Assembly: GCA_003612585.1 (NCBI GenBank)
Contig: RAZH01000001.1
Span: forward strand, 248,001 to 312,000
Reading direction: 5' to 3'
DNA: 64,000 bases
Source of the DNA: a bacterium 1XD42-54
GTDB taxonomy: Bacteria; Bacillota; Clostridia; Lachnospirales; Lachnospiraceae
Part shown: positions 1 to 64,000 of the stretch, piece after piece
How the letters are laid out: each line of letters starts with the position of its first letter
How positions within the stretch are numbered: position 1 is the first letter of the stretch
Program-made: the position numbers and the translations under genes
Notes under the pieces: generated by a model
Database searches by the model: none
The model's input: the letters and a program-made list of their open reading frames with translations, nothing else
What the model was told of the DNA's origin: nothing

Positions 1-737
1 GGAATTGTATATTCCCCTTTTTCAACATTTGCCGGCGGAACAACTGTAACCGTAAGTCCCTGACTTTTCCCGGTATCTACGGAAAGACTGGCCACATTTG
101 CCGCCTCACCTGACGGTGTAAACGTTACCTGCCATCCCTGCGGCGCCTGTGCTGACAGGCTGTAGGACTGATTGGTGCTGCGGTTATTCACAATCGTCGT
201 ATCAAAACTGAATGTAGTCCCGGTGGTTCCCTGTTGCTCCGGGTACTCTGAAGTAAAGCTGCTCTCCCCTGCATCTTCCTGACTCACGGTCACTTCCAGT
301 TCCAGCGTATCTTTATTTCCGGTTCCTCCGTCTGCCTGCAATTCTACCGTATAGACACCCTCGTCCGTCCCTTCCGGAATTGTCAGGCTAAAATTTGCCA
401 GTTCCTCGCCAGATGCCGTTTCTGTATCTGACGTGCCGTCCACATGAACCTTCGTCACCTGATTGCTTCCTCCTCTGAAATATCCGGTCCAGTTCTCCGG
501 CAGGCTCTCCGCCTTCAACGCAATATCATGCCCTTCCCCGTCAAGACTGGAAAAATCCAGCGGAAAACTTACTGTCTCTCCCGCTTTTACCGTAATTCCA
601 GGATAATCCGTACTCATATCAATCCCGGAAGCTCCTGCCGCAAATACAGGCGCCGGAACACTCATCACCGCTGCCATTAAAGCCGCTGCTGTCCCCGCGC
701 CAACTCTTCTGCCAAAACCACTCACACACTTTTTCAT
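1..737 (-). CDS. Secreted NEW3-type (COG1470-like) protein, 3' part cut off by window edge
   Basis: This reading frame is open to the left edge, so only the N-terminal ~245 residues are visible. It starts at an ATG preceded by AGGAG. The protein opens with a Lys/Arg-rich stretch and an Ala-rich hydrophobic signal peptide that ends near VFAAGAS. Two beta-rich repeats of ~100 residues follow. Each looks like a NEW3 (NPCBM-associated) immunoglobulin-like domain, with phrases such as VKAGETVSFPLDF, LPENWTGYF and TPEGTDEGVYTVEL-like strands. COG1470-type proteins of this kind are exported and often anchored by a C-terminal membrane segment, which would lie outside the window. Substrate and partner are unknown. 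A bidirectional terminator separates it from thrS, so it is probably its own transcription unit. Confidence 0.75.
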   Translation of the reverse strand, partial: MKKCVSGFGRRVGAGTAAALMAAVMSVPAPVFAAGASGIDMSTDYPGITVKAGETVSFPLDFSSLDGEGHDIALKAESLPENWTGYFRGGSNQVTKVHVDGTSDTETASGEELANFSLTIPEGTDEGVYTVELQADGGTGNKDTLELEVTVSQEDAGESSFTSEYPEQQGTTGTTFSFDTTIVNNRSTNQSYSLSAQAPQGWQVTFTPSGEAANVASLSVDTGKSQGLTVTVVPPANVEKGEYTI

Positions 738-893
738 TACAATACTCCTTTCCCCAGGAGGCTCTAATATAAAATAAATGCCTCTCGTCCTGTCCTGATT
801 TTTGAAAAAAGTGTACCTGTAGTTTGTGTTTAGTTTTTGGAAATTCTGTGTTCCTTCTGTGGTAATTATGTGAAAAATTTGTGCACAAAAATA

Positions 894-940
894 GGGCTGT
901 CGCTTTCACGAATAAAATTTCGTATCAGGTGCGACAGCCC
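894..940 (-). terminator. Intrinsic terminator downstream of thrS
   Basis: A perfect 10-bp stem (GGGCTGTCGC with GCGACAGCCC) encloses a smaller ACGAA/TTCGT stem. On the minus strand it is followed by TATTTTTG, as expected for termination after thrS. The plus strand also has a T-rich tail (CATCTTTTTATTTTC), so it may act in both directions. Confidence 0.85.
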
Positions 941-955
941 CATCTTTTTATTTTC

Positions 956-1036
956 TTATTTCCCAAACAGATCGCTATGTGTCCCGCTCAGCAGTCGGTC
1001 AAAACGTGATCCTTGCTTTTTCAGGAAGTAGACTAC
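956..1036 (-). pseudogene. C-terminal remnant of a YafQ/RelE-type toxin
   Basis: Directly after the thrS stop, and in the same frame, 27 sense codons run to a TAA. They end in SRFDRLLSGTHSDLFGK. Toxins of the YafQ/RelE-StbE family typically finish with a pattern like LRFxRTGTHxxLFG, so this looks like the last strand of such an mRNA interferase. No start codon, ribosome-binding site, N-terminal toxin sequence or antitoxin gene is visible. It is best read as a relic left when a toxin gene was deleted next to thrS. The match covers fewer than 20 residues, so chance similarity is possible. Confidence 0.45.
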
Positions 1037-1039
1037 CCA

Positions 1040-2977
1040 TTATTTCTTCTCCTCTTCCTGAACCGTCACTTCCCGAGCCGTTCTGGTCTTGATCTCTTCC
1101 TGCAAATCTGCGATAAATCCGGCCAGATCTTTCTGTCCTTCATCACCTGCAAAGCGACTGCGCACGGACACAAGGCCTTCTTCCTCTTCCTTTGCGCCGA
1201 CAACTACCATATACGGCACTTTCGCAAGACGCGCCTCGCGGATTTTGTAACCGATCTTCTCTGCGCGTGCGTCAACACTGCTGCGGATGCCAGCTTCTTT
1301 CAGCTGCTCATTTACCTTTCCGGCATAGTCAAGATACTTGTCGGAAATCGGCAGTACGCGTACCTGCTCCGGTGAAAGCCAGGTCGGGAAAGCGCCTGCG
1401 AAATGCTCAATCAGAATGCCGATAAAGCGTTCAATAGAACCGAAGGCCACGCGATGAATCATGATCGGACGATGCTTCTCCCCATCTGCTCCGATGTACT
1501 CACAGTTAAAGCGAAGCGGAAGCTGGAAGTCAAGCTGAATCGTTCCGCACTGCCACGTTCTTCCGATGGAATCTTCGAGATGGAAGTCAATCTTCGGGCC
1601 ATAGAACGCTCCGTCACCCTCATTTACAACATAGTCCAGACCAAGGTCATCCAAGGCGCTTCTAAGTCCGTCTGTCGCCACTTCCCAGTCCTCGTCGCTT
1701 CCCATGGAATTCTCCGGACGTGTGGAAAGTTCCACATGATATTTAAACCCAAAGAGCTGATAAACCTGGTCAATCAACTTTGCAACACCCTTGATTTCAT
1801 CGCGGATCTGCTCCGGCATCATAAAGATATGTGCGTCGTCCTGTGTAAAGCAGCGCACACGCATCAGTCCGTGAAGCTGACCGGATTTCTCATGGCGGTG
1901 TACCAGACCGAGTTCACCCATACGAAGCGGCAGATCGCGATAAGAACGCGGCTCTGACTGATACACAAGAATACCGCCCGGACAGTTCATCGGCTTGATC
2001 GCAAAATCGGTCTCGTCAATCACTGTCGTATACATATTTTCCTGATAGTGATCCCAGTGTCCGGATGTCTCCCAGAGCTGACGGTTCAGCATGATCGGAG
2101 TGGAAATTTCCACATAGCCGGCTTTTGTATGGATCTCGCGCCAGTAATCCAGCAGCGTATTTTTCAGGATCATTCCCTTTGGCAGGAAGAACGGGAACCC
2201 AGGTCCCTCGTCGCGCATCATAAACAGACCCAGCTGCTTTCCAAGCTTTCTGTGATCGCGTTTTTTTGCTTCCTCCATCCGGGTAATGTATTCCTCCAGA
2301 TCTGCCTTTTTCGTATAGGAGGTACCATAGATTCTGGTCAGCATCTTATTTTTCTCGCTGCCTCTCCAGTAAGCGCCTGCCAGGCTTGTCAGCTTAAATG
2401 CCTTTACCGGCTTTGTACTCATCAGATGAGGGCCTGCGCACAGGTCCACAAACTCGCCCTGCTGATAAAAACTGATTTCCGCATCCTCCGGCAGATCTTC
2501 GATCAGCTCTACCTTGTACGGTTCATCTTTCTCCTTAAAATAAGCAATCGCTTCGTCTCTCGGCTTTGTGAAACGGGTGATCGGAAGTGCTTCTTTCACA
2601 ATCTTTTTCATTTCTGCCTCGATCTTTTCCAGATCTTCCTGCGTCAGCGGAGTCTCGCTGTCCACATCGTAATAAAATCCGTCTGCCACAGAAGGACCGA
2701 TAGCCAGCTTAACAGACGGATACAGTCTCTTGATCGCCTGCGCCATAATATGAGAGGTTGTGTGACGAAATGCGCCTGCACCCTCCGGAGTATCAAAGGT
2801 CAGAATATTCAGATCGCTGTCCTCGCTCACTACGGTACGCAGATCCACAACCTCACCGTTCAACTCGCCTGCCGTTGCCACTCTCGCCAGCCCCTCGCTG
2901 ATATCAGAAGCGATATCCAGCACTGACATCGGCTGTGCATACTCCTTTTTCGATCCATCCTTTAATGTAATAATCAT
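1040..2977 (-). CDS. thrS: Threonyl-tRNA synthetase
   Basis: Class II synthetase that charges tRNA-Thr in the cytoplasm. The ~645 residues match full-length bacterial ThrRS. The order is an N-terminal TGS domain (ITLKDGS...), an editing domain with HTTSH and CAGPH metal/editing motifs, a catalytic core with MNCPGG, RMGELGLVHRHE and a WQCGTIQLDF motif, and a C-terminal anticodon-binding domain. Two adjacent ATGs follow the upstream gene's TAA. The second (2977) has the better spacing to GAGGAA and is chosen; the first would be 2980. It is the second gene after a T-box leader and is coupled to the 70-residue membrane-protein gene upstream. Regulation by uncharged tRNA-Thr is inferred from that leader. 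Confidence 0.97.
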   Translation of the reverse strand: MIITLKDGSKKEYAQPMSVLDIASDISEGLARVATAGELNGEVVDLRTVVSEDSDLNILTFDTPEGAGAFRHTTSHIMAQAIKRLYPSVKLAIGPSVADGFYYDVDSETPLTQEDLEKIEAEMKKIVKEALPITRFTKPRDEAIAYFKEKDEPYKVELIEDLPEDAEISFYQQGEFVDLCAGPHLMSTKPVKAFKLTSLAGAYWRGSEKNKMLTRIYGTSYTKKADLEEYITRMEEAKKRDHRKLGKQLGLFMMRDEGPGFPFFLPKGMILKNTLLDYWREIHTKAGYVEISTPIMLNRQLWETSGHWDHYQENMYTTVIDETDFAIKPMNCPGGILVYQSEPRSYRDLPLRMGELGLVHRHEKSGQLHGLMRVRCFTQDDAHIFMMPEQIRDEIKGVAKLIDQVYQLFGFKYHVELSTRPENSMGSDEDWEVATDGLRSALDDLGLDYVVNEGDGAFYGPKIDFHLEDSIGRTWQCGTIQLDFQLPLRFNCEYIGADGEKHRPIMIHRVAFGSIERFIGILIEHFAGAFPTWLSPEQVRVLPISDKYLDYAGKVNEQLKEAGIRSSVDARAEKIGYKIREARLAKVPYMVVVGAKEEEEGLVSVRSRFAGDEGQKDLAGFIADLQEEIKTRTAREVTVQEEEKK

Positions 2978-2980
2978 CAT

Positions 2981-3193
2981 TTATTCCTCACTTTCTTCCA
3001 AATCCCATTCTTCCCAATCGGTATCGTTCTTGCTGAAATCCCAGCTATTATGACTGAATAGATTTATGCCATCCCGCAGCGGGTACGTCAGCCAGCCCAC
3101 TAAAACGCCGAACAACAGCACATCTGCCAGTAGCAGCGTCTTCTCCGCCGGCGTCCAGCTTGATAAAAACAACGTTTTCAGTTTATCCTTCAT
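2981..3193 (-). CDS. Small single-pass membrane protein ahead of thrS
   Basis: A 70-residue protein with a basic N-terminus (MKDKLKTLFLSSWTPAEK), one or two hydrophobic segments around residues 19-40 (LLLADVLLFGVLVGWLTYP) and a very acidic C-terminal tail (DTDWEEWDLEESEE). Its stop codon abuts the thrS start, so the two are almost certainly co-translated from the T-box leader transcript. I recognise no family. Position suggests a role tied to threonine supply or translation, but nothing in the sequence shows it. The plausible RBS (GAAGGAGAAGC before the ATG) and the tight coupling argue that it is real. Confidence 0.7.
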   Translation of the reverse strand: MKDKLKTLFLSSWTPAEKTLLLADVLLFGVLVGWLTYPLRDGINLFSHNSWDFSKNDTDWEEWDLEESEE

Positions 3194-3238
3194 GCCGCTT
3201 CTCCTTCTTTCTTTTTTGTCTGCAAACTGCTTCCCCTT

Positions 3239-3281
3239 GCTTCAGCAACTATTTGCCTCATGCGGACATGCAGAACAAAAG
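3239..3281. repeat. REP-like dispersed repeat, copy 1
   Basis: This 43-base segment, starting GCTTCAGC and containing ATGCGG, matches the segment at 15192-15234 at 32 of 43 ungapped positions. It includes a TTGC/GCAA mini-hairpin. It lies in the untranslated leader between the T-box terminator and the small membrane-protein gene. The following bases (to ~3345) form a loose inverted repeat, GAACAAAAG ... CTTTTGTTC. Confidence 0.4.
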
Positions 3282-3399
3282 TGTGCTTCGCACACCTTGC
3301 GAGTCAATAAATTTCAGAGCACAGCTTTTGTTCCGCGCGCGAAGCTGCGCATCCTGCCGGAGGCTTTTATCGTATGGGAGACGAAGTTTCCTATACGAT

Positions 3400-3655
3400 A
3401 AAAAAATCCCATGCAATCCAAATCTTGGACTGCATGGGACGGGTAATCTTCATCACTCGCGGTTCCACCCTGCTTGTTTCACAGAACGCTGTTCTCTCAG
3501 CTGCGCCGCAAAACCTCTCATCTGACTGTAACGGAGTCACCGGACCGGATTGGGGCCACTCGGAGGTAGTTTTCAAATGGTTCCACATAAAGGCTTTCCA
3601 GCTTCCGCCTTCTCTCTGGATGCTTCCGCATTTTACTCTTCTCGTCATCGTGTTT
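3400..3655 (-). promoter_or_regulatory. T-box riboswitch (threonine) controlling thrS
   Basis: The conserved T-box sequence AGGGTGGAACCGCG lies on the minus strand at 3458-3471. It is followed by a strong intrinsic terminator (3407-3420 paired with 3426-3439, then seven U). Upstream the leader has Stem I features, including an AGAGAGAAGGC-type bulge region, and a specifier region reading ACTACC that contains the Thr codons ACT and ACC. Uncharged tRNA-Thr would pair with the specifier and with the T-box bulge and favour the antiterminator. The downstream gene thrS supports threonine specificity. The exact 5' limit is approximate. Confidence 0.92.
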
Positions 3656-3679
3656 TCGTTTGCATCAACTGTTTCTTAC

Positions 3680-3706
3680 AGTATACCATTTTTTTTCGTT
3701 TGTCAA
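3680..3706 (-). promoter_or_regulatory. Promoter of the T-box/thrS transcript
   Basis: TTGACA (3701-3706) and TATACT (3680-3685) lie 15 bases apart on the minus strand, just upstream of the T-box Stem I. The spacing is short. A 17-base spacing to TACTGT is the alternative reading. Confidence 0.6.
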
Positions 3707-3743
3707 GGCATCAACACGCAGACCTGAAGAAATTTGGTGCTTT

Positions 3744-5183
3744 CTAAAGGAACTTCACCGAAGTCACTTTATTTTTCCCGTTCGCTGAGCTCACAATAAA
3801 TCCAACCTCCGTAACCTTGCCTTTCGGTGTAATCCGTTTGTTCCAAGAAAGCGGCGTAACCGTGAGGTATTTTGATTTATACGAATAGTTTCCATTCCAC
3901 TGCTGGGATTTTTTGATTGCATTTTTAAAGTTTACACGCACCTTCCAGTTAGAAATCTGATATTTGCTTTTGTTCGTGATTGTCAGTTTGTATTGCGTGT
4001 AATAACGATTCCCGCTCTTCCATGAATTGACCTCTTTCACAGATACTTTACAGTATTTGGACGAGGCCTTCACAGATTTGGCGCTGCCGGAACCAGAGGC
4101 GGTAGAATCCGGTTTCTTCCCAGAGGTCAATTCTTTTGCTAGCGAACCTTTGAATGTTTTGACGAGCCACTGGCCGGACTGTGACAAATCACTGGCCGTC
4201 CATCCGGACTTTTTCTTACAACTGCTCTTTAACAGCGCACTTGACTCATTTTTGTTCGAAAGATTCCATGCCACATATCCAATCCCATTTTTATTCAAAA
4301 AAGAGATCCATTTATTGGCTTCTGCTTCATTCACCCCTCCATTTCCGGAGGCATCACAGATACCAAACTCACTGACCAGAAGCGGCAGGCCTGCCTGAAT
4401 TGCCTCCGTTGCCTTTTCACGATAGGACTCTCTGTGCGTGTTTGCGTAAAAATGCAGCGTATACATGATATTTTTGTAACCCTTAACCGGGTTCTTCGCC
4501 GCTGCGTCAACATCCTGTGACCAGGTAGGCGTCCCGACCAGAATCACCGCTTTTTTATCAATGGCCCGAATCTCCTTGATAACTGCCTGTGCATACGACC
4601 GGATTTGTTTCCAGCTTGTGCCCCCGTTTGGCTCATTGCATATTTCATAGATGACATTTTTATGATTTTTATATTTCTCTGCCATCTCTTTAAAAAAGGC
4701 AATGGACTGCTTCTTGTATGTATTCGGATTTCCATCGCTTAGAATATGCCAGTCAATGATCACATACAACCCAAGATCCGTAGCCGCTTTCACACCCGTA
4801 TCAATCTGTTTTTTCAGATTTTTCCGGTTCGCACTTCCACCGGTACAATAACCATTGTACTCTGCCGTATACATGGCCAGACGCACCGTATTCGCGCCCC
4901 ATTTATCCCGCAGATCTTTAAACGCTTTCTTCGAAATATATTCCGGATACCACGACAGGCCATGCGTGCTGACTCCTTTGATCTGAAAGGTCTTCCCTTT
5001 CTGATCCACAAGCTTTGTCCCTTTCACGGAAAGCCTTCCATGCTCTGAAACCGGCGTTGCCGCTGAAACCTGCAACGGCACCACCAAAAAGAACATGCAC
5101 ATGCAAAACACGGTCACAATCTGCTTCCAGCCTGCCCCATTCAAAAACTTCCGGCATTGCGGGGCATTTTGCACTGAGTTCAT
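3744..5183 (-). CDS. Secreted GH5 endo-glucanase with C-terminal CBM2-like module
   Basis: A 479-residue exported enzyme. The start at 5183 has AGAGGAGG eight bases upstream. A longer frame would run into the hairpin repeat and lacks a good start. A hydrophobic signal peptide (about residues 20-41, ending LQVSAA) precedes a glycoside hydrolase family 5 barrel. The likely acid/base is E184 in ICNEPNGG and the nucleophile is E272 in LLVSEFG. WHILSDG and AMYTAEYNGY are typical of the GH5_2 cellulase group. A Ser/Gly/Lys linker (~350-378) leads to a ~100-residue module with VNSWKSGN and NWKVRVNF patterns, resembling a family 2 cellulose-binding module. Expected action is endo-hydrolysis of beta-1,4-glucan outside the cell. 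Exact substrate is inferred. Confidence 0.88.
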   Translation of the reverse strand: MNSVQNAPQCRKFLNGAGWKQIVTVFCMCMFFLVVPLQVSAATPVSEHGRLSVKGTKLVDQKGKTFQIKGVSTHGLSWYPEYISKKAFKDLRDKWGANTVRLAMYTAEYNGYCTGGSANRKNLKKQIDTGVKAATDLGLYVIIDWHILSDGNPNTYKKQSIAFFKEMAEKYKNHKNVIYEICNEPNGGTSWKQIRSYAQAVIKEIRAIDKKAVILVGTPTWSQDVDAAAKNPVKGYKNIMYTLHFYANTHRESYREKATEAIQAGLPLLVSEFGICDASGNGGVNEAEANKWISFLNKNGIGYVAWNLSNKNESSALLKSSCKKKSGWTASDLSQSGQWLVKTFKGSLAKELTSGKKPDSTASGSGSAKSVKASSKYCKVSVKEVNSWKSGNRYYTQYKLTITNKSKYQISNWKVRVNFKNAIKKSQQWNGNYSYKSKYLTVTPLSWNKRITPKGKVTEVGFIVSSANGKNKVTSVKFL

Positions 5184-5222
5184 ATTGAAAATCCTCCTCT
5201 GCTTTTTATAAAATACGACGCT

Positions 5223-5292
5223 CCCTGGTACAAGGTACAAAAACGGGGTTCCAGCAAACAAGTCACCCCTTATTTTGTACCTTGTGCCAGGG
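5223..5292. repeat. Hairpin element with conserved core, left copy
   Basis: A 20-bp outer stem (CCCTGGTACAAGGTACAAAA with TTTTGTACCTTGTGCCAGGG, one G-U-type pair) encloses an inner GGGGT/ACCCC stem and a 15-base loop, TCCAGCAAACAAGTC. The core from the A-run to the T-run recurs in inverted orientation at 7999-8070, but with a completely different outer stem. It lies just upstream of the GH5 gene and downstream of the broken restriction gene. Both strands carry T-rich stretches after the inner stem, so it may also stop transcription. Confidence 0.8.
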
Positions 5293-5434
5293 GGCTGGCT
5301 ATGAAAAAGTTGATATATACTTTTTAACTACTCATTCAAATTTTGGTATGTATGGGTGTACAGCTTAATAAAATATTTTCTGTTGTCATTTGTCTCCATT
5401 TGATTATAACTTTCGTGAAAATGATTAGCAACTG

Positions 5435-6206
5435 CTATCTGGGTCCCATAAACCTATCGCCATTCAGATGTATCATATGCTCCGGCATCTCAGCAATCCA
5501 GACCTCTGTCTCCCATGCAAGTTTTTCTGCAAACTTCTTATATGTTTTAAAATCCAAAAAAGCTGTCACAAATATTTTTCCTGCTGTAACATCTTTTGTC
5601 ATTTCTTTAATTTCTAATATACGCTTTGAATCCATTGGGCCTATAGAAGTGACAGACTCAACGAAATAAATCCAATCCTTATCTTCTCGATACAGCACTA
5701 CATCAGGCATCTTATCATGCAGCGTTATTTCAAATCCCAATTTTTTCAATTTATTTACATTTTTTACAAGATCTTTTTCTATTGTATCTCCAACATATAG
5801 ACACTCTGAATTTGGTGCAAATCTCGGCGCAAATTCTTCAATAATAGCTTTCTGAAGTTCATTATGTTTGCCAGCAGAAAACTTAAAATCTTCACCATTT
5901 ATATTTACTGGCATCATTGTCATTATCTTTTTTGAAGCATATATATCAATTAACTTTTCATGGTAGTATAGAAACTTTTTTAAGGATTCCTTCCATGCTG
6001 GCGTCTGCATAGTTCTCAAAATTTTTACGGTTTCTTCTGTCAATCTGTATCGATAATTCGGACTATTGGTTGCCTTTCCATTATCCTCAATCAATGCTGC
6101 TGTGCGAAATCTATGCAATGCTTGTTTTCGAAACGTTTCCCTGCTGTTCTTTTGGCATACCTACGGCTTTTAGGAACTCTCTTGCTTCTTCTATCTTATC
6201 ACCCAC
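5435..6206 (-). pseudogene. BsuBI/PstI-type restriction endonuclease, broken by internal deletion
   Basis: The C-terminal 227 codons (5435-6118) encode the catalytic part of a BsuBI/PstI family enzyme, with YVGDTIEKD, MPDVVLYREDKDWIYFVES and SKRILEIKEM patterns. The N-terminus begins at GTG 6206, overlapping the methyltransferase stop, and reads VGDKIEEAREFLKAVGMPKEQQ before hitting TAG at 6111. The continuation NSRETFRKQALHRF lies in another frame. Family members are ~315 residues and have ~35-60 residues between these two motifs. The gene therefore appears to have lost an internal segment of 100-200 bp plus reading frame, perhaps at a short AAGAACAGC-like repeat. A TTG start at 6118 could still yield a fragment, but it would lack the N-terminal domain. 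Confidence 0.75.
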
Positions 6207-7686
6207 AGTATCCCTCCAATATCAAATTGCAATTTGCTTCTGAATAATCCTTACTTTTTATCATTTTTCTTCCCATCTCTTGGATAGACTCCAAATCTGG
6301 TACAGGCATTGCATTAATCTCCGTAGAATTAACCTGTGTAGATCCATTCAAGATACGATAATATTCATCATATAGTGTAGAATTAAACAGTACATACAAT
6401 CCATACACCAGACATTCCGACATCTGTGTTAAAACTCCATCAACAAAGTTAATTTTATTTTGTGTACTTATCTTTTTATATTGCGGAAACTCTTTTGCCA
6501 GATACACTCCACACTGTAATCTTCGTGGTTCTTCTTTCGCTGTAAAACGTTTCACAAATAAATAATTTTTGTTATCCTGCATCAAACCTCTTTGTTCAGT
6601 CACCACATATTCGTGTTCTTTCTGTATCGGGAATTCTACCTTTCCTTGCTTTATATGCTGCGAATAAAATAATGGTATTGCTCCTTCTTCTGCTTCATCT
6701 CTCAGAATTTCACGATTGCGGAAATCTACAGTCAATCCAGTTTTCATTTTCATACCAATTGCCGGAAGCGTTTTATCAAATTTATGCAGTTTTTTTAATA
6801 CTTCCACTTCATTTTCATCCGTTACAAGATAGACATAATAATCTGAACCAGCCACAACCAAATCATACGGAACTGTTAATAATGTTATTTCTCCAAAATC
6901 ACTGTTTGATTTCGAAGATGTGATTGTAATTGTTTCTGGCTTTTCGATCGTTTTTTTTACCTTGATAATAATAGTTTCCTGCAACACGCTTTCCTTGTCA
7001 AACACTTTACTGCGACTAGCAAAAAGATGAATATGTTCCAGCTTCCCTTCTGTCAGGAAATATTCTCTGAAACGTTTAAAATACGCCCCTAAGGTCCATG
7101 AACGTGGAATAATGTACACCATCTCCCCATTTTCGCATAAATTGAATAACCCCATAGATGCAAAAATAAAATATAAATTCGGTGCACCATAACATACTTC
7201 TGGCATTGCTGTTGCTTCCGGTGCATCTTTAGGAATTTTCATATATGGTGGATTTCCAATCACAAAATCATACTTTTTAGGTTCTACCCTGCCACCTATC
7301 ATATGATTAAAATCCAAATACTGACTAAGAATATAATTATCTTCAATTATATTAACAATGAGCTCTTTCTTTGTCTTTTCCCTGCAGTATTCTAAGTTAC
7401 GTTTTAGCAATGGTAATACATTACTGTCATTTTCATAACAGGTAAGTTCAACCTTCTGAATAAAATCTATTTTTTCTAATCTTTCAATAAAGGCGCATGA
7501 TAATATGCCTGAACCTGCCCCGGCATCAAGCACACTTACTTTACTCATTTTTTCATCAATATTATATAATCCGGCCATAAAACGGGCAGTTTCCATACTA
7601 GTAAAAAACTGTCCATATTTTTTACGCTCTTTTTTCGGCATACTCTCTATATATTCGTTTGTAAGTTCTACAATTTTTTCCAGCAT
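6199..7686 (-). CDS. Type II N6-adenine DNA methyltransferase (BsuBI/PstI-like)
   Basis: A 495-residue modification enzyme. It has a GQFFTS motif at 25-30, the AdoMet-binding motif DAGAGSG at 54-60 and the catalytic NPPY at 145-148. This is the Eco57I/TaqI-like gamma arrangement, followed by a target-recognition half with STQVNSTEINAMPVP near the end. The start at 7686 is preferred over a farther upstream Met because a TTGAAA-17-TATAAT promoter overlaps that region. The enzyme's partner endonuclease gene overlaps its 3' end and is broken. Homologues paired with BsuBI/PstI nucleases methylate adenine in CTGCAG; that specificity is inferred. The gene is visibly AT-richer than its neighbours, suggesting transfer. 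Confidence 0.9.
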   Translation of the reverse strand: MLEKIVELTNEYIESMPKKERKKYGQFFTSMETARFMAGLYNIDEKMSKVSVLDAGAGSGILSCAFIERLEKIDFIQKVELTCYENDSNVLPLLKRNLEYCREKTKKELIVNIIEDNYILSQYLDFNHMIGGRVEPKKYDFVIGNPPYMKIPKDAPEATAMPEVCYGAPNLYFIFASMGLFNLCENGEMVYIIPRSWTLGAYFKRFREYFLTEGKLEHIHLFASRSKVFDKESVLQETIIIKVKKTIEKPETITITSSKSNSDFGEITLLTVPYDLVVAGSDYYVYLVTDENEVEVLKKLHKFDKTLPAIGMKMKTGLTVDFRNREILRDEAEEGAIPLFYSQHIKQGKVEFPIQKEHEYVVTEQRGLMQDNKNYLFVKRFTAKEEPRRLQCGVYLAKEFPQYKKISTQNKINFVDGVLTQMSECLVYGLYVLFNSTLYDEYYRILNGSTQVNSTEINAMPVPDLESIQEMGRKMIKSKDYSEANCNLILEGYCG

Positions 7687-7720
7687 ATTCCACCCACCTA
7701 CAAGCCTTCTATTTTTGGCT

Positions 7721-7749
7721 ATTATACTATAACATATTACCTTTTTCAA
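7721..7749 (-). promoter_or_regulatory. Promoter of the methyltransferase gene
   Basis: TTGAAA (7744-7749) and TATAAT (7721-7726) are separated by exactly 17 bases on the minus strand, 34 bases before the ATG at 7686. This is a near-consensus vegetative promoter. Confidence 0.8.
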
Positions 7750-7998
7750 CGCCCTTTTGCAAACATACGTTCTTTAATCAATGTATTTTTCACTTTAAAT
7801 GACAATACAAAAACTCCCCTAAATTCTATAATATAAATAACACAATCTCCTCCGCACAAACCCAAATAATATTCATTCTCCCAACCTATACCATAGCAAG
7901 GGACAAACTATAATATAATCAAAGCAGAAACAAAAAACAGCGGAAAGGCACATCCCTCAGGAGCACCATCCCACTGTATTTTCCTGATCACAGTCAGC
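7750..7998. other. AT-rich intergenic stretch without a recognisable gene
   Basis: Between the methyltransferase promoter and the right hairpin element there are about 250 AT-rich bases. No reading frame with a ribosome-binding site and no clear structured RNA is seen. Confidence 0.5.
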
Positions 7999-8070
7999 CT
8001 TCTGGCCGCATATGCAAAATAAGGGGTGACTTGTTTGCCGGAACCCCGTTTTTGCATATGCGGCCAGAAG
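7999..8070. repeat. Hairpin element with conserved core, right copy (inverted)
   Basis: A perfect 21-bp outer stem (CTTCTGGCCGCATATGCAAAA at 7999-8019, pairing with 8050-8070) encloses GGGGT/ACCCC and the loop GACTTGTTTGCCGGA. Core and loop are the reverse complement of the left copy at 5223-5292, with one loop difference. The outer stem is unrelated in sequence but equally well paired. It lies 34 bases after the nadE stop and may also serve as its terminator. Confidence 0.8.
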
Positions 8071-8104
8071 ACGTCCTCCATCCAATAAAATCCAATCCCT
8101 TACC

Positions 8105-10012
8105 TTAAAGCCCCTCCAGCTCCTCCATCCAGATAGCCACACTTGCATCGCTCGGCATCCGCAGATCACCTCTTGGTGAAAGTGCGACGCTTCCCACTTT
8201 CGGGCCATCCGGCACGCACGAACGCTTAAACTGCTGGGAAAAGAAACGCCAGTAGAACTTTTTCAGCCATTTCAGAATTACCGCATCCTCATACATGCCC
8301 GCAAAAGCAAGCTTTGCCACACGGTACAGCTTTGACGGAGCATACCCAAAACGAAGCAGATAATATAAAAAGAAGTCATGCAGCTCATACGGGCCCACCA
8401 GGTCTTCCGTCTTCTGAGATATCTGGCCGTTCTCAGGCGGCAGCAGCTCGGGGCTGACCGGAGTGTCCAGTACGTCATATAAAATCCCGCTGATACGGGT
8501 ATCACCGCAGGTATCTGCATAATAGCGCACCAGATGGCGTACCAGCGTTTTCGGTACAGAGCAGTTGACCGCATACATGGACATATGATCGCCATTGTAG
8601 GTTGCCCAGCCAAGCGCCAGCTCAGACATATCCCCGGTTCCGACGACCAAACCGCCCTTTTTATTTGCAATATCCATCAAAATCTGTGTTCGCTCCCTGG
8701 CCTGACTGTTTTCGTACGTCACATCATGGATCGAGGCATCCTGCCCGATATCACGGAAATGAAGGCTTACCGCATCCCGGATGTCCACCTCCAAAAGTTC
8801 GGCTCCGAGGCGTCTGGTCAATTCACACGCGTTGTGGTACGTTCGGTCCGTTGTGCCAAAGCCCGGCATCGTTACTGCCACCATCTGACTGCGCGGAAGC
8901 CCAAGCAGGTCATGCGCTTTTGTCATAACAAGCAGTGCAAGCGTGGAATCTAGTCCTCCCGATATCCCCACCACTGTACTGTTTGCGCCCGTATGCTGCA
9001 AACGCTTTTTCAGGCCAAGTGCCTGAATCATCAGAATTTCCTCGCATCTTTTTTCCCTGTCCTCTTTTCCAGAAGGAACAAACGGTGCTGCATCAAACTT
9101 TCTCGTCAACTGTGTCTCTTCTGTTTTTAAATGAAACGATGTCTTCACATACTGCCCGGCATTTTGTATCTGAAACGACGTCATCCGCCGCCGCTCCGCG
9201 CGCAGCCGCCCGAGATCCAGCTCCGCATAGATCGCCCCACAGGAAAACCGCAGGGACTGTGCCAGAATATGTCCGTTCTCTGCCACAAGATCATGACCTC
9301 CAAACACGAGATCCTGTGTGGACTCTCCTTCTCCTGCGCTGGCATAAATGTAGCCGCAGAGCAGTCTCGCCGACTGTCCGGACACAAGTGCCTCCCGGTA
9401 CACATCTTTTCCAGTCACCTCATCACTCGCAGACAGATTGACAATCACATCCGCTCCTGCCAGCGCATGCGCCGTGCTCGGCGGGTTCGGCGCCCACAGA
9501 TCTTCACAGATCTCAGCTGCTACGGTAAGTCGCATACCGTCGCAGCAAAATAGCTGCTGTGTGCCAAACGGAACTTTCATACCCTCGCATATAAGATACT
9601 CCACCTGCTCATTGCCTGGCGTAAAATAACGCGCCTCATAAAATTCATTATAATTTGGAATATTTCTTTTCGGTACCAGGCCAAGCAATCTGCCATCCGA
9701 AAATACAGCCGCTGTATTATAGAGCTTCTCTTCTTTTTCCCAGGGCAGCCCCACAAATACCAGTGCATCCTCTCCTTTTGTCTCTGCGATCAACTGAAAA
9801 AGTGCTTCCCGCGCCTCATTCAGAAGCTTTTCCTGCCAGAACAGGTCTTCACAGGTATAGCCGGTCAAACACAATTCCGGAAATACAATAATCTTTGCCT
9901 TTTCCTGCAATGCTCCTTTCAGTTCCCGGGAAATACTTTCCAGGTTAAACCTGCAATCTGCAACCCGGATTTCCGGAGTTACTGCCGCCACTTTTATGAA
10001 ACCATCCCTCAC
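8105..10012 (-). CDS. nadE: Glutamine-dependent NAD+ synthetase
   Basis: A two-domain cytoplasmic enzyme (635 residues) making NAD+ from deamido-NAD+, ATP and glutamine. The N-terminal nitrilase-like glutaminase shows the triad region: E46 in FPELCLTGY, Lys in VPKRNIPNY and Cys in AAEICEDLW. The C-terminal synthetase has the SGGLDS ATP-pyrophosphatase loop and GTGDMSELALGW. I start at GTG 10012, which follows AGGAGG by six bases and gives the family-typical N-terminus RDGFIKVAAVTPEIRVADC. An ATG 24 bases upstream lacks a comparable RBS. It precedes the hairpin element and follows hslO on the same strand. Confidence 0.95.
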   Translation of the reverse strand: MRDGFIKVAAVTPEIRVADCRFNLESISRELKGALQEKAKIIVFPELCLTGYTCEDLFWQEKLLNEAREALFQLIAETKGEDALVFVGLPWEKEEKLYNTAAVFSDGRLLGLVPKRNIPNYNEFYEARYFTPGNEQVEYLICEGMKVPFGTQQLFCCDGMRLTVAAEICEDLWAPNPPSTAHALAGADVIVNLSASDEVTGKDVYREALVSGQSARLLCGYIYASAGEGESTQDLVFGGHDLVAENGHILAQSLRFSCGAIYAELDLGRLRAERRRMTSFQIQNAGQYVKTSFHLKTEETQLTRKFDAAPFVPSGKEDREKRCEEILMIQALGLKKRLQHTGANSTVVGISGGLDSTLALLVMTKAHDLLGLPRSQMVAVTMPGFGTTDRTYHNACELTRRLGAELLEVDIRDAVSLHFRDIGQDASIHDVTYENSQARERTQILMDIANKKGGLVVGTGDMSELALGWATYNGDHMSMYAVNCSVPKTLVRHLVRYYADTCGDTRISGILYDVLDTPVSPELLPPENGQISQKTEDLVGPYELHDFFLYYLLRFGYAPSKLYRVAKLAFAGMYEDAVILKWLKKFYWRFFSQQFKRSCVPDGPKVGSVALSPRGDLRMPSDASVAIWMEELEGL

Positions 10013-10089
10013 ACCAAGTTCCTCCTGACTGCTCATTTCTCTTTCCGGCCGATTCTGATCTGCCGGCCCTATTACTTTACACTTGCCCT

Positions 10090-10968
10090 TTATCTGTCGG
10101 CCTTTTTCAGAAGCGCACGCAGCTCCTCTACCTCCACACGATACGTTTTCTGACAGAACTGACAGTTTACTTCAATTGCTTCGCCCTCATCAATCATTTC
10201 CTGTAAATCCTTTTTCCCGATACTGATCAGAGCCCGCTCAATCCGCTCTCTGGAACAATCGCAGTGATACTGCGTCGGAACTGTATCCATAATCTCCACC
10301 CCGAACTCTCCAAGCAGCTCGCCCAGAATCTGTTCAGGTGTCATCCCAGCATCCAGCATGGCTGTTACGGAACTCACCTCTGCCAGCTTCCTTTCCAGAC
10401 GCTCCACAACGTCCTCTGAAGTAAAAGGCATCAGCTGAATAATAAAACCACCGGCCTGTTTTACTGTATTGTTTTTCTCCATCAAAACGCCAAGACCGAC
10501 GGAGGAAGGCACCTGCTCTGACACGGCAAAATAATACGTGAGATCGTCGCCGATCTCTCCCGTCTTTAATTCGCACTGACCGATATACGGTTCCTTCATG
10601 CCAAGATCCTTGATCACATTCAAAATCCCGATGCCAATCGCGCCGCCCACATCCAGTTTTCCTTTTTCGTTTGCATGGAGCACCACGCCAGGGTTCTGCA
10701 CATACCCTTTTATGTTTGCCTTCGAATCCGCAGTCACCGTAATACCGCCGATCGGCCCGTTTCCTTTCATCTGAAGTGTCAGAATGTCCCTCTCACCCTT
10801 CATCATAGCACCCATCATAGCGCCTGCCGTCAGCAAACGCCCGAGCGCTGCAGTCGCCACCGGACTGGTATTGTGGAAAGACCGTGCCATCTCCACGGAC
10901 TCCCTTGTCGTCGCTGCAAACGCGCGAATCTGCTGGTTTGCAGCCGTAGCTCTTACGATATAATCCAT
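10090..10968 (-). CDS. hslO: Redox-regulated chaperone Hsp33
   Basis: A 292-residue holdase chaperone that is activated when its zinc site is oxidised. The N-terminal substrate-binding domain includes GNGPIGGITVTAD and GYVQNP. The C-terminus holds the four zinc cysteines as CDC (HCDCSRERIERAL) and CQFC (VNCQFCQKTYRV). The start MDYIVRATA at 10968 fits the family and puts the gene 22 bases after the upstream exporter's stop. A longer start would overlap that gene. It is probably co-transcribed with the metal exporter, which hints at a shared stress context. Confidence 0.95.
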   Translation of the reverse strand: MDYIVRATAANQQIRAFAATTRESVEMARSFHNTSPVATAALGRLLTAGAMMGAMMKGERDILTLQMKGNGPIGGITVTADSKANIKGYVQNPGVVLHANEKGKLDVGGAIGIGILNVIKDLGMKEPYIGQCELKTGEIGDDLTYYFAVSEQVPSSVGLGVLMEKNNTVKQAGGFIIQLMPFTSEDVVERLERKLAEVSSVTAMLDAGMTPEQILGELLGEFGVEIMDTVPTQYHCDCSRERIERALISIGKKDLQEMIDEGEAIEVNCQFCQKTYRVEVEELRALLKKADR

Positions 10969-10990
10969 CTGTCCTGTATCCTTTCTCTTC

Positions 10991-11845
10991 CTATAATATC
11001 CCCAATCCTCCGGCAATCATACCTCCCAAAAGGCCAGCCGCATAAAGCAGCCCCGTGATCGCCAGGTTCGTTTTTTTGCTTTCATTTTCCCGGTATAAAA
11101 CAAGCAGTCCGGTACCCGCGCTGCAAAGAAGCCCGGAAAATAAAGCGCCGCTCCCGATGATTCCTTCCAGGAAAAGCTGGGTAATCAAAACCGACGCCGC
11201 ACAGTTCGGTATCATGCCGACCAGTCCCGCAAACGCCTCTGACACAACCGGCACACCCGCAATCCCCTGCGAAGCCCCGGCAATTCCGCTCCATTCCATT
11301 CCTAAACCAATCGCCAGAGAGATCACGAACAAAAAAACCGCGGTTCGAATCGTATGGTTCAGGGCTGAATATACAATCCCATGTTCCCCGCAGCCGCAGT
11401 GCTCATGCTCACACATATGCGGGTGCTCCGGCATCTCTTTTCTGCGCCCGAACAAGTGCTCAACTGCCAGATCAGTCAAAAGTCCGGCTGCTGCCGCCAC
11501 TGCCACTTTAACCAGAAGTATTCTCAGAATCACAGCCGCGTGGATTCCCTCCGATACCATAATCGGAAGCATTTCATCCGAAGTAGATAAAAATACGGAA
11601 AGCAGTGTTCCCGGAGATACCATACCGCCGGCAAACAGGCCTGCTGCCGCTGCTGAAAATCCGCACTGCGGAATAATCCCGATCAAAGCGCCCAGAAGGG
11701 GCCCCGCCTTCCCTGCCTGATAGATGAGTTCTTTTGTCCTTTGACTCATCCTGTGCTCTGCATACTCTACCACCAAATAGGAAAGGTAAAGAAACGGCAG
11801 AAGCTTCACACAATCTACCACACTGTCAATGAAAATTTCCCGCAT
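10991..11845 (-). CDS. Putative multi-pass heavy-metal exporter (ArsP_2 / putative Mn transporter family)
   Basis: A 284-residue membrane protein with about 8-10 predicted segments arranged as two related halves. Each half carries a conserved signature, GIIPQCGFSAAAAGLF and GMIPNCAASVLITQLF, typical of the 10-TM heavy-metal exporter family (PF11449). Between the halves is a Cys/His-rich loop (PHMCEHEHCGCGEHG) that could bind metal. The substrate (arsenical, manganese or another metal) cannot be told from sequence. Next to hslO, a role in metal or oxidative stress is plausible but inferred. A yybP-ykoY-type leader was not seen upstream. Confidence 0.8.
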   Translation of the reverse strand: MREIFIDSVVDCVKLLPFLYLSYLVVEYAEHRMSQRTKELIYQAGKAGPLLGALIGIIPQCGFSAAAAGLFAGGMVSPGTLLSVFLSTSDEMLPIMVSEGIHAAVILRILLVKVAVAAAAGLLTDLAVEHLFGRRKEMPEHPHMCEHEHCGCGEHGIVYSALNHTIRTAVFLFVISLAIGLGMEWSGIAGASQGIAGVPVVSEAFAGLVGMIPNCAASVLITQLFLEGIIGSGALFSGLLCSAGTGLLVLYRENESKKTNLAITGLLYAAGLLGGMIAGGLGIL

Positions 11846-11925
11846 AAATTCGCCTTTCTTTCAGTCAACATTCTGTCCTGACTATATGTGTCCTTGTCAG
11901 TCCAAGGTATCATAGCACAAAAAGA

Positions 11926-11961
11926 GGCAGCTGCACAATACATATTTCCTGTGCAGCCACC
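11926..11961 (-). terminator. Terminator after the alanine/glycine symporter gene
   Basis: On the minus strand an imperfect stem (GGTGGCTGCACA with TGTGCAGCTGCC) is followed by TCTTTTTGTG. Confidence 0.8.
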
Positions 11962-11986
11962 TTCTATTTCGTATGGTTCTCTTCGA

Positions 11987-13480
11987 TCAGTCGTCTTCTC
12001 CTAGATTTTTCTCCTGCATTTCCTGGATATCCTGGAACACGGAAAGCATCGGCTTTACTTTTTCGTGCCGGAATTTCCGGGCCACGTAATTCTTCGTGCA
12101 TTTGATAACCTGTGGAGAGAGTACCAGAACGCCGATCAGGTTCGGGATCATCATCATACCGTTAAACGTATCGGAAATATCCCACGCAAGCTGTGCCTTC
12201 ATCAAAGAGCCGGCAAGTACAATCCCTACAAATACCACCCGGTAAATGGTAACGGATTTTGTTCCAAACAGATACTCACATGCAGTAGAACCGTAATGGC
12301 TCCATCCAAGTACCGTCGAATACGCAAACAGTAAAATGGCAATTGCCACAAACCATGCGCCCGGTTTTCCGAATGTCTGTAAAAACGCATAACTCATCAG
12401 AGAGTTGGATTCAATCGCAGCCGCTGTCTCTGTCAGTTTTCCGGTAACGAGATCTACTGCACCGGAACAAAGAATCGTCAGAGCAGTCAGCGTACAGACA
12501 ACGATCGTGTCCGCAAACACTTCAAAAATGCCCCACATCCCCTGACGCACCGGCTCCTTTACATTGGAACTGGAATGCACCATAACAGACGAACCAAGTC
12601 CCGCCTCATTCGAAAATACACCGCGCTTCATACCCATCTGCATCGCCAGCGCAATCCCGGAACCAACTACGCCGCCTGCCGCTGACTTCAGGGCAAATGC
12701 GCCTTTAAAAATAGAAACAAACGCTGCCGGAACCACGTCAATATGTACACAGATAATCACAAGTGTTCCAATCAGATAAACAACTACCATAAACGGAACA
12801 ATCTTTTCTGTCATGGTGGCAATCCGCTTGATTCCTCCCAGGATCACAAGCGCAACTGCCAGAACAAGGAAAATTCCTGTCGCCAGCTCCGGAATGCCAA
12901 ACGCAGTCTTTACATTGCCAACCATGCTGTTTACCTGGCTCATGTTTCCGATGCCAAACGACGCCAGAAGGCAGAAACAGGAGAAAAGAACGGCCAGCAC
13001 GATGCCGATCTCTTTGCAGCCCTTTTTGGCTCCGAGTCCGTCACGCAGATAATACATGGCGCCTCCGCACCACTCTCCCTTTTCATTTTTGCGCCGGTAA
13101 AGAATACCCAGCACATTCTCAGAATAGTTCGTCATCATTCCGAAAAATGCAATCAGCCACATCCAAAATACGGCGCCCGGACCTCCGACTGCAATGGCTC
13201 CGGCCACACCGACGATGTTTCCGGTACCGACCGTTGCTGCAAGCGCCGTACAAAGCGACTGAAACTGTGAAATTGATTTATCGTCCGTATGTTTTGTTAC
13301 ATGTTTTTCGCCGAAAATAGCACCAATTGTGTGCCGCATCCAGTATTTAAAATGACTCAACTGAAAAAAACCTGTCATACACGTCATCAAAACGCCCGCA
13401 AAGCCAAGCAAAATCAGCGCCGGCCAGCCCCACACGATATTATTGACGGTACTGTTCACCTGTGTAATCACATCAATCAT
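11987..13480 (-). CDS. Alanine/glycine:cation symporter (AGCS family)
   Basis: A 497-residue inner-membrane transporter with about 10-11 transmembrane helices. Family signatures are visible: the N-terminal FFQLSHFKYWMRHTIG, the TGNIVGVAGAIAVGGPGAVFWMW stretch (~79-101) and the GMKRGVFSNEAGLGSS motif. Family members take up alanine or glycine with Na+. The gene stands alone between its terminator and the ABC transporter ATPase gene upstream. No glycine riboswitch fits in the short upstream gap. Confidence 0.93.
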   Translation of the reverse strand: MIDVITQVNSTVNNIVWGWPALILLGFAGVLMTCMTGFFQLSHFKYWMRHTIGAIFGEKHVTKHTDDKSISQFQSLCTALAATVGTGNIVGVAGAIAVGGPGAVFWMWLIAFFGMMTNYSENVLGILYRRKNEKGEWCGGAMYYLRDGLGAKKGCKEIGIVLAVLFSCFCLLASFGIGNMSQVNSMVGNVKTAFGIPELATGIFLVLAVALVILGGIKRIATMTEKIVPFMVVVYLIGTLVIICVHIDVVPAAFVSIFKGAFALKSAAGGVVGSGIALAMQMGMKRGVFSNEAGLGSSVMVHSSSNVKEPVRQGMWGIFEVFADTIVVCTLTALTILCSGAVDLVTGKLTETAAAIESNSLMSYAFLQTFGKPGAWFVAIAILLFAYSTVLGWSHYGSTACEYLFGTKSVTIYRVVFVGIVLAGSLMKAQLAWDISDTFNGMMMIPNLIGVLVLSPQVIKCTKNYVARKFRHEKVKPMLSVFQDIQEMQEKNLGEDD

Positions 13481-13555
13481 GTTTCATCCATCCTCTCTTT
13501 TTTCATAATCTCCCTGCAACCGCCGAATACCGGCTTCTATACAGAATATGCCGCG

Positions 13556-14296
13556 TTACCCGCGCATAAACCTCTTTAAAAATTCCTGTGTCTTCGGATT
13601 TTGCGGATTGCTGAAAATCTGCTTCGGATCTCCTGCTTCCTCGATCACTCCGTCCGCCATATACACAACATGATTCGACACATCCCGCGCAAACGCCATC
13701 TCGTGCGTTACAATAATCATCGTCAGTCCTTCTCCTGCAAGCTGCTTCATAACATCAAGCACCTCGCCCACCATCTGCGGGTCCAGCGCTGACGTCGGTT
13801 CATCAAACAGCAGAAGCTCCGGCTCCATTGCCAATGCCCGCGCAATCGCCACACGCTGCTTTTGTCCGCCGGAAAGCTGACGCGGCTTCGCATTGATATA
13901 CGGAGCCATACCAACCTTGTCCAAAAATGCAAGCGCGCGTTTTTTTGCTTCCTCTTTGTTCTTTTTCAACACTTTGGTCTGCCCGATGATACAATTCTGC
14001 AACACCGTCATATTGCTGAACAGATTAAAACTCTGAAACACCATGCCAACCTTTGCACGATATGCCGCCGCATTCGTATGTGCCGCCGCAATATCCTCTC
14101 CATGATACAGGATCTCGCCGGTCGTCGGCGTCTCAAGCAGATTCAGACAGCGCAGCAGTGTGGATTTTCCGGAACCGGAGGCCCCGATGATACACGTCAC
14201 ATCCCCGGTCGAGACAGAAAAATCAATATCCCGCAGGACCACATTTTTCCCAAAGGTTTTGCTCAGATGATTGATTTTGATGATTTCCCCGCTCAT
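13556..14296 (-). CDS. Polar amino-acid ABC transporter, ATP-binding protein
   Basis: A 246-residue ATPase of the GlnQ/HisP type: Walker A GASGSGKST, Q-loop VFQSFNLF, signature LSGGQKQRVAIARAL, Walker B LLFDEPTSALD and the switch His in IIVTHEMAFAR. Its ATG overlaps the permease stop by four bases (ATGA), so the two are translationally coupled. It powers the uptake system formed with the permease and binding protein encoded just upstream. Confidence 0.96.
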   Translation of the reverse strand: MSGEIIKINHLSKTFGKNVVLRDIDFSVSTGDVTCIIGASGSGKSTLLRCLNLLETPTTGEILYHGEDIAAAHTNAAAYRAKVGMVFQSFNLFSNMTVLQNCIIGQTKVLKKNKEEAKKRALAFLDKVGMAPYINAKPRQLSGGQKQRVAIARALAMEPELLLFDEPTSALDPQMVGEVLDVMKQLAGEGLTMIIVTHEMAFARDVSNHVVYMADGVIEEAGDPKQIFSNPQNPKTQEFLKRFMRG

Positions 14297-15084
14297 TCGT
14301 CCTCCTCCTTTTTCGCCGTATAGCTGTACAGACCGCTTGTATGCGCCAGCGTATCCGTGGTCGCCAGATCATAATTATCGCTTCCGTCCATCTTTTTCTC
14401 CCACAGCCTGAGCAGCCTGGAGCATGCAAAGGTCAGGATGAAATAGATCACCATCGCAATCGTGAAAGATTCAAAATAGGTATACAATGCTCCCGCCACA
14501 CTTTTTGCCGCATAAAACATCTCCACAATGCCAATTACGGACAGTACGCACGTATCTTTGATATTGATAATCAGATTGTTTCCGATCTGCGGCATGATAT
14601 TGCGCAACGCCTGCGGCAGAATCACATAAAGCATGGTCTGCACATGTGTCATACCGATGGCCTTCGCACCCTCCGTCTGACCGGGGTCAATGGAAAGAAT
14701 CCCGCCCCGGACCGTCTCTGCCATATATGCGCCCGTGTTGATGGATACAATAAAAAATGCCGCAAACCACATGGACATATTGATGTTAAACACCGCAGAA
14801 GAACCGAAAAAGATGAACATCGCCTGCACCATCATCGGCGTACCGCGAAATACCTCAACATAAATATTCAAAATGAGCCGAACAACCCAGAGCAATGCCC
14901 GCTTAAAAATATTGTCCTTTTTACTTACCGGTATGGTCTGAACAATCCCGACCGCAAAACCGATGATGCAGCCAATAAATGTACTGATAAGCGCAATCAC
15001 CATTGTATTTTTTGCGCCGTCCAGATAAGCCGGACCACGCTCCTGCAAAATATACACAATCCTGCCCCAAAAATCCTGTGGCAT
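14293..15084 (-). CDS. Polar amino-acid ABC transporter, permease
   Basis: A 263-residue membrane protein of the His/Glu/Gln/Arg permease family. It has five or so helices and the EAA-type loop ETVRGGILSIDPGQTEGAKAIGMTHVQTM, then ILPQALRNIMPQIGN. It forms the channel for the adjacent ATPase and binding protein. The gene is 206 bases downstream of the binding-protein gene, with a terminator-like hairpin and a repeat in between, so it is probably expressed at a lower level than the binding protein. Confidence 0.95.
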   Translation of the reverse strand: MPQDFWGRIVYILQERGPAYLDGAKNTMVIALISTFIGCIIGFAVGIVQTIPVSKKDNIFKRALLWVVRLILNIYVEVFRGTPMMVQAMFIFFGSSAVFNINMSMWFAAFFIVSINTGAYMAETVRGGILSIDPGQTEGAKAIGMTHVQTMLYVILPQALRNIMPQIGNNLIINIKDTCVLSVIGIVEMFYAAKSVAGALYTYFESFTIAMVIYFILTFACSRLLRLWEKKMDGSDNYDLATTDTLAHTSGLYSYTAKKEEDE

Positions 15085-15180
15085 ATTCTCTCTCCTCCCT
15101 TTACCTGCAAATTCATGCTACCTCTGCCCAATGCTTTTATGTAATTGAGCAGGAAAGATTTCTTCCTTACTCGCCGCGCC

Positions 15181-15234
15181 GCCCGCATGTCGCTTCAGCG
15201 ACAATTTTCCTAATGCGGGCGTGCGCATAAAAGG
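15181..15234. repeat. REP-like dispersed repeat, copy 2
   Basis: GCCCGCAT (15181-15188) pairs perfectly with ATGCGGGC (15213-15220) around an inner CGCT/AGCG hairpin. Positions 15192-15234 match the segment at 3239-3281 at 32 of 43 positions. It lies between the binding-protein and permease genes. Confidence 0.45.
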
Positions 15235-15276
15235 GGCATTTGCACGTTTGAAAAAGTTGATCTGTGCAATGCCCCT
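15229..15276 (-). terminator. Intercistronic terminator/attenuator after the binding-protein gene
   Basis: On the minus strand GGGGCATTGCAC pairs with GTGCAAATGCCCC (one bulge) and is followed by TTTTATG. It begins 15 bases after the binding-protein stop. Partial read-through would feed the permease and ATPase genes, giving excess binding protein. Confidence 0.75.
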
Positions 15277-15290
15277 CATATCAAACTAAT

Positions 15291-16133
15291 TTATTCTGCA
15301 TCGGAAAGCGGCTGAACGGAAATTGCCTCGTTCATCATTTCTTCGTAATCTTCTGTTGTCATGTTCTCCAGGACACTGTTGATGGCATCTTTCAGCTCAT
15401 CATTGCCTTTTTGCAGAGAAATACCGATATTAATTTCCTCGTCGGAAACCTGGAATTCTCCATCTCCGCCTGTAAAATCAAGCAGTTTAAAGTCCGGATA
15501 CGCAACGCATGCAGCCATACCAGTCGGCATATCCGTCACAACGAGATCACACTTATCAGCATCCAGTGAAACCAGCATAGCCGGAGCCGATTCCTGTGCC
15601 GGAAGAATATCCGCATCCTCGATCTGCGGCAGGCATACGTCATACCAGATGGTGTTAAGCTGAGATGTGCATGTTGCGCCTGCAAGGTCTGCCACGCTCT
15701 TCGCTTCCGCGTAATCGCTGTCAGCTTTTGTCAGTGTAATAATTGACGCATAATAATACGGTTCTGTAAAATCTACCATCTGCATACGTGCAGAAGTGAT
15801 GGACTGTCCCGCGATCACACAGTCCACGGTGCCGGACTGTACTGCCGGTACAAGGGAATCCCAGTCAAGCTTCACAATCTCCAGCTCATACCCAAGCTCC
15901 TCACAGATGTGCTTCGCCATCATAACATCATATCCATATGCATATTCGGAGCTGCCTGCAATCGGAACCGCACCGTTCTCATCGGTTGCCTGTGTCCAGT
16001 TGTACGGCGCATAGCCGCATTCCATTGCAACCTTCAGTGTCTTTGTCTCCTCTGCAAACGCCGTACTTCCGACGCCGAGAACCATCGCTGCCGTACAAAG
16101 CAGGGCAGCCGCAGCTTTTCCATTCCTTTTCAT
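15291..16133 (-). CDS. Polar amino-acid ABC transporter, substrate-binding protein
   Basis: A 280-residue family 3 solute-binding protein: VAMECGYAPYNWTQ near the N-terminus, ELEIVKLDWDSLVPAVQSGTVDCVIAG, and MQMVDFTEPYYY. The signal peptide ends GVGSTAFAEE, which fits signal peptidase I. There is no lipobox cysteine, unlike most Gram-positive binding proteins, so how it stays at the cell surface is unclear. It leads the operon with the permease and ATPase. Amino-acid specificity cannot be fixed. A promoter and a leader hairpin precede it. Confidence 0.93.
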   Translation of the reverse strand: MKRNGKAAAALLCTAAMVLGVGSTAFAEETKTLKVAMECGYAPYNWTQATDENGAVPIAGSSEYAYGYDVMMAKHICEELGYELEIVKLDWDSLVPAVQSGTVDCVIAGQSITSARMQMVDFTEPYYYASIITLTKADSDYAEAKSVADLAGATCTSQLNTIWYDVCLPQIEDADILPAQESAPAMLVSLDADKCDLVVTDMPTGMAACVAYPDFKLLDFTGGDGEFQVSDEEINIGISLQKGNDELKDAINSVLENMTTEDYEEMMNEAISVQPLSDAE

Positions 16134-16170
16134 TAACCTCTCCTCCTAATCTCAATAAAGTATAAGACGC

Positions 16171-16194
16171 AAAAAGGCCCCTCAAGCAGGAGCC
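16171..16194 (-). terminator. Leader hairpin upstream of the amino-acid transporter operon
   Basis: On the minus strand GGCTCC and GGGGCC form a short stem with a 7-base loop and a five-U tail, about 40 bases before the binding-protein ATG. It resembles a small attenuator, but lies only ~15-20 bases after the predicted transcription start. Confidence 0.5.
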
Positions 16195-16216
16195 TCCTTG
16201 TTCCTTATTGTTCATT

Positions 16217-16246
16217 AATATACCATAAAAACGTATAAAATACCAA
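16217..16246 (-). promoter_or_regulatory. Promoter of the amino-acid transporter operon
   Basis: TTGGTA (16241-16246) and TATATT (16217-16222) lie 18 bases apart on the minus strand, ahead of the leader hairpin and the binding-protein gene. Confidence 0.55.
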
Positions 16247-16370
16247 AAGTTTTTTCTATTTTTTATAATTTTGTTGTATAGTGACAAATTATGTGATTGC
16301 AGCTCTGTGTTTTACAGAAAGATTGTCTATTCAAGCGGTGTCGTCAGGCCATAACTCTGCCTGTTCTGAT

Positions 16371-17063
16371 TTACAAAAACTGCGCGAACACCGAAGCGCC
16401 CACCACAGTCAAAAGTCCGGATACCGCAATTGACAGACTGCTCATTGCTCCTTCGATCTCTCCGAGCTCCATCGCCTTTGCTGTTCCGATGGCATGCGCT
16501 GCGGTGCCGAGCGCAATCCCCTTTGCAATCGGCTCCTCAATATGAAACAGTCTGCAAATATGTTCTCCGATCACATTTCCAAGAATCCCCGTTACAATAA
16601 TCACTGCCACTGTGATTGTCACAATCCCGCCAAGCTCCTGTGAAATTCCCATACCGATTGCTGTCGTAATGGATTTCGGCAACAGTGTCACGTATTCCTC
16701 GTGGCTGAAGCCAAACAGCGCCGCCATTGCAAGAATAGAAAGAAGGCTTGATGCCACACCGGAGAGAATCCCTGCCATGATCGCCTTGCTGTTTTTCTTC
16801 AGTAATGTGATCTGCTCATAAAGCGGTATCGCGAGACATACGGTTGCAGGAGTCAAAAGATACGAAAGGAGCTTCGCTCCCTCTTCATACCGTTCATAAT
16901 CAATTCCAAATACAGTCAGAACTACTATCACCGCCACAATCGAAACAAGCAGCGGATTGCAGATTGCAAGCTTTAGTCTCCTTTTCAGAAAAAGGCCAAA
17001 CTCATACGCAAGCAGGCTGACCACCACGCCAAAAAATACAGAATCACACAGTATCTCTCTCAT
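16371..17063 (-). CDS. lrgB: LrgB/CidB-family membrane protein
   Basis: A 230-residue, multi-pass membrane protein of the LrgB family. It contains the conserved region LLTPATVCLAIPLYEQ, LLPKSITTAIGMGISQELGG and KGIALGTAAHAIGTAKAMELGEIEGAMSSL. The partner LrgA-like gene lies immediately upstream and overlaps it by 20 bases. LrgAB/CidAB homologues are linked to cell-wall hydrolase control and, in some bacteria, to pyruvate or metabolite transport; which applies here is not visible. No LytSR-type regulator is adjacent. Confidence 0.93.
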   Translation of the reverse strand: MREILCDSVFFGVVVSLLAYEFGLFLKRRLKLAICNPLLVSIVAVIVVLTVFGIDYERYEEGAKLLSYLLTPATVCLAIPLYEQITLLKKNSKAIMAGILSGVASSLLSILAMAALFGFSHEEYVTLLPKSITTAIGMGISQELGGIVTITVAVIIVTGILGNVIGEHICRLFHIEEPIAKGIALGTAAHAIGTAKAMELGEIEGAMSSLSIAVSGLLTVVGASVFAQFL

Positions 17064-17421
17064 TTTTCCGCTCCTTTCTGCCCCTGCGGATTACCGCCTG
17101 CGTTGTCTGTCCGGAAACCGCCATGACAACCACGGTGGAAACCACCGTAACTACTATGAGCTGTCCCAGAATCGGACGGATGCGTTCCCAGGACTGCATC
17201 AGCCCCACTGCCGCTGGAATAAACATCAGCGGCATAATTTCCACCAGAAACTTCCCTGCATCCTTTACAGCCTCCAGCGGAAGGATGCGCAGACACAAAA
17301 CAGCCAGCATCAGGACAAGCCCATAAATGCTGGCTGGTATCGGCAGGGGAAGCAGCGCTTTCAGCCCTTCCCCTAAAAATGAAATCCCTGTAATAATCAA
17401 AAACTGACGTACGTATTTCAT
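17044..17421 (-). CDS. lrgA: LrgA/CidA-family holin-like membrane protein
   Basis: A 125-residue protein with four hydrophobic segments and the family pattern FLGEGLKALLPLPIPASIYGL near the N-terminus, then LVEIMPLMFIPAAVGL. The C-terminus is short and basic (RRGRKERKNERDTV). It overlaps lrgB and follows argS by 73 bases. It is expected to act with LrgB in the membrane. Confidence 0.9.
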   Translation of the reverse strand: MKYVRQFLIITGISFLGEGLKALLPLPIPASIYGLVLMLAVLCLRILPLEAVKDAGKFLVEIMPLMFIPAAVGLMQSWERIRPILGQLIVVTVVSTVVVMAVSGQTTQAVIRRGRKERKNERDTV

Positions 17422-17494
17422 AATTGAATGCCTTTCCTGTATTTATACGGCTGTTTTCATTTCCGAAATGCCGTTTTTGTCCTGAAGCCGTCTC

Positions 17495-19261
17495 TTACAT
17501 CCGCTCCGGCGCCGAAAATCCAAGCAGATCAATGCTTGTCTCAAGCACTCTCCGCGTCAGAGAAAGAAGCGCTATCCAGCTTGCCTTGCGCGTCTCATCC
17601 TCCTCCGTCAGAATCTTTGTCTCATGATAAAAACGGTTGAATGCATTGGCAAGATCATAAATAAACGAACAGATTTTATGCGGCGCAATCTCCTCGTATG
17701 CCTGAGCAATGACGCTGTTAAACTTCACAAGCTCCATCATAAGCCCTTTTTCACTGTCACCGCACGGAGCCAGAATCGCCCCGCCGCAGATTTCCCTTCC
17801 GCCCGCACAATATTTATTCAAAATAGACTTAATCCGCACGATCGTGTACAAAATATACGGCCCCGTATTTCCTTCGAATGAAGTAAACTTCTCCGTATCA
17901 AAGATGTAATCCTTGGATGCCTGATTGGAGAGATCGCCGTATTTAATTGCGGAAAGTGCGACCAGCTTCGCCGTCTCCCTTGCTTCCTCCGGGTCTACCT
18001 CATGATTTTCCGTAATCTTCTTATACATCTCTTCGTTAATCCCGGAAATCAGTGTTTCGAGACGCATCACACCGCCATCTCGCGTTTTGAATGGCTTGCC
18101 GTCTCTTCCATTCATCGTTCCAAAGCCCAGGAACCGAAGGTCTGTATCGTCCTCCACCAGCTGCGTCTTGCGCGCGCAGCGGAATACCTGTGTAAAATGC
18201 ATATCCTGACGCTTATCAGCCAGATAAATCATACGATCCGGATGATACTGCTTCATACGGTCAATGATTGTTGCCAGATCTGTCGTTGTATAGAGCGCTG
18301 CACCGTCAGATTTGAGGATAATGCACGGAGGAATCTCCTTCGTGTCGCTCGCTTCTTTGATATCCACAATCAGTGCTCCCTGGTCCTCATACGCATAACC
18401 TTCTTCTTTCATGCGGGCAACCATGTCCGGTATGTAGGGCTGTGCGTCCGATTCCTTTTTCCAGAGATCAAATTCTACGTTCAAATTGCTGTAATTGCGC
18501 TTCAGGTCAGCCACTGACACGTTCAGGATGTGCTGCCACAGCGCATGATAGCCGCGCACACCCTCCTGCAGCTTTGCCGTTGCAGCCAGCGCTTCTTCTT
18601 TATAGGCAGCATCCGCTTTTGATTTCGCACTGGCAGTAGGATAAATCTCCTCCAGCTCTGAGATCGTAAACGGCGCCTCCTGCGGATAGTCTCCCGCATA
18701 GCCCTCATCAAAATAAATCAGATCCGGCTGCCGCTTTTTCACTTCTGTAATAATAAGCCCCATCTGAAGTCCCCAGTCGCCAAGATGCACGTCGCCGATC
18801 ACTTCATGCCCTGCAAAACGACAGATCCGTTTGACACTCTCACCGATGATTGCAGAACGCAAATGTCCTACGTGCAGAGGCTTCGCCACATTCGGTCCGC
18901 CGTAATCCACCATAATTTTCTGCGGTTTGTCCGCTTTTTCCACTGACAGACGTTCATCCGCCTGCATTTCCAGCAGATAATCTGCCAGAAAGCAACCGGA
19001 TACCTTCATATTAATAAAGCCAGGATTCACTGCGCTCACTTCGGCAAAGGTAGGATTTCCCTGCAATGCCTCAGCTACCTCCTGTGCAATCGCAATCGGA
19101 GCCTTCTGATATTTCTTTTTGGCCGCCATTGCACCGTTACACTGATATTCACACAAATCGGGGCGGTTCGAAATTCCCGTCCTGCCATAAGATGCATCAT
19201 AACCACAGGCTTCAAATGCACTCATAACCTCCGCGCTGATCAAATCCAGAATCTTTTTCAT
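17495..19261 (-). CDS. argS: Arginyl-tRNA synthetase
   Basis: A class I synthetase (588 residues) charging tRNA-Arg. It carries an N-terminal Add-1 domain, the HIGH-type motif PLHVGHLRSAIIG, GDVHLGDWGLQMG, a C-terminal DALR anticodon-binding domain, and the KMSKS position replaced by the Arg-type KPFKTRDGG. I start at MKKILDLISAEV (19261). A longer frame to 19318 lacks support and would add an atypical N-terminus. A membrane-protein gene lies just upstream on the same strand. Confidence 0.96.
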   Translation of the reverse strand: MKKILDLISAEVMSAFEACGYDASYGRTGISNRPDLCEYQCNGAMAAKKKYQKAPIAIAQEVAEALQGNPTFAEVSAVNPGFINMKVSGCFLADYLLEMQADERLSVEKADKPQKIMVDYGGPNVAKPLHVGHLRSAIIGESVKRICRFAGHEVIGDVHLGDWGLQMGLIITEVKKRQPDLIYFDEGYAGDYPQEAPFTISELEEIYPTASAKSKADAAYKEEALAATAKLQEGVRGYHALWQHILNVSVADLKRNYSNLNVEFDLWKKESDAQPYIPDMVARMKEEGYAYEDQGALIVDIKEASDTKEIPPCIILKSDGAALYTTTDLATIIDRMKQYHPDRMIYLADKRQDMHFTQVFRCARKTQLVEDDTDLRFLGFGTMNGRDGKPFKTRDGGVMRLETLISGINEEMYKKITENHEVDPEEARETAKLVALSAIKYGDLSNQASKDYIFDTEKFTSFEGNTGPYILYTIVRIKSILNKYCAGGREICGGAILAPCGDSEKGLMMELVKFNSVIAQAYEEIAPHKICSFIYDLANAFNRFYHETKILTEEDETRKASWIALLSLTRRVLETSIDLLGFSAPERM

Positions 19262-19332
19262 TCTTCTTACCCATCCTTCTTCTGCATACTGTCCGAAAAC
19301 GTTATAACAGTATAACACAGAACTTTCCGTAC

Positions 19333-20112
19333 CTACAATCCCTTTTTGAGCTCTTTTTCAATCCCTCGTTTTTTCATCCTGTCCTCAGTCCACATAACTG
19401 CCGCAGCTCCCACCGCCACAGCCGCCAGTGCCTGCCAGTTGTAAGCACAGAAAAAACCTGCCAGAGCAAACCGGTCCCGAAAAGCAAGCGCAAGCACGAT
19501 ACTCAGAAATACAAAGCCCCACCATACTACGTCCCTGCCGCGAATAACCCAGTCCTTCTGAAGTGCCTTCCAGCCCTTCACACTCTCTTCATACAGTCTT
19601 CGAAAAAGCTTTCTCATATAGATCAGGCTGTTGCATGCCGATGATACCAGAAGCGGCAAAAAGAAAAACGAATACCGGAAAATCATGCTTCCGCCCGTCT
19701 CCCTGAAATCATACAGCAGCCCTTCCGACGCTGTATCCCGAACATAATGCAGCATCACTTCTCCGGAAAGCCGAATCATCACCGAAGCCTGCGCAAGAAA
19801 AAAGCAAAACAGACCAAAGTAAACGGTCAGTACCAGTTTCCTCCCATTCATACGCCACAGCTCTGAAAACAACAGCTCTTCCTTCCACAAAATCCGTTCC
19901 AGAAATCCGTTTACCAGACACCCAAGCAGACAGAACACGGTAAAAACTCCCAGTCCTCTGCCTCTCCATACCTCTTCTGTTAAAAGCGGCAGAAGTACGC
20001 AAAACTTTGCCGCATTTTCTGCGCCAACCAGCACATGAATCTGCCACGAGGCAAATCCCGCACGCCTTTTTTGCACCTGTTGCAAATGACTCGCATTCTT
20101 TACTTTGTGCAC
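19333..20112 (-). CDS. Membrane protein of unknown function upstream of argS
   Basis: A 259-residue protein starting at GTG with AAAGGAG upstream. It has about six hydrophobic segments (for example FCVLLPLLTEEVW, VFTVFCLLGCLVNGF, LVLTVYFGLFCFFLAQASVMI, SFFFLPLLVSSACNSLIYM, WGFVFLSIVLALAF and ALAAVAVGAAAVMW). The C-terminus is strongly basic and amphipathic. I recognise no family. The gap to argS is 71 bases, so co-transcription is possible. Confidence 0.65.
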   Translation of the reverse strand: MHKVKNASHLQQVQKRRAGFASWQIHVLVGAENAAKFCVLLPLLTEEVWRGRGLGVFTVFCLLGCLVNGFLERILWKEELLFSELWRMNGRKLVLTVYFGLFCFFLAQASVMIRLSGEVMLHYVRDTASEGLLYDFRETGGSMIFRYSFFFLPLLVSSACNSLIYMRKLFRRLYEESVKGWKALQKDWVIRGRDVVWWGFVFLSIVLALAFRDRFALAGFFCAYNWQALAAVAVGAAAVMWTEDRMKKRGIEKELKKGL

Positions 20113-20302
20113 GTTGTATTCTCCTTTTTCTTTTATTGTTCAACCTGTTATGAAATTTGAGATATTTTTTAGTATATGTCATTTTTCTGAAATTTATTTT
20201 GACTCAAAACAAAACAGCGCCCGCCTTTTTACATGACTGGCACTGCTCTGTATAACTTCACTATTTTCGCATCCCTTTTTCTTTTCAATAATTTTCTACA
20301 AG

Positions 20303-20980
20303 TTACTGTTCTTTTGCATTCAGTACTCCGATAATGTGCTCCTTCTGCCGCTCGACATGACGGCTTGTCACCTGCATGGCCAGCTTCTCATCTCTTTGCT
20401 CCAGAGCATGAAGAAGTTCCTCATGGTCTTTCACCAGAACGCTGTGAGACTGGCGGTCTTTCAGATACTCCATCCGATAGCGGTACATCTGCTCACGCAG
20501 ATTATTCAGAATCTGTACCAGTCTTCCGTTTCCGGTTGTCTCATAGATCGCTTCATGGAAATTCATATCAGCCTGCGCGCAGGCTCCCACGTCATTGCCA
20601 TATAGCGTATTTTTAAAATCTTCAGATAGCTGCCGGATTTCTTCAAACTGTTCTCTCGTAATCCGCTTGCAGGCATATTTCACCGCAAGCTCCTCCAGTG
20701 TCATGCGAACCTCCAGCACATCCTCAAGGTCAGAGATTGTAATTTCTGCCACAACCGCTCCTTTGCGCGGAATCATCAGCACCAGTCCTTCCAGCTCCAG
20801 CTTCCGGATTGCCTCGCGCACCGGTGTTCTGCTCACCCCAAGCCGCTGAGCCAGATGAATCTCCATCAGCCGTTCTCCCGGCGCCAGTTCCCCCCGCAGG
20901 ATTGCCTGACGAAGCGTCTGAAATACCACATCCCGCAGTGGAAGATACTCATTCATCTGCAACTGAAAATTATCCGTCAT
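20303..20980 (-). CDS. GntR-family regulator, FadR/FCD type
   Basis: A 225-residue regulator. The N-terminal winged helix (~15-80) contains GELAPGERLMEIHLAQRLGVSRTPVREAIRKLELEGLV. The C-terminal FCD effector domain has the metal/ligand-site pattern D..FHEAIYE. Such proteins respond to small carboxylic acids or related metabolites. It lies 58 bases after ispE on the same strand and may be in one unit with it. The ligand is unknown. Confidence 0.93.
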   Translation of the reverse strand: MTDNFQLQMNEYLPLRDVVFQTLRQAILRGELAPGERLMEIHLAQRLGVSRTPVREAIRKLELEGLVLMIPRKGAVVAEITISDLEDVLEVRMTLEELAVKYACKRITREQFEEIRQLSEDFKNTLYGNDVGACAQADMNFHEAIYETTGNGRLVQILNNLREQMYRYRMEYLKDRQSHSVLVKDHEELLHALEQRDEKLAMQVTSRHVERQKEHIIGVLNAKEQ

Positions 20981-21038
20981 ATGTACCTCCTTACCGTATA
21001 TCCTGTTGTTAAATCACGCCCGAATCATTTGCCGGAAA

Positions 21039-21914
21039 TCAAACCCTCCGGCTCCTGAAGAATTTCGTCAGAACTACATTTTTAGCCATCTCCCCGGCCT
21101 CAAGCTCCTCATACGCGCGCCTCGCCGCCTGCTCGTCATCGAACAGTCCAAATACGGTCGGCCCGCTGCCGCTCATCATGGCATTCAGAGCCCCCTGACG
21201 CTTCATACAATTTTTTATTTCCCCAATCACCGGACAGGACGGAATCGTAACTGTCTCAAGAACATTCCCCATCAATTCCGCTATCCGGTACAGGTCCTTG
21301 TCCCGGACCGCCTGCACCTGTGCGTCGATATCCGGATGACTGACCAGTTTGTCAACTTGAAGATTTCCATAAACGAAGGCTGTTGAAACGTGAACCGGAG
21401 GTTTTGCCAGCACCACGAATGCATCGGGTGCATCCGGCAATGGAGTGAGTATATCTCCGATTCCTTCCGATAACGCCGTCCCGCGCATCACGCAGAAAGG
21501 AACATCCGCTCCGATTCTCACGCCCCGTTTCATCAGCGCTTCCTGCGAAAGCCCCAGTTCGAATAACCGGTTCATCCCTACCAGCACTGCCGCTGCATCC
21601 GAACTGCCCCCCGCCAGCCCGGCCGCGATCGGAATACACTTCTTCAAATGAATGCTCACGCCCTCCTGGATTTGAAATTCATCCATCAGAAGCTTTGCCG
21701 CCTTGTACACGAGATTATCCTCGCCGGTAGAAAGATAAGCAAGATTCGTACTGATTGAAATCCCGGGCTCCTGCTGCCGCTTCAGCTTGAGCTGATCATA
21801 CAGACACACACTCTGCATAATCATCCGCAGATCATGATATCCATCTGCACGACGCCGCAAAACATCAAGTCCCAGATTTATCTTTGCCATCGCTTTCAGC
21901 TTTAATTCCTTCAT
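21039..21914 (-). CDS. ispE: 4-diphosphocytidyl-2-C-methyl-D-erythritol kinase
   Basis: A GHMP kinase of the MEP isoprenoid pathway that phosphorylates CDP-methylerythritol. It has the N-terminal AKINLGLDVLRRRADGYHDL, the ATP loop PIAAGLAGGSSDAAAVL and the C-terminal MSGSGPTVFGLF. The start MKELKLKAMAK at 21914 follows AGGAGAG and gives 291 residues. An upstream start would add ten atypical residues. GntR follows in the same direction. Confidence 0.96.
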   Translation of the reverse strand: MKELKLKAMAKINLGLDVLRRRADGYHDLRMIMQSVCLYDQLKLKRQQEPGISISTNLAYLSTGEDNLVYKAAKLLMDEFQIQEGVSIHLKKCIPIAAGLAGGSSDAAAVLVGMNRLFELGLSQEALMKRGVRIGADVPFCVMRGTALSEGIGDILTPLPDAPDAFVVLAKPPVHVSTAFVYGNLQVDKLVSHPDIDAQVQAVRDKDLYRIAELMGNVLETVTIPSCPVIGEIKNCMKRQGALNAMMSGSGPTVFGLFDDEQAARRAYEELEAGEMAKNVVLTKFFRSRRV

Positions 21915-22119
21915 TTTGGGTTCTCTCCTGTATTTTGTATACAATATAGTCCTATTTTATCCTCCCCAAATCACAGTGTCAATAAAAGAAACGCCAATTT
22001 TCCGTCATTTTTTTTATGAAAACTGACGAACTTCCTACGAATTATCGTCTCCTGCTGCTTTCCACTAATCGAATTTGTTTCTATCCAGTTTTGTCTGCAT
22101 CAAATGCATGTCATTTATA

Positions 22120-23691
22120 TTACGAAAACTGCCTGCTCATACTCTTCATCAGAATCAAACACTGTCCCTTTTTCAGCTCCTCCGACTCCAGGCTGTTCAT
22201 CTCCATGATCTGTGCCGGCGTCAGATAATACTGCTTCGCAATGTCCCACAGACTCTCTTTTCCCTGTACAATGTATCCGGTAATGCCCGGCACTGCCTCC
22301 AGGTCTTCGAGTGCATAATCCTTTTCCTCAATTGCCCGGATGCACTGCTGTGTCTGCGCACGCGCCACAAAAAGATTCAGTGAAACAGTCACTTTCACCT
22401 CAATCTCCTCGCTGTCCGCCATCGTAGCCAAAAGCTGTTCCATATCCGCGGTTAGCGTAAAACGGCAGGAGGCGTCAATTTCCGGTACCTGTGCCACATG
22501 CGTAAACGGAATAATCCCATCCAGCACGGCAAACGGCATTGCATCGTCAGAAGAAATATATAGAATCGAAACCGGTACAGCCCCTTCAATCCGGATACCT
22601 TCCTCCACAATCTCCGTATTGTCAATCTTGATACTCCCGTTTGCGTGGCAGATTTGCAGAATCCTTGGCTTTGCTCCCTGGATGCGGATTCTGCCTGAAA
22701 CCTTGCATTTTGACTCGTTTTTCATAACAAGGCTCTCATACGTTTCCTGGCTGACCGCCAGATCAAGGTCTTTCTCCGGCGAATAAACGTCCTCCAAAAT
22801 CTCCGCTTCCTCAGTCCCATACAGACGTATCTCAAATTCAAGGACACCCTCGAGATGGAAAATCCTCATTTCCCCATCCGTGTCCTCTTTCGCAGTCAGC
22901 TCCGGCTGCGTCAGCGATACTTCCATATCCGGAACCAGCGTTGCCGCACAGCCGGCACATTCTATCTCCCCTTCAAACGGAATCATCTGTTCCTGCCACT
23001 GTACGCTCTGCGTTTCATCATCCGTCCGGTACAGCACAAACATGAAAATATTACCCCGGGCAGAAAATTTTCCGTCCTGCAGAGAAATTCGGCATCCGCG
23101 CAGCTGTACACTGTCCCACAGGATTTCATGCACATTAGGCTTATTGGACGGAATCTGGATTTCCTCTTTGAGCCTCAAAATGTCCTTTTTCTGCACTTCA
23201 AGCTGCATCAGTTCCAGACGCTTTCTCCGCTCGCAAAGTTCAAGCGCAGACTGCGTTTCCACTGCTGCTGACATATCATAAATCTCATCCACGGCAGCCG
23301 AAAAGCTCAAGATAGCGCGAATTGCCAGTTTTCGGGAATTAATCAGTGTCACACTCAGGTCTTCCGTCTCATACCGGACACGCACATTGTCCCCGGATTC
23401 CAGCCCGTCTACTGCGATTGCCTCGTCAAAAGGCAGCCTTGTATCAAGACGGTGGATCTGTCTTTCCTTCGTGTCATCCAGATACAGAATACTTACTTCC
23501 ATGTACCCGTCTACAAAAAGCTTTCCGGCCTCTGCTCTCGTATGCTCCAAAGTAACGCGTTCTCTGCTCTGGATAATCATCTGCGCGTCAGGGCGCACGT
23601 CCGGTACATTCAGATCTTCATCCAGTGTAATCTGTGTCTCCGCTTGTTTTGCCTGCCTGCACATATGTATGTTTTTCATTAAAAGTTCCAT
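22120..23691 (-). CDS. SPOCS (DUF3794) and LysM domain protein
   Basis: A 523-residue protein built from repeated SPOCS/DUF3794 units. Phrases such as LDEDLNVPDVRPDAQMIIQ, GYMEVSILYL and GAVPVSILYISSDD mark the repeats. It ends with a single LysM module (~470-518: GYIVQGKESLWDIAKQYYLTPAQIMEMN). There is no signal peptide. This architecture is found in spore-forming Clostridia and fits a coat or inter-coat protein assembled in the mother cell, with LysM binding cortex peptidoglycan. That role is inferred from family and from the sporulating lineage. Confidence 0.88.
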   Translation of the reverse strand: MELLMKNIHMCRQAKQAETQITLDEDLNVPDVRPDAQMIIQSRERVTLEHTRAEAGKLFVDGYMEVSILYLDDTKERQIHRLDTRLPFDEAIAVDGLESGDNVRVRYETEDLSVTLINSRKLAIRAILSFSAAVDEIYDMSAAVETQSALELCERRKRLELMQLEVQKKDILRLKEEIQIPSNKPNVHEILWDSVQLRGCRISLQDGKFSARGNIFMFVLYRTDDETQSVQWQEQMIPFEGEIECAGCAATLVPDMEVSLTQPELTAKEDTDGEMRIFHLEGVLEFEIRLYGTEEAEILEDVYSPEKDLDLAVSQETYESLVMKNESKCKVSGRIRIQGAKPRILQICHANGSIKIDNTEIVEEGIRIEGAVPVSILYISSDDAMPFAVLDGIIPFTHVAQVPEIDASCRFTLTADMEQLLATMADSEEIEVKVTVSLNLFVARAQTQQCIRAIEEKDYALEDLEAVPGITGYIVQGKESLWDIAKQYYLTPAQIMEMNSLESEELKKGQCLILMKSMSRQFS

Positions 23692-23735
23692 ATGCTTCCG
23701 CCTTTCTTTCCATAATGATCACTGATTCTCCAATA

Positions 23736-24149
23736 CTACTGTATCAGAACCTCTTTATCCCGCAGCTCCACCTTCACTACAAGGTACGGATACGAAGGTT
23801 CCTTCGGAAGTTTTTCCTGACCGGACGGACCGAGCAGGCGCGTATCAAAATAGACCGTCTCTGCGTCCTCCGTACAGCCTGCAACTTCAATACTGTAGCC
23901 TCCCGTTTTCTGTTCCCCGTAGCCGCGAATGAGATACAGAGCCGTCCCGTCCGTATAGGTCATTCGTATTTCATTCTGTTTATTTTCTTCTATCAGGCCC
24001 GCGAGCTCCTCGGGAAGTCTTCGCGGATCCATTACCGTAAAGTCCACTTCTTTTCTCTCACTCTCTGCTCCGGTATCGGCAGCACTGCAAGCTGAAAGCA
24101 TGACCGCGAGAAGTACAAAAAAGAAGATCAGGTATTTACATTTTTTCAT
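23736..24149 (-). CDS. PrcB-family lipoprotein
   Basis: A 137-residue predicted lipoprotein. The signal peptide ends LLAVMLSACSAAD, a clear lipobox with Cys at about residue 21. The remainder carries the PrcB C-terminal pattern, including TGGYSIEVAGCTEDAETVYFD and YPYLVVKVELRDKEV. PrcB-type domains are known from protease-complex subunits; a function here is not established. It follows the SPOCS/LysM gene's upstream side and is divergent from malQ. Confidence 0.78.
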   Translation of the reverse strand: MKKCKYLIFFFVLLAVMLSACSAADTGAESERKEVDFTVMDPRRLPEELAGLIEENKQNEIRMTYTDGTALYLIRGYGEQKTGGYSIEVAGCTEDAETVYFDTRLLGPSGQEKLPKEPSYPYLVVKVELRDKEVLIQ

Positions 24150-24333
24150 TTCAGGAGCCCATTCCGCTGCTTTCTATTATTGATATGGTGGGCACGGGCA
24201 AAATATGACTGGAATTTTTCAAGCTTCTTTAGTATACTGTAACGGATGAGCCTGCGTGTTTTTCCATCGCTGTTTCGGCAGCTTTTGGACTGTGCGGCGC
24301 GGCTCAATATGCAGCATTTGGAGGAAAATACAG

Positions 24334-25875
24334 ATGAATAAAGTTCAGACATCGAACGAAACAGAACTTCTGGAAAAGAAAAAACAGACGCGCTTTTCCG
24401 GGATTCTCGTACATCCGACCTCTTTTCCGTCTCCCTACGGAATCGGGGATATGGGGCCCGGCGCTTATGATTTCATTGATTTTCTGGAAGGATCAGGACA
24501 GCACCTGTGGCAGGTTCTCCCGCTTGGGCCTACTGGATTCGGAGATTCCCCGTACCAGGGATTTTCTGCGTTTGCCGGCCAGCCGCTCCTGATCAGCCCG
24601 GATAAGCTTGTTGACCTCAAGCTTCTGACCAAAGAGGATTTTTCCGATATGCCCAAGTGGGATGACACCAAAGTAGACTACGGCCCTGTTATCACATACA
24701 AAACCAGTCTTCTGAAAAAAGCGTGGGCTGCTTTTTTACATACGCCGGACAAGACACTGCTCGAGGAATTTGAAACCTTCTGCACGGAAGAAAAAGACTG
24801 GCTCGATGATTATGCTCTTTTCATGGCATGCAAGGATGAGCACGAAGGCCGCTGCTGGGTGGAATGGGAAAAAGAAATCCTCTCTCCCACAGAAGCAGTG
24901 AAAAAAGAATGGCAGAAAAAGCTGGCACAGCAGATTCATTATTACAGCTTTGTACAGTTTATGTTCCAGAAGCAGTGGATGGAACTGCGCGATTATGCAC
25001 ATGAACATGATGTGGAGATCATTGGCGATATCCCGATCTTCGTGGCTTTTGACAGCGCTGACGTCTGGAGCAACAAAAAATTGTTCCAACTCGATTCCAA
25101 GGGCCATCCGACCTGCGTTGCCGGAGTACCGCCAGATTATTTCAGCGAAACAGGACAGCTCTGGGGCAATCCGCTGTATGACTGGGCATATCACAAACAG
25201 ACGCAGTATTCCTGGTGGATTCGCAGAATCAAACGCCAGCTTACGTTGACCGATTATCTGCGTATTGATCACTTCCGTGGCTTTGAGGCTTACTGGTCTG
25301 TGCCCGCAGAGGAAGAAACGGCAATTAACGGCAAGTGGGTCAAGGGCCCGTGCGAATCCCTGTTTCTTGCCATTGAAAAAGAGCTTGGCAAGGATCTGCC
25401 GATTTTTGCAGAAGACCTCGGCATCATCACGCCGGAAGTCGAACATCTGCGCGATACATTTGGCTTCCCTGGTATGAAAGTGCTTCAGTTTGGCTTTGGC
25501 GATATGGACGATACAAATTATATCCCGCATTTCTATACGACGACGAACTGCATCTGTTACACGGGAACCCATGACAATGACACAACCATGGGATGGTATG
25601 CACAGCAGACTGAACTCGTAAAAGACCGGATTCGCCGCTACGGTAATACGGACGGCGGATGTGTCAGCCTTGATTTCATCCGCTTCTGCATGGGCAGCAT
25701 TGCCAAATACGCCATCTTCCCCATCCAGGATCTTCTTGTACTTGGCAGCGATGCCCGCATGAATACACCTGGCGTTGCGGCAAACAACTGGGCGTTCCGC
25801 TATACAGAAGATGCGCTGACAAAAGATCGCTGCGAATGGCTGCTTAAATCCACACAGCTCTACAACCGTGCCTGA
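24334..25875 (+). CDS. malQ: 4-alpha-glucanotransferase
   Basis: A GH77 amylomaltase (513 residues) that moves maltosyl units between alpha-1,4-glucans. The visible motifs are GILVHPTSFPSPYGIGDMG, the 250s-loop PPDYFSETGQLWGNPLY, the nucleophile region YLRIDHFRGFEAYW, the acid/base FAEDLG and CYTGTHDNDT. The start at 24334 follows GGAGG. A longer frame upstream lacks an RBS. With the nearby glgC/glgD genes it suggests active maltodextrin and glycogen metabolism. The gene is divergent from the PrcB lipoprotein gene. Confidence 0.96.
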   Translation: MNKVQTSNETELLEKKKQTRFSGILVHPTSFPSPYGIGDMGPGAYDFIDFLEGSGQHLWQVLPLGPTGFGDSPYQGFSAFAGQPLLISPDKLVDLKLLTKEDFSDMPKWDDTKVDYGPVITYKTSLLKKAWAAFLHTPDKTLLEEFETFCTEEKDWLDDYALFMACKDEHEGRCWVEWEKEILSPTEAVKKEWQKKLAQQIHYYSFVQFMFQKQWMELRDYAHEHDVEIIGDIPIFVAFDSADVWSNKKLFQLDSKGHPTCVAGVPPDYFSETGQLWGNPLYDWAYHKQTQYSWWIRRIKRQLTLTDYLRIDHFRGFEAYWSVPAEEETAINGKWVKGPCESLFLAIEKELGKDLPIFAEDLGIITPEVEHLRDTFGFPGMKVLQFGFGDMDDTNYIPHFYTTTNCICYTGTHDNDTTMGWYAQQTELVKDRIRRYGNTDGGCVSLDFIRFCMGSIAKYAIFPIQDLLVLGSDARMNTPGVAANNWAFRYTEDALTKDRCEWLLKSTQLYNRA

Positions 25876-25934
25876 GCTGAGAATCCTTCCGATATGGCAG
25901 ATGAAAAGAGTCCCACAAATTATGGAGGGTGTAT

Positions 25935-26678
25935 ATGATACGAATTATTTTGATTACAGTTTTTGTTATTCTATTTCTGATTCTTTCGATTCCTGTGTTT
26001 CTGATCGAATGGATCATTGGCAAATGTAATCCCCGGCTTCGCGATATCAACTCTTTGCGCATTGTGCAGGGAGCCTTTCGGATTGTAATCCTACTTTCAG
26101 GTGTCAAACTTACCGTGATCGGAGAAGAACATATTCCGAAGGACGAAGCAGTACTTTTTATCGGTAATCACCGCAGTTATTTCGATATTGTCCTGACCTA
26201 TGCGCGCTGCCGGAATCTGACCGGGTATGTGGCAAAAAAAGAAATGCTGAAGATCCCTCTGCTATCCCGCTGGATGAAGTTTCTTCACTGTCTGTTTTTA
26301 GACCGTTCCGACATCCGCGAGGGCCTGAAAACCATCCTGCAGGCCGTGGAGCAGGTAAAAAGCGGAATTTCCGTCATGATTTTTCCGGAAGGCACGCGAA
26401 ATAAAAATGACAGCGAGCTGGAGCTTCTCCCGTTTCACGAAGGTTCCTTTAAAATCGCGGTCAAATCCGGCTGTCCGATAATACCGGTCTCCATTACAAA
26501 TTCCTCAGCACTTTTTGAGGACCATTTCCCGTTCGTAAAAGCGGTTCCGGTTATTATCGAATACGGCGCGCCGATTTATCCGAAAGATCTTCCGCGGGAA
26601 GAGCAGAAATTCCTCGGAAAGTACGTACAGTCACTTATTACAGATACTCTGAAAAAAAACAGAACTGCTCTTCGCTGA
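25935..26678 (+). CDS. plsC: 1-acyl-sn-glycerol-3-phosphate acyltransferase
   Basis: A 247-residue membrane-bound acyltransferase making phosphatidic acid. A long N-terminal hydrophobic segment (IRIILITVFVILFLILSIPV) precedes the NHRSYFD (HX4D) motif, a glycine-type block FPEGTR and the PVSI motif. The start ATG follows GGAGG by six bases. It lies 59 bases after malQ on the same strand and converges on spoVG across a strong bidirectional hairpin. Confidence 0.92.
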   Translation: MIRIILITVFVILFLILSIPVFLIEWIIGKCNPRLRDINSLRIVQGAFRIVILLSGVKLTVIGEEHIPKDEAVLFIGNHRSYFDIVLTYARCRNLTGYVAKKEMLKIPLLSRWMKFLHCLFLDRSDIREGLKTILQAVEQVKSGISVMIFPEGTRNKNDSELELLPFHEGSFKIAVKSGCPIIPVSITNSSALFEDHFPFVKAVPVIIEYGAPIYPKDLPREEQKFLGKYVQSLITDTLKKNRTALR

Positions 26679-26696
26679 TAAAAACCGGAGAATAAA

Positions 26697-26786
26697 AGGG
26701 CTGTCATATGAAACAACGTTCGTACCGTATACGTGTTTTTTGAAAATATGTATACGGTATTTTTACGCCTTCATATGGCAGCCCCT
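26697..26786. terminator. Nested bidirectional terminator between plsC and spoVG
   Basis: An outer stem (GGGCTGTCATATGAA with TTCATATGGCAGCCC, one mismatch) encloses an inner stem, ACCGTATAC/GTATACGGT. T-rich stretches follow the inner stem on both strands. It separates two convergent genes and fits shared termination. Confidence 0.75.
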
Positions 26787-26801
26787 GGCCTTTATCGCAA
26801 T

Positions 26802-27125
26802 TTATTCCGCTTCCTCTCTATTCGCGGTCTCCTCCACATCCTCTATTTCTTCCATATCCTCTGTTTCTTGCATAACCGCCTTTTCATATGCGTCGAGAAT
26901 CATCTGCTGAATGCGTCCGCGCGTCCCGGTATTGATTGGATGTGCAATGTCTCGGTATTCACCGTCGGAAGCCCTGCGGCTCGGCATTGCGATGAAAAGT
27001 CCCTTTTCTCCCTCGATCACTTTAATATCATGAACGACAAACTCCTCATCCAGCGTAATGGAAACAACTGCTTTCATTTTTCCTTCTTTTGTAATTTTTC
27101 TCACTCTTACATCTGTAATTGTCAT
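26802..27125 (-). CDS. spoVG: Septation regulator SpoVG
   Basis: A 107-residue RNA/DNA-binding regulator conserved in Firmicutes. It begins [11 protein letters not shown] and carries [23 protein letters not shown], the family's hallmark. It ends with an acidic tail ([21 protein letters not shown]). GGAGG precedes the ATG. SpoVG affects sporulation, septation and gene expression in relatives. It follows glgD by 99 bases on the same strand and could be read from the glg transcript or its own promoter. Confidence 0.97.
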
Positions 27126-27224
27126 GGATTTATCCTCCGTAGTTACTTATTTTTTCTGTTGCAGAACAGGAACCATGCCAGTGAACAAAACGTTCCTGGG
27201 CATCTGCGGATTGCTCCTCCTATG

Positions 27225-28343
27225 CTACAGTACATACCTCGCATTATCCTCTATCACAATTCTCACGCTGTCCTCCCCCACATAACGGGAACCTGCGCGG
27301 ATGGTATCGCGGCTTTCCACAATGCAGTTTTCCAGATAGACATTGTCCCCAAGATACACATCATTCAATATAATCGAATTTTTAATGACACTATTTTCAC
27401 CGACAAATACTTTTTTAAAGATCACAGAGTTCTCTATGTGTCCGTTGATAATACAGCCGTTCGCAACCAGACTGTTTTTCACGACACTGCCCGGATTATA
27501 TTTTGCAGGCGGATTATCGTCCACCTTTGAATGTACATCCGGATATTCACGGAAGAAATAGTCCCGCACTTCTTTCCTGAGGAAATCCATATTTGTCTGA
27601 TAATAAGATTCCACGGAAGCAATATTGCTCCAGTATTCGTTTATTTTATAACCGTATATTCGCTTAACCTCTTTATAACGAATCAGCACATCCCGGACAA
27701 AATCATGACGCCCCTCTTCAATCGACCGTTCAATCAGTTCAATGAGTTGACGACGGCGCAGTACATAAATCCCGCATGAGATTGTATGGGAAGACGCTGC
27801 CATTGGTTTTTCGTCAAACTGTTCGATTCTGCTGTCCTCGTTCATTTTCAGCAGCCCAAAACGCGTCACGTTCTCTGTCATCGGAATATCTTTGCAGACC
27901 ACCGTAATATCCGCTTTTTTTGAAATATGATATTCCAAGACTTTGGAAAAATCCATCTTGTACACACAGTCGCCGGATGCGATCACCACATACGGCTCAT
28001 GGCATTCTTTCAGAAAATCAAGATTCTGATGGATTGCATCTGCCGTCCCTCTGTACCAGAAATCATTGTCCGAAGTCACCATGGGCGGAAAAACAAACAG
28101 TCCGCCCTGCTTTCGTCCGAAATTCCACCATTTTGAGGAACTCAGATGTTGATTCAAAGACCGGGAATTATACTGCGTCAGCACGGCGACTTTCTGAATC
28201 CCAGAATTTGTCATACTGCTGAGCGCAAAGTCGATACTGCGAAAGCTTCCAGCCACCGGCATTGCTGCAATCGCCCTTTTATTGGATAACTCTTTCATTC
28301 GGAAGCTGTTCCCGCCAGCCAAAATTATTCCTACCGCTCTCAC
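27225..28343 (-). CDS. glgD: GlgD, glucose-1-phosphate adenylyltransferase subunit
   Basis: A 372-residue GlgC-like subunit: [28 protein letters not shown], a nucleotidyltransferase domain, and a C-terminal left-handed beta-helix with repeats such as [20 protein letters not shown]. In Firmicutes GlgD pairs with GlgC to form ADP-glucose pyrophosphorylase and is often regulatory. The start is GTG with AGGTGAT upstream and overlaps the glgC stop (GTGA), so translation is coupled. Confidence 0.95.
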
Positions 28344-29614
28344 TGTATATCACCTGCCTTGTCCAAAGTCCCACCGCTTTTCAAAATACCGTCCGGATAG
28401 TCCTCCGGCACAGTTATTCCTGTCACAGCTGTATTTTTCCCGATTTTTACGTGGGATGGGATTACCGTATTCTCTCCGACCACAGCCAGTCCAAACGCAT
28501 AAACGGACGGCTTGCGGCGATTGGGAACTTCCTCGAACGCCCCAAGCTCGGCGCCCTCTCCAATCACACTTCCCTCTGCAATAATCGCCTTATTGACAAC
28601 CGCCCCCTGCTTAATCACCGTATTTTGCATGATAATCGAATCTCGCACAACCGCGCCTTCTTCAATGATCACGCCACAGCCGATGATGGAATTATAAACC
28701 GACCCGTAAATCTCGGAGCCGTCCCCGATCAGACACCGCTCTGTCACTGCTTTTTCCGATACAAACTGAGGCGGAAGTATATCATTTTTCGTATAAATCT
28801 TCCAGAATTCTTCATAGAGATTAAATTCCGGAATAATATCAATCAGCTCCATATTGGCTTCCCAGTAAGAGCCGAGTGTTCCGACATCCTTCCAGTAGCC
28901 GTTATATTCGTAAGCCACCAGGGTCTGTCCTTTTTTATGGCAATAGGGAATGACGTGTTTTCCAAAATCACAGTTGCTCTGATCCCGCAGTGTAACCAGC
29001 GCTTCTTTCAATGCTTTCCATGTAAATATGTAAATTCCCATGGATGCAAGATTGCTTTTGGGCTCCTCCGGTTTTTCCTGGAATTCCTGAATTTTTCCGT
29101 TCTCATCTGCCACTACAATACCAAAGCGGCTGGCTTCCTCCATCGGAACAGACATCACTGCGATACTGACATCCGCACCATGCGCCTTGTGAAAATCAAG
29201 CATAACCTCATAGTCCATTTTATAAATGTGATCACCGGAGAGAATCAAAACGTATTCCGGATTGAAGGATTCCATGTATGCCAGATTCTGATAAACTGCA
29301 TTGGCTGTGCCAGTATACCATTCCGTCTTTCCTACCTTTTCATAAGGAGGAAGTACGGACACACCGCCTATGTTTTTATCAAGATCCCACGGAATGCCGA
29401 TGCCGATGTGCGTATTCAGCCTAAGGGGCTGATACTGTGTCAGAACGCCTACTGTATCAATACCTGAATTAATACAGTTACTCAAAGGAAAATCAATAAT
29501 ACGGTATTTACCGCCAAAAGCTACTGCCGGCTTGGCCACCTTGGAGGTAAGTACCCCAAGCCGGCTGCCTTGTCCTCCTGCCAGAAGCATGGCTATCATT
29601 TCTTTTTTAATCAC
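28340..29614 (-). CDS. glgC: Glucose-1-phosphate adenylyltransferase GlgC
   Basis: Makes ADP-glucose, the committed step of glycogen synthesis. The 424-residue protein has the N-terminal [37 protein letters not shown], a sugar-binding region with GTANAVYQN and [10 protein letters not shown], and a C-terminal beta-helix. The start is GTG preceded by AGAGGTGAT. A TTCACT-17-TATAAT promoter lies upstream. It forms the glgC-glgD operon and is divergent from murC. Confidence 0.96.
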
Positions 29615-29645
29615 GTTATCACCTCTTGCTTTTTATTTCCAGCTC

Positions 29646-29674
29646 ATTATACCATAGCTTTTTTCAGAAGTGAA
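29646..29674 (-). promoter_or_regulatory. Promoter of glgC-glgD
   Basis: TTCACT (29669-29674) and TATAAT (29646-29651) with a 17-base spacer on the minus strand, about 30 bases before the GTG start. Confidence 0.7.
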
Positions 29675-29893
29675 CAATTTTTACAATATTTTCTATATTT
29701 TTTCTATGTTTTTATCAGTTTTAACTTATTTTCTATTTTTCGTTTTTTCATGTTTTTCAATTTTCCATCATTATAACGCTTTTTTCTCTTTTTCTTTTTG
29801 TATAAAATTACTATTTTCTGTATATTGCAGCAGAATCTGACGTCATTTGCAGTCTTCTCCCGCGTCCACTGACCGAAAGCCTTGAGAAAATCC

Positions 29894-29922
29894 TTGGAAT
29901 TTTATTCTGAAAATAGTATACT
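29894..29922 (+). promoter_or_regulatory. Promoter of murC
   Basis: TTGGAA (29894-29899), 17 bases, TATACT (29917-29922), then AGGAGAC before the murC ATG. The rest of the ~340-base glgC-murC gap (29675-29893) is very T-rich and holds nothing else recognised. Confidence 0.7.
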
Positions 29923-29954
29923 GTACATAACTTTAACATAAGGAGACGTTTATC

Positions 29955-31331
29955 ATGTATCAGATAGATTATAATAAACCGGTACACATCCATTTTATTG
30001 GAATCGGCGGGATCAGCATGAGCGGTCTTGCAGCCATACTGCTCGGACGCGGTTTTTCTGTCAGCGGCTCAGATGCCAAAAAAAGTGATCTCACGAACTG
30101 GCTTACAGGTCTTGGCGCACATATTTCCTATCCGCAGCGCGCAGAAAACATTACGGATGATATCGACGTAGTCGTTTATACCGCAGCCATTCATCCGGAC
30201 AATCCGGAATTTATTGCTGTTACAGAGAAACAGCTTCCAATGCTGACAAGAGCACAGCTTCTGGGCGAACTCATGCGAAATTATGAGACGGCAGTGGCCG
30301 TTGCAGGAACACATGGCAAAACGACAACTACTTCCATGCTTTCTCACATCATGCTTTCCGGAGCGCTTGATCCCACGATTTCTGTGGGAGGCATCCTGAA
30401 ATCAATCGGAGGTAATGTCCGCGTCGGTACATCCGGCAATTTTCTGACAGAAGCATGTGAATATACCAACAGCTTTCTGGAGCTTTTTCCGACGCTTGGC
30501 ATTATTTTAAATGTTGATGCGGATCATCTTGACTTTTTTAAGGATCTTGATGACATCCGCCATTCCTTCCACCTCTTTGCAAAAAGAATTCCGGATGGGG
30601 GCGCCCTTGTAATCAATCAGGCAATCGCAGAACTTTCCGGTATCACAGACGGCCTCTCCTGCCACGTATACACGTTTGGCATCGACGCAGGCGATTACCA
30701 GGCTGTGAACGTTACTTATGATGCTTCAGGCTGTGGAAGCTTTGATCTCAAAAAAGGGGCAGAAATTCTGGGACATTTTTCTCTTCGCGTTCCCGGTGAG
30801 CACAATGTCTCAAATGCCGCGGCCGCGCTGGCTGCCGGCGATCTGCTTGGCATCGGCGCCGCCGCTATGGCTGAGGGTCTTTCTGCTTTCACAGGAACAG
30901 ACCGCCGCTTCCAGAAAAAAGGAGAAATCGGCGGTGTAACGATTATCGACGACTATGCGCACCATCCCACAGAAATCATGGCAACGCTCCAGGCCGCCGG
31001 AAAATACTCTGCTCGTAAGATCTGGTGCGTGTTTCAGCCTCACACCTATACCCGTACCAAGGCTTTGATGGATGAATTTGCAGACGCTCTTTCTCTTGCA
31101 GATACCGTGATACTCGCAGAGATCTACGCTGCGCGCGAAACCGACAACCTCGGCATCAGCTCCGATACGCTCCGACAAAAGCTGGAATCGCTCCAGAAAG
31201 AAGCCTACTATTTTCCGACCTTTGACGAAATTGAAACATTTCTCCTGGAAAAATGCCAGCCAGGCGACCTTGTACTCACAATGGGGGCCGGTGATGTCGT
31301 TAAAATAGGTGAAAACCTGCTTGGAAATTAA
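29955..31331 (+). CDS. murC: UDP-N-acetylmuramate--L-alanine ligase
   Basis: The first amino-acid-adding ligase of peptidoglycan synthesis, 458 residues. The N-terminal UDP-MurNAc-binding domain carries HFIGIGGISMSGLAAIL. The ATP site is GTHGKTTTTSML, followed by the EACEYTNSFL region, HNVSNAAAALA and DDYAHHPTEI in the central and C-terminal domains. The ATG has AAGGAGA upstream. It lies upstream of a DnaA-box cluster and the replication genes dnaD and dnaC. Confidence 0.97.
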   Translation: MYQIDYNKPVHIHFIGIGGISMSGLAAILLGRGFSVSGSDAKKSDLTNWLTGLGAHISYPQRAENITDDIDVVVYTAAIHPDNPEFIAVTEKQLPMLTRAQLLGELMRNYETAVAVAGTHGKTTTTSMLSHIMLSGALDPTISVGGILKSIGGNVRVGTSGNFLTEACEYTNSFLELFPTLGIILNVDADHLDFFKDLDDIRHSFHLFAKRIPDGGALVINQAIAELSGITDGLSCHVYTFGIDAGDYQAVNVTYDASGCGSFDLKKGAEILGHFSLRVPGEHNVSNAAAALAAGDLLGIGAAAMAEGLSAFTGTDRRFQKKGEIGGVTIIDDYAHHPTEIMATLQAAGKYSARKIWCVFQPHTYTRTKALMDEFADALSLADTVILAEIYAARETDNLGISSDTLRQKLESLQKEAYYFPTFDEIETFLLEKCQPGDLVLTMGAGDVVKIGENLLGN

Positions 31332-31379
31332 CTTTCTTTTACATTGTATTAATTTTCTTTGAAAAAGTTTTACATTTTT

Positions 31380-31413
31380 ATCCCCGGTGGTCTGTTGATA
31401 AGTTCAGACACCG
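31380..31413 (+). terminator. Hairpin after murC
   Basis: ATCCCCGGTGGTCTG pairs with CAGACACCGGGGAT around a 10-base loop, ~50 bases after murC. The following GCTGTATTTAT is only weakly T-rich, so termination is likely but may be partial. Confidence 0.55.
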
Positions 31414-31454
31414 GGGATGCTGTATTTATAGCTAAAACGGGACCTATGACATAG

Positions 31455-31618
31455 TTATCCACATTATCCACAGACTTATTCACATCTCCTGCAACTGTTT
31501 CTGTGGATTTCTTTGTGGACAATCTGATTTACATAACTTTTTTCGACTTTTTACCGTTTTCCCACTTTTTTTACCCTGTAATTTTATTATTGTCAACTTT
31601 TTATCCACATTATCCACA
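31455..31618. promoter_or_regulatory. DnaA-box cluster upstream of dnaD
   Basis: Four perfect TTATCCACA boxes (31455-31463, 31464-31472, 31601-31609 and 31610-31618) and one TTATTCACA (31476-31484) all point the same way. Two looser boxes lie in the opposite orientation (31502-31510, 31514-31522). Between the two box groups are ~75 bases of T-rich, easily melted sequence. It lies within the 441-base gap between murC and the dnaD-like gene. It could be a DnaA-controlled promoter, a DnaA-titration site or an origin-like element. Confidence 0.8.
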
Positions 31619-31772
31619 TTCTTCCCTGACAACCGCCGGGGATATCTGTCCGGAAAACTGGCTGTTCTCATTTTGTTTCGGATATGCTATACTGTTTTTA
31701 GTTCTATTTTGACAGGGACATATGCCCTGTCGAATAATGCTATGCATGACTGAGCAGACGGGGGAGAACATC

Positions 31773-32831
31773 ATGAAAATTTATACGAACACACCGGAAG
31801 GATTCACTGTGATTCATAATACTTTTATTGACCAGTACATGCCACACGCCAGCGGAGAATACGTCAAGGTCTACCTTTATCTTCTGCGCTGTGCAAACAC
31901 GCACAGAGAACTGTCTCTCTCCTCGATTGCTGATGTGTTCGATCATACGGAAAAAGATATTCAAAGAGCGCTTGCTTACTGGGAAAAACAAGATCTGCTG
32001 CGCCTTCATACCGACGCAGACGGTGAGCTTTCCTCTATCACCTTTACCGAAAAGCAGACGGACCATTCCAATTTTGCAGACAAAAAAGAAGAAGATCTGA
32101 CTGTCCAAAATACACCAAAGGCTTCAGTGCCGGATTCCGACAGCAGCGCAGGACAGCAGCCTGCCCGGGAACGGATTGCAAAAGCGAAAGAACAAAAAGA
32201 AATTCAGCAGCTTTTCTATGTGGCAGAGCAATACCTGCAAAGGCCGCTGACCTCCTCGGAGCAAAGTGATTTCATCTATTATTACGATCAGCTGCAATTT
32301 TCCACTGATCTCATCGAATATCTCCTGGAATACTGCATTTCCAAGGGATGCGCCAGCCGTCACTATATGAAAAAAGTAGCGCTTGCATGGGCAGAAGCCG
32401 GGATCACCTCGGTCCTTCAGGCCAAACAAGAGACAAACCTTCATAACAAAAACTATTTCACTGTTATGAACGCGTTCGGAATCAAAAACCGCAATCCCGC
32501 CGCAGCGGAACAGAAAAGTATGGCGCGGTGGTTCGATGAATTCGGTTTCTCCATTGAGATTGTCCTGGAGGCCTGCAACCGTACCATCCGCCAGACCCAC
32601 CAGCCAAGTTTTGATTATGCAGATAAAATTTTAAATGGGTGGTATAAAAACGGTGTCACTTCCCTGGCCGATATCAGCCAGCTCGACGCCAGACGAAAGG
32701 CGGAGCAGAAAAAAGAGCAGACCCGGGCAGACCGGCCTCAGAAAGCGGCCTCCGGTTCGGGTAATCGTTTCAATAATTTCTCGCAGAGGGATTATGATTA
32801 CAGTCAGCTCGAAAAGCAGCTGCTCAATTAA
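31773..32831 (+). CDS. DnaD-domain replication initiation protein
   Basis: A 352-residue protein with an N-terminal winged-helix part (YVKVYLYLLRCANTHRELSLSSIADVFDHTEKDIQRALAYWEKQDLL). After a charged, disordered linker (~110-150) comes a DnaD/DnaB2 domain. It includes KQETNLHNKNYFTVMNAFGI-like helices and the ILNGWYKNGVTSLADI motif. Firmicute DnaD proteins remodel the origin and recruit the helicase loader. The start at 31773 follows GGGGGAG. The next gene is a DnaC/DnaI-like loader, supporting this role. Confidence 0.88.
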   Translation: MKIYTNTPEGFTVIHNTFIDQYMPHASGEYVKVYLYLLRCANTHRELSLSSIADVFDHTEKDIQRALAYWEKQDLLRLHTDADGELSSITFTEKQTDHSNFADKKEEDLTVQNTPKASVPDSDSSAGQQPARERIAKAKEQKEIQQLFYVAEQYLQRPLTSSEQSDFIYYYDQLQFSTDLIEYLLEYCISKGCASRHYMKKVALAWAEAGITSVLQAKQETNLHNKNYFTVMNAFGIKNRNPAAAEQKSMARWFDEFGFSIEIVLEACNRTIRQTHQPSFDYADKILNGWYKNGVTSLADISQLDARRKAEQKKEQTRADRPQKAASGSGNRFNNFSQRDYDYSQLEKQLLN

Positions 32832-33031
32832 GATAAAGGATTCTTAAGGATGGGTATTGGAAAGAGGACGGCCCCGGGTAATGCCTTACAAGATATTGTC
32901 TTTTTGCCTTTTTGTGTTATGGCAGTGAATTTTTATGGTTTTGGAAATTAATTGTTTGATAACTATGTGATTGTGAAACACGTTTTCAAATATATCGCTA
33001 TTATTCATTATCTTAATTGGAAGGAGCTCCT

Positions 33032-34042
33032 ATGGGACTTTCAAATGAGCAGTATAATCGGATTATGAGGGATTATCAGAAGCAGCAGACGGTGAACCGG
33101 CAGGAGCTTGAGGAACGGCGGGAGGAAATTTATACGCGGTTTCCGGAGTTTTCTGAGATTGATGCTGAGATTGCCGCTACCAGTACGGCATGTGCGCGGC
33201 AGATGCTTTTACTGGAAACATCACCCGCCATTTCGCCTGTAGATGCTCTGAGGACGCAAATTGACAGGTTATCCGTGTACCGTAATCAACTTCTTTTGAA
33301 AGCCGGTTATCCTTCGGATTATTTACAGCCGCGTTATCGCTGCCCGGACTGCCAGGATACCGGTTATATTGGAACGCAGAAATGCCACTGTTTCCGCCAG
33401 GCTGCGATTGATCTGCTTTATACACAGTCTAATCTAAAGGAAATTCTTGAGGTAGAGAATTTCTCTTCGTTTTCCATGAAATACTATTCAGAAGCTATTT
33501 CAGACCCTGTGACGGGGCTTTCTGCCGCGCAGACAGCCAGACGTGCGTTTGACGAATGCAAGCGATTTGTCGAGGAATTTGACCAGCGTTTTCAAAATCT
33601 GTTTCTTTACGGAGACACCGGGCTTGGAAAAACATTTCTTTCCCACTGTATTGCCCGGGAATTGCTGGACAGCACGCATTCGGTTATTTACTTTTCGTCT
33701 TTCCGGCTTTTTGACCTCTTTGCTGATTCTACATTCGGACGCAGCAATCCGCAGCAGGCCCAGGAGCTTGAGCAGCAAATTTTTGACTGTGATTTTCTGA
33801 TTATTGATGATCTGGGAACAGAACTCGTAAATTCATTCGTGGCTTCTCAGCTGTTTCATGTGCTGAATGAACGGATTCTGCGCCAAAAAAGTACGCTGAT
33901 TTCCACCAACCTTTCGCTCGGCACCTTTGCCGATACATACTCGGAGCGTGTCTTTTCCAGAATTTCCAGCAGTTATACTATGCTGAAACTGATTGGCGAC
34001 GATATCCGGCTTCAGAAAAAAATATCCGCCTCAAACACTTGA
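33032..34042 (+). CDS. DnaC/DnaI-like helicase-loader ATPase
   Basis: A 336-residue AAA+ protein: Walker A GDTGLGKTFLSHCIA, Walker B FLIIDDLGTE, sensor STNLSLGTF and an arginine-finger region YSERVFSRI. Upstream of the ATPase core is a four-Cys zinc ribbon (CPDCQDTGYIGTQKCHC), typical of clostridial DnaI-like loaders. The start ATG at 33032 follows AAGGAG. With the DnaD protein it probably loads the replicative helicase. The 200-base gap from dnaD is AT-rich; I see no clear promoter or hairpin in it. Confidence 0.93.
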   Translation: MGLSNEQYNRIMRDYQKQQTVNRQELEERREEIYTRFPEFSEIDAEIAATSTACARQMLLLETSPAISPVDALRTQIDRLSVYRNQLLLKAGYPSDYLQPRYRCPDCQDTGYIGTQKCHCFRQAAIDLLYTQSNLKEILEVENFSSFSMKYYSEAISDPVTGLSAAQTARRAFDECKRFVEEFDQRFQNLFLYGDTGLGKTFLSHCIARELLDSTHSVIYFSSFRLFDLFADSTFGRSNPQQAQELEQQIFDCDFLIIDDLGTELVNSFVASQLFHVLNERILRQKSTLISTNLSLGTFADTYSERVFSRISSSYTMLKLIGDDIRLQKKISASNT

Positions 34043-34066
34043 CGGAGCTTATTTTTATGGTAAAAT
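34039..34066 (+). promoter_or_regulatory. Promoter of prs
   Basis: TTGACG (34039-34044) overlaps the dnaC-like stop codon. TAAAAT follows after 16 bases (34061-34066). The distance to the prs ATG is ~70 bases. Confidence 0.5.
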
Positions 34067-34137
34067 CTGTACAGCAGAACACTTGAAAAATATAATATAT
34101 AAACACCGCTGGCATCCAGCGACAGGAGGATTACAAT

Positions 34138-35316
34138 ATGGAATTCCAATCTGCAAATGAACGAAATCTTGAGACTATCCCGGTAGGCGAGCTTGGTATT
34201 ATACCGCTGAAAAGCTGTGAATCACTTGGCAAGAAGATTGACGCACATATCGTACAATGGCGGCAGGAACGTGACCATGAGCACCTCGGCAGCCCGCTTT
34301 TGCAGACTTATTCGCGGAATTCCTATCTTGTCGATGCCAGTGTGCCGCGTTTTGGCTCCGGTGAAGCAAAGGGTATTATTAACGGTTCCGTGCGTGGAGA
34401 CGATCTTTACATTCTCGTAGACGTCTGCAATTACAACCTGACCTATTCCCTCTGCGGATATACAAACCACATGTCTCCGGACGACCATTTTCAGGATTTG
34501 AAGCGTATTATCGCAGCAGTCGGCGGAAAAGCACGTCGTCTGAATGTGATTATGCCGTTCCTCTATGAAAGCCGCCAGCATAAACGAACCGGCCGCGAAT
34601 CTCTTGACTGCGCGCTGGCCTTGCAGGAGCTGGTCAGCATGGGCGTCGACAACATTATCACCTTTGATGCGCATGACCCGCGCGTGCAAAATGCGATTCC
34701 GCTGCACGGCTTTGAAACCGTCCAGCCTGTTTATCAGTTTATCAAGGGGCTTTATAAAGCCGCGCCGGATATCCGCATGGATGCCGACCATCTGATGATC
34801 ATCAGCCCGGACGAGGGCGCTGCCAGCCGTGCGATTTACATGGCCAATATTCTTGGCGTTGATATGGGTATGTTCTACAAACGACGCGATTACGCGCACG
34901 TCGTAAACGGCCGTAACCCGATCGTTGCTCATGAATTCCTCGGTTCAGATGTAGGTGGCAAAGACGTTGTGATTCTTGATGACATGATTTCCTCCGGAGA
35001 CAGCATGCTTGATGTCGCCAGAGAGCTTAAGAAGCGCAATGCAGGACGTATCTTCATCTGTTCCACCTTCGGTTTGTTTACCAATGGTCTGGACAAGTTT
35101 GACAAAGCATATGAAGACGGCGTGTTCTTCGCTATGTTGACAACAAATCTCGTCTACCAGACTCCGGAGCTTCTGCAGAAGCCTTATTACACCGGATGCG
35201 ATATGAGCAAATACATTGCGCTGATTATTGATACGCTGAATCATGACGGTTCGATCAGTGAGCTGCTCAATCCGACTGACCGTATCAACAGCTTCCTTGA
35301 AAAACACAGGAATTAA
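34138..35316 (+). CDS. prs: Ribose-phosphate pyrophosphokinase (long clostridial form)
   Basis: Makes PRPP from ribose-5-phosphate and ATP for nucleotide, His and Trp synthesis. It is 392 residues, longer than the ~315 of the usual enzyme, with an extended N-terminus. The PRPP-binding signature VVILDDMISSGDSMLDVA, the metal/PP loop ITFDAHDPRVQNAIP and the SPDEGAASRA motif are visible. GGAGG precedes the ATG. It converges on nfo with a very short gap. Confidence 0.93.
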   Translation: MEFQSANERNLETIPVGELGIIPLKSCESLGKKIDAHIVQWRQERDHEHLGSPLLQTYSRNSYLVDASVPRFGSGEAKGIINGSVRGDDLYILVDVCNYNLTYSLCGYTNHMSPDDHFQDLKRIIAAVGGKARRLNVIMPFLYESRQHKRTGRESLDCALALQELVSMGVDNIITFDAHDPRVQNAIPLHGFETVQPVYQFIKGLYKAAPDIRMDADHLMIISPDEGAASRAIYMANILGVDMGMFYKRRDYAHVVNGRNPIVAHEFLGSDVGGKDVVILDDMISSGDSMLDVARELKKRNAGRIFICSTFGLFTNGLDKFDKAYEDGVFFAMLTTNLVYQTPELLQKPYYTGCDMSKYIALIIDTLNHDGSISELLNPTDRINSFLEKHRN

Positions 35317-35358
35317 TTTACTTTACTTTTCTGACCGAAGCATTTTAATCTCTGCTGC

Positions 35359-36150
35359 TTAGCCATCCAGCTCGTTCGGCGTCTCCAGACAGAACGGCAG
35401 ATGGCTAAGCTGCGGATGATGCACAATTCGCTGCAGTGTCTCAAAGCCAATGTACCCTTCTCCGATCCTTTCATGACGATCCTTATGACTGCCCGCCGGA
35501 TTCTTGCTGTCATTGACATGAACCGCCCTTAGTCTCTCCAATCCGATCACTTGGTCAAATTCTCTCAGCACACCGTCCAGATCGCCCACAATGTCATAGC
35601 CTGCATCGTATACGTGACACGTATCCAGGCAGACGCCGATTTTCTCTTTGAGCTCCACACGTTCTATGATCTCTGCCAGCTCTTCAAACCTGCTGCCTAC
35701 CTCCGACCCCTTTCCTGCCATGGTTTCCAATAACACGGTCGTATTCTGCTCGGGAGTAAGGATTTCATTCAGCGTCTTAACAATCCACGAAATCCCTTGC
35801 TCAATCCCTTGTCCTACATGGCTTCCGGGATGAAAATTGTAGACATTTCCTGGCAGATACTCCATTCGTCTCAGATCATCCGCCATGGTTTCCTGTGCAA
35901 ATTCCCGTACATGCGGGTCCGCTGAGCATGCATTCAACGTATACGGCGCATGAGCCACAATTGTCCCGATTCCATGTTCTTTTGCATACGCCAGATAAGC
36001 ATGTACGTCCCTTTCGTCAATTGCCTTTGCCTTGCTTCCACGCGGGTTTCGTGTAAAAAACTGAAAAGTATTTGCTCCGATGGAAATTGCTTCTTTTCCC
36101 ATATGAAGAAAGCCTTTTGAGGATGACAGATGACAGCCGATTTTTAACAT
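35359..36150 (-). CDS. nfo: Endonuclease IV (AP endonuclease), C-terminus cut by an in-frame stop
   Basis: A TIM-barrel AP endonuclease of base-excision repair, 263 residues as read. Zinc-site patterns are [63 protein letters not shown] and LETPNELDG. The reading frame stops at TAA (35361-35359) right after NELDG. The same frame then continues as AAEIKMLRSEK to a second TAA at 35323. In relatives the segment reads NELxGYxxEIxxLR, so a Tyr codon appears to have become TAA, removing the last ~12 residues. All metal ligands precede the stop, so activity may survive. Sequencing error is also possible. Confidence 0.9.
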
Positions 36151-36339
36151 GATGAATCTCCTTTTTTGGTAAATGGTATTTTCATAGGCTACTTCATATA
36201 TTTTATACGTTTCTTAGGATCTTTTCAATCTCTGGTCCTAGATTGACATAAGGCATCTGTGACAATTGTGGTACCTATTACGGTCCCGTATAGCTGGCGC
36301 TGGATGCAGCCACTCTGTCTTAAAAGAAACAAAACAGAA

Positions 36340-36389
36340 ATGCGGCACAGGCAGAATTCAGTTTCCCTGAATACTGTCTGTGCCGCAGA
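36340..36389 (-). terminator. Terminator after the DUF4179 gene
   Basis: A long, nearly perfect hairpin. TGCGGCACAG at both ends continues inward through CAG/CTG and TTCAG/CTGAA to a short loop. On the minus strand TTTCTGTTTTG follows. The rest of the 36151-36433 gap shows no gene. Confidence 0.75.
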
Positions 36390-36433
36390 TTACTGTTTAT
36401 TGCTAAAATTTTTATATCTTGCAGAATTGAACT

Positions 36434-37675
36434 TTATGAAATCGGAACAATATAGAGATTTTCTTCCTGCAGCGGTTCCTCGCCCTCCGGATAGGATTTT
36501 ACAAACAGCAGGCTGTCTACTTCATTCGGGTCAATCGCACGCATCAGTGAATAAATCACCTCATACGTATCGGAATTTTCGGATACATAGCCTGACTGTC
36601 CGCCGCCGATAATGCCAGTATACATTGTACCATCTTTTAATTTCACACCTGTAAGATATGGCGGCTCTCTGAAATATTCGTGTGTAAATTCCGTACCGTT
36701 TTCGTCGATCCCCAGCTCTGTTTCTTCCTGTCTTGGCATTTCATACGTAGCAGAAACAGAAAGTGGCGACAGTTCCGCGCCAGTAACTACAGCGCCGCTG
36801 TCTCCGAGCGTCTCGTCAAGTTCAAAGCTCTTTACTTCATTGTTTCCCGGAAGTGTCCATTCAAAGCTCCAGGTGCCGGGAACCTTCACATCCGGTTCAC
36901 CTGCAAACTGCGACGCAATGCCCAGATCCTTCAATTCTACATAAATCTGTTTTCCAATATAATAATCCTTCTCACCGCTGAACATATCAATCTGATACTC
37001 CAAGCTTCCGTCTTCCATCGTATAGCTGATCACACTGTCATCTGACAGCGGCGTACCGTCCTGATACACGGCCTTTCCATTCTCATAAATCAAGCCATCA
37101 TAAAATCCGCTTAAGACGCTGCCATTTGCATGTTCTGACGTATAGCTGCCGTCCTTTGTTCCCACATTTACGGATGTGCTGGCAAACCCCGGCTCTATTC
37201 CGTCTTCTACCGTAAATCCCTCTACTTTAAAGGAAATGCGTGCAAAATGGCTGTCTACAATCGCCTGCTGCGCGGTTACGGTTACATCGCCCTGGGTTAC
37301 TGACTGTTCCGGGAAGGATGCCATCTGGATATCCTCCAGCTCCTGGCGCATCTCTGACGAAACCTGAAGGCCATCCCCCATTCCTTTGCTCCACTGTGAA
37401 TAGGCTGCCGCCGCTCCAACTCCCAATACGGTTACCGCCACTGCGGCTGCTGTAGCCGCCGGCCAGAATCTTTTTACTGAAATTCTTCTGCTTCCTTTTA
37501 TGTTCTGTCTGTCTTTTCCCTTCATATCCTGCCCCTTTACCTTTTCCTGCGGATCTCCCTGTAAAAACGCGCCTTCCATTTTGATCTGTGCAAATGCAGC
37601 TTCTGCTTTTCGTTGCACAATCTCCGGAATCTCCACCTCTGACCGCAATATGTCAAGCTTATCTCTCTGTCTCAT
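36434..37675 (-). CDS. DUF4179 membrane-anchored anti-sigma-type protein
   Basis: A 413-residue protein. An N-terminal cytoplasmic part (~1-68) is followed by one transmembrane segment (FWPAATAAAVAVTVLGVGAAAAY, ~70-92). The large external domain is of the DUF4179 type, with repeated beta-rich sequence such as SVTQGDVTVTAQQAIVDSHFARISF. Its start overlaps the stop of an ECF sigma-factor gene by four bases, the usual arrangement for a sigma/anti-sigma pair. It is inferred to hold that sigma factor at the membrane until an envelope signal is sensed. The signal is unknown. Confidence 0.85.
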   Translation of the reverse strand: MRQRDKLDILRSEVEIPEIVQRKAEAAFAQIKMEGAFLQGDPQEKVKGQDMKGKDRQNIKGSRRISVKRFWPAATAAAVAVTVLGVGAAAAYSQWSKGMGDGLQVSSEMRQELEDIQMASFPEQSVTQGDVTVTAQQAIVDSHFARISFKVEGFTVEDGIEPGFASTSVNVGTKDGSYTSEHANGSVLSGFYDGLIYENGKAVYQDGTPLSDDSVISYTMEDGSLEYQIDMFSGEKDYYIGKQIYVELKDLGIASQFAGEPDVKVPGTWSFEWTLPGNNEVKSFELDETLGDSGAVVTGAELSPLSVSATYEMPRQEETELGIDENGTEFTHEYFREPPYLTGVKLKDGTMYTGIIGGGQSGYVSENSDTYEVIYSLMRAIDPNEVDSLLFVKSYPEGEEPLQEENLYIVPIS

Positions 37676-38235
37676 ACAAGCCTCCTTCTTTGAATCGCAA
37701 CACTGCCCATCCTGGAAATATCTGGCTTTGCACTATTTCCCGTCTGCCTGTACTCCGCCGCCATTTTCTCTCTGCCTCTGGCAAGACGTGTCCGCACCGT
37801 GCTTTCCGGAATCTCCAGAATCTGACTGATTTCACTGGTCTTATAGCCTTCCACATAATACAGAAGAATCACCAGACGGTATTTCTCATCTAAAGAATTC
37901 AGCGCTTCATTCCATTCCATATTTCCATATCCGGTATCACAGACAGGTATCTCTGGCACCTCATCCGTAAAGTTCAGCCTTTCCCGCTTCCGTAAAATAT
38001 CATTGCATTTATTGATTAAAATGCGCGTCATCCAGGTCCGGAAATATGGTGGACTTGCAAGCTGCCCGAGCTTTTCCCAACAGGTCAGGATCGTATCCTG
38101 TATCGCGTCTGCCACGTCCTCTTCATTGGAAAGAATTGCCTTGGCTGCTTTGTACATGTTCTGCATCTGCATTCGCATTAATTCTGTAAATGCATCTGCA
38201 TCACGTTTCTGCGCCCTTTTTACGAGATTCTCCAT
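37672..38235 (-). CDS. ECF sigma factor (sigma-70 family)
   Basis: A 187-residue sigma factor with region 2 (MYKAAKAILSNEEDVADAIQDTILTCWEKL ... FRTWMTRILINKCNDILRK) and region 4 (LDEKYRLVILLYYVEGYKTSEISQILEIPESTVRTRLARGREKM), with no regions 1 or 3. The start MENLVKRAQ at 38235 follows AAGGAAAAGGT. It is coupled to the DUF4179 anti-sigma gene downstream. A candidate self-recognised promoter lies at 38357-38383. Confidence 0.94.
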   Translation of the reverse strand: MENLVKRAQKRDADAFTELMRMQMQNMYKAAKAILSNEEDVADAIQDTILTCWEKLGQLASPPYFRTWMTRILINKCNDILRKRERLNFTDEVPEIPVCDTGYGNMEWNEALNSLDEKYRLVILLYYVEGYKTSEISQILEIPESTVRTRLARGREKMAAEYRQTGNSAKPDISRMGSVAIQRRRLV

Positions 38236-38260
38236 ACCTTTTCCTTTCTGCAATCTTTGT

Positions 38261-38351
38261 TTTGAAGCAATGCGCCGGCCGGCAGCTGTTTCCCCTGCAC
38301 CGGGCCCTTTATCCCGGCCCAGGAAAAACGGTTTTTTTGTTTTGCTTCAAA
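38261..38351. repeat. Long-range inverted repeat in the sigma-factor leader
   Basis: TTTGAAGCAA (38261-38270) and TTGCTTCAAA (38342-38351) are perfect 10-base inverted repeats. They flank a GC-rich inner hairpin (GGGCC at 38302-38306 with GGCCC at 38316-38320). The whole element lies in the untranslated leader of the ECF sigma gene. No T-run follows on the minus strand, so it is not a typical terminator. Confidence 0.55.
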
Positions 38352-38356
38352 CATTA

Positions 38357-38383
38357 GACGACGCTGTCCGGGAAAATGTCTCA
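38357..38383 (-). promoter_or_regulatory. Candidate ECF-type autoregulatory promoter
   Basis: TGAGAC (38378-38383), 17 bases, CGTC (38357-38360) on the minus strand resemble the TGAAAC/CGTC promoters used by Firmicute ECF sigma factors. It lies upstream of the ECF sigma gene, as expected for self-activation. Confidence 0.45.
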
Positions 38384-38416
38384 CAGAAAAATATTTTTTC
38401 ATATTTCGTACAAAAG

Positions 38417-39922
38417 TCAGCTGATACGCTCCAGAATTTCCCTTTCCCTCTTCTGGCACGTGAAAAGAATCACCTGACGGCCGCTTTTTTTCAGCCAACG
38501 AAGCGCTGCCTCAAGCCGCACGTCATCATACATCGCAAAGGTCTCATCCAGAACGATCGGCAGTACCCTTCCTTCCGAAAGCAGCTCGCCGGATGCCATA
38601 CGCAGTGCAAAATAAATCTGCTGCAAGGTCCCGCCGCTTACCTGATGCAGACCCAAAACCCTCTGCGGCGTGTGAATGCGGATTTCTGCCGTCTCATCCA
38701 GAACAATCCGGTCATAAGCCCCGCCCGTGAGTTCTCTTAATATCTCTGATGCACGGCGGTTCAAAAGCCCGCCCGACTTTGCATAGATTCCGGAAGACAG
38801 CTCACAAATCCGGTCGATTGCCATGGTAAGAGCCGCTATTTCTGTATCTGTACCGTCCAACCGGACGTGACTGTGGTACAGCTCCTCAAGTTCATCCTGA
38901 AGCCTCTGATACTGCTCCTCCCGTCCCTGGATCTCCTCCTGTAAATATCTTCCACGCTCATCCCCCCAGTCGGGTTCCGGTTCTTCTTCCTCATCCACCT
39001 GCGCTCCCATAAGCAGATGAACCGGATAAATCAGAGCCAGAAACACTGCCCCAAATACACCGAGAAATACCCGGATTTTCCAATCAGTCAGGAAAAATGC
39101 ACAGGCAAAGGCCAAAATACCTGCAAGCAGAAGCAACCCCTCCAGAATCCATTTCAAATGCGTTGCCCTTTCCGGTTGCTGTCCCTCTCTTTCCTGCAAT
39201 GGCCGACGCATATCGTATGCAGAAATGCCTTTTTGTCTTTGCAGCAGTTCCATCTCGCTCCGTATCAGCTCTGCCTGCGCCTGTTTCTTCTCGATCGCTT
39301 CCTCCATCCGTTCGTCTTCTTTCTTTTTCTTCTGCTCAAACTGCTTCTTTTTTTTACGAAGCCCCTGCAGTGCTGCGGTAACATCAATCTGACCGTCCAG
39401 CGTACTGTCACTGTTTACCATAAATCTGCGCAGCTCCATAGCAAGTGCCTCATCCGTCTCAGCTTTTGCCTGCGGAACAAATACCGTATTTACAAAAGCT
39501 GCCTCGCTCATCTGGCCAAGCAGCTCTCCAAGTACGCGCTCAGGCTGCGCATATTCCACGGATTCCTCCTCCATTTCATACATGCCATATCCGGGCATCA
39601 CACCTTCCCGCGTCACGGTCAATGGTTTTGTACTCCGGTCAAAACACCGGTCAATCCGGTACACCGCGCCATTTTCCTGTATGCGCATACTGCCCAGAAA
39701 CGCGCCCGGAGTCTCCCACGGCTGCCGCACCTGATACTCATCGGTGTGCGCAGCACGACCCCGGGCCCGGTTTAACCCAAAAAACATCGCCCGAATAAAG
39801 GAATGAATCGTTGTTTTTCCGGTCTCATTCCCTCCATAAATAATATTAATCCCAGTCTTCAGAGGAATCCTGTGATTTTCAAATTTGCCATAATGCTTTA
39901 AAAAAAGTTCCTGTATTTCCAT
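38417..39922 (-). CDS. Compact YhaN/SbcC-like SMC-family ATPase
   Basis: A 501-residue ABC/SMC-type protein. The N-terminal half has Walker A GGNETGKTTIHSFIR. The C-terminal half has the signature HQVSGGTLQQIYFALRMA, Walker B LPIVLDETFAMYDD and QVILFTCQ. A short coiled coil (~200-245) is interrupted by two hydrophobic segments (LEGLLLLAGILAFACAFFL and VFLGVFGAVFLALIYPV), so it is probably membrane-tethered. YhaN-type proteins are usually ~1000 residues with long coiled coils, so this is a reduced form. The ATG 39922 is chosen, with GGGAGAG eight bases upstream. Its partner is the phosphoesterase gene immediately upstream. Confidence 0.85.
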   Translation of the reverse strand: MEIQELFLKHYGKFENHRIPLKTGINIIYGGNETGKTTIHSFIRAMFFGLNRARGRAAHTDEYQVRQPWETPGAFLGSMRIQENGAVYRIDRCFDRSTKPLTVTREGVMPGYGMYEMEEESVEYAQPERVLGELLGQMSEAAFVNTVFVPQAKAETDEALAMELRRFMVNSDSTLDGQIDVTAALQGLRKKKKQFEQKKKKEDERMEEAIEKKQAQAELIRSEMELLQRQKGISAYDMRRPLQEREGQQPERATHLKWILEGLLLLAGILAFACAFFLTDWKIRVFLGVFGAVFLALIYPVHLLMGAQVDEEEEPEPDWGDERGRYLQEEIQGREEQYQRLQDELEELYHSHVRLDGTDTEIAALTMAIDRICELSSGIYAKSGGLLNRRASEILRELTGGAYDRIVLDETAEIRIHTPQRVLGLHQVSGGTLQQIYFALRMASGELLSEGRVLPIVLDETFAMYDDVRLEAALRWLKKSGRQVILFTCQKREREILERIS

Positions 39923-39987
39923 CCTCACTTCTCTCCCTGGTCAGTCCCTGTTTGTAAACTGCCTCTCATATCTGCAAATGGGCGCCA

Positions 39988-41049
39988 TTACCTTCTCTGC
40001 TTCTCGGGGTAGAGTAAAGCCTCCAATCCGTAGCGAAGCGCTTTTTCTTCTACAAGCCCTTTCGGCTTTTCCCCAAAGCTTTCGATAAAATTTCCAATCA
40101 GCTGTCCACGGTATTCCCGACGCAGCTCCTGCAAATGAAAAGCCGGAACCGTACGGTCTATGATTTCCAGAATACGCCCACATTTCATATACTCCCGAAT
40201 ATCCAACATCAGCCGTGGCTGGCGCTCTCCGGTAAGCGTAATCCGGTAGGTATGCTGTGCCCCTCTCTCCCGGATGGCCACTGCAATCTTTTCCCGTACA
40301 GAATATACTGTGTCGGATTCCGTGACTGTAATCTCCTCCTGACAATACTCTCTGCTGCATACTTCCACAAATGAAAGCTTTACTTTTTTCCGCTGCACCT
40401 CTCCGATGATATAGCCGTGTGGCCCCACATCATTACAGTCAATCGGCTCCAGCGCCCCTGCATACATCGCAAGGTTGCGAAGCACAACCTGTGGCTTATG
40501 GATATGCCCCAGTGCAATATAATCAAAACCTGCTGACTGGAGGGTCTGCTTGTTAAACGGAATATGTTCCGCATCCCCACCGTGGGCCAGCAGTATCTTA
40601 AAATAATCGTTTTTCTCCGCCACAATTCCGTCATACAATGGTTCTGAAATTTCCTGTCTGTGATAGCTGAACCCGTAAATCTCTGTTTTGAGCTCCGGCA
40701 GGCGTACTCTCTCGCATTCCGGTGAAAACAGGCAGATCACATTTTCATTCCACGGGAATGCAGTGTACGCAGAGGACGGTTTCAAGTGGTCATGGTTCCC
40801 TGCAATCAGTACCACAATCGTCCGCTCCAGTGTGGAAAAGAGATAATTCACCTCCTGAAGCTCCTGCATATCCGGCTGCCGGTGAAACAGATCTCCGGCA
40901 ATCAGCAACAAATCTATTTTCTTCTCGTTTGCATCCTCAATACAGCGCCGGAAGCTCTCCCAAAGTTCCCTTCCCCGTTCTCTGGCCCACAGATAACCAT
41001 GGTCAGGCGCTGCACCAAGATGTACATCTGCAATATGCATAAATCGCAT
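39988..41049 (-). CDS. YhaO/SbcD-like DNA repair metallophosphoesterase
   Basis: A 353-residue calcineurin-like nuclease. It starts MRFMHIADVHLG and carries the metal-binding motifs LLIAGDLFHR, LIAGNHDH, LLAHGGD and ALGHIHKPQ. This is the Mre11/SbcD core with a C-terminal capping region. GGAGG precedes the ATG. With the SMC-like ATPase 65 bases downstream it forms an SbcCD/YhaNO-type pair expected to process DNA ends or structures. In this case the ATPase appears membrane-bound. Confidence 0.9.
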   Translation of the reverse strand: MRFMHIADVHLGAAPDHGYLWARERGRELWESFRRCIEDANEKKIDLLLIAGDLFHRQPDMQELQEVNYLFSTLERTIVVLIAGNHDHLKPSSAYTAFPWNENVICLFSPECERVRLPELKTEIYGFSYHRQEISEPLYDGIVAEKNDYFKILLAHGGDAEHIPFNKQTLQSAGFDYIALGHIHKPQVVLRNLAMYAGALEPIDCNDVGPHGYIIGEVQRKKVKLSFVEVCSREYCQEEITVTESDTVYSVREKIAVAIRERGAQHTYRITLTGERQPRLMLDIREYMKCGRILEIIDRTVPAFHLQELRREYRGQLIGNFIESFGEKPKGLVEEKALRYGLEALLYPEKQRR

Positions 41050-41148
41050 AAATTATCATCCTCCCATTATTCGCTCTTTTATGATATCATAGATTTTTTA
41101 AAATAACCATGTTATACTATTAATTATAAATTAATACGGAGGACACAT

Positions 41149-41637
41149 ATGAAAAAAATGCTATCAGAATTCAAGACTTTTATCATGCGTGGAAATGTCA
41201 TGGATATGGCAGTCGGTGTCATTGTCGGCAGTGCTTTTACCGGTATTGTCAATTCCCTGGTAGGGGACATTATTATGCCTGTCATTACCCTGATTACCGG
41301 CAAAATTAATTTTACAGACCTGATGTTGCCGCTCGACGGCAATACGTATCCCTCTCTTCAGGCTGCCCGGGACGCCGCAGCCCCGGTACTTGCTTACGGA
41401 AACTTTATTCAGCTGGTCATACAGTTTCTGCTGACCGCTTTCGTCATTTTCCTCATGGTCAAAGGAATCAACCGTCTGCACCGGCCGGCTCCTGCTCCAC
41501 AAGTCACAACAAAGATATGTCCTTACTGTAAATCTGAGATCCACAAAGACGCGGTAAAATGTCCGCACTGTGCATCCGAGCTTCTCACTGAGACAGTGGA
41601 AGGACATGCATCAGAAAGCACTCCGTTGTCAGAGTAA
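41149..41637 (+). CDS. mscL: Large-conductance mechanosensitive channel with C-terminal zinc ribbon
   Basis: A pressure-release channel (162 residues). It begins with the MscL N-terminus MLSEFKTFIMRGNVMDMAVGVIVGSAFTGIV, has two transmembrane helices (~20-45 and ~83-104) and a normal periplasmic loop. After KGINRLHRP the usual C-terminal bundle is replaced by a CPYC/CPHC zinc ribbon (Cys 124, 127, 138 and 141) and an acidic tail. GGAGG precedes the ATG. Osmotic-shock protection is known for MscL; the effect of the zinc ribbon is unknown. It is divergent from the YhaO-like gene and stands alone. Confidence 0.93.
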   Translation: MKKMLSEFKTFIMRGNVMDMAVGVIVGSAFTGIVNSLVGDIIMPVITLITGKINFTDLMLPLDGNTYPSLQAARDAAAPVLAYGNFIQLVIQFLLTAFVIFLMVKGINRLHRPAPAPQVTTKICPYCKSEIHKDAVKCPHCASELLTETVEGHASESTPLSE

Positions 41638-41691
41638 GCGCCGCGTCTCATAGCGAACATTGGAAAAGATACTTAAAACCGCCAAAAACAT

Positions 41692-41752
41692 AAAACACAT
41701 CGAAACTATCATGGAAGGGGCCTGCCCCAGATACGTTCCGATGTGTTTTCTA
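41692..41752. terminator. Bidirectional terminator between mscL and metY
   Basis: AAACACATCG pairs with CGATGTGTTT and encloses a GGGC/GCCC mini-stem. T-rich sequence follows on the plus strand (TCTATTGTTTTC) and A-rich sequence precedes it. It separates the convergent mscL and metY genes. Confidence 0.65.
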
Positions 41753-41812
41753 TTGTTTTCGAAAATCCGAATTGCCTTTTTTGAAATTGTTATTTCCTTT
41801 TACAACTTACGC

Positions 41813-43099
41813 TCATATCTCCGCTTTTTCCAGCGCCTGCTCCAGATCTGCAATAATGTCCTTTACATTTTCAATACCGACAGACAGACGAATCAGCCCT
41901 GTAGAAATGCCTGCCTCTTCCAGCTGCTGATCCGTCAGCTGACGGTGTGTATGGCTTGCCGGATGAAGCACGCAGGTCTTGGCATCCGCCACATGCGTTA
42001 CAATAGAGGCCAGTTTCAGTGAATCCATAAACTGAACTGCTGGAGCACGACCACCCTTTAATTCAAATGAAATGACACCGCAGATCCCCTTTGGCATATA
42101 CTTCTGTGCCAATGTGTAGTACTTATCTCCCGGAAGTCCTGCATAATTTACTTTCTCCACCTTCTCATGCGCATTCAGAAACTCTGCCACCTTCTGCGCA
42201 TTATAACAGTGGCGCTCCACGCGCAGCGGCAGCGTCTCCAGTCCTACATTCAGCAAAAAGCAGTTCATCGGAGACGGAATAGAACCCAGGTCACGCATCA
42301 GCTGAGACGTGGCTTTTGTGATATAAGCAGCCTTGCCGAACTTCTTTGTATAGACAACGCCATGGTAAGACTCGTCCGGCTCTGTCAGGCCCGGAAACTT
42401 CTCTGCCTGAGCCTCCCAGTCAAAATTGCCGCTGTCCACAATCGCTCCACCGACCTGCATGGCATGTCCATCCATATATTTGGTCGTTGAATGCGTTACA
42501 ATATCTGCGCCCCATTCAAACGGACGGCAATTCACCGGTGTAGCAAATGTATTATCCACAATGAGCGGCACACCGTGCGCATGCGCCACCCGTGCCATTT
42601 TTTCAATATCCAGAATCACAAGAGCCGGATTGGAAATACTCTCTGCCAATACAGCCTTTGTATTCGGCTGGAAAGCTGCATGAAGCGTCTCCTCGTCAGC
42701 ATCTACATCCACAAAAGTACACGCAATTCCCTGCTTTTTCAACGTCACGCCAAGAAGATTAAACGTACCCCCGTAAATGGCCGATGCACAGATCACGTGA
42801 TCTCCCGCCTCACAGATATTGAACACTGCGTAATAGTTCGCCGCCTGACCGGAGGATGTCAGCATGGCCGCAACACCGCCCTCCAGGTCTGCAATTTTAG
42901 CTGCCACTGCATCATTTGTCGGGTTCTGCAATCTTGTATAAAAATATCCGTTGTCTTCCAGATCAAACAGCCTTCCCATCTGATCTGCCGTATCATATTT
43001 AAACGTCGTACTCTGGTAAATCGGCAGCATACGCGGCTCTCCCGTTTTCGGCTGCCAGCCCGACTGAATACATTTTGTCTCAATTTCATAACTGCTCAT
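41813..43099 (-). CDS. metY: O-acetylhomoserine aminocarboxypropyltransferase (sulfhydrylase)
   Basis: A PLP-dependent gamma-family enzyme (428 residues) that makes homocysteine or methionine precursors from O-acetylhomoserine and sulfide. The motifs are YQSTTFKYDTADQMGRLFDLEDNGYFYTRLQNPTND, LTSSGQAANYY, the PLP-lysine region HSTTKYMDGHAMQVGG and GLIRLSVGIENVKDIIADL. GGAGGAACT precedes the ATG. It follows the DnaJ-domain gene by 38 bases, a gap that leaves no room for an S-box riboswitch. Confidence 0.94.
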   Translation of the reverse strand: MSSYEIETKCIQSGWQPKTGEPRMLPIYQSTTFKYDTADQMGRLFDLEDNGYFYTRLQNPTNDAVAAKIADLEGGVAAMLTSSGQAANYYAVFNICEAGDHVICASAIYGGTFNLLGVTLKKQGIACTFVDVDADEETLHAAFQPNTKAVLAESISNPALVILDIEKMARVAHAHGVPLIVDNTFATPVNCRPFEWGADIVTHSTTKYMDGHAMQVGGAIVDSGNFDWEAQAEKFPGLTEPDESYHGVVYTKKFGKAAYITKATSQLMRDLGSIPSPMNCFLLNVGLETLPLRVERHCYNAQKVAEFLNAHEKVEKVNYAGLPGDKYYTLAQKYMPKGICGVISFELKGGRAPAVQFMDSLKLASIVTHVADAKTCVLHPASHTHRQLTDQQLEEAGISTGLIRLSVGIENVKDIIADLEQALEKAEI

Positions 43100-43137
43100 C
43101 CTAGTTCCTCCCTGATTTTTCTCTGAAAGATTTTAAA

Positions 43138-43794
43138 TTAACAGAAGAATACCGGCCTGCCACAGCAGCAGCCGCACAGCGCATTCATCATACAAAGCTT
43201 CATACACCAGTCTCCCTGGCCTGTCATCGGGCTGCCGTACATATCGCCCATCGACTGATACCACGCACCTCCGTTTTCCATCTGCTGCAAAAACTGGCGG
43301 TATACCATATTGTTTGGCTCCATGGACACAGCCTTTTGTGCGTGTTCTTTTGCGGTGACGTTATTGCCCTGTCCGAAATTAGCCATTGCGCTCAGATAAT
43401 ACCAGCGTGCATTGTGCAGGCCAATCTCGGAAAGCACATGCAGCGCCTCCGTGAAATGACGGCTCCTGATATAGTTCTCCGCCGCCTGCATCCGAACATC
43501 CTCTTCCGACCAAGATGCGCCCCTGCCTGCATTTGCGCTGCCATAACCACCGTAGAATCCACCACGCCCATAACTTCCCGGTCCGCTCTGGTAGCTTCCT
43601 CCACCTTCTTTTTCACGCATAATCTGCTGATATGCCTGCTGAATCTCCTTAAATTTCTCCTCTGCCTGCGCCTTGTTCGGATTATTGACATTGGCATCCG
43701 GATGATATTTTCGACTGAGTGACCTGTATGCTTTTTTCACCTCTTCCTCAGAAGCGCTTTCCGGCACTCCCAGGACCGTATACGGATTTTTCAT
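43138..43794 (-). CDS. DnaJ-domain protein with TPR-like middle and Cys-rich tail
   Basis: A 218-residue protein. An N-terminal J domain ([34 protein letters not shown]) has the HPD motif. A Gly-rich linker follows, then helical TPR-like repeats ([54 protein letters not shown]). The C-terminus is unusually Cys-rich ([22 protein letters not shown]). The start MKNPYTVLG follows GGAGGAG. It is the last gene of an operon with a DUF5685 gene and a zinc-ribbon membrane-protein gene. The J domain would stimulate DnaK; the partner role is unknown. Confidence 0.88.
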
Positions 43795-43822
43795 AATCTC
43801 CTCCGCCGCAGCTTTTGCGGCA

Positions 43823-44680
43823 TCACCCAACTGGTTTTGTCTGTTTCTTTTTCTCTTCGTCCCTGCTGCGCAGCGCCGCATAACGGCACCAGACACCCGA
43901 ATACAGAATATTGCGGATAATCTCCGCATTCTCCAGTACCGGAAGCCGCTCAAAAGCCTGGGATGCGGCTGTCATCATATCCCGCAGAATATCACGAATC
44001 TCTCTTTCCTTTTCCGGACTCCAGATATCCCCATACTCCGAAAATACATTGTAGCTGCCGCTTTTTTTATCTTTTTTTATATCGTCGACTGCATCCATCA
44101 GATAGATAAATTTACCCATAAAAAAACCCATCTGACGCAGATCCTCCTGCCAGATGTCTTCTTTCCACATAAATATCTCTGCCAGAAAACAGCCTGTAAG
44201 CCCGGCAACATAATCAATATCCCGGCGCCCCTGTCGCTCTGCCTCGTGAAGCAGCCTGATATTTTCCTCCACAGCATGTGCCTGCCGCGGATATTTCATG
44301 GAAATCCGCTGATAGGCGCTGCGCAGGGAAGCGGCCGCAGCACGGCGCGTCTGCCGGTGCTCATCCTCCCAGTCATCCCTAAGCTTCTGATAGGAAAGCA
44401 AAACACACATATCCGCCGCATAATTCACTGCATCATTGTCCGCCATGCGGTGTCTGGAAACCGGATGTACTATACAGCGGTGTTCCTCCACCTTCGTCTC
44501 CGGCTCGTACACTCCGGTCAGCAAAAGTGCAAGAAACGTCAGATCATAGTTTAACATCATCTGAGCCATACGTCCATACCTGTGCTTCAGATTCTGGCAC
44601 AACCCGCAGTAAAAACTGCGATATACAGTGTATTCACGCAGCTTCAGCTCCTGTTCATTCACATAAATATATCCAAACAT
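43823..44680 (-). CDS. DUF5685-family protein
   Basis: A 285-residue, mostly helical soluble protein. The N-terminus is [36 protein letters not shown], with a CGLC pair, then TFLALLL and a conserved Cys-His stretch, [38 protein letters not shown] includes an Asp-rich D-A-x-D-D-x-x-x-D patch that resembles metal/diphosphate-binding helices. I recognise it as DUF5685. No catalytic role is established. It sits between a zinc-ribbon membrane protein and a DnaJ-domain protein, and the three are probably co-expressed. Confidence 0.82.
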
Positions 44681-44685
44681 ACCAA

Positions 44686-45081
44686 TCAGCTCTTCTTTTC
44701 AAACTCCTGCCTGCACTTCGGACATGTGATACAGATCTTTCCTTTACCACGTGGAATCCGGATTTTCTGACCACAGGACGGGCACTTGTAAATATGGAAA
44801 TCTTTGCTCTGTACCACCCGGTTTTTCGTCTGCTGAAACTTTCTCTTTATTTTCCAGACTATATTCAAATACTTCTCATTTTCTGCACTGCGCTTTGCAA
44901 AATTGCGTGACAGCATCCGGAAATAGCAGATACCAATAAGCACAAGCGACAGCAGATAAAACCCGCGGATGTGTGTGAACAGATTCAGAACAATGCACAC
45001 CACACAAACTCCGAGCATAAATCTGGAAAGCTGGTCTGCTCCATACCTTCCACTCATAAAATCCATAAAACGTCTTTTCAT
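44686..45081 (-). CDS. Zinc-ribbon membrane protein
   Basis: A 131-residue protein with two hydrophobic segments (FMLGVCVVCIVLNLFTHI and GFYLLSLVLIGICYFRML). A basic stretch follows, then a C-terminal zinc ribbon (YKCPSCGQKIRIPRGKGKICITCPKCRQEF) with CPxC pairs. It is the first gene after a TTGACA-17-TAAAGT promoter and is followed five bases later by the DUF5685 gene. It may anchor the operon's products at the membrane; this is inference. Confidence 0.8.
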   Translation of the reverse strand: MKRRFMDFMSGRYGADQLSRFMLGVCVVCIVLNLFTHIRGFYLLSLVLIGICYFRMLSRNFAKRSAENEKYLNIVWKIKRKFQQTKNRVVQSKDFHIYKCPSCGQKIRIPRGKGKICITCPKCRQEFEKKS

Positions 45082-45114
45082 CTGAACAGCCTCGTTTCTC
45101 TTATCGTTCCTTCA

Positions 45115-45143
45115 ACTTTACAGCCAAAAAAAGGGAATGTCAA
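45115..45143 (-). promoter_or_regulatory. Promoter of the zinc-ribbon/DUF5685/DnaJ operon
   Basis: TTGACA (45138-45143), 17 bases, TAAAGT (45115-45120) on the minus strand, 34 bases before the first ATG. Confidence 0.65.
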
Positions 45144-45227
45144 CAGACCCGGCCTTAAATTCAGAGAAATTTCATATATCTATTTTTTCTTTACAGAATC
45201 CGGATACCCGAAGAAAATACACTGTTT

Positions 45228-47549
45228 TTACTCGTCGTCCACCACCACCGGAAAACTGACTGTGGCCCGGAACTGATCGTCCTCCACAGAGATCGAAAAT
45301 GTTCCGCCCTGAAGCTCCACAAGGCTTTGTGCAATCGAAAGACCAAGGCCACTCCCTTCTGTTGTCCGACTTTTATCACCACGTACAAAGCGGGCTGTCA
45401 ACTCCTGTGCGTCCACCGCGATCGTCTCTCGCGACGTATTCTGTAATACCAGATAAACCGTTCGGTCCTCCCGGTACAGTTCAAAATAAACACGCGTTCC
45501 TTCCATCGCGTATTTGTAAATATTCCCAAGCAGATTTTCCAGAATCCTCCAAAGCTGCCGGCCGTCTGCCATAATGCAGGCTGGTTCCTTCTCAACTTCC
45601 CATACCGGAATGAGGCCCCGCTCCTCATAGCGCTCCTGAAACTCTCCCCACGCCTGCTGCAGCATACTCTGAAATTGCAGCTTCATCATCTGAAGTTCCA
45701 CATTCCCGGAGCTGATCTTGCTTGCCTCCACCAGGTCTTCCGTAAGCTGCCGCAGCCTCTGTGACTTCTGTTCCAGAACTTCCACATAATGGCGTACCCT
45801 CTCATCCGGCAGATTCTCACGTTTCAGCAAGTCCACATAATTTACGATTGATGTCAGAGGAGTTTTGATATCGTGCGACACATTTGTAATCAGTTCTGCC
45901 TTCAGACGCTCATTTTTGATAATCGCTTCCACGGCTTTTTGCAGACCGTCGCCCATGTCATTTACTGCCTTCGCCATCTCGTACGTTTCGCCCTGCAAAG
46001 CTCCTGTATCAATCTTATATTCCAGATCTCCCTTTGAAATCTGATGAATCCCCTCATAAATACTTTGCTTTCCTGTCATATCCTGCAAAAGATATAAAAG
46101 CACCGCCACATCCAGGACAAGCATCAGAAAAAAGCCGATGTTTCCTAACAATAGAAAAATAAAGTTCAAAATAACAAAGATAATGTAAAAAAACAGAAAC
46201 TGTCCCGACGCCGCGCGGGCTGAAGTCACCTGACGCCACGTTCTAAGCAACATCAGACAGATACTGTTTGACCAAAGTGTCTGCGTGCGCTTTCTGCGCA
46301 CAAGACTCAGACTGCCTGCTAAAAATACCGCATAGGCAGAAGCGCCGAACACAGACGTCGCCACACGTTCACTTTCTGTCATATTTTCGGGAGACGGCAA
46401 CCAGTTCAGGAAAGCAATCAGATACAATACACCAATGGTCAGAAAAAGTCCCGCTGCAAGTTCTGTCGGAATCCTGTCAATCCGGGCAGCTGTAGGGGTA
46501 CAGCGGCCCTCTGTCCATCCTGCCCCGAGTACACAAAGAGCAAAACAAAACGCAATCAGCAGACAACAAAGCACGGCAAGCGCCAGGGAGCCAAACACAA
46601 TTCCTTCCCGCTTCGCAAAAATATCGTTGCCGATTTTGAGCTCATCGCTCACCGGATAAGCCGTATTGACTGCCAGAAAAACCTTTTCATTTGTATTGAC
46701 AAACCGTTCCTGCATAAACCAGTCAGCCGCAGAATTATTCAGAACATTATCCGGATTTGCCGTCATGATATTGAAGCTGCGCTCGCCTTCATAAAGGCTT
46801 ATAAAGTCTTCATCCGCCCGGACAGCTTCTACTGCCGCCGCGTATTTGGTCTGTCCGGTATTCGTATAAATCTCTCCGGTAGCCGTATTCTCAATACAAT
46901 ATTTGAGATTGCTCGGCGCTTCCTCAGACCACCCTTCATCCTGAAGAAACGTATACTCCTGATATCTTCCATATATTTCTTCACTGACACGATCCAGGGA
47001 CTGATACAGATCGAGCACGAAATCTGCCGGATTCGAATACCATCTTGAGCATTCGGAAAGGGAAATGCCGGTCACAGGTGTGATCGTTTCCAGATCATCG
47101 GATTGCTCATCCAGAACTTCACCTGCCTCCCGTCCACTTTTTTCCTGTTCATCAAGCGCGCGGCTGATTGCCGTATGAAGCCTTGCGCGTCCACCGCTCT
47201 CTGCAAATTTCAAAAGATCTGCCAACGTATAGGAAGTATTCAGATCACGCACGGAACTGTTGCTCGTCCCGTAGGAACGAATATCAATTTCCTTATTGCC
47301 ATTATACTCCCCGTCCGTCTCAAACAGGGCCACATTTTGTTTTCCTCGTATTTTGTGCGTAATGATCGTATCTGCCTGTCGGAAAAACAGATCCGTCTCT
47401 TCATAATTTCTGGACATCTCCCATATGCTGTAGCTGTCCTCCAACCAAAAGCCAATATTTAAAAGGCAGAAAACAACGACTCCCGCAGCTGCTATCTGCA
47501 AAGCCAGGAGAATTGCCTTTACACTTTTTTTGTAAATCAGTTTTCCCAC
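45228..47549 (-). CDS. Sensor histidine kinase
   Basis: A 773-residue membrane kinase. One N-terminal transmembrane helix precedes a ~280-residue external sensor region. Four or more further helices follow (~315-490). HAMP-like linker sequence, the HisKA H-box (LITNVSHDIKTPLTSIVNYVDLLKRE) and an HATPase domain (LLGNIYKYA, GDKSRTTEGSGLGLSIAQSLVELQGG) complete it. It lies 76 bases after its response regulator on the same strand and forms a two-component pair with it. The polytopic middle and large external domain suggest sensing of an envelope or small-molecule signal; the ligand is unknown. Confidence 0.92.
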   Translation of the reverse strand: MGKLIYKKSVKAILLALQIAAAGVVVFCLLNIGFWLEDSYSIWEMSRNYEETDLFFRQADTIITHKIRGKQNVALFETDGEYNGNKEIDIRSYGTSNSSVRDLNTSYTLADLLKFAESGGRARLHTAISRALDEQEKSGREAGEVLDEQSDDLETITPVTGISLSECSRWYSNPADFVLDLYQSLDRVSEEIYGRYQEYTFLQDEGWSEEAPSNLKYCIENTATGEIYTNTGQTKYAAAVEAVRADEDFISLYEGERSFNIMTANPDNVLNNSAADWFMQERFVNTNEKVFLAVNTAYPVSDELKIGNDIFAKREGIVFGSLALAVLCCLLIAFCFALCVLGAGWTEGRCTPTAARIDRIPTELAAGLFLTIGVLYLIAFLNWLPSPENMTESERVATSVFGASAYAVFLAGSLSLVRRKRTQTLWSNSICLMLLRTWRQVTSARAASGQFLFFYIIFVILNFIFLLLGNIGFFLMLVLDVAVLLYLLQDMTGKQSIYEGIHQISKGDLEYKIDTGALQGETYEMAKAVNDMGDGLQKAVEAIIKNERLKAELITNVSHDIKTPLTSIVNYVDLLKRENLPDERVRHYVEVLEQKSQRLRQLTEDLVEASKISSGNVELQMMKLQFQSMLQQAWGEFQERYEERGLIPVWEVEKEPACIMADGRQLWRILENLLGNIYKYAMEGTRVYFELYREDRTVYLVLQNTSRETIAVDAQELTARFVRGDKSRTTEGSGLGLSIAQSLVELQGGTFSISVEDDQFRATVSFPVVVDDE

Positions 47550-47625
47550 GAATCTGCCTCCTGATTCTCAAGTAATATCACAAATGCTGTCTCTCTTTGT
47601 CAAATCTGGATACGTACGCCCGAAA

Positions 47626-48324
47626 TCAGAGGTTCTCCACCCGATAACCGATCCCCCAGATTACTTTGAGGTACTTCGGATTTTTCGGATCAATCTCAAT
47701 CTTCTCACGAATGTGCCTGATATGTACCGTAACCGTATTGTCTGCGCCAAAGGCCTCCTCCTGCCAGATCTGCTCATAAATCTGATCTATTGAAAAGACC
47801 TTGCCTTTATTCTGGACCAGGAACAGCAGAATGTTGTATTCAATCCTGGTCAGCTTTACCGGTTCTCCATCCACTGTCACCGACTTGCGATCATCATTGA
47901 TCACAAGACCGCCTGTCGAATAAATCTTTTCTGACTCGGCCACATCAGCGGCACTTCCGAAATTCGTATAACGGCGGATTTGGGACTTCACCCGGGCCAG
48001 CAGTTCCAACGGATTAAATGGCTTCGAAACATAGTCATCCGCCCCGAGATTCAACCCGAGAATCTTGTCTGTATCCTGTGTCTTTGCCGACAGCACGATA
48101 ATCGGGATACTGCTGTCCTGCCGGATCTTCATAATCGCATGAATGCCGTCCATCTTTGGCATCATCAAATCCAGAATCAGAAGATGGATCTCTTCTCTTT
48201 TCAGTACGTCAAGCGCTTCCTCTCCGTCATAAGCCTTATATACGCGAAACCCCTCCTGTGCCAGATAAATCTCTATCGCATCCACAATCTCTCTGTCATC
48301 ATCACAAACCAGTATATTATACAT
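47626..48324 (-). CDS. OmpR/PhoB-family response regulator
   Basis: A 232-residue regulator. The receiver domain has the acidic pocket DDD near residue 10, phospho-acceptor D52 in LILDLMMPKMDG, and a Lys in GADDYVSKPF. A C-terminal winged helix carries VKLTRIEYNILLFLVQNKGKVFS and DNTVTVHIRHIREKIE. It partners the histidine kinase encoded just downstream and resembles VanR-type regulators. Target genes are not evident here. Confidence 0.95.
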   Translation of the reverse strand: MYNILVCDDDREIVDAIEIYLAQEGFRVYKAYDGEEALDVLKREEIHLLILDLMMPKMDGIHAIMKIRQDSSIPIIVLSAKTQDTDKILGLNLGADDYVSKPFNPLELLARVKSQIRRYTNFGSAADVAESEKIYSTGGLVINDDRKSVTVDGEPVKLTRIEYNILLFLVQNKGKVFSIDQIYEQIWQEEAFGADNTVTVHIRHIREKIEIDPKNPKYLKVIWGIGYRVENL

Positions 48325-48499
48325 TTTGCAGCTCCTTTCTCTTTCCCCTGAAATTCATATGATCGTTTGCCCCATACACGCAACCCGAAATAAATTCTCC
48401 CTGATACAGCAACAGCTCCCGCCTGGGATGATCCATACTTACATCCAGTTTAGCAGAAGCTGTTTAATTTCCTGTCAAAATTTCATTAATAATTTCTTA

Positions 48500-49936
48500 T
48501 TATTTCGCCTGAATCACATGCATCGTATTCGTCATTGCGCCCTTGCCTTTCACAATGTTTGTCGCAGGATCACCGGCGGTAAGCACAACCATATCTCCTT
48601 CTTCTACATATCCTTCACGCATCACTACATACATCGCATGAGAAATAATATGCTCCGTCGAATCCTCGGTATAACCTTTCAGCGGCGTCACACCCCAGTA
48701 TATCTGCATCTTGCGCTGTGCCCAGTCGTTTGGAGTCACTGCATAGATCGGAATTCTGGAACGGAAGTTTGACATTGTGCGGGCTGTCTGTCCTGACATC
48801 GTCGGCGTTACAATGCATTTTGCCTGTACATTCGTTGCCGTACGTACAGCCGCCACGCCCACAGCGCTGGAAACATTTGCATCCCCACGCAGGGAACGGT
48901 ATTCCGGCATGGACTCATATTCCAGATACTGTTCCGTAGTCTCTGCAATCTGGGCCATCATTTTCAGCGCTTCCACCGGATACTTTCCGGCTGCCGTCTC
49001 GCCAGAAAGCATAATGACATCTGCTCCCTCGCGAATCGCACTTGCCACGTCCGTCACCTCTGCTCTTGTGGGACGCGGATTGCGAATCATAGAATCCAGC
49101 ATCTGCGTTGCAATAATAACCGGCTTATACTTTCTGTTGCATTTCTCTACAATAATCTTCTGCACATGGGGTACCTCATAAGCAGGAATCTCCACGCCGA
49201 GATCCCCGCGCGCCACCATAATTCCATCCGCGGCCTGAATAATTCGGTCAATATTTTTGATACCCTCGCCATTTTCAATTTTTGCTATGACATCGACGTG
49301 CTCCGCGTTATGTTCCTTTAAAATAGCCTTGATTTCCTTTACCGCGTCCGCATCCCGCACGAACGACGCTGCAATAAAGTCGATTCCCTGAGAAATACCG
49401 AAAATGATATCTTCCCGGTCCTTTTGCGTGATGGCCGGAAGCTTTACCTGAACATTCGGAACATTTATGCCCTTTCTCTGTCCCAGCTCGCCGCCATTTT
49501 TCACGATACAGACAATGTCGCGGCCTCTGATCTCTTTTACCTCAAGCGCAATCAGACCGTCGTCAATCAAAATCGTATCGCCGGTATTTACGTCCTCTGA
49601 GAGCTCCGGATACGTCTGGCTGACTCTTTTTTCATCTCCGTCTATCGTTTCACTTGTCAGTGTAAACTCATCGCCTTCGTTTAATTTTATCTTACTCCCG
49701 TTTTTCAGAAGCCCTGTCCGAATTTCCGGTCCTTTTGTATCAAGCAGAATCGCAATCGGCTTTTTCATTTCTTCCCGAACGCTTTTCAGCTGATCCAAAC
49801 GCTGTTTCTGCTCTTCATGATCCCCATGAGAAAAATTGAATCTCGCAATATCCATTCCTCCCGCTACCAGTTCTTTCAAAATCTCACGGTTATCTGCATT
49901 CGGTCCCATGGTACAAATAATTTTTGTCTTTTTCAT
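48500..49936 (-). CDS. pyk: Pyruvate kinase
   Basis: The final ATP-forming step of glycolysis, 478 residues. Visible motifs are KTKIICTMGPNADNREIL, ARFNFSHGDHEEQ, the barrel signature DVIAKIENGEG, the catalytic Lys region and GDLGVEIPAYEVP. It lacks the extra C-terminal PEP-utiliser-like domain found in Bacillus enzymes. The start at 49936 follows GGAGGAG. It lies 38 bases after the sigma-70-like gene on the same strand and may be co-transcribed with it. Confidence 0.96.
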   Translation of the reverse strand: MKKTKIICTMGPNADNREILKELVAGGMDIARFNFSHGDHEEQKQRLDQLKSVREEMKKPIAILLDTKGPEIRTGLLKNGSKIKLNEGDEFTLTSETIDGDEKRVSQTYPELSEDVNTGDTILIDDGLIALEVKEIRGRDIVCIVKNGGELGQRKGINVPNVQVKLPAITQKDREDIIFGISQGIDFIAASFVRDADAVKEIKAILKEHNAEHVDVIAKIENGEGIKNIDRIIQAADGIMVARGDLGVEIPAYEVPHVQKIIVEKCNRKYKPVIIATQMLDSMIRNPRPTRAEVTDVASAIREGADVIMLSGETAAGKYPVEALKMMAQIAETTEQYLEYESMPEYRSLRGDANVSSAVGVAAVRTATNVQAKCIVTPTMSGQTARTMSNFRSRIPIYAVTPNDWAQRKMQIYWGVTPLKGYTEDSTEHIISHAMYVVMREGYVEEGDMVVLTAGDPATNIVKGKGAMTNTMHVIQAK

Positions 49937-49974
49937 ATATTGCTCCTCCATCCCTGCGGTCCAATCATACTGAT

Positions 49975-50724
49975 TTACTGATTTTTTTCATTTCCTTCCA
50001 ACTCAATCTGATCTCCGGACATTCGAAGAAGATCACGAATCTCACTGAGCGGCATCTCAAGATACGCAGAAAGCTCTTCGGCTGAAACTTTGTGCTCCAA
50101 ATCCCGTTCCAGGTTGTGTACTGCCTCGTTCAGATGATTGACACGGCTCACAATGCCCTCATCCAACTGCCGCTTTTCCTGGCTCTGACCAATCGCCTGC
50201 TCCATTGCCCGGTTGATGCAATTCACGATATGCGCACGGCATGCGGCAGGACTTTCCATCCCCGCAATCTCCTTCATGGCTGTCAGAAGCCCTAGATTCC
50301 CTTCCTGAATTAAATCCTCAGGCAAAACATCCGTCCCCTCATAGCTGCCTGCAATCTCACAGATCAGGGGAAGATAGCTTTCAATCAAATGCTTCCGCGC
50401 CTCTTCGTCTCCCTGCATGGCGTCCCGCATCAGCCGCTGCTCATTTTCTGAGAGAGGCTCTGTCAGACCTGCCAGTTCTTCAATATAAAGAGAGAGACTT
50501 TTCTGTCCCCCAAGCTCCGGCTGCTCCAAAACCTCTTCTTTCGAATCCACCACCTGAATACTCAGGCTCGAAAGATACTGATAAATGAAAGAAAAATGTT
50601 CTTCTTCCAGAGGCATGTTTTTCAGAATTTCGTGAACTTCTGCTTTCGAAATAACACCTGACTGTTTATCGGCAGCATTTTTCAAATCTGTCAGTAATTC
50701 ACGGAAAATAATTTTATGATCCAT
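49975..50724 (-). CDS. RpoD-like sigma-70 protein lacking region 4
   Basis: A 249-residue protein. The N-terminal ~60 residues resemble region 1.1 (FRELLTDLKNAADKQSGVISKAEVHEIL). Region 1.2/2 follows (SLYIEELAGLTEPLSENEQRLMRDA, LIESYLPLICEIAGSYEGTDVLPEDLIQEGNLGLLTAM), then a region-3-like helix set (NHLNEAVHNLERDL, SAEELSAYLEMPLSEIRDLLRMS). The aromatic -10-binding segment normally reading FSTYATWWIRQAI is degenerate (AACRAHIVNCINRAMEQAI). No region 4 follows before the stop, and none fits in the 38-base gap to pyk. It may be a regulator that binds core RNA polymerase rather than a normal sigma factor. Confidence 0.82.
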   Translation of the reverse strand: MDHKIIFRELLTDLKNAADKQSGVISKAEVHEILKNMPLEEEHFSFIYQYLSSLSIQVVDSKEEVLEQPELGGQKSLSLYIEELAGLTEPLSENEQRLMRDAMQGDEEARKHLIESYLPLICEIAGSYEGTDVLPEDLIQEGNLGLLTAMKEIAGMESPAACRAHIVNCINRAMEQAIGQSQEKRQLDEGIVSRVNHLNEAVHNLERDLEHKVSAEELSAYLEMPLSEIRDLLRMSGDQIELEGNEKNQ

Positions 50725-50794
50725 TCCATTTTCTCCTGTTTCCCAAACTGCAAAACTCTGTTTCCGTATGCAAACACGGTTTCTTCGAAAACAT

Positions 50795-52129
50795 TTATTT
50801 CTGTGTCAGAACTTCAATTGCTTTCTTTAAAACCGGATCAGTTGCGGGATTTCCTCTTTTTTCAGTTTCTGCACCACCGTCTGTTTTATCTGAGGCTCCT
50901 TCTGACACTTTTTCTGATTCTATCACAATATCCGGCGTAATTCCATTTCCGTGAATGTTCTGACCCTTTGGTGTATAGTAGGTCTGCGTTGTCATCTTAA
51001 ATGACGAACCGTCAGACAGCATAAACCGAGCCTGAACAATCCCTTTTCCATACGTCTTAGTGCCGATCACCGGACCGATTTCATAATCCTGAATCGCGCC
51101 CGCAAAAATTTCCGATGCACTGGCTGATTTCCCATTCACAAGAACAGCCACCTTGCAGGTGATCGAGCGTTTGTTATCCGCCAGCTCCTCACTGCGCTCT
51201 CCGCTTCGTCCTTCCGTATAGACGATCAGACCTTCCGGAAGAATCTCGTCCAGAATGTCACAGACAGCATCCAGAAGGCCGCCCGGATTATCACGCAGGT
51301 CAACAACCAGGTGTTCCATGCCCTGATCCTGCATGTCTGAAACAGCATCATAAAACTGGTCAACCGCACGTTCCGTAAATTCGCTCAAGCACAAATACCC
51401 GACGCCGTCTTCCAAAAGCTTATATTCCACATAATTGATTTCCACATCCGTACAGTATACCATAAGATCCATTTCGCTCTCATTTTCCGACCGGAAAATA
51501 TGCAATGTGAAAGAATCCTGATATTGCTTGATTGTAGAAACCACTTCAGAAAGATCCATCCCTTCAAAGGAAATCTGATCCAATCCCAGCAGTACGTCAC
51601 CTACCTGTATGCCTGCCCGTTCAGCCGGAGACCCTGCATAAACCTCTTCTACAATAAACCCGCCTGCTGTTCCCATATCCAGAAGGACCACGCCAATTCC
51701 ATGATACTCGCCCTTGGCAGCAGCCATCACGGAATCCATCTCCTCTGCTGAATAGTAATCCGCATAAGGATCGCCAAGTCCGTAAGCAATCCCTCGGAAA
51801 AGCCATGATTCCAGATTCTTGCCATCCACCTCTTCCAGATAATTCTGTTCAATCAGGCTTTGTACCTCATTCAGCTTATACAGTGTGTCCGGATCTGTCA
51901 AAACTGACACATCTGTCCCCTGTTCCGAAGCATTCCCTCCATTTCCGGACATCTGCCACCGCGCCAGAAACCATCCGCCACTGAATACAAAAATAAAAAC
52001 AAGAGTCAGCAAAACTCCCAATAAAAGGCCCAGAAAGAAATTCCACTGAGACTTACCTGCATTCATCTGTACTTCCGTTTGTTCTTCTGCCTGTTTTTCT
52101 TCCTGCTCCAGTTCAGGCAAATCTGCCAT
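50795..52129 (-). CDS. S41-family C-terminal processing peptidase
   Basis: A 444-residue membrane-anchored protease. A cytoplasmic, acidic N-terminus precedes one transmembrane helix (~30-55, FFLGLLLGVLLTLVFIFVFSGGW). The external part has a PDZ domain (EVYAGSPAERAGIQVGDVLLGLDQISFEGM) and the S41 catalytic core. The nucleophile Ser lies in GKSASASEIFAGAIQDY and the Lys in GTKTYGKGIVQ. The C-terminus is charged (KVSEGASDKTDGGAETEKRG). CtpA/Prc-like enzymes process or degrade exported proteins; the substrate is unknown. Confidence 0.93.
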   Translation of the reverse strand: MADLPELEQEEKQAEEQTEVQMNAGKSQWNFFLGLLLGVLLTLVFIFVFSGGWFLARWQMSGNGGNASEQGTDVSVLTDPDTLYKLNEVQSLIEQNYLEEVDGKNLESWLFRGIAYGLGDPYADYYSAEEMDSVMAAAKGEYHGIGVVLLDMGTAGGFIVEEVYAGSPAERAGIQVGDVLLGLDQISFEGMDLSEVVSTIKQYQDSFTLHIFRSENESEMDLMVYCTDVEINYVEYKLLEDGVGYLCLSEFTERAVDQFYDAVSDMQDQGMEHLVVDLRDNPGGLLDAVCDILDEILPEGLIVYTEGRSGERSEELADNKRSITCKVAVLVNGKSASASEIFAGAIQDYEIGPVIGTKTYGKGIVQARFMLSDGSSFKMTTQTYYTPKGQNIHGNGITPDIVIESEKVSEGASDKTDGGAETEKRGNPATDPVLKKAIEVLTQK

Positions 52130-52322
52130 TTATATGCCTCCTTCATGATTCCTCTTCTTTTTTCTATGCTCTGTCTTCTGTATACCTTTCTATCCTTATC
52201 ATAATTTAATATAGTTTACCCCAATTTGCAACCTCTATTTTCGCAGGGGTTACTACTGCTTTATGCCATATAACTACTTATTATTTACAAAAACACGTAC
52301 GTCAATCAATTGCGTTAAAAAA

Positions 52323-52353
52323 ACGATATAGCCCCATCCTAGAGCTATATCGT
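52323..52353 (-). terminator. Terminator after the CdaR/PucR-type regulator
   Basis: ACGATATAGC (52323-52332) pairs perfectly with GCTATATCGT (52344-52353) and, on the minus strand, is followed by seven T. It occupies the middle of the 52130-52444 gap, in which I see nothing else. Confidence 0.9.
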
Positions 52354-52444
52354 TCTTTTGTAAACTCTTCTTTCCTGTGTCTTATCTGTAAAAGCTTCCG
52401 TCCAATACTACTGATCTCTTTTGATCCGGAAAGCTCCCATCTCA

Positions 52445-53533
52445 TTAATATTCCTGATGCTCCATATATTTCATATACTTCACAACCATCAGTGCAATCT
52501 TGAAGGTAATCGCATCCTCAAACACCCGCAAATCAAGTCCAGTGGACTTCTGAAGCTTATCCAAGCGGTAAACCAGTGTGTTGCGGTGAATATAAAGCTG
52601 ACGGGAGGTCTCGGAAACGTTCAGGCTGTTTTCGAAAAACTTATTGATCGTAACCAATGTCTCTTCGTCAAAATCATCCGGCGATTTTCCTTCAAAAATC
52701 TCCTTGATAAACATCTTGCAAAGCGGAATCGGAAGCTGATAGATCAGACGGCCAATCCCGAGCGAGCTGTACGCAATAATAGGACGCTCCGCAAAGAAAA
52801 TCTTGCCGACATTGAGCGCCATGCGCGCTTCTTTATAAGAACGCGATACTTCTTTGATCTCACCGACGATGGTACCGTAGGCAATGAGCGCATCCTTCCG
52901 TTTCTCTTCTCCCAAAGAGCCGAGAATCACTTCTGCTATCTTATCCATCTCCGCATAGCCATCCTGCGGCGCCAGCTCCTTTACAACAATAATACTCTTC
53001 TCATCAACGGCTGTGATAAAATCTCCTGAACGCGAACTGAACAGAGAGCGAACGCTTTCCAGAGAGCTGTTTTCTTTTTCGTTGTTAATCTCCAGGATAA
53101 AAACAACACGGCGCGCTTCTGTATCAATATGAAGCTTTTTCGCGCGATTGTAAATATCTACCAGAAGCAGGTTATCAAGAAGCAGATTCTTGATGAAATT
53201 ATCTTTGTCAAAACGCTCCTTATATGCAACCAGGAGATTCTGAATCTGGAATGCAGCCATCCGGCCCACCATGTGTACATCGTCGCTGTTGCCATTGGCC
53301 AACAGAATATATTCCAGCTGATGCTCATCAAACACTTTATAAAACTGACAGCCGGAGACCACCTGGCTGTCTGCCGGAGAGTTTACAAAACTCAGCACTG
53401 AATCCCGAAACGCCTCTGCTTCCGGGAACGTCGTAGCCAGCATAACGCCCTCTGTGTCGAGCACACACAAATCAACTCTGCTGATGCCTTTCAATCCGTC
53501 TAATGTTGTCTGTAAAACCTGATTCGAAATCAC
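52445..53533 (-). CDS. CdaR/PucR-type transcriptional regulator
   Basis: A 362-residue regulator starting at GTG, seven bases after AGGAGG. A longer TTG start lacks an RBS. The N-terminal sugar-diacid-recognition-like part (GISRVDLCVLDTEGVMLATTF) is followed by a GGDEF-like/central region. A C-terminal PucR/CdaR helix-turn-helix completes it (NVSETSRQLYIHRNTLVYRLDKLQKSTGLDL). Such proteins respond to carbon or nitrogen metabolites. A TTGATT-17-TAAAAT promoter lies upstream. The target is unknown; glnN is the upstream neighbour on the same strand. Confidence 0.88.
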   Translation of the reverse strand: MISNQVLQTTLDGLKGISRVDLCVLDTEGVMLATTFPEAEAFRDSVLSFVNSPADSQVVSGCQFYKVFDEHQLEYILLANGNSDDVHMVGRMAAFQIQNLLVAYKERFDKDNFIKNLLLDNLLLVDIYNRAKKLHIDTEARRVVFILEINNEKENSSLESVRSLFSSRSGDFITAVDEKSIIVVKELAPQDGYAEMDKIAEVILGSLGEEKRKDALIAYGTIVGEIKEVSRSYKEARMALNVGKIFFAERPIIAYSSLGIGRLIYQLPIPLCKMFIKEIFEGKSPDDFDEETLVTINKFFENSLNVSETSRQLYIHRNTLVYRLDKLQKSTGLDLRVFEDAITFKIALMVVKYMKYMEHQEY

Positions 53534-53641
53534 TCGTACATCCTCCTTTACCGTCTTCGCTATCTTCTGTCCGGTGCCTCGCTGCACCGGATAAAACTGC
53601 CCCAATTAATATATTTTTTTCATTTTTAACGAACTGGTATT

Positions 53642-53670
53642 ATTTTAATATAGTTGCCAAAAAAAATCAA
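53642..53670 (-). promoter_or_regulatory. Promoter of the CdaR/PucR-type regulator
   Basis: TTGATT (53665-53670), 17 bases, TAAAAT (53642-53647) on the minus strand, about 110 bases before the GTG start. Confidence 0.6.
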
Positions 53671-53749
53671 TCATAATTGTGTAATCTGCACTAAAAGGAA
53701 AAAAATAGTAAAAAAAAGTGCCCAAACACACGATTTCGAGCAAAAAAAC

Positions 53750-53781
53750 AGGAACAGACTCTTATAAAACAGCCTGTTCCT
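53750..53781 (-). terminator. Terminator after glnN
   Basis: AGGAACAG (53750-53757) and CTGTTCCT (53774-53781) form the stem. On the minus strand a run of seven T follows. A second small hairpin (GAATGTTTTC/GAAAACACTC) lies just before it at ~53791-53815. Confidence 0.85.
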
Positions 53782-53855
53782 TTTGTTCTGGAGTGTTTTC
53801 GCGAAGAAAACATTCCTATCACATTTATGTAATTTCAAACACCGTTCCTAAAAAT

Positions 53856-55967
53856 CTATACCTCGAAAATGAGATCGCCATACGACGGCATCGGCCACAT
53901 TTCCTTATCGACAATCATTTCCAGTTCATCTACCGGTGCACGAAGTTCTTCCATGGCAGGTACAACAGCATCACGGAAATACGCTGCCTGCTCCGGTCCT
54001 TCTGACATCCGTCCGGCCTGTGCCGTCACATCAATCAGCTTTGCCAGTGCAACCTTCGTATCAGAAAGCAGCGCGCTCGTTTCATTCAGAAGCTCGATCT
54101 GAACAGAAGCCTCCGCTCCTGCCTGCACAACCGCATTTACCGTATCTGCAAGGCTCTTTGTATATTTAATTACAGCCGGAATGATCTGCTTGCTCGCGAT
54201 GTCGATCATCGCTTTTGCTTCAATATTAATTGTCTTGGCATACGTCTCATACTTAATCTCTTCACGCGATTGTAGCTCGGCTTTTGTAAATACGCCATAT
54301 TTTTCAAACAGCTGAACCGCCTTTTCCGTTGTCAGGGCCGGAATTGCTTCTACCATGGATTTAATATTCGGAAGGCCTCTTCTTTCCGCTTCTTCTACCC
54401 ACTCATCCGAATAGCCGTTTCCGTTGAAGATAATTCTCTGATGATCTCTCGCATACTGCTTGATCAGGTCATGCACTGCTTCATCAAAATTCTCTGCCTT
54501 TTCCAGCACGTCACATGCATCTGAAAATGCTTCCGCCACGATCGTATTCAATACAATATTCGGAGAGGCGATGGAATCGCGGGAACCAACCATACGGAAT
54601 TCAAATTTATTGCCTGTAAATGCAAACGGTGAAGTCCTGTTACGGTCTGTCGCATCCTTTGCAAGATTCGGAAGCGTCTTGACACCAGTTTCCAGCACGC
54701 CCCCTTTGATCGAATGCGTTGCCGTTCCGGTGCTGATCAGCTGCGTAAATACATCCTCAAGCTGTTCGCCAAGGAAGATGGAGATAATCGCCGGCGGCGC
54801 CTCATTTGCACCGAGACGGTGGTCGTTCCCCGGATCAGCGGCTGATTCACGAAGCAAGTCTGCATGGATATCTACTGCCTTTAAAATACAGGTCAGCACA
54901 AGCAAAAACTGTATATTTTCATGCGGTGTCTTACCCGGCTCCAAAAGGTTGATGCCGTCATCCGTCGTGATGGACCAGTTATTGTGTTTACCGGACCCGT
55001 TCACACCCGCAAACGGTTTTTCATGGAGCAGACATTTCATACCGTGCTGACACGCCACTCTCTTGAGTGTCTGCATAATGATCTGGTTGTGATCTACCGC
55101 AACGTTGGCCTCTGCGTAGATCGGGGCCAACTCATGCTGTGCCGGAGCCACCTCGTTGTGCTGTGTCTTCGAAGATACTCCAAGCTTCCACAGCTGCTCG
55201 TTGACATCCTTCATGAAGGATGCAATACGCTGACGGATTGTTCCGAAATAGTGATCATCCATCTCCTGCCCCTTCGGCGGCATGGCGCCGAACAGCGTTC
55301 TTCCTGTAAAAATCAGATCCTTTCTCTGAAGGAATTTTTTTTCATCTACCAGGAAATATTCCTGTTCCGGTCCAACAGACGGCGTCACCTTTTTGGAGGT
55401 CGTATTTCCGAACAACCTCAGCAAACGCAAAGACTGCACATTGATCGCTTCCATCGAACGCAGAAGCGGCGTTTTCTGATCCAGTGCTTCTCCCGTATAA
55501 GAACAAAAGGCCGTTGGAATGCAGAGAATCGCTCCCGCTGCATCATGTCTCACAAATGCCGGAGACGTACAGTCCCAAGCTGTATAGCCCCTCGCCTCGA
55601 ACGTCGCCCGCAGTCCGCCTGACGGAAAAGAAGATGCGTCCGGCTCCCCTTTGATCAGCTCTTTTCCGGAGAACTCCATCAGAATCGTTCCGTCCGGATT
55701 CGGGGCTGTAATAAACGAGTCGTGCTTTTCCGCTGTCACGCCGGTAAGCGGCTGGAACCAGTGTGTATAGTGGGTTGCGCCTTTTTCGATTGCCCAGTCT
55801 TTCATGGCCGCTGCAATCACGTCTGCTGTCGCCAGATCAAGCTCCGTACCCTCTTCAATGGTCTTTTTCAACGCCCTGTAAACCTTTTTCGGAAGACGTT
55901 CCTGCATTACCTTGTCCGTAAATACATCTTCGCCGAAGATGTTGGCTACGTTATAATACTCGCTCAT
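53856..55967 (-). CDS. glnN: Glutamine synthetase, type III
   Basis: A large (703-residue) GlnN-type glutamine synthetase making glutamine from glutamate, ammonia and ATP. Typical GS-III sequence includes [75 protein letters not shown] and [13 protein letters not shown]. The start [11 protein letters not shown] follows GAGGAG. No TnrA/GlnR-type operator was recognised. A terminator from the upstream two-component operon separates them. Confidence 0.96.
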
Positions 55968-56041
55968 AAGCTTCTCCTCTTTTCCTTTGATATTTGTGGC
56001 CAGCATCCCGCATCCCAGGCTGTGCCCCTTATCTAAAAACA

Positions 56042-56073
56042 GGGCATTCCAGCACTGATTATGTGGAACGCCC
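56042..56073 (-). terminator. Terminator after the YesN-type regulator gene
   Basis: GGGCATTCCA pairs with TGGAACGCCC (one wobble). On the minus strand TGTTTTTAG follows. It ends the sugar-sensor operon before glnN. Confidence 0.8.
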
Positions 56074-56202
56074 TTGTCACCTGCATTTAAAATACTCTAT
56101 CTCACTGTAAAAATCAAGCAAAAAATCGGATGCAGCCGGGATTTCAATGTTTTTTACAAAATAGTGTTGGAAAACAAAGCACGGTTATTTATTTTGCCTG
56201 AA

Positions 56203-57804
56203 TCATCCCTGCTGCTTGAGCAGCCTGCGCATTTCACTCACCGTCATTCCTGTATTCTTTTTAAACAGCTTGTGAAAATAATTCGGCGACAAATATCCGA
56301 CCTGCTTTCCGATGTCCTTTGCAATGCTGTCTTCTGTTTTTAAAAGTTCAATCGCATGATCAATACGGATATCCGTCAGAAGCTCCACAAAGCTGCGGTC
56401 CAGCTCCTGTGTCAGAAGACGGCTCAGATAAAAAGAGCTGATTCCCAGTTTTTCTGCCACTTCTCCGAGTGAAATATCATTTCTGTAATTTTTTTCAAGG
56501 TACAAAACCGCCTCCTCTACATACGAATTATATTCCTTTCCCCGAAAAGAATCCTCTGCTATTTCCTCCAGCATCTGTACGGCTGCATTCAGCACCTCTC
56601 CCTCCTCTTTTTCCCGGAAACGTTCCAGCAAACGTCTCCAGGAAATCCCGGACCGGTGTTCCGTATTCAAAAGTTCGGCACATAATTGTATGAAAAGAGC
56701 CAGATGCATACGGATTTGTTCTATGCTGTACTCCTGTTCCTTCAGAAATGTGATTCGCCTGTTTATGCTATCATATACCTGACTCATATGTTCACACGCC
56801 AGGGCACCTGCAATCTCTTTCGCATCCATATATACAGAATCAGAATATCCTCCTTCAAAAAAGCATATGGTACCTTCCGAATTCCCTTTCAGTGCCGCAC
56901 GGCATTCTCCGGGCGTTTCTGTCATTTTCTCAAGCTTTTCCTTCCATCTGCTCACCCCACAGACAAACGATACGCCCGGTCTTATTGCAATTTCCTTTTG
57001 CAGCCGTTCCAGCAGTTTTTCCAGCCATACGCGGTAATTTTTTTCACTGATCTGACCTCCGGGAAAAATCAGTAAATATAAGAGACCTTTGTACACTTTA
57101 TACTGAAGTGTGCAAAAACGCTGCAACTGTTCCAGCGCATGAAACCCGATATGCTCCAGCAGATCGTCCAGCCTTTTCGCCCCGTTCTCTGGCGTATTTT
57201 CCCCTTTCTCCGCATCCTGATTCTGCGCCAAAAGTTCCTGTCGCTCCAGTCTGACCGCCACCAAAATTCCTCCCTGAAACACTCTGCCCAGATTAGAAAG
57301 CCAGATCTGAAAATTTTCGACATTCAACTGGCCGAGTAAAATCGAAGAGAGCAGTTCATTTCCCAGAGCTTTCTGCATACTTTTCATCTGAATCTGCGCT
57401 TCTTCTATTTTAAGAAACTCCTTTTTCTCACTGATCATATTTCCGAGAACACGCGCCACAGCAGATACCAGCCGTTTTTCGTCCACCGGTTTCACCAGAA
57501 AATCATTCGCGCCAAGAAGCAGTGCCTGACGGATAAATTCGTAATCGCTGTATGCCGTGTTAATGATCACTTTTGTGTCAAATGCCTTGCCCCGCAGCAG
57601 CTCAAGGGCTTCCAGTCCATTCAGCCCCGGCATATTAATGTCTGCAATCAAAAGATCCGGTTTGTCATTTTCCACACATTTTACCATATCTACGCCATTA
57701 TAAACGCTCGGCAGCACGACAATATCCTGAAAATTATTCTGAAGCATCATTTCCAGACCTCTGCATTCTATTTCTTCATCATCTGCAATCAGAATCCGTA
57801 TCAT
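56203..57804 (-). CDS. YesN-type response regulator (receiver + AraC HTH)
   Basis: A 533-residue regulator. The N-terminal receiver has D55 in LLIADINMPGLNG. A long central region follows, then a C-terminal AraC-type double helix-turn-helix (NYRNDISLGEVAEKLGISSFYLSRLLTQE, IGKQVGYLSPNYFHKLFKKNTGMTVSEMRR). It lies 19 bases after its YesM-type kinase gene. Such pairs usually control carbohydrate uptake and hydrolysis. Possible targets are the esterase genes to the right, though that is inference from position. Confidence 0.94.
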   Translation of the reverse strand: MIRILIADDEEIECRGLEMMLQNNFQDIVVLPSVYNGVDMVKCVENDKPDLLIADINMPGLNGLEALELLRGKAFDTKVIINTAYSDYEFIRQALLLGANDFLVKPVDEKRLVSAVARVLGNMISEKKEFLKIEEAQIQMKSMQKALGNELLSSILLGQLNVENFQIWLSNLGRVFQGGILVAVRLERQELLAQNQDAEKGENTPENGAKRLDDLLEHIGFHALEQLQRFCTLQYKVYKGLLYLLIFPGGQISEKNYRVWLEKLLERLQKEIAIRPGVSFVCGVSRWKEKLEKMTETPGECRAALKGNSEGTICFFEGGYSDSVYMDAKEIAGALACEHMSQVYDSINRRITFLKEQEYSIEQIRMHLALFIQLCAELLNTEHRSGISWRRLLERFREKEEGEVLNAAVQMLEEIAEDSFRGKEYNSYVEEAVLYLEKNYRNDISLGEVAEKLGISSFYLSRLLTQELDRSFVELLTDIRIDHAIELLKTEDSIAKDIGKQVGYLSPNYFHKLFKKNTGMTVSEMRRLLKQQG

Positions 57805-57823
57805 TCGTTCCCTCCTTTTCCAG

Positions 57824-59353
57824 TCAGCTCTCTACCGGAATGCGAATCAACACCTGTGTACCTTCCCCTGCTCTGCTTTCTATTTCAAATTCAGCTGCCC
57901 CTTCAAAAAAAATGGTCAGACGCTGATATACATTTGCCAAACCGACCCGTTCCTGCTTCTCCCTCTCAGACGACAATTTTTTCCGCAGCGCTTCCAGTTC
58001 CTTTTCCGGTATTCCCTCTCCATTATCAGAAATCAGAATCAGACCTTCCTTCTGCGCTTCCAAATACTGCGTCTTTATCACAATTTGTCCGTCTTTTACA
58101 TAGGAACCAACACCGTGAATGATGCTGTTCTCTACAAGCGGCTGCAGAATCAGACATGGAACCCTCGTCTGATGAAATCTCTCATCCAGTTCAAAACGGA
58201 AACGGATTCTTTTTCCAAACCTCTGTTCCTGCAAATACACATAATCTCCAAGTATTTCGATCTCCTGATCCAGCGTCACTGCCTTGTCCATATAATCCAG
58301 ACTGTACCGAAGCAGATACGCTGTTCTCTGCAGCAGATCTACCGTCTTTTCTGCGCCTTCCATATATGCATTTTTGGCAATCATATTCATCGTATTGAAC
58401 AGAAAATGCGGGTTCATCTGCCGCTGCAAAGCGCGAAGCTCACTGGTACGCAAAAGGTTTGTAATCCTCAGGTTTTCCAATTCCTGTTCCCGAAGCGCTA
58501 CTTTGGTTCTGGCATCCTCCTCCATAATACGGAATTTTTCTTTCATCTGTTCAACCATCATATTAAACACATATACAAGAACGGATATTTCCTGGCATGT
58601 CTTTTCTTTTAAGACAACAGCCTTCTGTCCGAACAGCTTTCCATCCCGGATCTGTTCTGCCGCTCTTGTCAGTATCTGAACCGGTGTAACAATCCTTTCA
58701 CGCAAATATTTTCCCCATACAATTCCATAGATCATCAATATACTCAAAAAACCGGCAAAAACCAAATAATAAAAATTTCCCGTACGTACAAATTTATCGA
58801 GCTTGCCGCTCGCAAAACTCAGGAGCTGCAAATGCAGCTGTTTAAATTCTCCGTCTATTCTTGCATAGATGTCCGAAATCTTCTCATATTTTTCCTGAAT
58901 CTCACCATATACCTTTTTTGTAAACACTGTCTGATTTCCTGACATTTCTTCTTCAATCTCTGAGATCAGCGCCATGCCTTTTTCCTGCATTCCTGCAATA
59001 TCCGCAATATTCCGCTGAAAATCAACACTGACTCCCATTGTCTTCAGCCTGTCCATCTGTGTGGACAGCAACGCCAGTTGATCATGCATGGCTTCTTCTG
59101 CTTCTTTATCACCATTCGCAACGTATGACTGAACCGCCTGTTCTGTCTTTTCCAGCTGCATATAATAAGAATTCAGGCTGACCACCTGACGCATCACATT
59201 CGAATAGCTGTAATCTTTTCCAAGGAGAACAAAAAGCGCCGCTATATTCATAATAAGAGCAATTCCAAGGATCATGCCCTGATAGCAGACAAATTCTTTT
59301 CGAAGTGTATTTATTTCATTTTTCTTAATCATCTGCCTCAATACAACTGCCAT
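57824..59353 (-). CDS. YesM-type sensor histidine kinase
   Basis: A 509-residue kinase with two transmembrane helices (~25-50 and ~205-225) enclosing an external, coiled-coil-like sensor. HAMP (LRERIVTPVQILTRAAEQI), the His_kinase box QMNPHFLFNTMNMI, and HATPase motifs LVENSIIHGVG and ILISDNGEGI follow. The ATG at 59353 has GGGAGG upstream and overlaps the binding-protein stop by 16 bases. It is expected to receive the signal from that sugar-binding protein and to phosphorylate the YesN-type regulator encoded next. Confidence 0.93.
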   Translation of the reverse strand: MAVVLRQMIKKNEINTLRKEFVCYQGMILGIALIMNIAALFVLLGKDYSYSNVMRQVVSLNSYYMQLEKTEQAVQSYVANGDKEAEEAMHDQLALLSTQMDRLKTMGVSVDFQRNIADIAGMQEKGMALISEIEEEMSGNQTVFTKKVYGEIQEKYEKISDIYARIDGEFKQLHLQLLSFASGKLDKFVRTGNFYYLVFAGFLSILMIYGIVWGKYLRERIVTPVQILTRAAEQIRDGKLFGQKAVVLKEKTCQEISVLVYVFNMMVEQMKEKFRIMEEDARTKVALREQELENLRITNLLRTSELRALQRQMNPHFLFNTMNMIAKNAYMEGAEKTVDLLQRTAYLLRYSLDYMDKAVTLDQEIEILGDYVYLQEQRFGKRIRFRFELDERFHQTRVPCLILQPLVENSIIHGVGSYVKDGQIVIKTQYLEAQKEGLILISDNGEGIPEKELEALRKKLSSEREKQERVGLANVYQRLTIFFEGAAEFEIESRAGEGTQVLIRIPVES

Positions 59354-60327
59354 GGTATATCCTCCCGCCTTATATAAGAAACATCCTGTACATTTTCTTT
59401 GTCAACTACCATTACATCAACGTACTGGTCTTCCACTTCTCCCAGTCCCTCTTCGAATAGCTGATACATGACATCCATGGCCCGAATCCCCATTTCGCGC
59501 GGATTTTGAACAATCGTCGCCTCTACGATCTCCTGCTCTACTGCTCTCGTTGTTGCATCCGTGGAATCAAAGGTCACGATTTTGAAATCTTTGTAGCTTT
59601 CTTCATTTTTCTCCCGGAGCAGGCACATACATCTTGATCCATATCCCTCTGCGCAAAAAAATGCAGTAATTTCCGGGTGTTCCTCCAAAAGTCTGGAAAC
59701 CTTTTCATTTAAAAGAACCCTGTTGGACTCGCCTTCCAAAACCTCTGTGATTTTCATGTCCGGATACTCCTTCAGAGCCTCCTGAAAGCCCTCTGTTCGA
59801 TCCAGCTGATTCGTACTGCTGCTAAAAGAAGTAATCACGGCAATTTCCGCTTTCCCTCCGCACGCTGCGGCCAGTTTTTCTCCTGCACGCTTTCCCGCCT
59901 GAAAATTGTCTGCCCCCACATAACAGGTGCACGCCAGACTTTTTGCATTGCTGTCTACAAACACAACGGGAATCCCTGCTGCTTCTGCCTCCATGACGAC
60001 TTTCTGAAATTCCGGCGTCACCTCATTCGGAGCGGTTATAATGCCATCCACGCCAGAAAGTATTGCATTTTCAAGCGCATAGACCTGTTTTTCCACATCC
60101 AGCTCCGCAAAGCCAATACATTTTACATGGATTCCATACTCACTTGCTCTGTCTCGGAGGCCCCCGGCTGTAATTCCCCAGTATCCCGAGTTCGCCATTG
60201 GAGCAACAAACGTAATCTTCCGCTCCGGGACCGACGCTCCATCATACGTTTCTCCGGCCAGCAGCCATATTTCGCCTGCTGTAAACAAAATAACGCCTGC
60301 TGCCAACATTGCCATCTCCTTTTTCAT
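59338..60327 (-). CDS. Periplasmic-binding-protein-like sugar sensor component
   Basis: A 329-residue protein with an N-terminal membrane anchor or signal (MLAAGVILFTAGEIWLLAG, no lipobox Cys) and a type 1 (RbsB-like) binding fold. It carries FVAPMANSGYWGITAGGLRDRA, VDGIITAPNEVTPEFQ, IPVVFVDSNAK and YVGADNFQAGKRAGEKLA. No transporter genes are adjacent. Instead it is fused in operon with the YesM/YesN-type kinase and regulator, overlapping the kinase gene, so it is more likely a sensor accessory than a transport component. The ligand is probably a sugar. Confidence 0.9.
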   Translation of the reverse strand: MKKEMAMLAAGVILFTAGEIWLLAGETYDGASVPERKITFVAPMANSGYWGITAGGLRDRASEYGIHVKCIGFAELDVEKQVYALENAILSGVDGIITAPNEVTPEFQKVVMEAEAAGIPVVFVDSNAKSLACTCYVGADNFQAGKRAGEKLAAACGGKAEIAVITSFSSSTNQLDRTEGFQEALKEYPDMKITEVLEGESNRVLLNEKVSRLLEEHPEITAFFCAEGYGSRCMCLLREKNEESYKDFKIVTFDSTDATTRAVEQEIVEATIVQNPREMGIRAMDVMYQLFEEGLGEVEDQYVDVMVVDKENVQDVSYIRREDIPWQLY

Positions 60328-60439
60328 GCCGTTTCCCCCAAATTTATTTTATAATACAACCAAAGGGCAAAACCTAAAATGGCTTTACCCTTCCGTCTCT
60401 ATTATATCTGTTTTTTCCTTTTTTTGCTATAAAAATCTC

Positions 60440-62017
60440 TTATTTGGTTGCTGCTGCAAGAAGTTCTGCATCATCAAGAATCTGGCATTTGCTCTCAACA
60501 TCCCAGCGCATTGCGTACGGCTGTTCCGGAGTATACGGCTCCCATTTCAGTTCGTCCGTACTCGGGTCTCCTGTATAAGCGAAATTCACCAGTGCGCTTG
60601 CCATGCGATCCTGCAGATCCAGTGCATCCTGATTCTCCGGTCCGCCGGAAGCGATCCGTACGATCGGAATCTCAATATTATGCAGATAATACATAATATC
60701 AACGCAGTGGAATGCAGTAGTACCGCCGTTAACCGGAATCTCATAAGTAAACATGTAATTATATACCGGAGCGGTTCCGGTTTCTACCTTCTTGGCTGCA
60801 ACTTCCTTCACACCATTTCTGTAGGAAACTCCTCTTGGTGCCAGGTAGTATGCGTCTGCAAGCTTTTTGTCCGGATAAAGGGCAGAAAATGCGTCTGCAA
60901 CAGCCTGTGCATTCTCACCATACTGTTCTGTCAGCTTCTCCTGAACCTCTTCATCGGTCCATTCGTTCTTATTGTGGTCTGCCCAGCCGATACCGGTGCT
61001 CATATTTCCGCTGCTCTCTGTAAATACAGAACCAACGATCAATGGAACGTCTGCCGTCCAGTCAAGGAATTCATCAGCCAGTCTTCCTTCGTTCTCAACC
61101 GGAACCCATGCAAGACCCATTTCATTCAGGGCCGCTTCTGCTGCGTCATCCAGCTCGCGGTAAGAAATTGTCTTGATCTCCTCGATGTTGGACTCGTCCA
61201 GTCCGAGGATTTCCAATGTTTTGTCAGCAACTTCCTTTGCCTGATCCTTCGGCATCGGAGTCAGATAGGAAGTACTCTCAGAAACAACCTTGTCTACCAG
61301 TCCTTCACAGTCTGCATACCGAAGCATACCCTGTACTTTTCTTCCACCGCCGGACTGACCCATAATCGTGATATTATCAGGGTCACCGCCGAAGGCTTCA
61401 ATGTTCTCGTTGACCCATTTCAGAGCCTGAATCAGGTCCTCGTCTCCCAGGTTGCAGGCATATTCAAAATCTCCGCCATAAGAAGACAGATCCAGATAAC
61501 CAAGGGCATTCAGACGATGGTTCAGAGATACAAATACAACATCTCCATATTCCGCAATATTTCTTCCGTCGTGAGCAACGCCTTCGATGGAAGAGCCGTT
61601 CTTATATCCGCCGCCATGCATATAAACGATAACCGGCTGTTTTGCCTCTTTATCAATATTATGCGACCAGATATTCAACACCTGGCAATCTTCATTCTGA
61701 ATCCAGTAACGATGCGGCCATACAAGCTCATCACCGCCAACAGATGTCTGATCCGGAATCGGACAGATTGGTCCAAATGCCTGTGCTGCACGAACGCCTT
61801 CCCACGGCTGCGGGTCCTCCGGAAGGGCAAATCTTTCCGGAACATACGCATAGGGAACTCCCAGGAATGTGTAAACATCGCCATCCATAAAACCACGCAG
61901 CTCACCCTGCGCTACGGTTGTTGTCGGCTCTGTTGCGGCATATGCCGTACCTGCCATCATGGAAGAAACCGCCAGGCTGGCTATCAAAACTGCTGCTGTA
62001 ATATGTTTTCTTTTCAT
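60440..62017 (-). CDS. Secreted type-B carboxylesterase
   Basis: A 525-residue exported alpha/beta hydrolase. The signal peptide ends MAGTAYAATE. Family motifs are FLGVPYAYVPERF, EDCQVLNIW, the oxyanion loop YMHGGGY (~132-138) and the nucleophile elbow GQSGGG with S222. The catalytic Glu/Asp lies around TESSG and the His near FHCVDI in the C-terminal third. It hydrolyses carboxylic ester bonds; acyl groups on plant polysaccharides are plausible substrates given the nearby sugar sensor, but that is inferred. It appears to be a single-gene unit. Confidence 0.9.
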   Translation of the reverse strand: MKRKHITAAVLIASLAVSSMMAGTAYAATEPTTTVAQGELRGFMDGDVYTFLGVPYAYVPERFALPEDPQPWEGVRAAQAFGPICPIPDQTSVGGDELVWPHRYWIQNEDCQVLNIWSHNIDKEAKQPVIVYMHGGGYKNGSSIEGVAHDGRNIAEYGDVVFVSLNHRLNALGYLDLSSYGGDFEYACNLGDEDLIQALKWVNENIEAFGGDPDNITIMGQSGGGRKVQGMLRYADCEGLVDKVVSESTSYLTPMPKDQAKEVADKTLEILGLDESNIEEIKTISYRELDDAAEAALNEMGLAWVPVENEGRLADEFLDWTADVPLIVGSVFTESSGNMSTGIGWADHNKNEWTDEEVQEKLTEQYGENAQAVADAFSALYPDKKLADAYYLAPRGVSYRNGVKEVAAKKVETGTAPVYNYMFTYEIPVNGGTTAFHCVDIMYYLHNIEIPIVRIASGGPENQDALDLQDRMASALVNFAYTGDPSTDELKWEPYTPEQPYAMRWDVESKCQILDDAELLAAATK

Positions 62018-62224
62018 ACATGCACCTCGTCTCTTTCTGTCATTATTTATGTTACATATTTTCTTCTATTTTTTATTCTGTTTTCCGTTTCTCAGAGTGC
62101 GCGCATCTCATGTTTTTATTTTACTTCATCCGGCCTGAAAAGTAATGTCTAAATATTTGTCCTTGGACTATCTGTTTTTGTTCTGACCGGTGCAAAAAAG
62201 GATATTAAAAAGAATATTTTCGTA

Positions 62225-63382
62225 TCAGTCCACTGTATACGGATTCGGATTCGTATGGCTGAAAAGCCATTCACGGACTGACGCATTGCTGAAATTAGCC
62301 ATCCATGACCAATGTGCATTCGGAACAACCGTACCGGCAATATATTCTGTGTAAAGTATTTCTGCGCCCGCAGCCTTCGCCTCATCCCATTCTCCCAGAG
62401 CCAAGGCCGCCGCATCTTCTCCGCGAAGCCATCCGTTCCAGCCTCTGTCCTCTTTATTCTGTACAGTGACAGCGCCGGCTTCCTCCAGCTGAGCCACAAG
62501 TGTTCTCACATCCTCAGAAGGATTGGTGGGATCATCCACTGCATTCAGGAACCAAATGCTTTTTCCTGCGATCGCGGCTACGTCTTCGCTGGAATAATAT
62601 TTATCCACTCCAGAAGAGTTGATCTGCGCTGCAAAAAGCTCCGGATAATCCATAGAGAGACGTGCAATCCCTTTGGAGCCCTGGGAAAGTCCCGAACCAT
62701 AAATACGTGAAGAATCCACATTATAATTTTTAATCACTCCATCTACGAGATGTTTTGCAGCCTGAAGCTGCGGCGTAATCGCATAATCCGGAACCTCTTC
62801 TGTTCCAATGTCTTTTGTCCAGGCTTCTGTTACCACCGGATTCTGCGGTGCAAGAACAAAACACGGATGTACTTCCTGCGCTTTTTCACGGGCAAATTCC
62901 AAGGCACTCGGATTCGCCAGAAGCTGCGATTGGTTGTTATACCCACGCTCGCCAGAGCCATGCAGGAACAGCACAAGCGGAAGCTTCTCCATTGTCTCGT
63001 CCATCTCCTCATATCCCTCCGGAATATACAGACGATAATTCAGCTCAAATCCCGATTCCGGATCAACAAACGTGCCGCTTGTAAACTGATCTGCCAGAAG
63101 ATTTGCTTCTCTCGTAATATCAAGACGTTTTCCGTATGCCACATCTCCTGACACAGTTACCAGGTCTTCCGTCTGCGTGATCAGCGCTTCCACCGGAAGG
63201 CGATGATTAATCTTTACCTCCATATCGTTCATTTTCCCGAAATACAGAGTCGTGCCAAGTGATGCGCCCGGAACATTGCTCGTTGCCAGTTCTACTATCA
63301 CATAATTTCCAGTATACGCCACGTCTCCCGTTTTTCCTGTATCATTCACATAAACTCTGGTAACTTCCCGTCCGTGAACCAA
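62225..63382 (-). pseudogene. Esterase/prolyl-oligopeptidase-like gene, 5'-truncated
   Basis: A 385-codon frame that begins only at a TTG (63382) with no ribosome-binding site; an in-frame stop lies at 63397-63395. It opens mid-domain (HGREVTRVYVND) without a signal peptide, though its neighbour esterase and its beta-rich N-terminal domain suggest an exported enzyme. The C-terminal hydrolase looks intact: LPLVLFLHGSGERG, nucleophile elbow GSGLSQGSKG, and the His in PNAHWSW. The first ~40-80 residues seem to have been lost. It could instead be expressed from an unrecognised start. Confidence 0.55.
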
Positions 63383-63462
63383 ATTGTGAAAAATTCAGCA
63401 CTGTCCCTGCCAAATGTCAAAAAAATGCCCGGTTTCAAAAGCCCTTCCCCCTCCCCGTTTCC

Positions 63463-63491
63463 TTGACTTTCCATATACGCTTTTCTATAAT
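63463..63491 (+). promoter_or_regulatory. Promoter of the right-edge binding-protein gene
   Basis: TTGACT (63463-63468), 17 bases, TATAAT (63486-63491) on the plus strand, then AGGGGGAA before the ATG at 63530. This is near-consensus. Confidence 0.8.
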
Positions 63492-63529
63492 AAATGTATC
63501 AATTTAGTTTTTACAGGGGGAACGGCGGC

Positions 63530-64000
63530 ATGAAAAAACAAAACATTTTTCTGATTCTTGCTCTTTTGCTTTTTTCGGCAGCCGGAATCACCGTTCTTTT
63601 CCGGAAAACAGACAGTCCGGAGCTTTCCGCCCACCATCCGCGCATTGCTGCAATTATGATTGATCCTGACGTTATTTTCTGGAACGACGTCTGGCAGGGT
63701 GTGCGCGATACAGCCGCGGAACATCACATCGCGTTATCGGAATATCCATATGAACAGTATGATTCCGATGTATCCGATCTTGTCGAGACAGCGGTGCTCG
63801 CAGGCGTTGACGGTATCCTCCTTCGTTCGCAGGATACGCCCTCCGATTCCCTCCAAAATGCCTTGCAATCTGCCAGAAGCCACAATATTTCCATTGTAAC
63901 GCTAGATGTTGACGCCGGTGAAAATTACAGAGACGCGTTTATTGCCATTGACAACCAGGCTGCCGCTGCAGAACTAGCCAAAAAAGCGGCAGAACTTCTT
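63530..64000 (+). CDS. Sugar-binding-protein-like gene, 3' part outside window
   Basis: The first 157 codons are visible and run to the right edge. An N-terminal hydrophobic segment (NIFLILALLLFSAAGITVLF, no lipobox) is followed by a type 1 periplasmic-binding fold start: IAAIMIDPDVIFWNDVWQGVRDTAAEHHIALSEYP, VDGILLRSQDTPSDSLQ and ISIVTLDVDAG. It resembles the sensor component at 59338-60327 in layout. By analogy it may start another kinase/regulator operon beyond the window. Confidence 0.82.
   Translation, partial: MKKQNIFLILALLLFSAAGITVLFRKTDSPELSAHHPRIAAIMIDPDVIFWNDVWQGVRDTAAEHHIALSEYPYEQYDSDVSDLVETAVLAGVDGILLRSQDTPSDSLQNALQSARSHNISIVTLDVDAGENYRDAFIAIDNQAAAAELAKKAAELL

Follow-up and report, generated by a model that had tools for sequence, protein, structure and literature searches.

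A dispersed non-coding transposon family in a gut bacterium whose hairpin arms keep their pairing and differ in sequence from copy to copy

Several classes of small bacterial repeat combine conserved parts with extensive pairing. REP/RAYT elements depend on a partner transposase of the Y1 HUH type and make no target duplication, and integron attC sites join conserved parts to a stem whose sequence varies while it still pairs with itself. Perfect pairing with altered sequence is usually taken as proof of a selected RNA structure. ERIC, RUP, BOX and Correia are bacterial MITEs or small palindromic repeats (PMC3049150; see also the review PMC10969869), and template switching has been published as an explanation of compensatory change and of perfect stems (PMC8794818), with further work on template-switch mutation of inverted repeats (PMC8604942, PMC7202029). 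Here we describe a MITE family that is unusual both in its arms and in its choice of target; a search of the open-access literature found no description of this hairpin family or of Shine-Dalgarno targeting.

Two copies of a dispersed hairpin repeat

The window is the whole stretch of 64,000 nucleotides that was analysed; its own genome is labelled G000, and the main comparison is with G070, a sister species in the same genus. The features around the two hairpins, in window coordinates, are:

5193..5199, minus strand: Shine-Dalgarno sequence GAGGAGG of the cellulase gene, read from the sequence, adjoining the right end of element 1
5200..5312, minus strand: element 1 as matched by the covariance model, a MITE copy that lies upstream of the cellulase gene
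5220..5242, minus strand: 3' arm of element 1
5245..5269, minus strand: core of element 1 (inner stem and loop)
5273..5295, minus strand: 5' arm of element 1
5340..7954, no strand: exchanged stretch between the elements, context lying outside them; homology with G070 ends at 5339 and starts again at 7955
5435-6118, minus strand: BsuBI/PstI-type endonuclease frame (Pfam and PADLOC)
6199-7749, minus strand: Eco57I-type methylase (Pfam and PADLOC)
7980..8092, plus strand: element 2 as matched by the covariance model, a MITE copy that adjoins the 3' end of the NAD synthase gene
7997..8019, plus strand: 5' arm of element 2
8023..8047, plus strand: core of element 2 (inner stem and loop)
8050..8072, plus strand: 3' arm of element 2

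The first-pass annotation had reported two hairpins with a common core on either side of a restriction-modification (R-M) module, and both are present as placed and in opposite orientation, the cores being found at both sites against 0.00 expected in 100 shuffles. As it had also noted, the loops differ at one base and the arms pair nearly perfectly: read by eye, and leaving aside a constant UAA/G bulge, element 1 has two true mismatches and element 2 has one. The outer stems had been described as sharing no sequence; when both are turned to the same orientation, however, the arms GCCCCCTGGCACAAGGTAC (element 1) and GCCTTCTGGCCGCATATGC (element 2) agree at 11 of 19 positions. The extent of the shared unit had also been drawn too short, the repeat being longer, with conserved flanks TTCAAAGTCAG and CGTCC outside the arms. 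The outer terminal repeats of element 1 are not recognisable. Rfam, run over positions 4600-8700, gave a best element match of 17.2 bits against a gathering score of 80, and an intrinsic-terminator scan confined to loops of 3-8 bases lists none at the elements, whose loop has 15 bases.

The core pattern GGGGTGACTTGTTTGC(N)GGAACCCC occurs twice in the window and, with up to three mismatches allowed, 13 times in G000, where the reversed pattern is absent. Twelve of the 13 core copies, elements 1 and 2 among them, were used to build a covariance model, the half-lost copy L009 being omitted. The model matches element 1 at G000:C11:253200-253312:- with 113.8 bits (E 1.4e-29) and element 2 at G000:C11:255980-256092:+ with 116.2 bits (E 2.7e-30). 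Across G000 it returned 43 rows with E<=10, of which 41 had E<=0.01; these 41 correspond to 40 places, as one row is the second strand of the same palindrome, and these 40 copies are dispersed over many contigs. In G070, where 150 of 805 candidates were scored, at least 124 rows had E<=1 and at least 105 of them fell below 1e-9, with at least four of the weaker rows representing one palindrome read twice. The expectation of a structured repeat family with a fixed core and varied but paired arms is supported by these copies and by the arm pairing described below.

Under strict filters, the 47 genomes of the genus comprise these two with many copies, one (G031) with a weak match and 44 with none, whereas a family-wide scan of 397 genomes, taking the best nine candidates of each, gave matches in G000 and at least six others. 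The exact terminal repeat TAGGYAATTGCGAAA is present in 72 of the 397 genomes, which suggests that such elements may be common. Phage and plasmid records held no copy (best E-values 9 and 2), and viral contigs gave two isolated matches to the core pattern. A contig collection contained the pattern in 106 stretches; among the 80 listed, matches belonged to the G070 assembly (CAOJHI) or were isolated ones in other phyla, which, among the matches listed, we take as chance. A small non-coding transposon is found at dozens of places in a gut bacterium, each copy with a stem that pairs with itself and has a sequence of its own.

Arm pairing was assessed in 22 copies that are all 113 bases long (20 from G070, two from G000). 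Of 616 arm cells 99.5% were paired, compared with 74.7% after shuffling and at most 57.3% when the arms were slid; 19 of 28 arm pairs carried a change on both sides, two-side-changed cells numbered 150 against 37.6, and just four of the 616 cells were G-U. Among the G070 copies in standard register (52 of 55), the per-site difference was 0.466 in the arms and 0.033 in the first 13 core bases. The arms nevertheless have a consensus, GCCCCCTGGTAAAAGATAC, with a hypervariable middle, and arm pairs with at most four differences are commoner than in shuffled columns (62 versus 28.6), which together indicate that arms descend from one another; the arm table leaves out seven of 95 copies, five lacking a recognisable core and two being shorter than 100 bases. 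An origin of the arms in the insertion site, as the first-pass annotation had suggested, does not agree with their place between conserved flanks, i.e., inside the element, nor with the identical 5' arm shared by 15 of 24 subfamily A copies at different sites in G226, a genome of another genus, nor with orthologous copies, which mostly retain their arm. A variant in which arms are drawn anew at each insertion was rejected on account of the excess of close pairs and the arms common to G226 copies.

Ends, a probable partner insertion sequence and target sites

The full anatomy of the element is seen in that other genus, where copies in G226 measure 143 bp and carry 15-bp terminal repeats, which are clear in G226 and G414. 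The G226 copies end in TAGGCATTTGCGAAA / TTTCGCAATTACCTA, and target duplications of 8-14 bp, mostly 10-12 bp, accompany 14 of 32 rows. In G000 and G070, traces of the terminal repeat stand at the expected place at 15 of 178 ends, compared with two of 890 controls (at most 5 mismatches in 17), and none of 93 copies has a target duplication detectable as a shared 8-mer, so that these appear to be old insertions. As the ends there are eroded and duplications undetectable, the case for mobility of the window's copies comes from the relatives. Terminal repeats and target duplications are present there, as is an insertion sequence that shares the ends, and these features uphold the earlier proposal of a non-autonomous mobile element.

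This insertion sequence was found in G388, a single-contig genome, as six elements of 1744-1745 bp with the MITE ends, namely TAGGCGTTTGCGAAA or TAGGCATTTGCGAAA, plus TTTCGCAATTACCTA. Duplications of 10-12 bp are readable at their edges, and the transposase frame of 498 codons matches Pfam DUF772 with 54.1 bits (cut-off 23.1) and DDE_Tnp_1 with 22.2 bits, just under the cut-off of 23. A search of 15 genomes with this transposase gave matches in six (G388, G070, G245, G394, G221 and G201): G070 holds a relative in two pieces of 64 and 76% identity, with a broken frame, between two such ends and with no visible duplication, G245 has fragments, and the matches in G394, G221 and G201 are weak. A damaged element with such ends also occurs in G098 (L423). 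No matching transposase was detected in G000, G226, G253, G414 and five others of the 15; G000 is thus without a recognisable partner of this kind, and in G226, G253 and G414 the partner is indicated by the ends alone. The DDE_Tnp_1 genes of G226, G414 and G201 are not flanked by the terminal repeats, and among solved structures there was no sequence match to the transposase.

The position of the copies relative to genes follows a rule in the relatives. Of 55 G226 copies, 24 have an AAAGGAG-type motif 12-18 bp away from their right end and 13 have one 13-17 bp away from their left end; summed over both ends, 37 of the 55 MITEs have a Shine-Dalgarno sequence at about 16 bp, and control windows further out gave 0-2 (range 8-22 bp per side). 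This motif count supersedes an earlier gene-edge count of 28 of 36 in G226, which included repeat readings. Of eight insertion-sequence copies read by eye, seven (five in G388 and one each in G098 and G070) have a Shine-Dalgarno motif at 15-17 bp with a start codon after it, and the eighth abuts another copy. The signal is weaker in G000 and G070 taken together, with 24 of 95 copies on the right against 4-8 in control windows and seven of 95 on the left against 2-5. The rule does not account for copies that adjoin the 3' end of an opposite gene, as element 2 does beside nadE. A scan for promoters at a constant distance to the left of the element showed no peak. Targeting of Shine-Dalgarno sequences would bring an insertion sequence in behind the promoter and ahead of the start codon, a position from which it could retune genes and not break them.

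Altogether, we put a probability of roughly 70% on the reading that the hairpins are old MITE copies which were moved in trans by a Shine-Dalgarno-preferring DDE insertion sequence and whose arms were matched by copying at the DNA level. The MITE would be a short non-coding transposon, a near-complete palindrome with an asymmetric conserved core in its middle, and a DDE-type insertion sequence would move it through common terminal repeats TAGG...TTGCGAAA, leaving duplications mostly of 10-12 bp, with a transposase that would favour targets at a distance of about 16 bp from a Shine-Dalgarno sequence. On this reading the arms would be part of the element, their middle keeping self-pairing and not sequence. 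A change in one arm would be copied into the other, possibly through a template switch within a hairpin or cruciform while the DNA is replicated or transposed, and both arms would thereby change together and stay Watson-Crick matched. The core and ends would be held by the need for recognition. It is tempting to generalise that a transposase locates its target through the Shine-Dalgarno sequence at a fixed spacing and that its passenger palindromes, rewritten on both arms simultaneously, become unique self-matched hairpins at gene edges, a wider statement on which we regard the odds as even.

Concerted change in the arms

The least-changed copies of G226 carry the evidence for copying between arms. 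From the 55 copies extracted, three were dropped for poor pairing and the rest fell into subfamilies A (n = 24) and B (n = 28). Two A copies, L326 and L327, depart from the A consensus solely by one pair, altered on both sides. The 12 least-changed A copies have 20 substituted positions including two two-sided pairs, where 0.0084 were expected, and two were reached in none of 20,000 simulations of independent mutation; among 21 A copies there were eight two-sided pairs against 0.41 expected. Two-sided change in such young copies, far above what independent mutation gives, favours arm-to-arm copying at the DNA level. Subfamily B varies at the dinucleotide of CAAT-NN-ATAC, and the other arm matches in 27 of 28 copies; totals for B were not used, since a tied consensus at pair 14 counts 26 two-sided cells as one-sided. 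Two regularities are not predicted by plain template switching: the two-sided changes are concentrated at pairs 12-16, and 23 of 24 A copies retain a G.T wobble at pair 8. Recombination may in addition exchange whole palindromes between copies, but this would spread arms and not create new matched ones.

To follow arms in place, the 40 G000 copies were compared with the 55 better-scoring G070 copies, which gave 13 same-place pairs. In 12 of these (the omitted pair has its centre deleted in G000), the two arms had substitution rates of 0.061 and 0.041, compared with 0.043 for the core, 0.11-0.17 for the outer boxes, 0.067 for the right flank, which is mostly coding, and 0.19 for the left, a value inflated by pairs whose left flanks are dissimilar (L014, L017, L018). 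The low arm rates mean that arms are stable in place. Between paralogues the arm difference is about nine times higher than between orthologues and the core difference is not higher, the core being cut differently in the two measurements. Arm differences between orthologues are mostly one-sided, with two-sided ones in L027/L130, L035/L132 and L023/L061. For partnerless G070 copies, 24 of 41 eligible ones were checked for their right flank in G000, which was found once in 19, in repeated places in one and not at all in four. Relics, identified by eye, remain at seven of the 19 G000 sites (L189, L193, L197, L198, L200, L204, L205), which indicates that losses are common in G000; one site (L196) shows a clean absence between short direct repeats and 11 are not alignable, and at the 19 sites there was no clear new insertion in G070. 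A separate candidate, in which G070 keeps and G000 decays its copies, drew on 18 versus 4 polarised changes in 11 pairs and was given little weight, since the G000 branch is also longer for nadE (17-26 versus 9-16) and the better-scoring G070 copies had been used.

The strongest alternative, which we consider rather unlikely, is that the repeat is a host cis-acting element of transposon origin, a UTR hairpin serving mRNA stability, processing or attenuation, in which selection would preserve the pairing and the loop while the arms drift by compensatory substitution. Selection on the hairpin would also give the slower change in place of arms and core (0.04-0.06) relative to the outer boxes, and TCAG and GTCC are near-invariant in G070 despite eroded terminal repeats. 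The right end is closer to the gene than the left in 34 of 44 G070 copies, but G000 shows no such left-right rule (21 of 38), and transcription sense is split about evenly: by simple ORF calling over both genomes, 48 copies face a gene start and 43 a gene end. RNA stems tolerate G-U, yet such pairs are almost absent here; two-sided changes occur in copies that are unchanged elsewhere; and the seven G000 sites with only relics argue that copies are dispensable there. Selection on the hairpin in place is nonetheless a serious rival of templated copying, by which we infer the arms to have been matched.

The enclosed module and comparison with known systems

The first-pass annotation had tied the elements to the R-M module between them, a link that does not hold, as in G070 both elements occupy the same sites with an unrelated gene between them, a Schlafen/AlbA_2 gene by Pfam and PADLOC, and R-M genes also occur in further members of the genus for which the covariance model gives no element. 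R-M-like DNA without a detected element occurs in G005, G006, G007 and G067 (both genes) and in G013 (the nuclease part), and a 212-bp piece of it lies elsewhere in G070; in other genus members, among the matches listed, cellulase-like and nadE-like DNA is on separate contigs or far apart, and no empty site for the pair was identified among them. A strain that has both elements in place and no module speaks against the bracket and not against the family. If the elements were instead the ends of a mobile unit, or a recombination site that exchanges the enclosed genes, the different gene between the same two elements in G070 would be explained, and both homology breaks do lie about 25 bp outside the elements' left model ends. 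Both elements stay while the cargo differs, however, dozens of copies stand alone, R-M genes occur elsewhere in the genus without the element, and the alignments fade gradually near the breaks with no sharp stop, all of which makes such a unit very improbable. With the hairpins read as old MITE copies, the R-M genes would lie between two of them incidentally.

That the core alone is mobile and lands in ready-made palindromes such as terminators, the arms being host sequence, might be suggested by L029, L030, L036, L037 and L043, which keep just GGTGACTTG...GGAACC with unrelated paired sequence abutting, but it is contradicted already by the conserved flanks outside the arms, by an arm consensus whose relative can be recognised in G226 and by G226 terminal repeats and target duplications that lie outside everything, and is the least credible of the explanations, with hardly any chance of being right.

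Among described systems, the partner resembles IS1182-like DDE insertion sequences, the transposase of the 1745-bp element matching the NCBIfam IS1182 model with 82.6 bits; as this is far below the curated cut-off of 270, we do not file it in that family. In contrast to integron attC sites, the copies described here are dispersed, their conserved core is central, and their relatives have terminal repeats and target duplications. With ERIC, RUP, BOX and Correia the family shares a short, non-coding and highly paired sequence, many intergenic copies, terminal inverted repeats, insertion-sequence-like ends and, in relatives of the window's copies, target duplications, whereas hypervariable self-matched arms around a fixed core and a fixed Shine-Dalgarno spacing are not described for them in the available part of PMC3049150. 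Template-switch mutation offers the closest likeness for the arms, in that a single event alters both of them and perfect pairing is kept; in the available parts of the work cited above it has been published for RNA genes, coding sequences and reporter quasipalindromes, while here it would affect the scattered copies of a transposon family, chiefly at mid-arm. As the same signature appears in a transposon, with almost no G-U pairs and in some copies that are otherwise unchanged, it can be tested here as a mutation process.

Variation within the MITE copies

The core of the short non-coding transposons (MITEs), which lies between self-pairing variable arms, carries approximately 53 or more additional bases in some copies in the family genome G226 (L118, L327 and L334). 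This extra stretch has a small hairpin of its own, whose stem sequence varies from copy to copy (CCCAGC..GCTGGG, CCCAC..GTGGG) while the pairing is kept. Two other MITEs of G226, L084 and L381, share an insertion in the 3' arm that contains the hairpin CCCCGATATAAAATCGGGG.

In the genome to which the window belongs (G000), we observed that the palindrome centre between the arms has been deleted, leaving a short perfect palindrome (L145 versus L060, and L189 versus L065). In the sister-species genome G070, tandem repeats of approximately 22 bases containing CGTCCTCTCTTGTTCCAGTGG are found directly beyond the right end of the copy L067 on contig C6.

Terminal repeats and the related insertion sequence

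Further MITE types of 150-286 bp combine the same terminal repeats with different interiors (L418 and L417 in G245, L419 and L420 in G169, and L425 in G164). In several draft genomes of the family, e.g., G251, G080, G289 and G296, a contig ends within approximately 130 bases of the terminal repeat, as expected if copies break assemblies.

The sole transposase relative found in G070 (L445:495-2241, contig C87) is enclosed by two terminal repeats, and its frame is broken by a stop and a frame change. A Shine-Dalgarno motif of the AAAGGAG type is located 12-18 bp from the insertion sequence and its MITEs (L411-L415, L423, L445 and the G226 loci), and either end of the element can face the motif at these loci.

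The endonuclease frame between the two window copies

The BsuBI/PstI-type endonuclease frame at 5435-6118 of the window seems to be missing its N-terminal part, as the match to the BsuBI/PstI HTH domain begins only at position 79 of the 140 profile positions.
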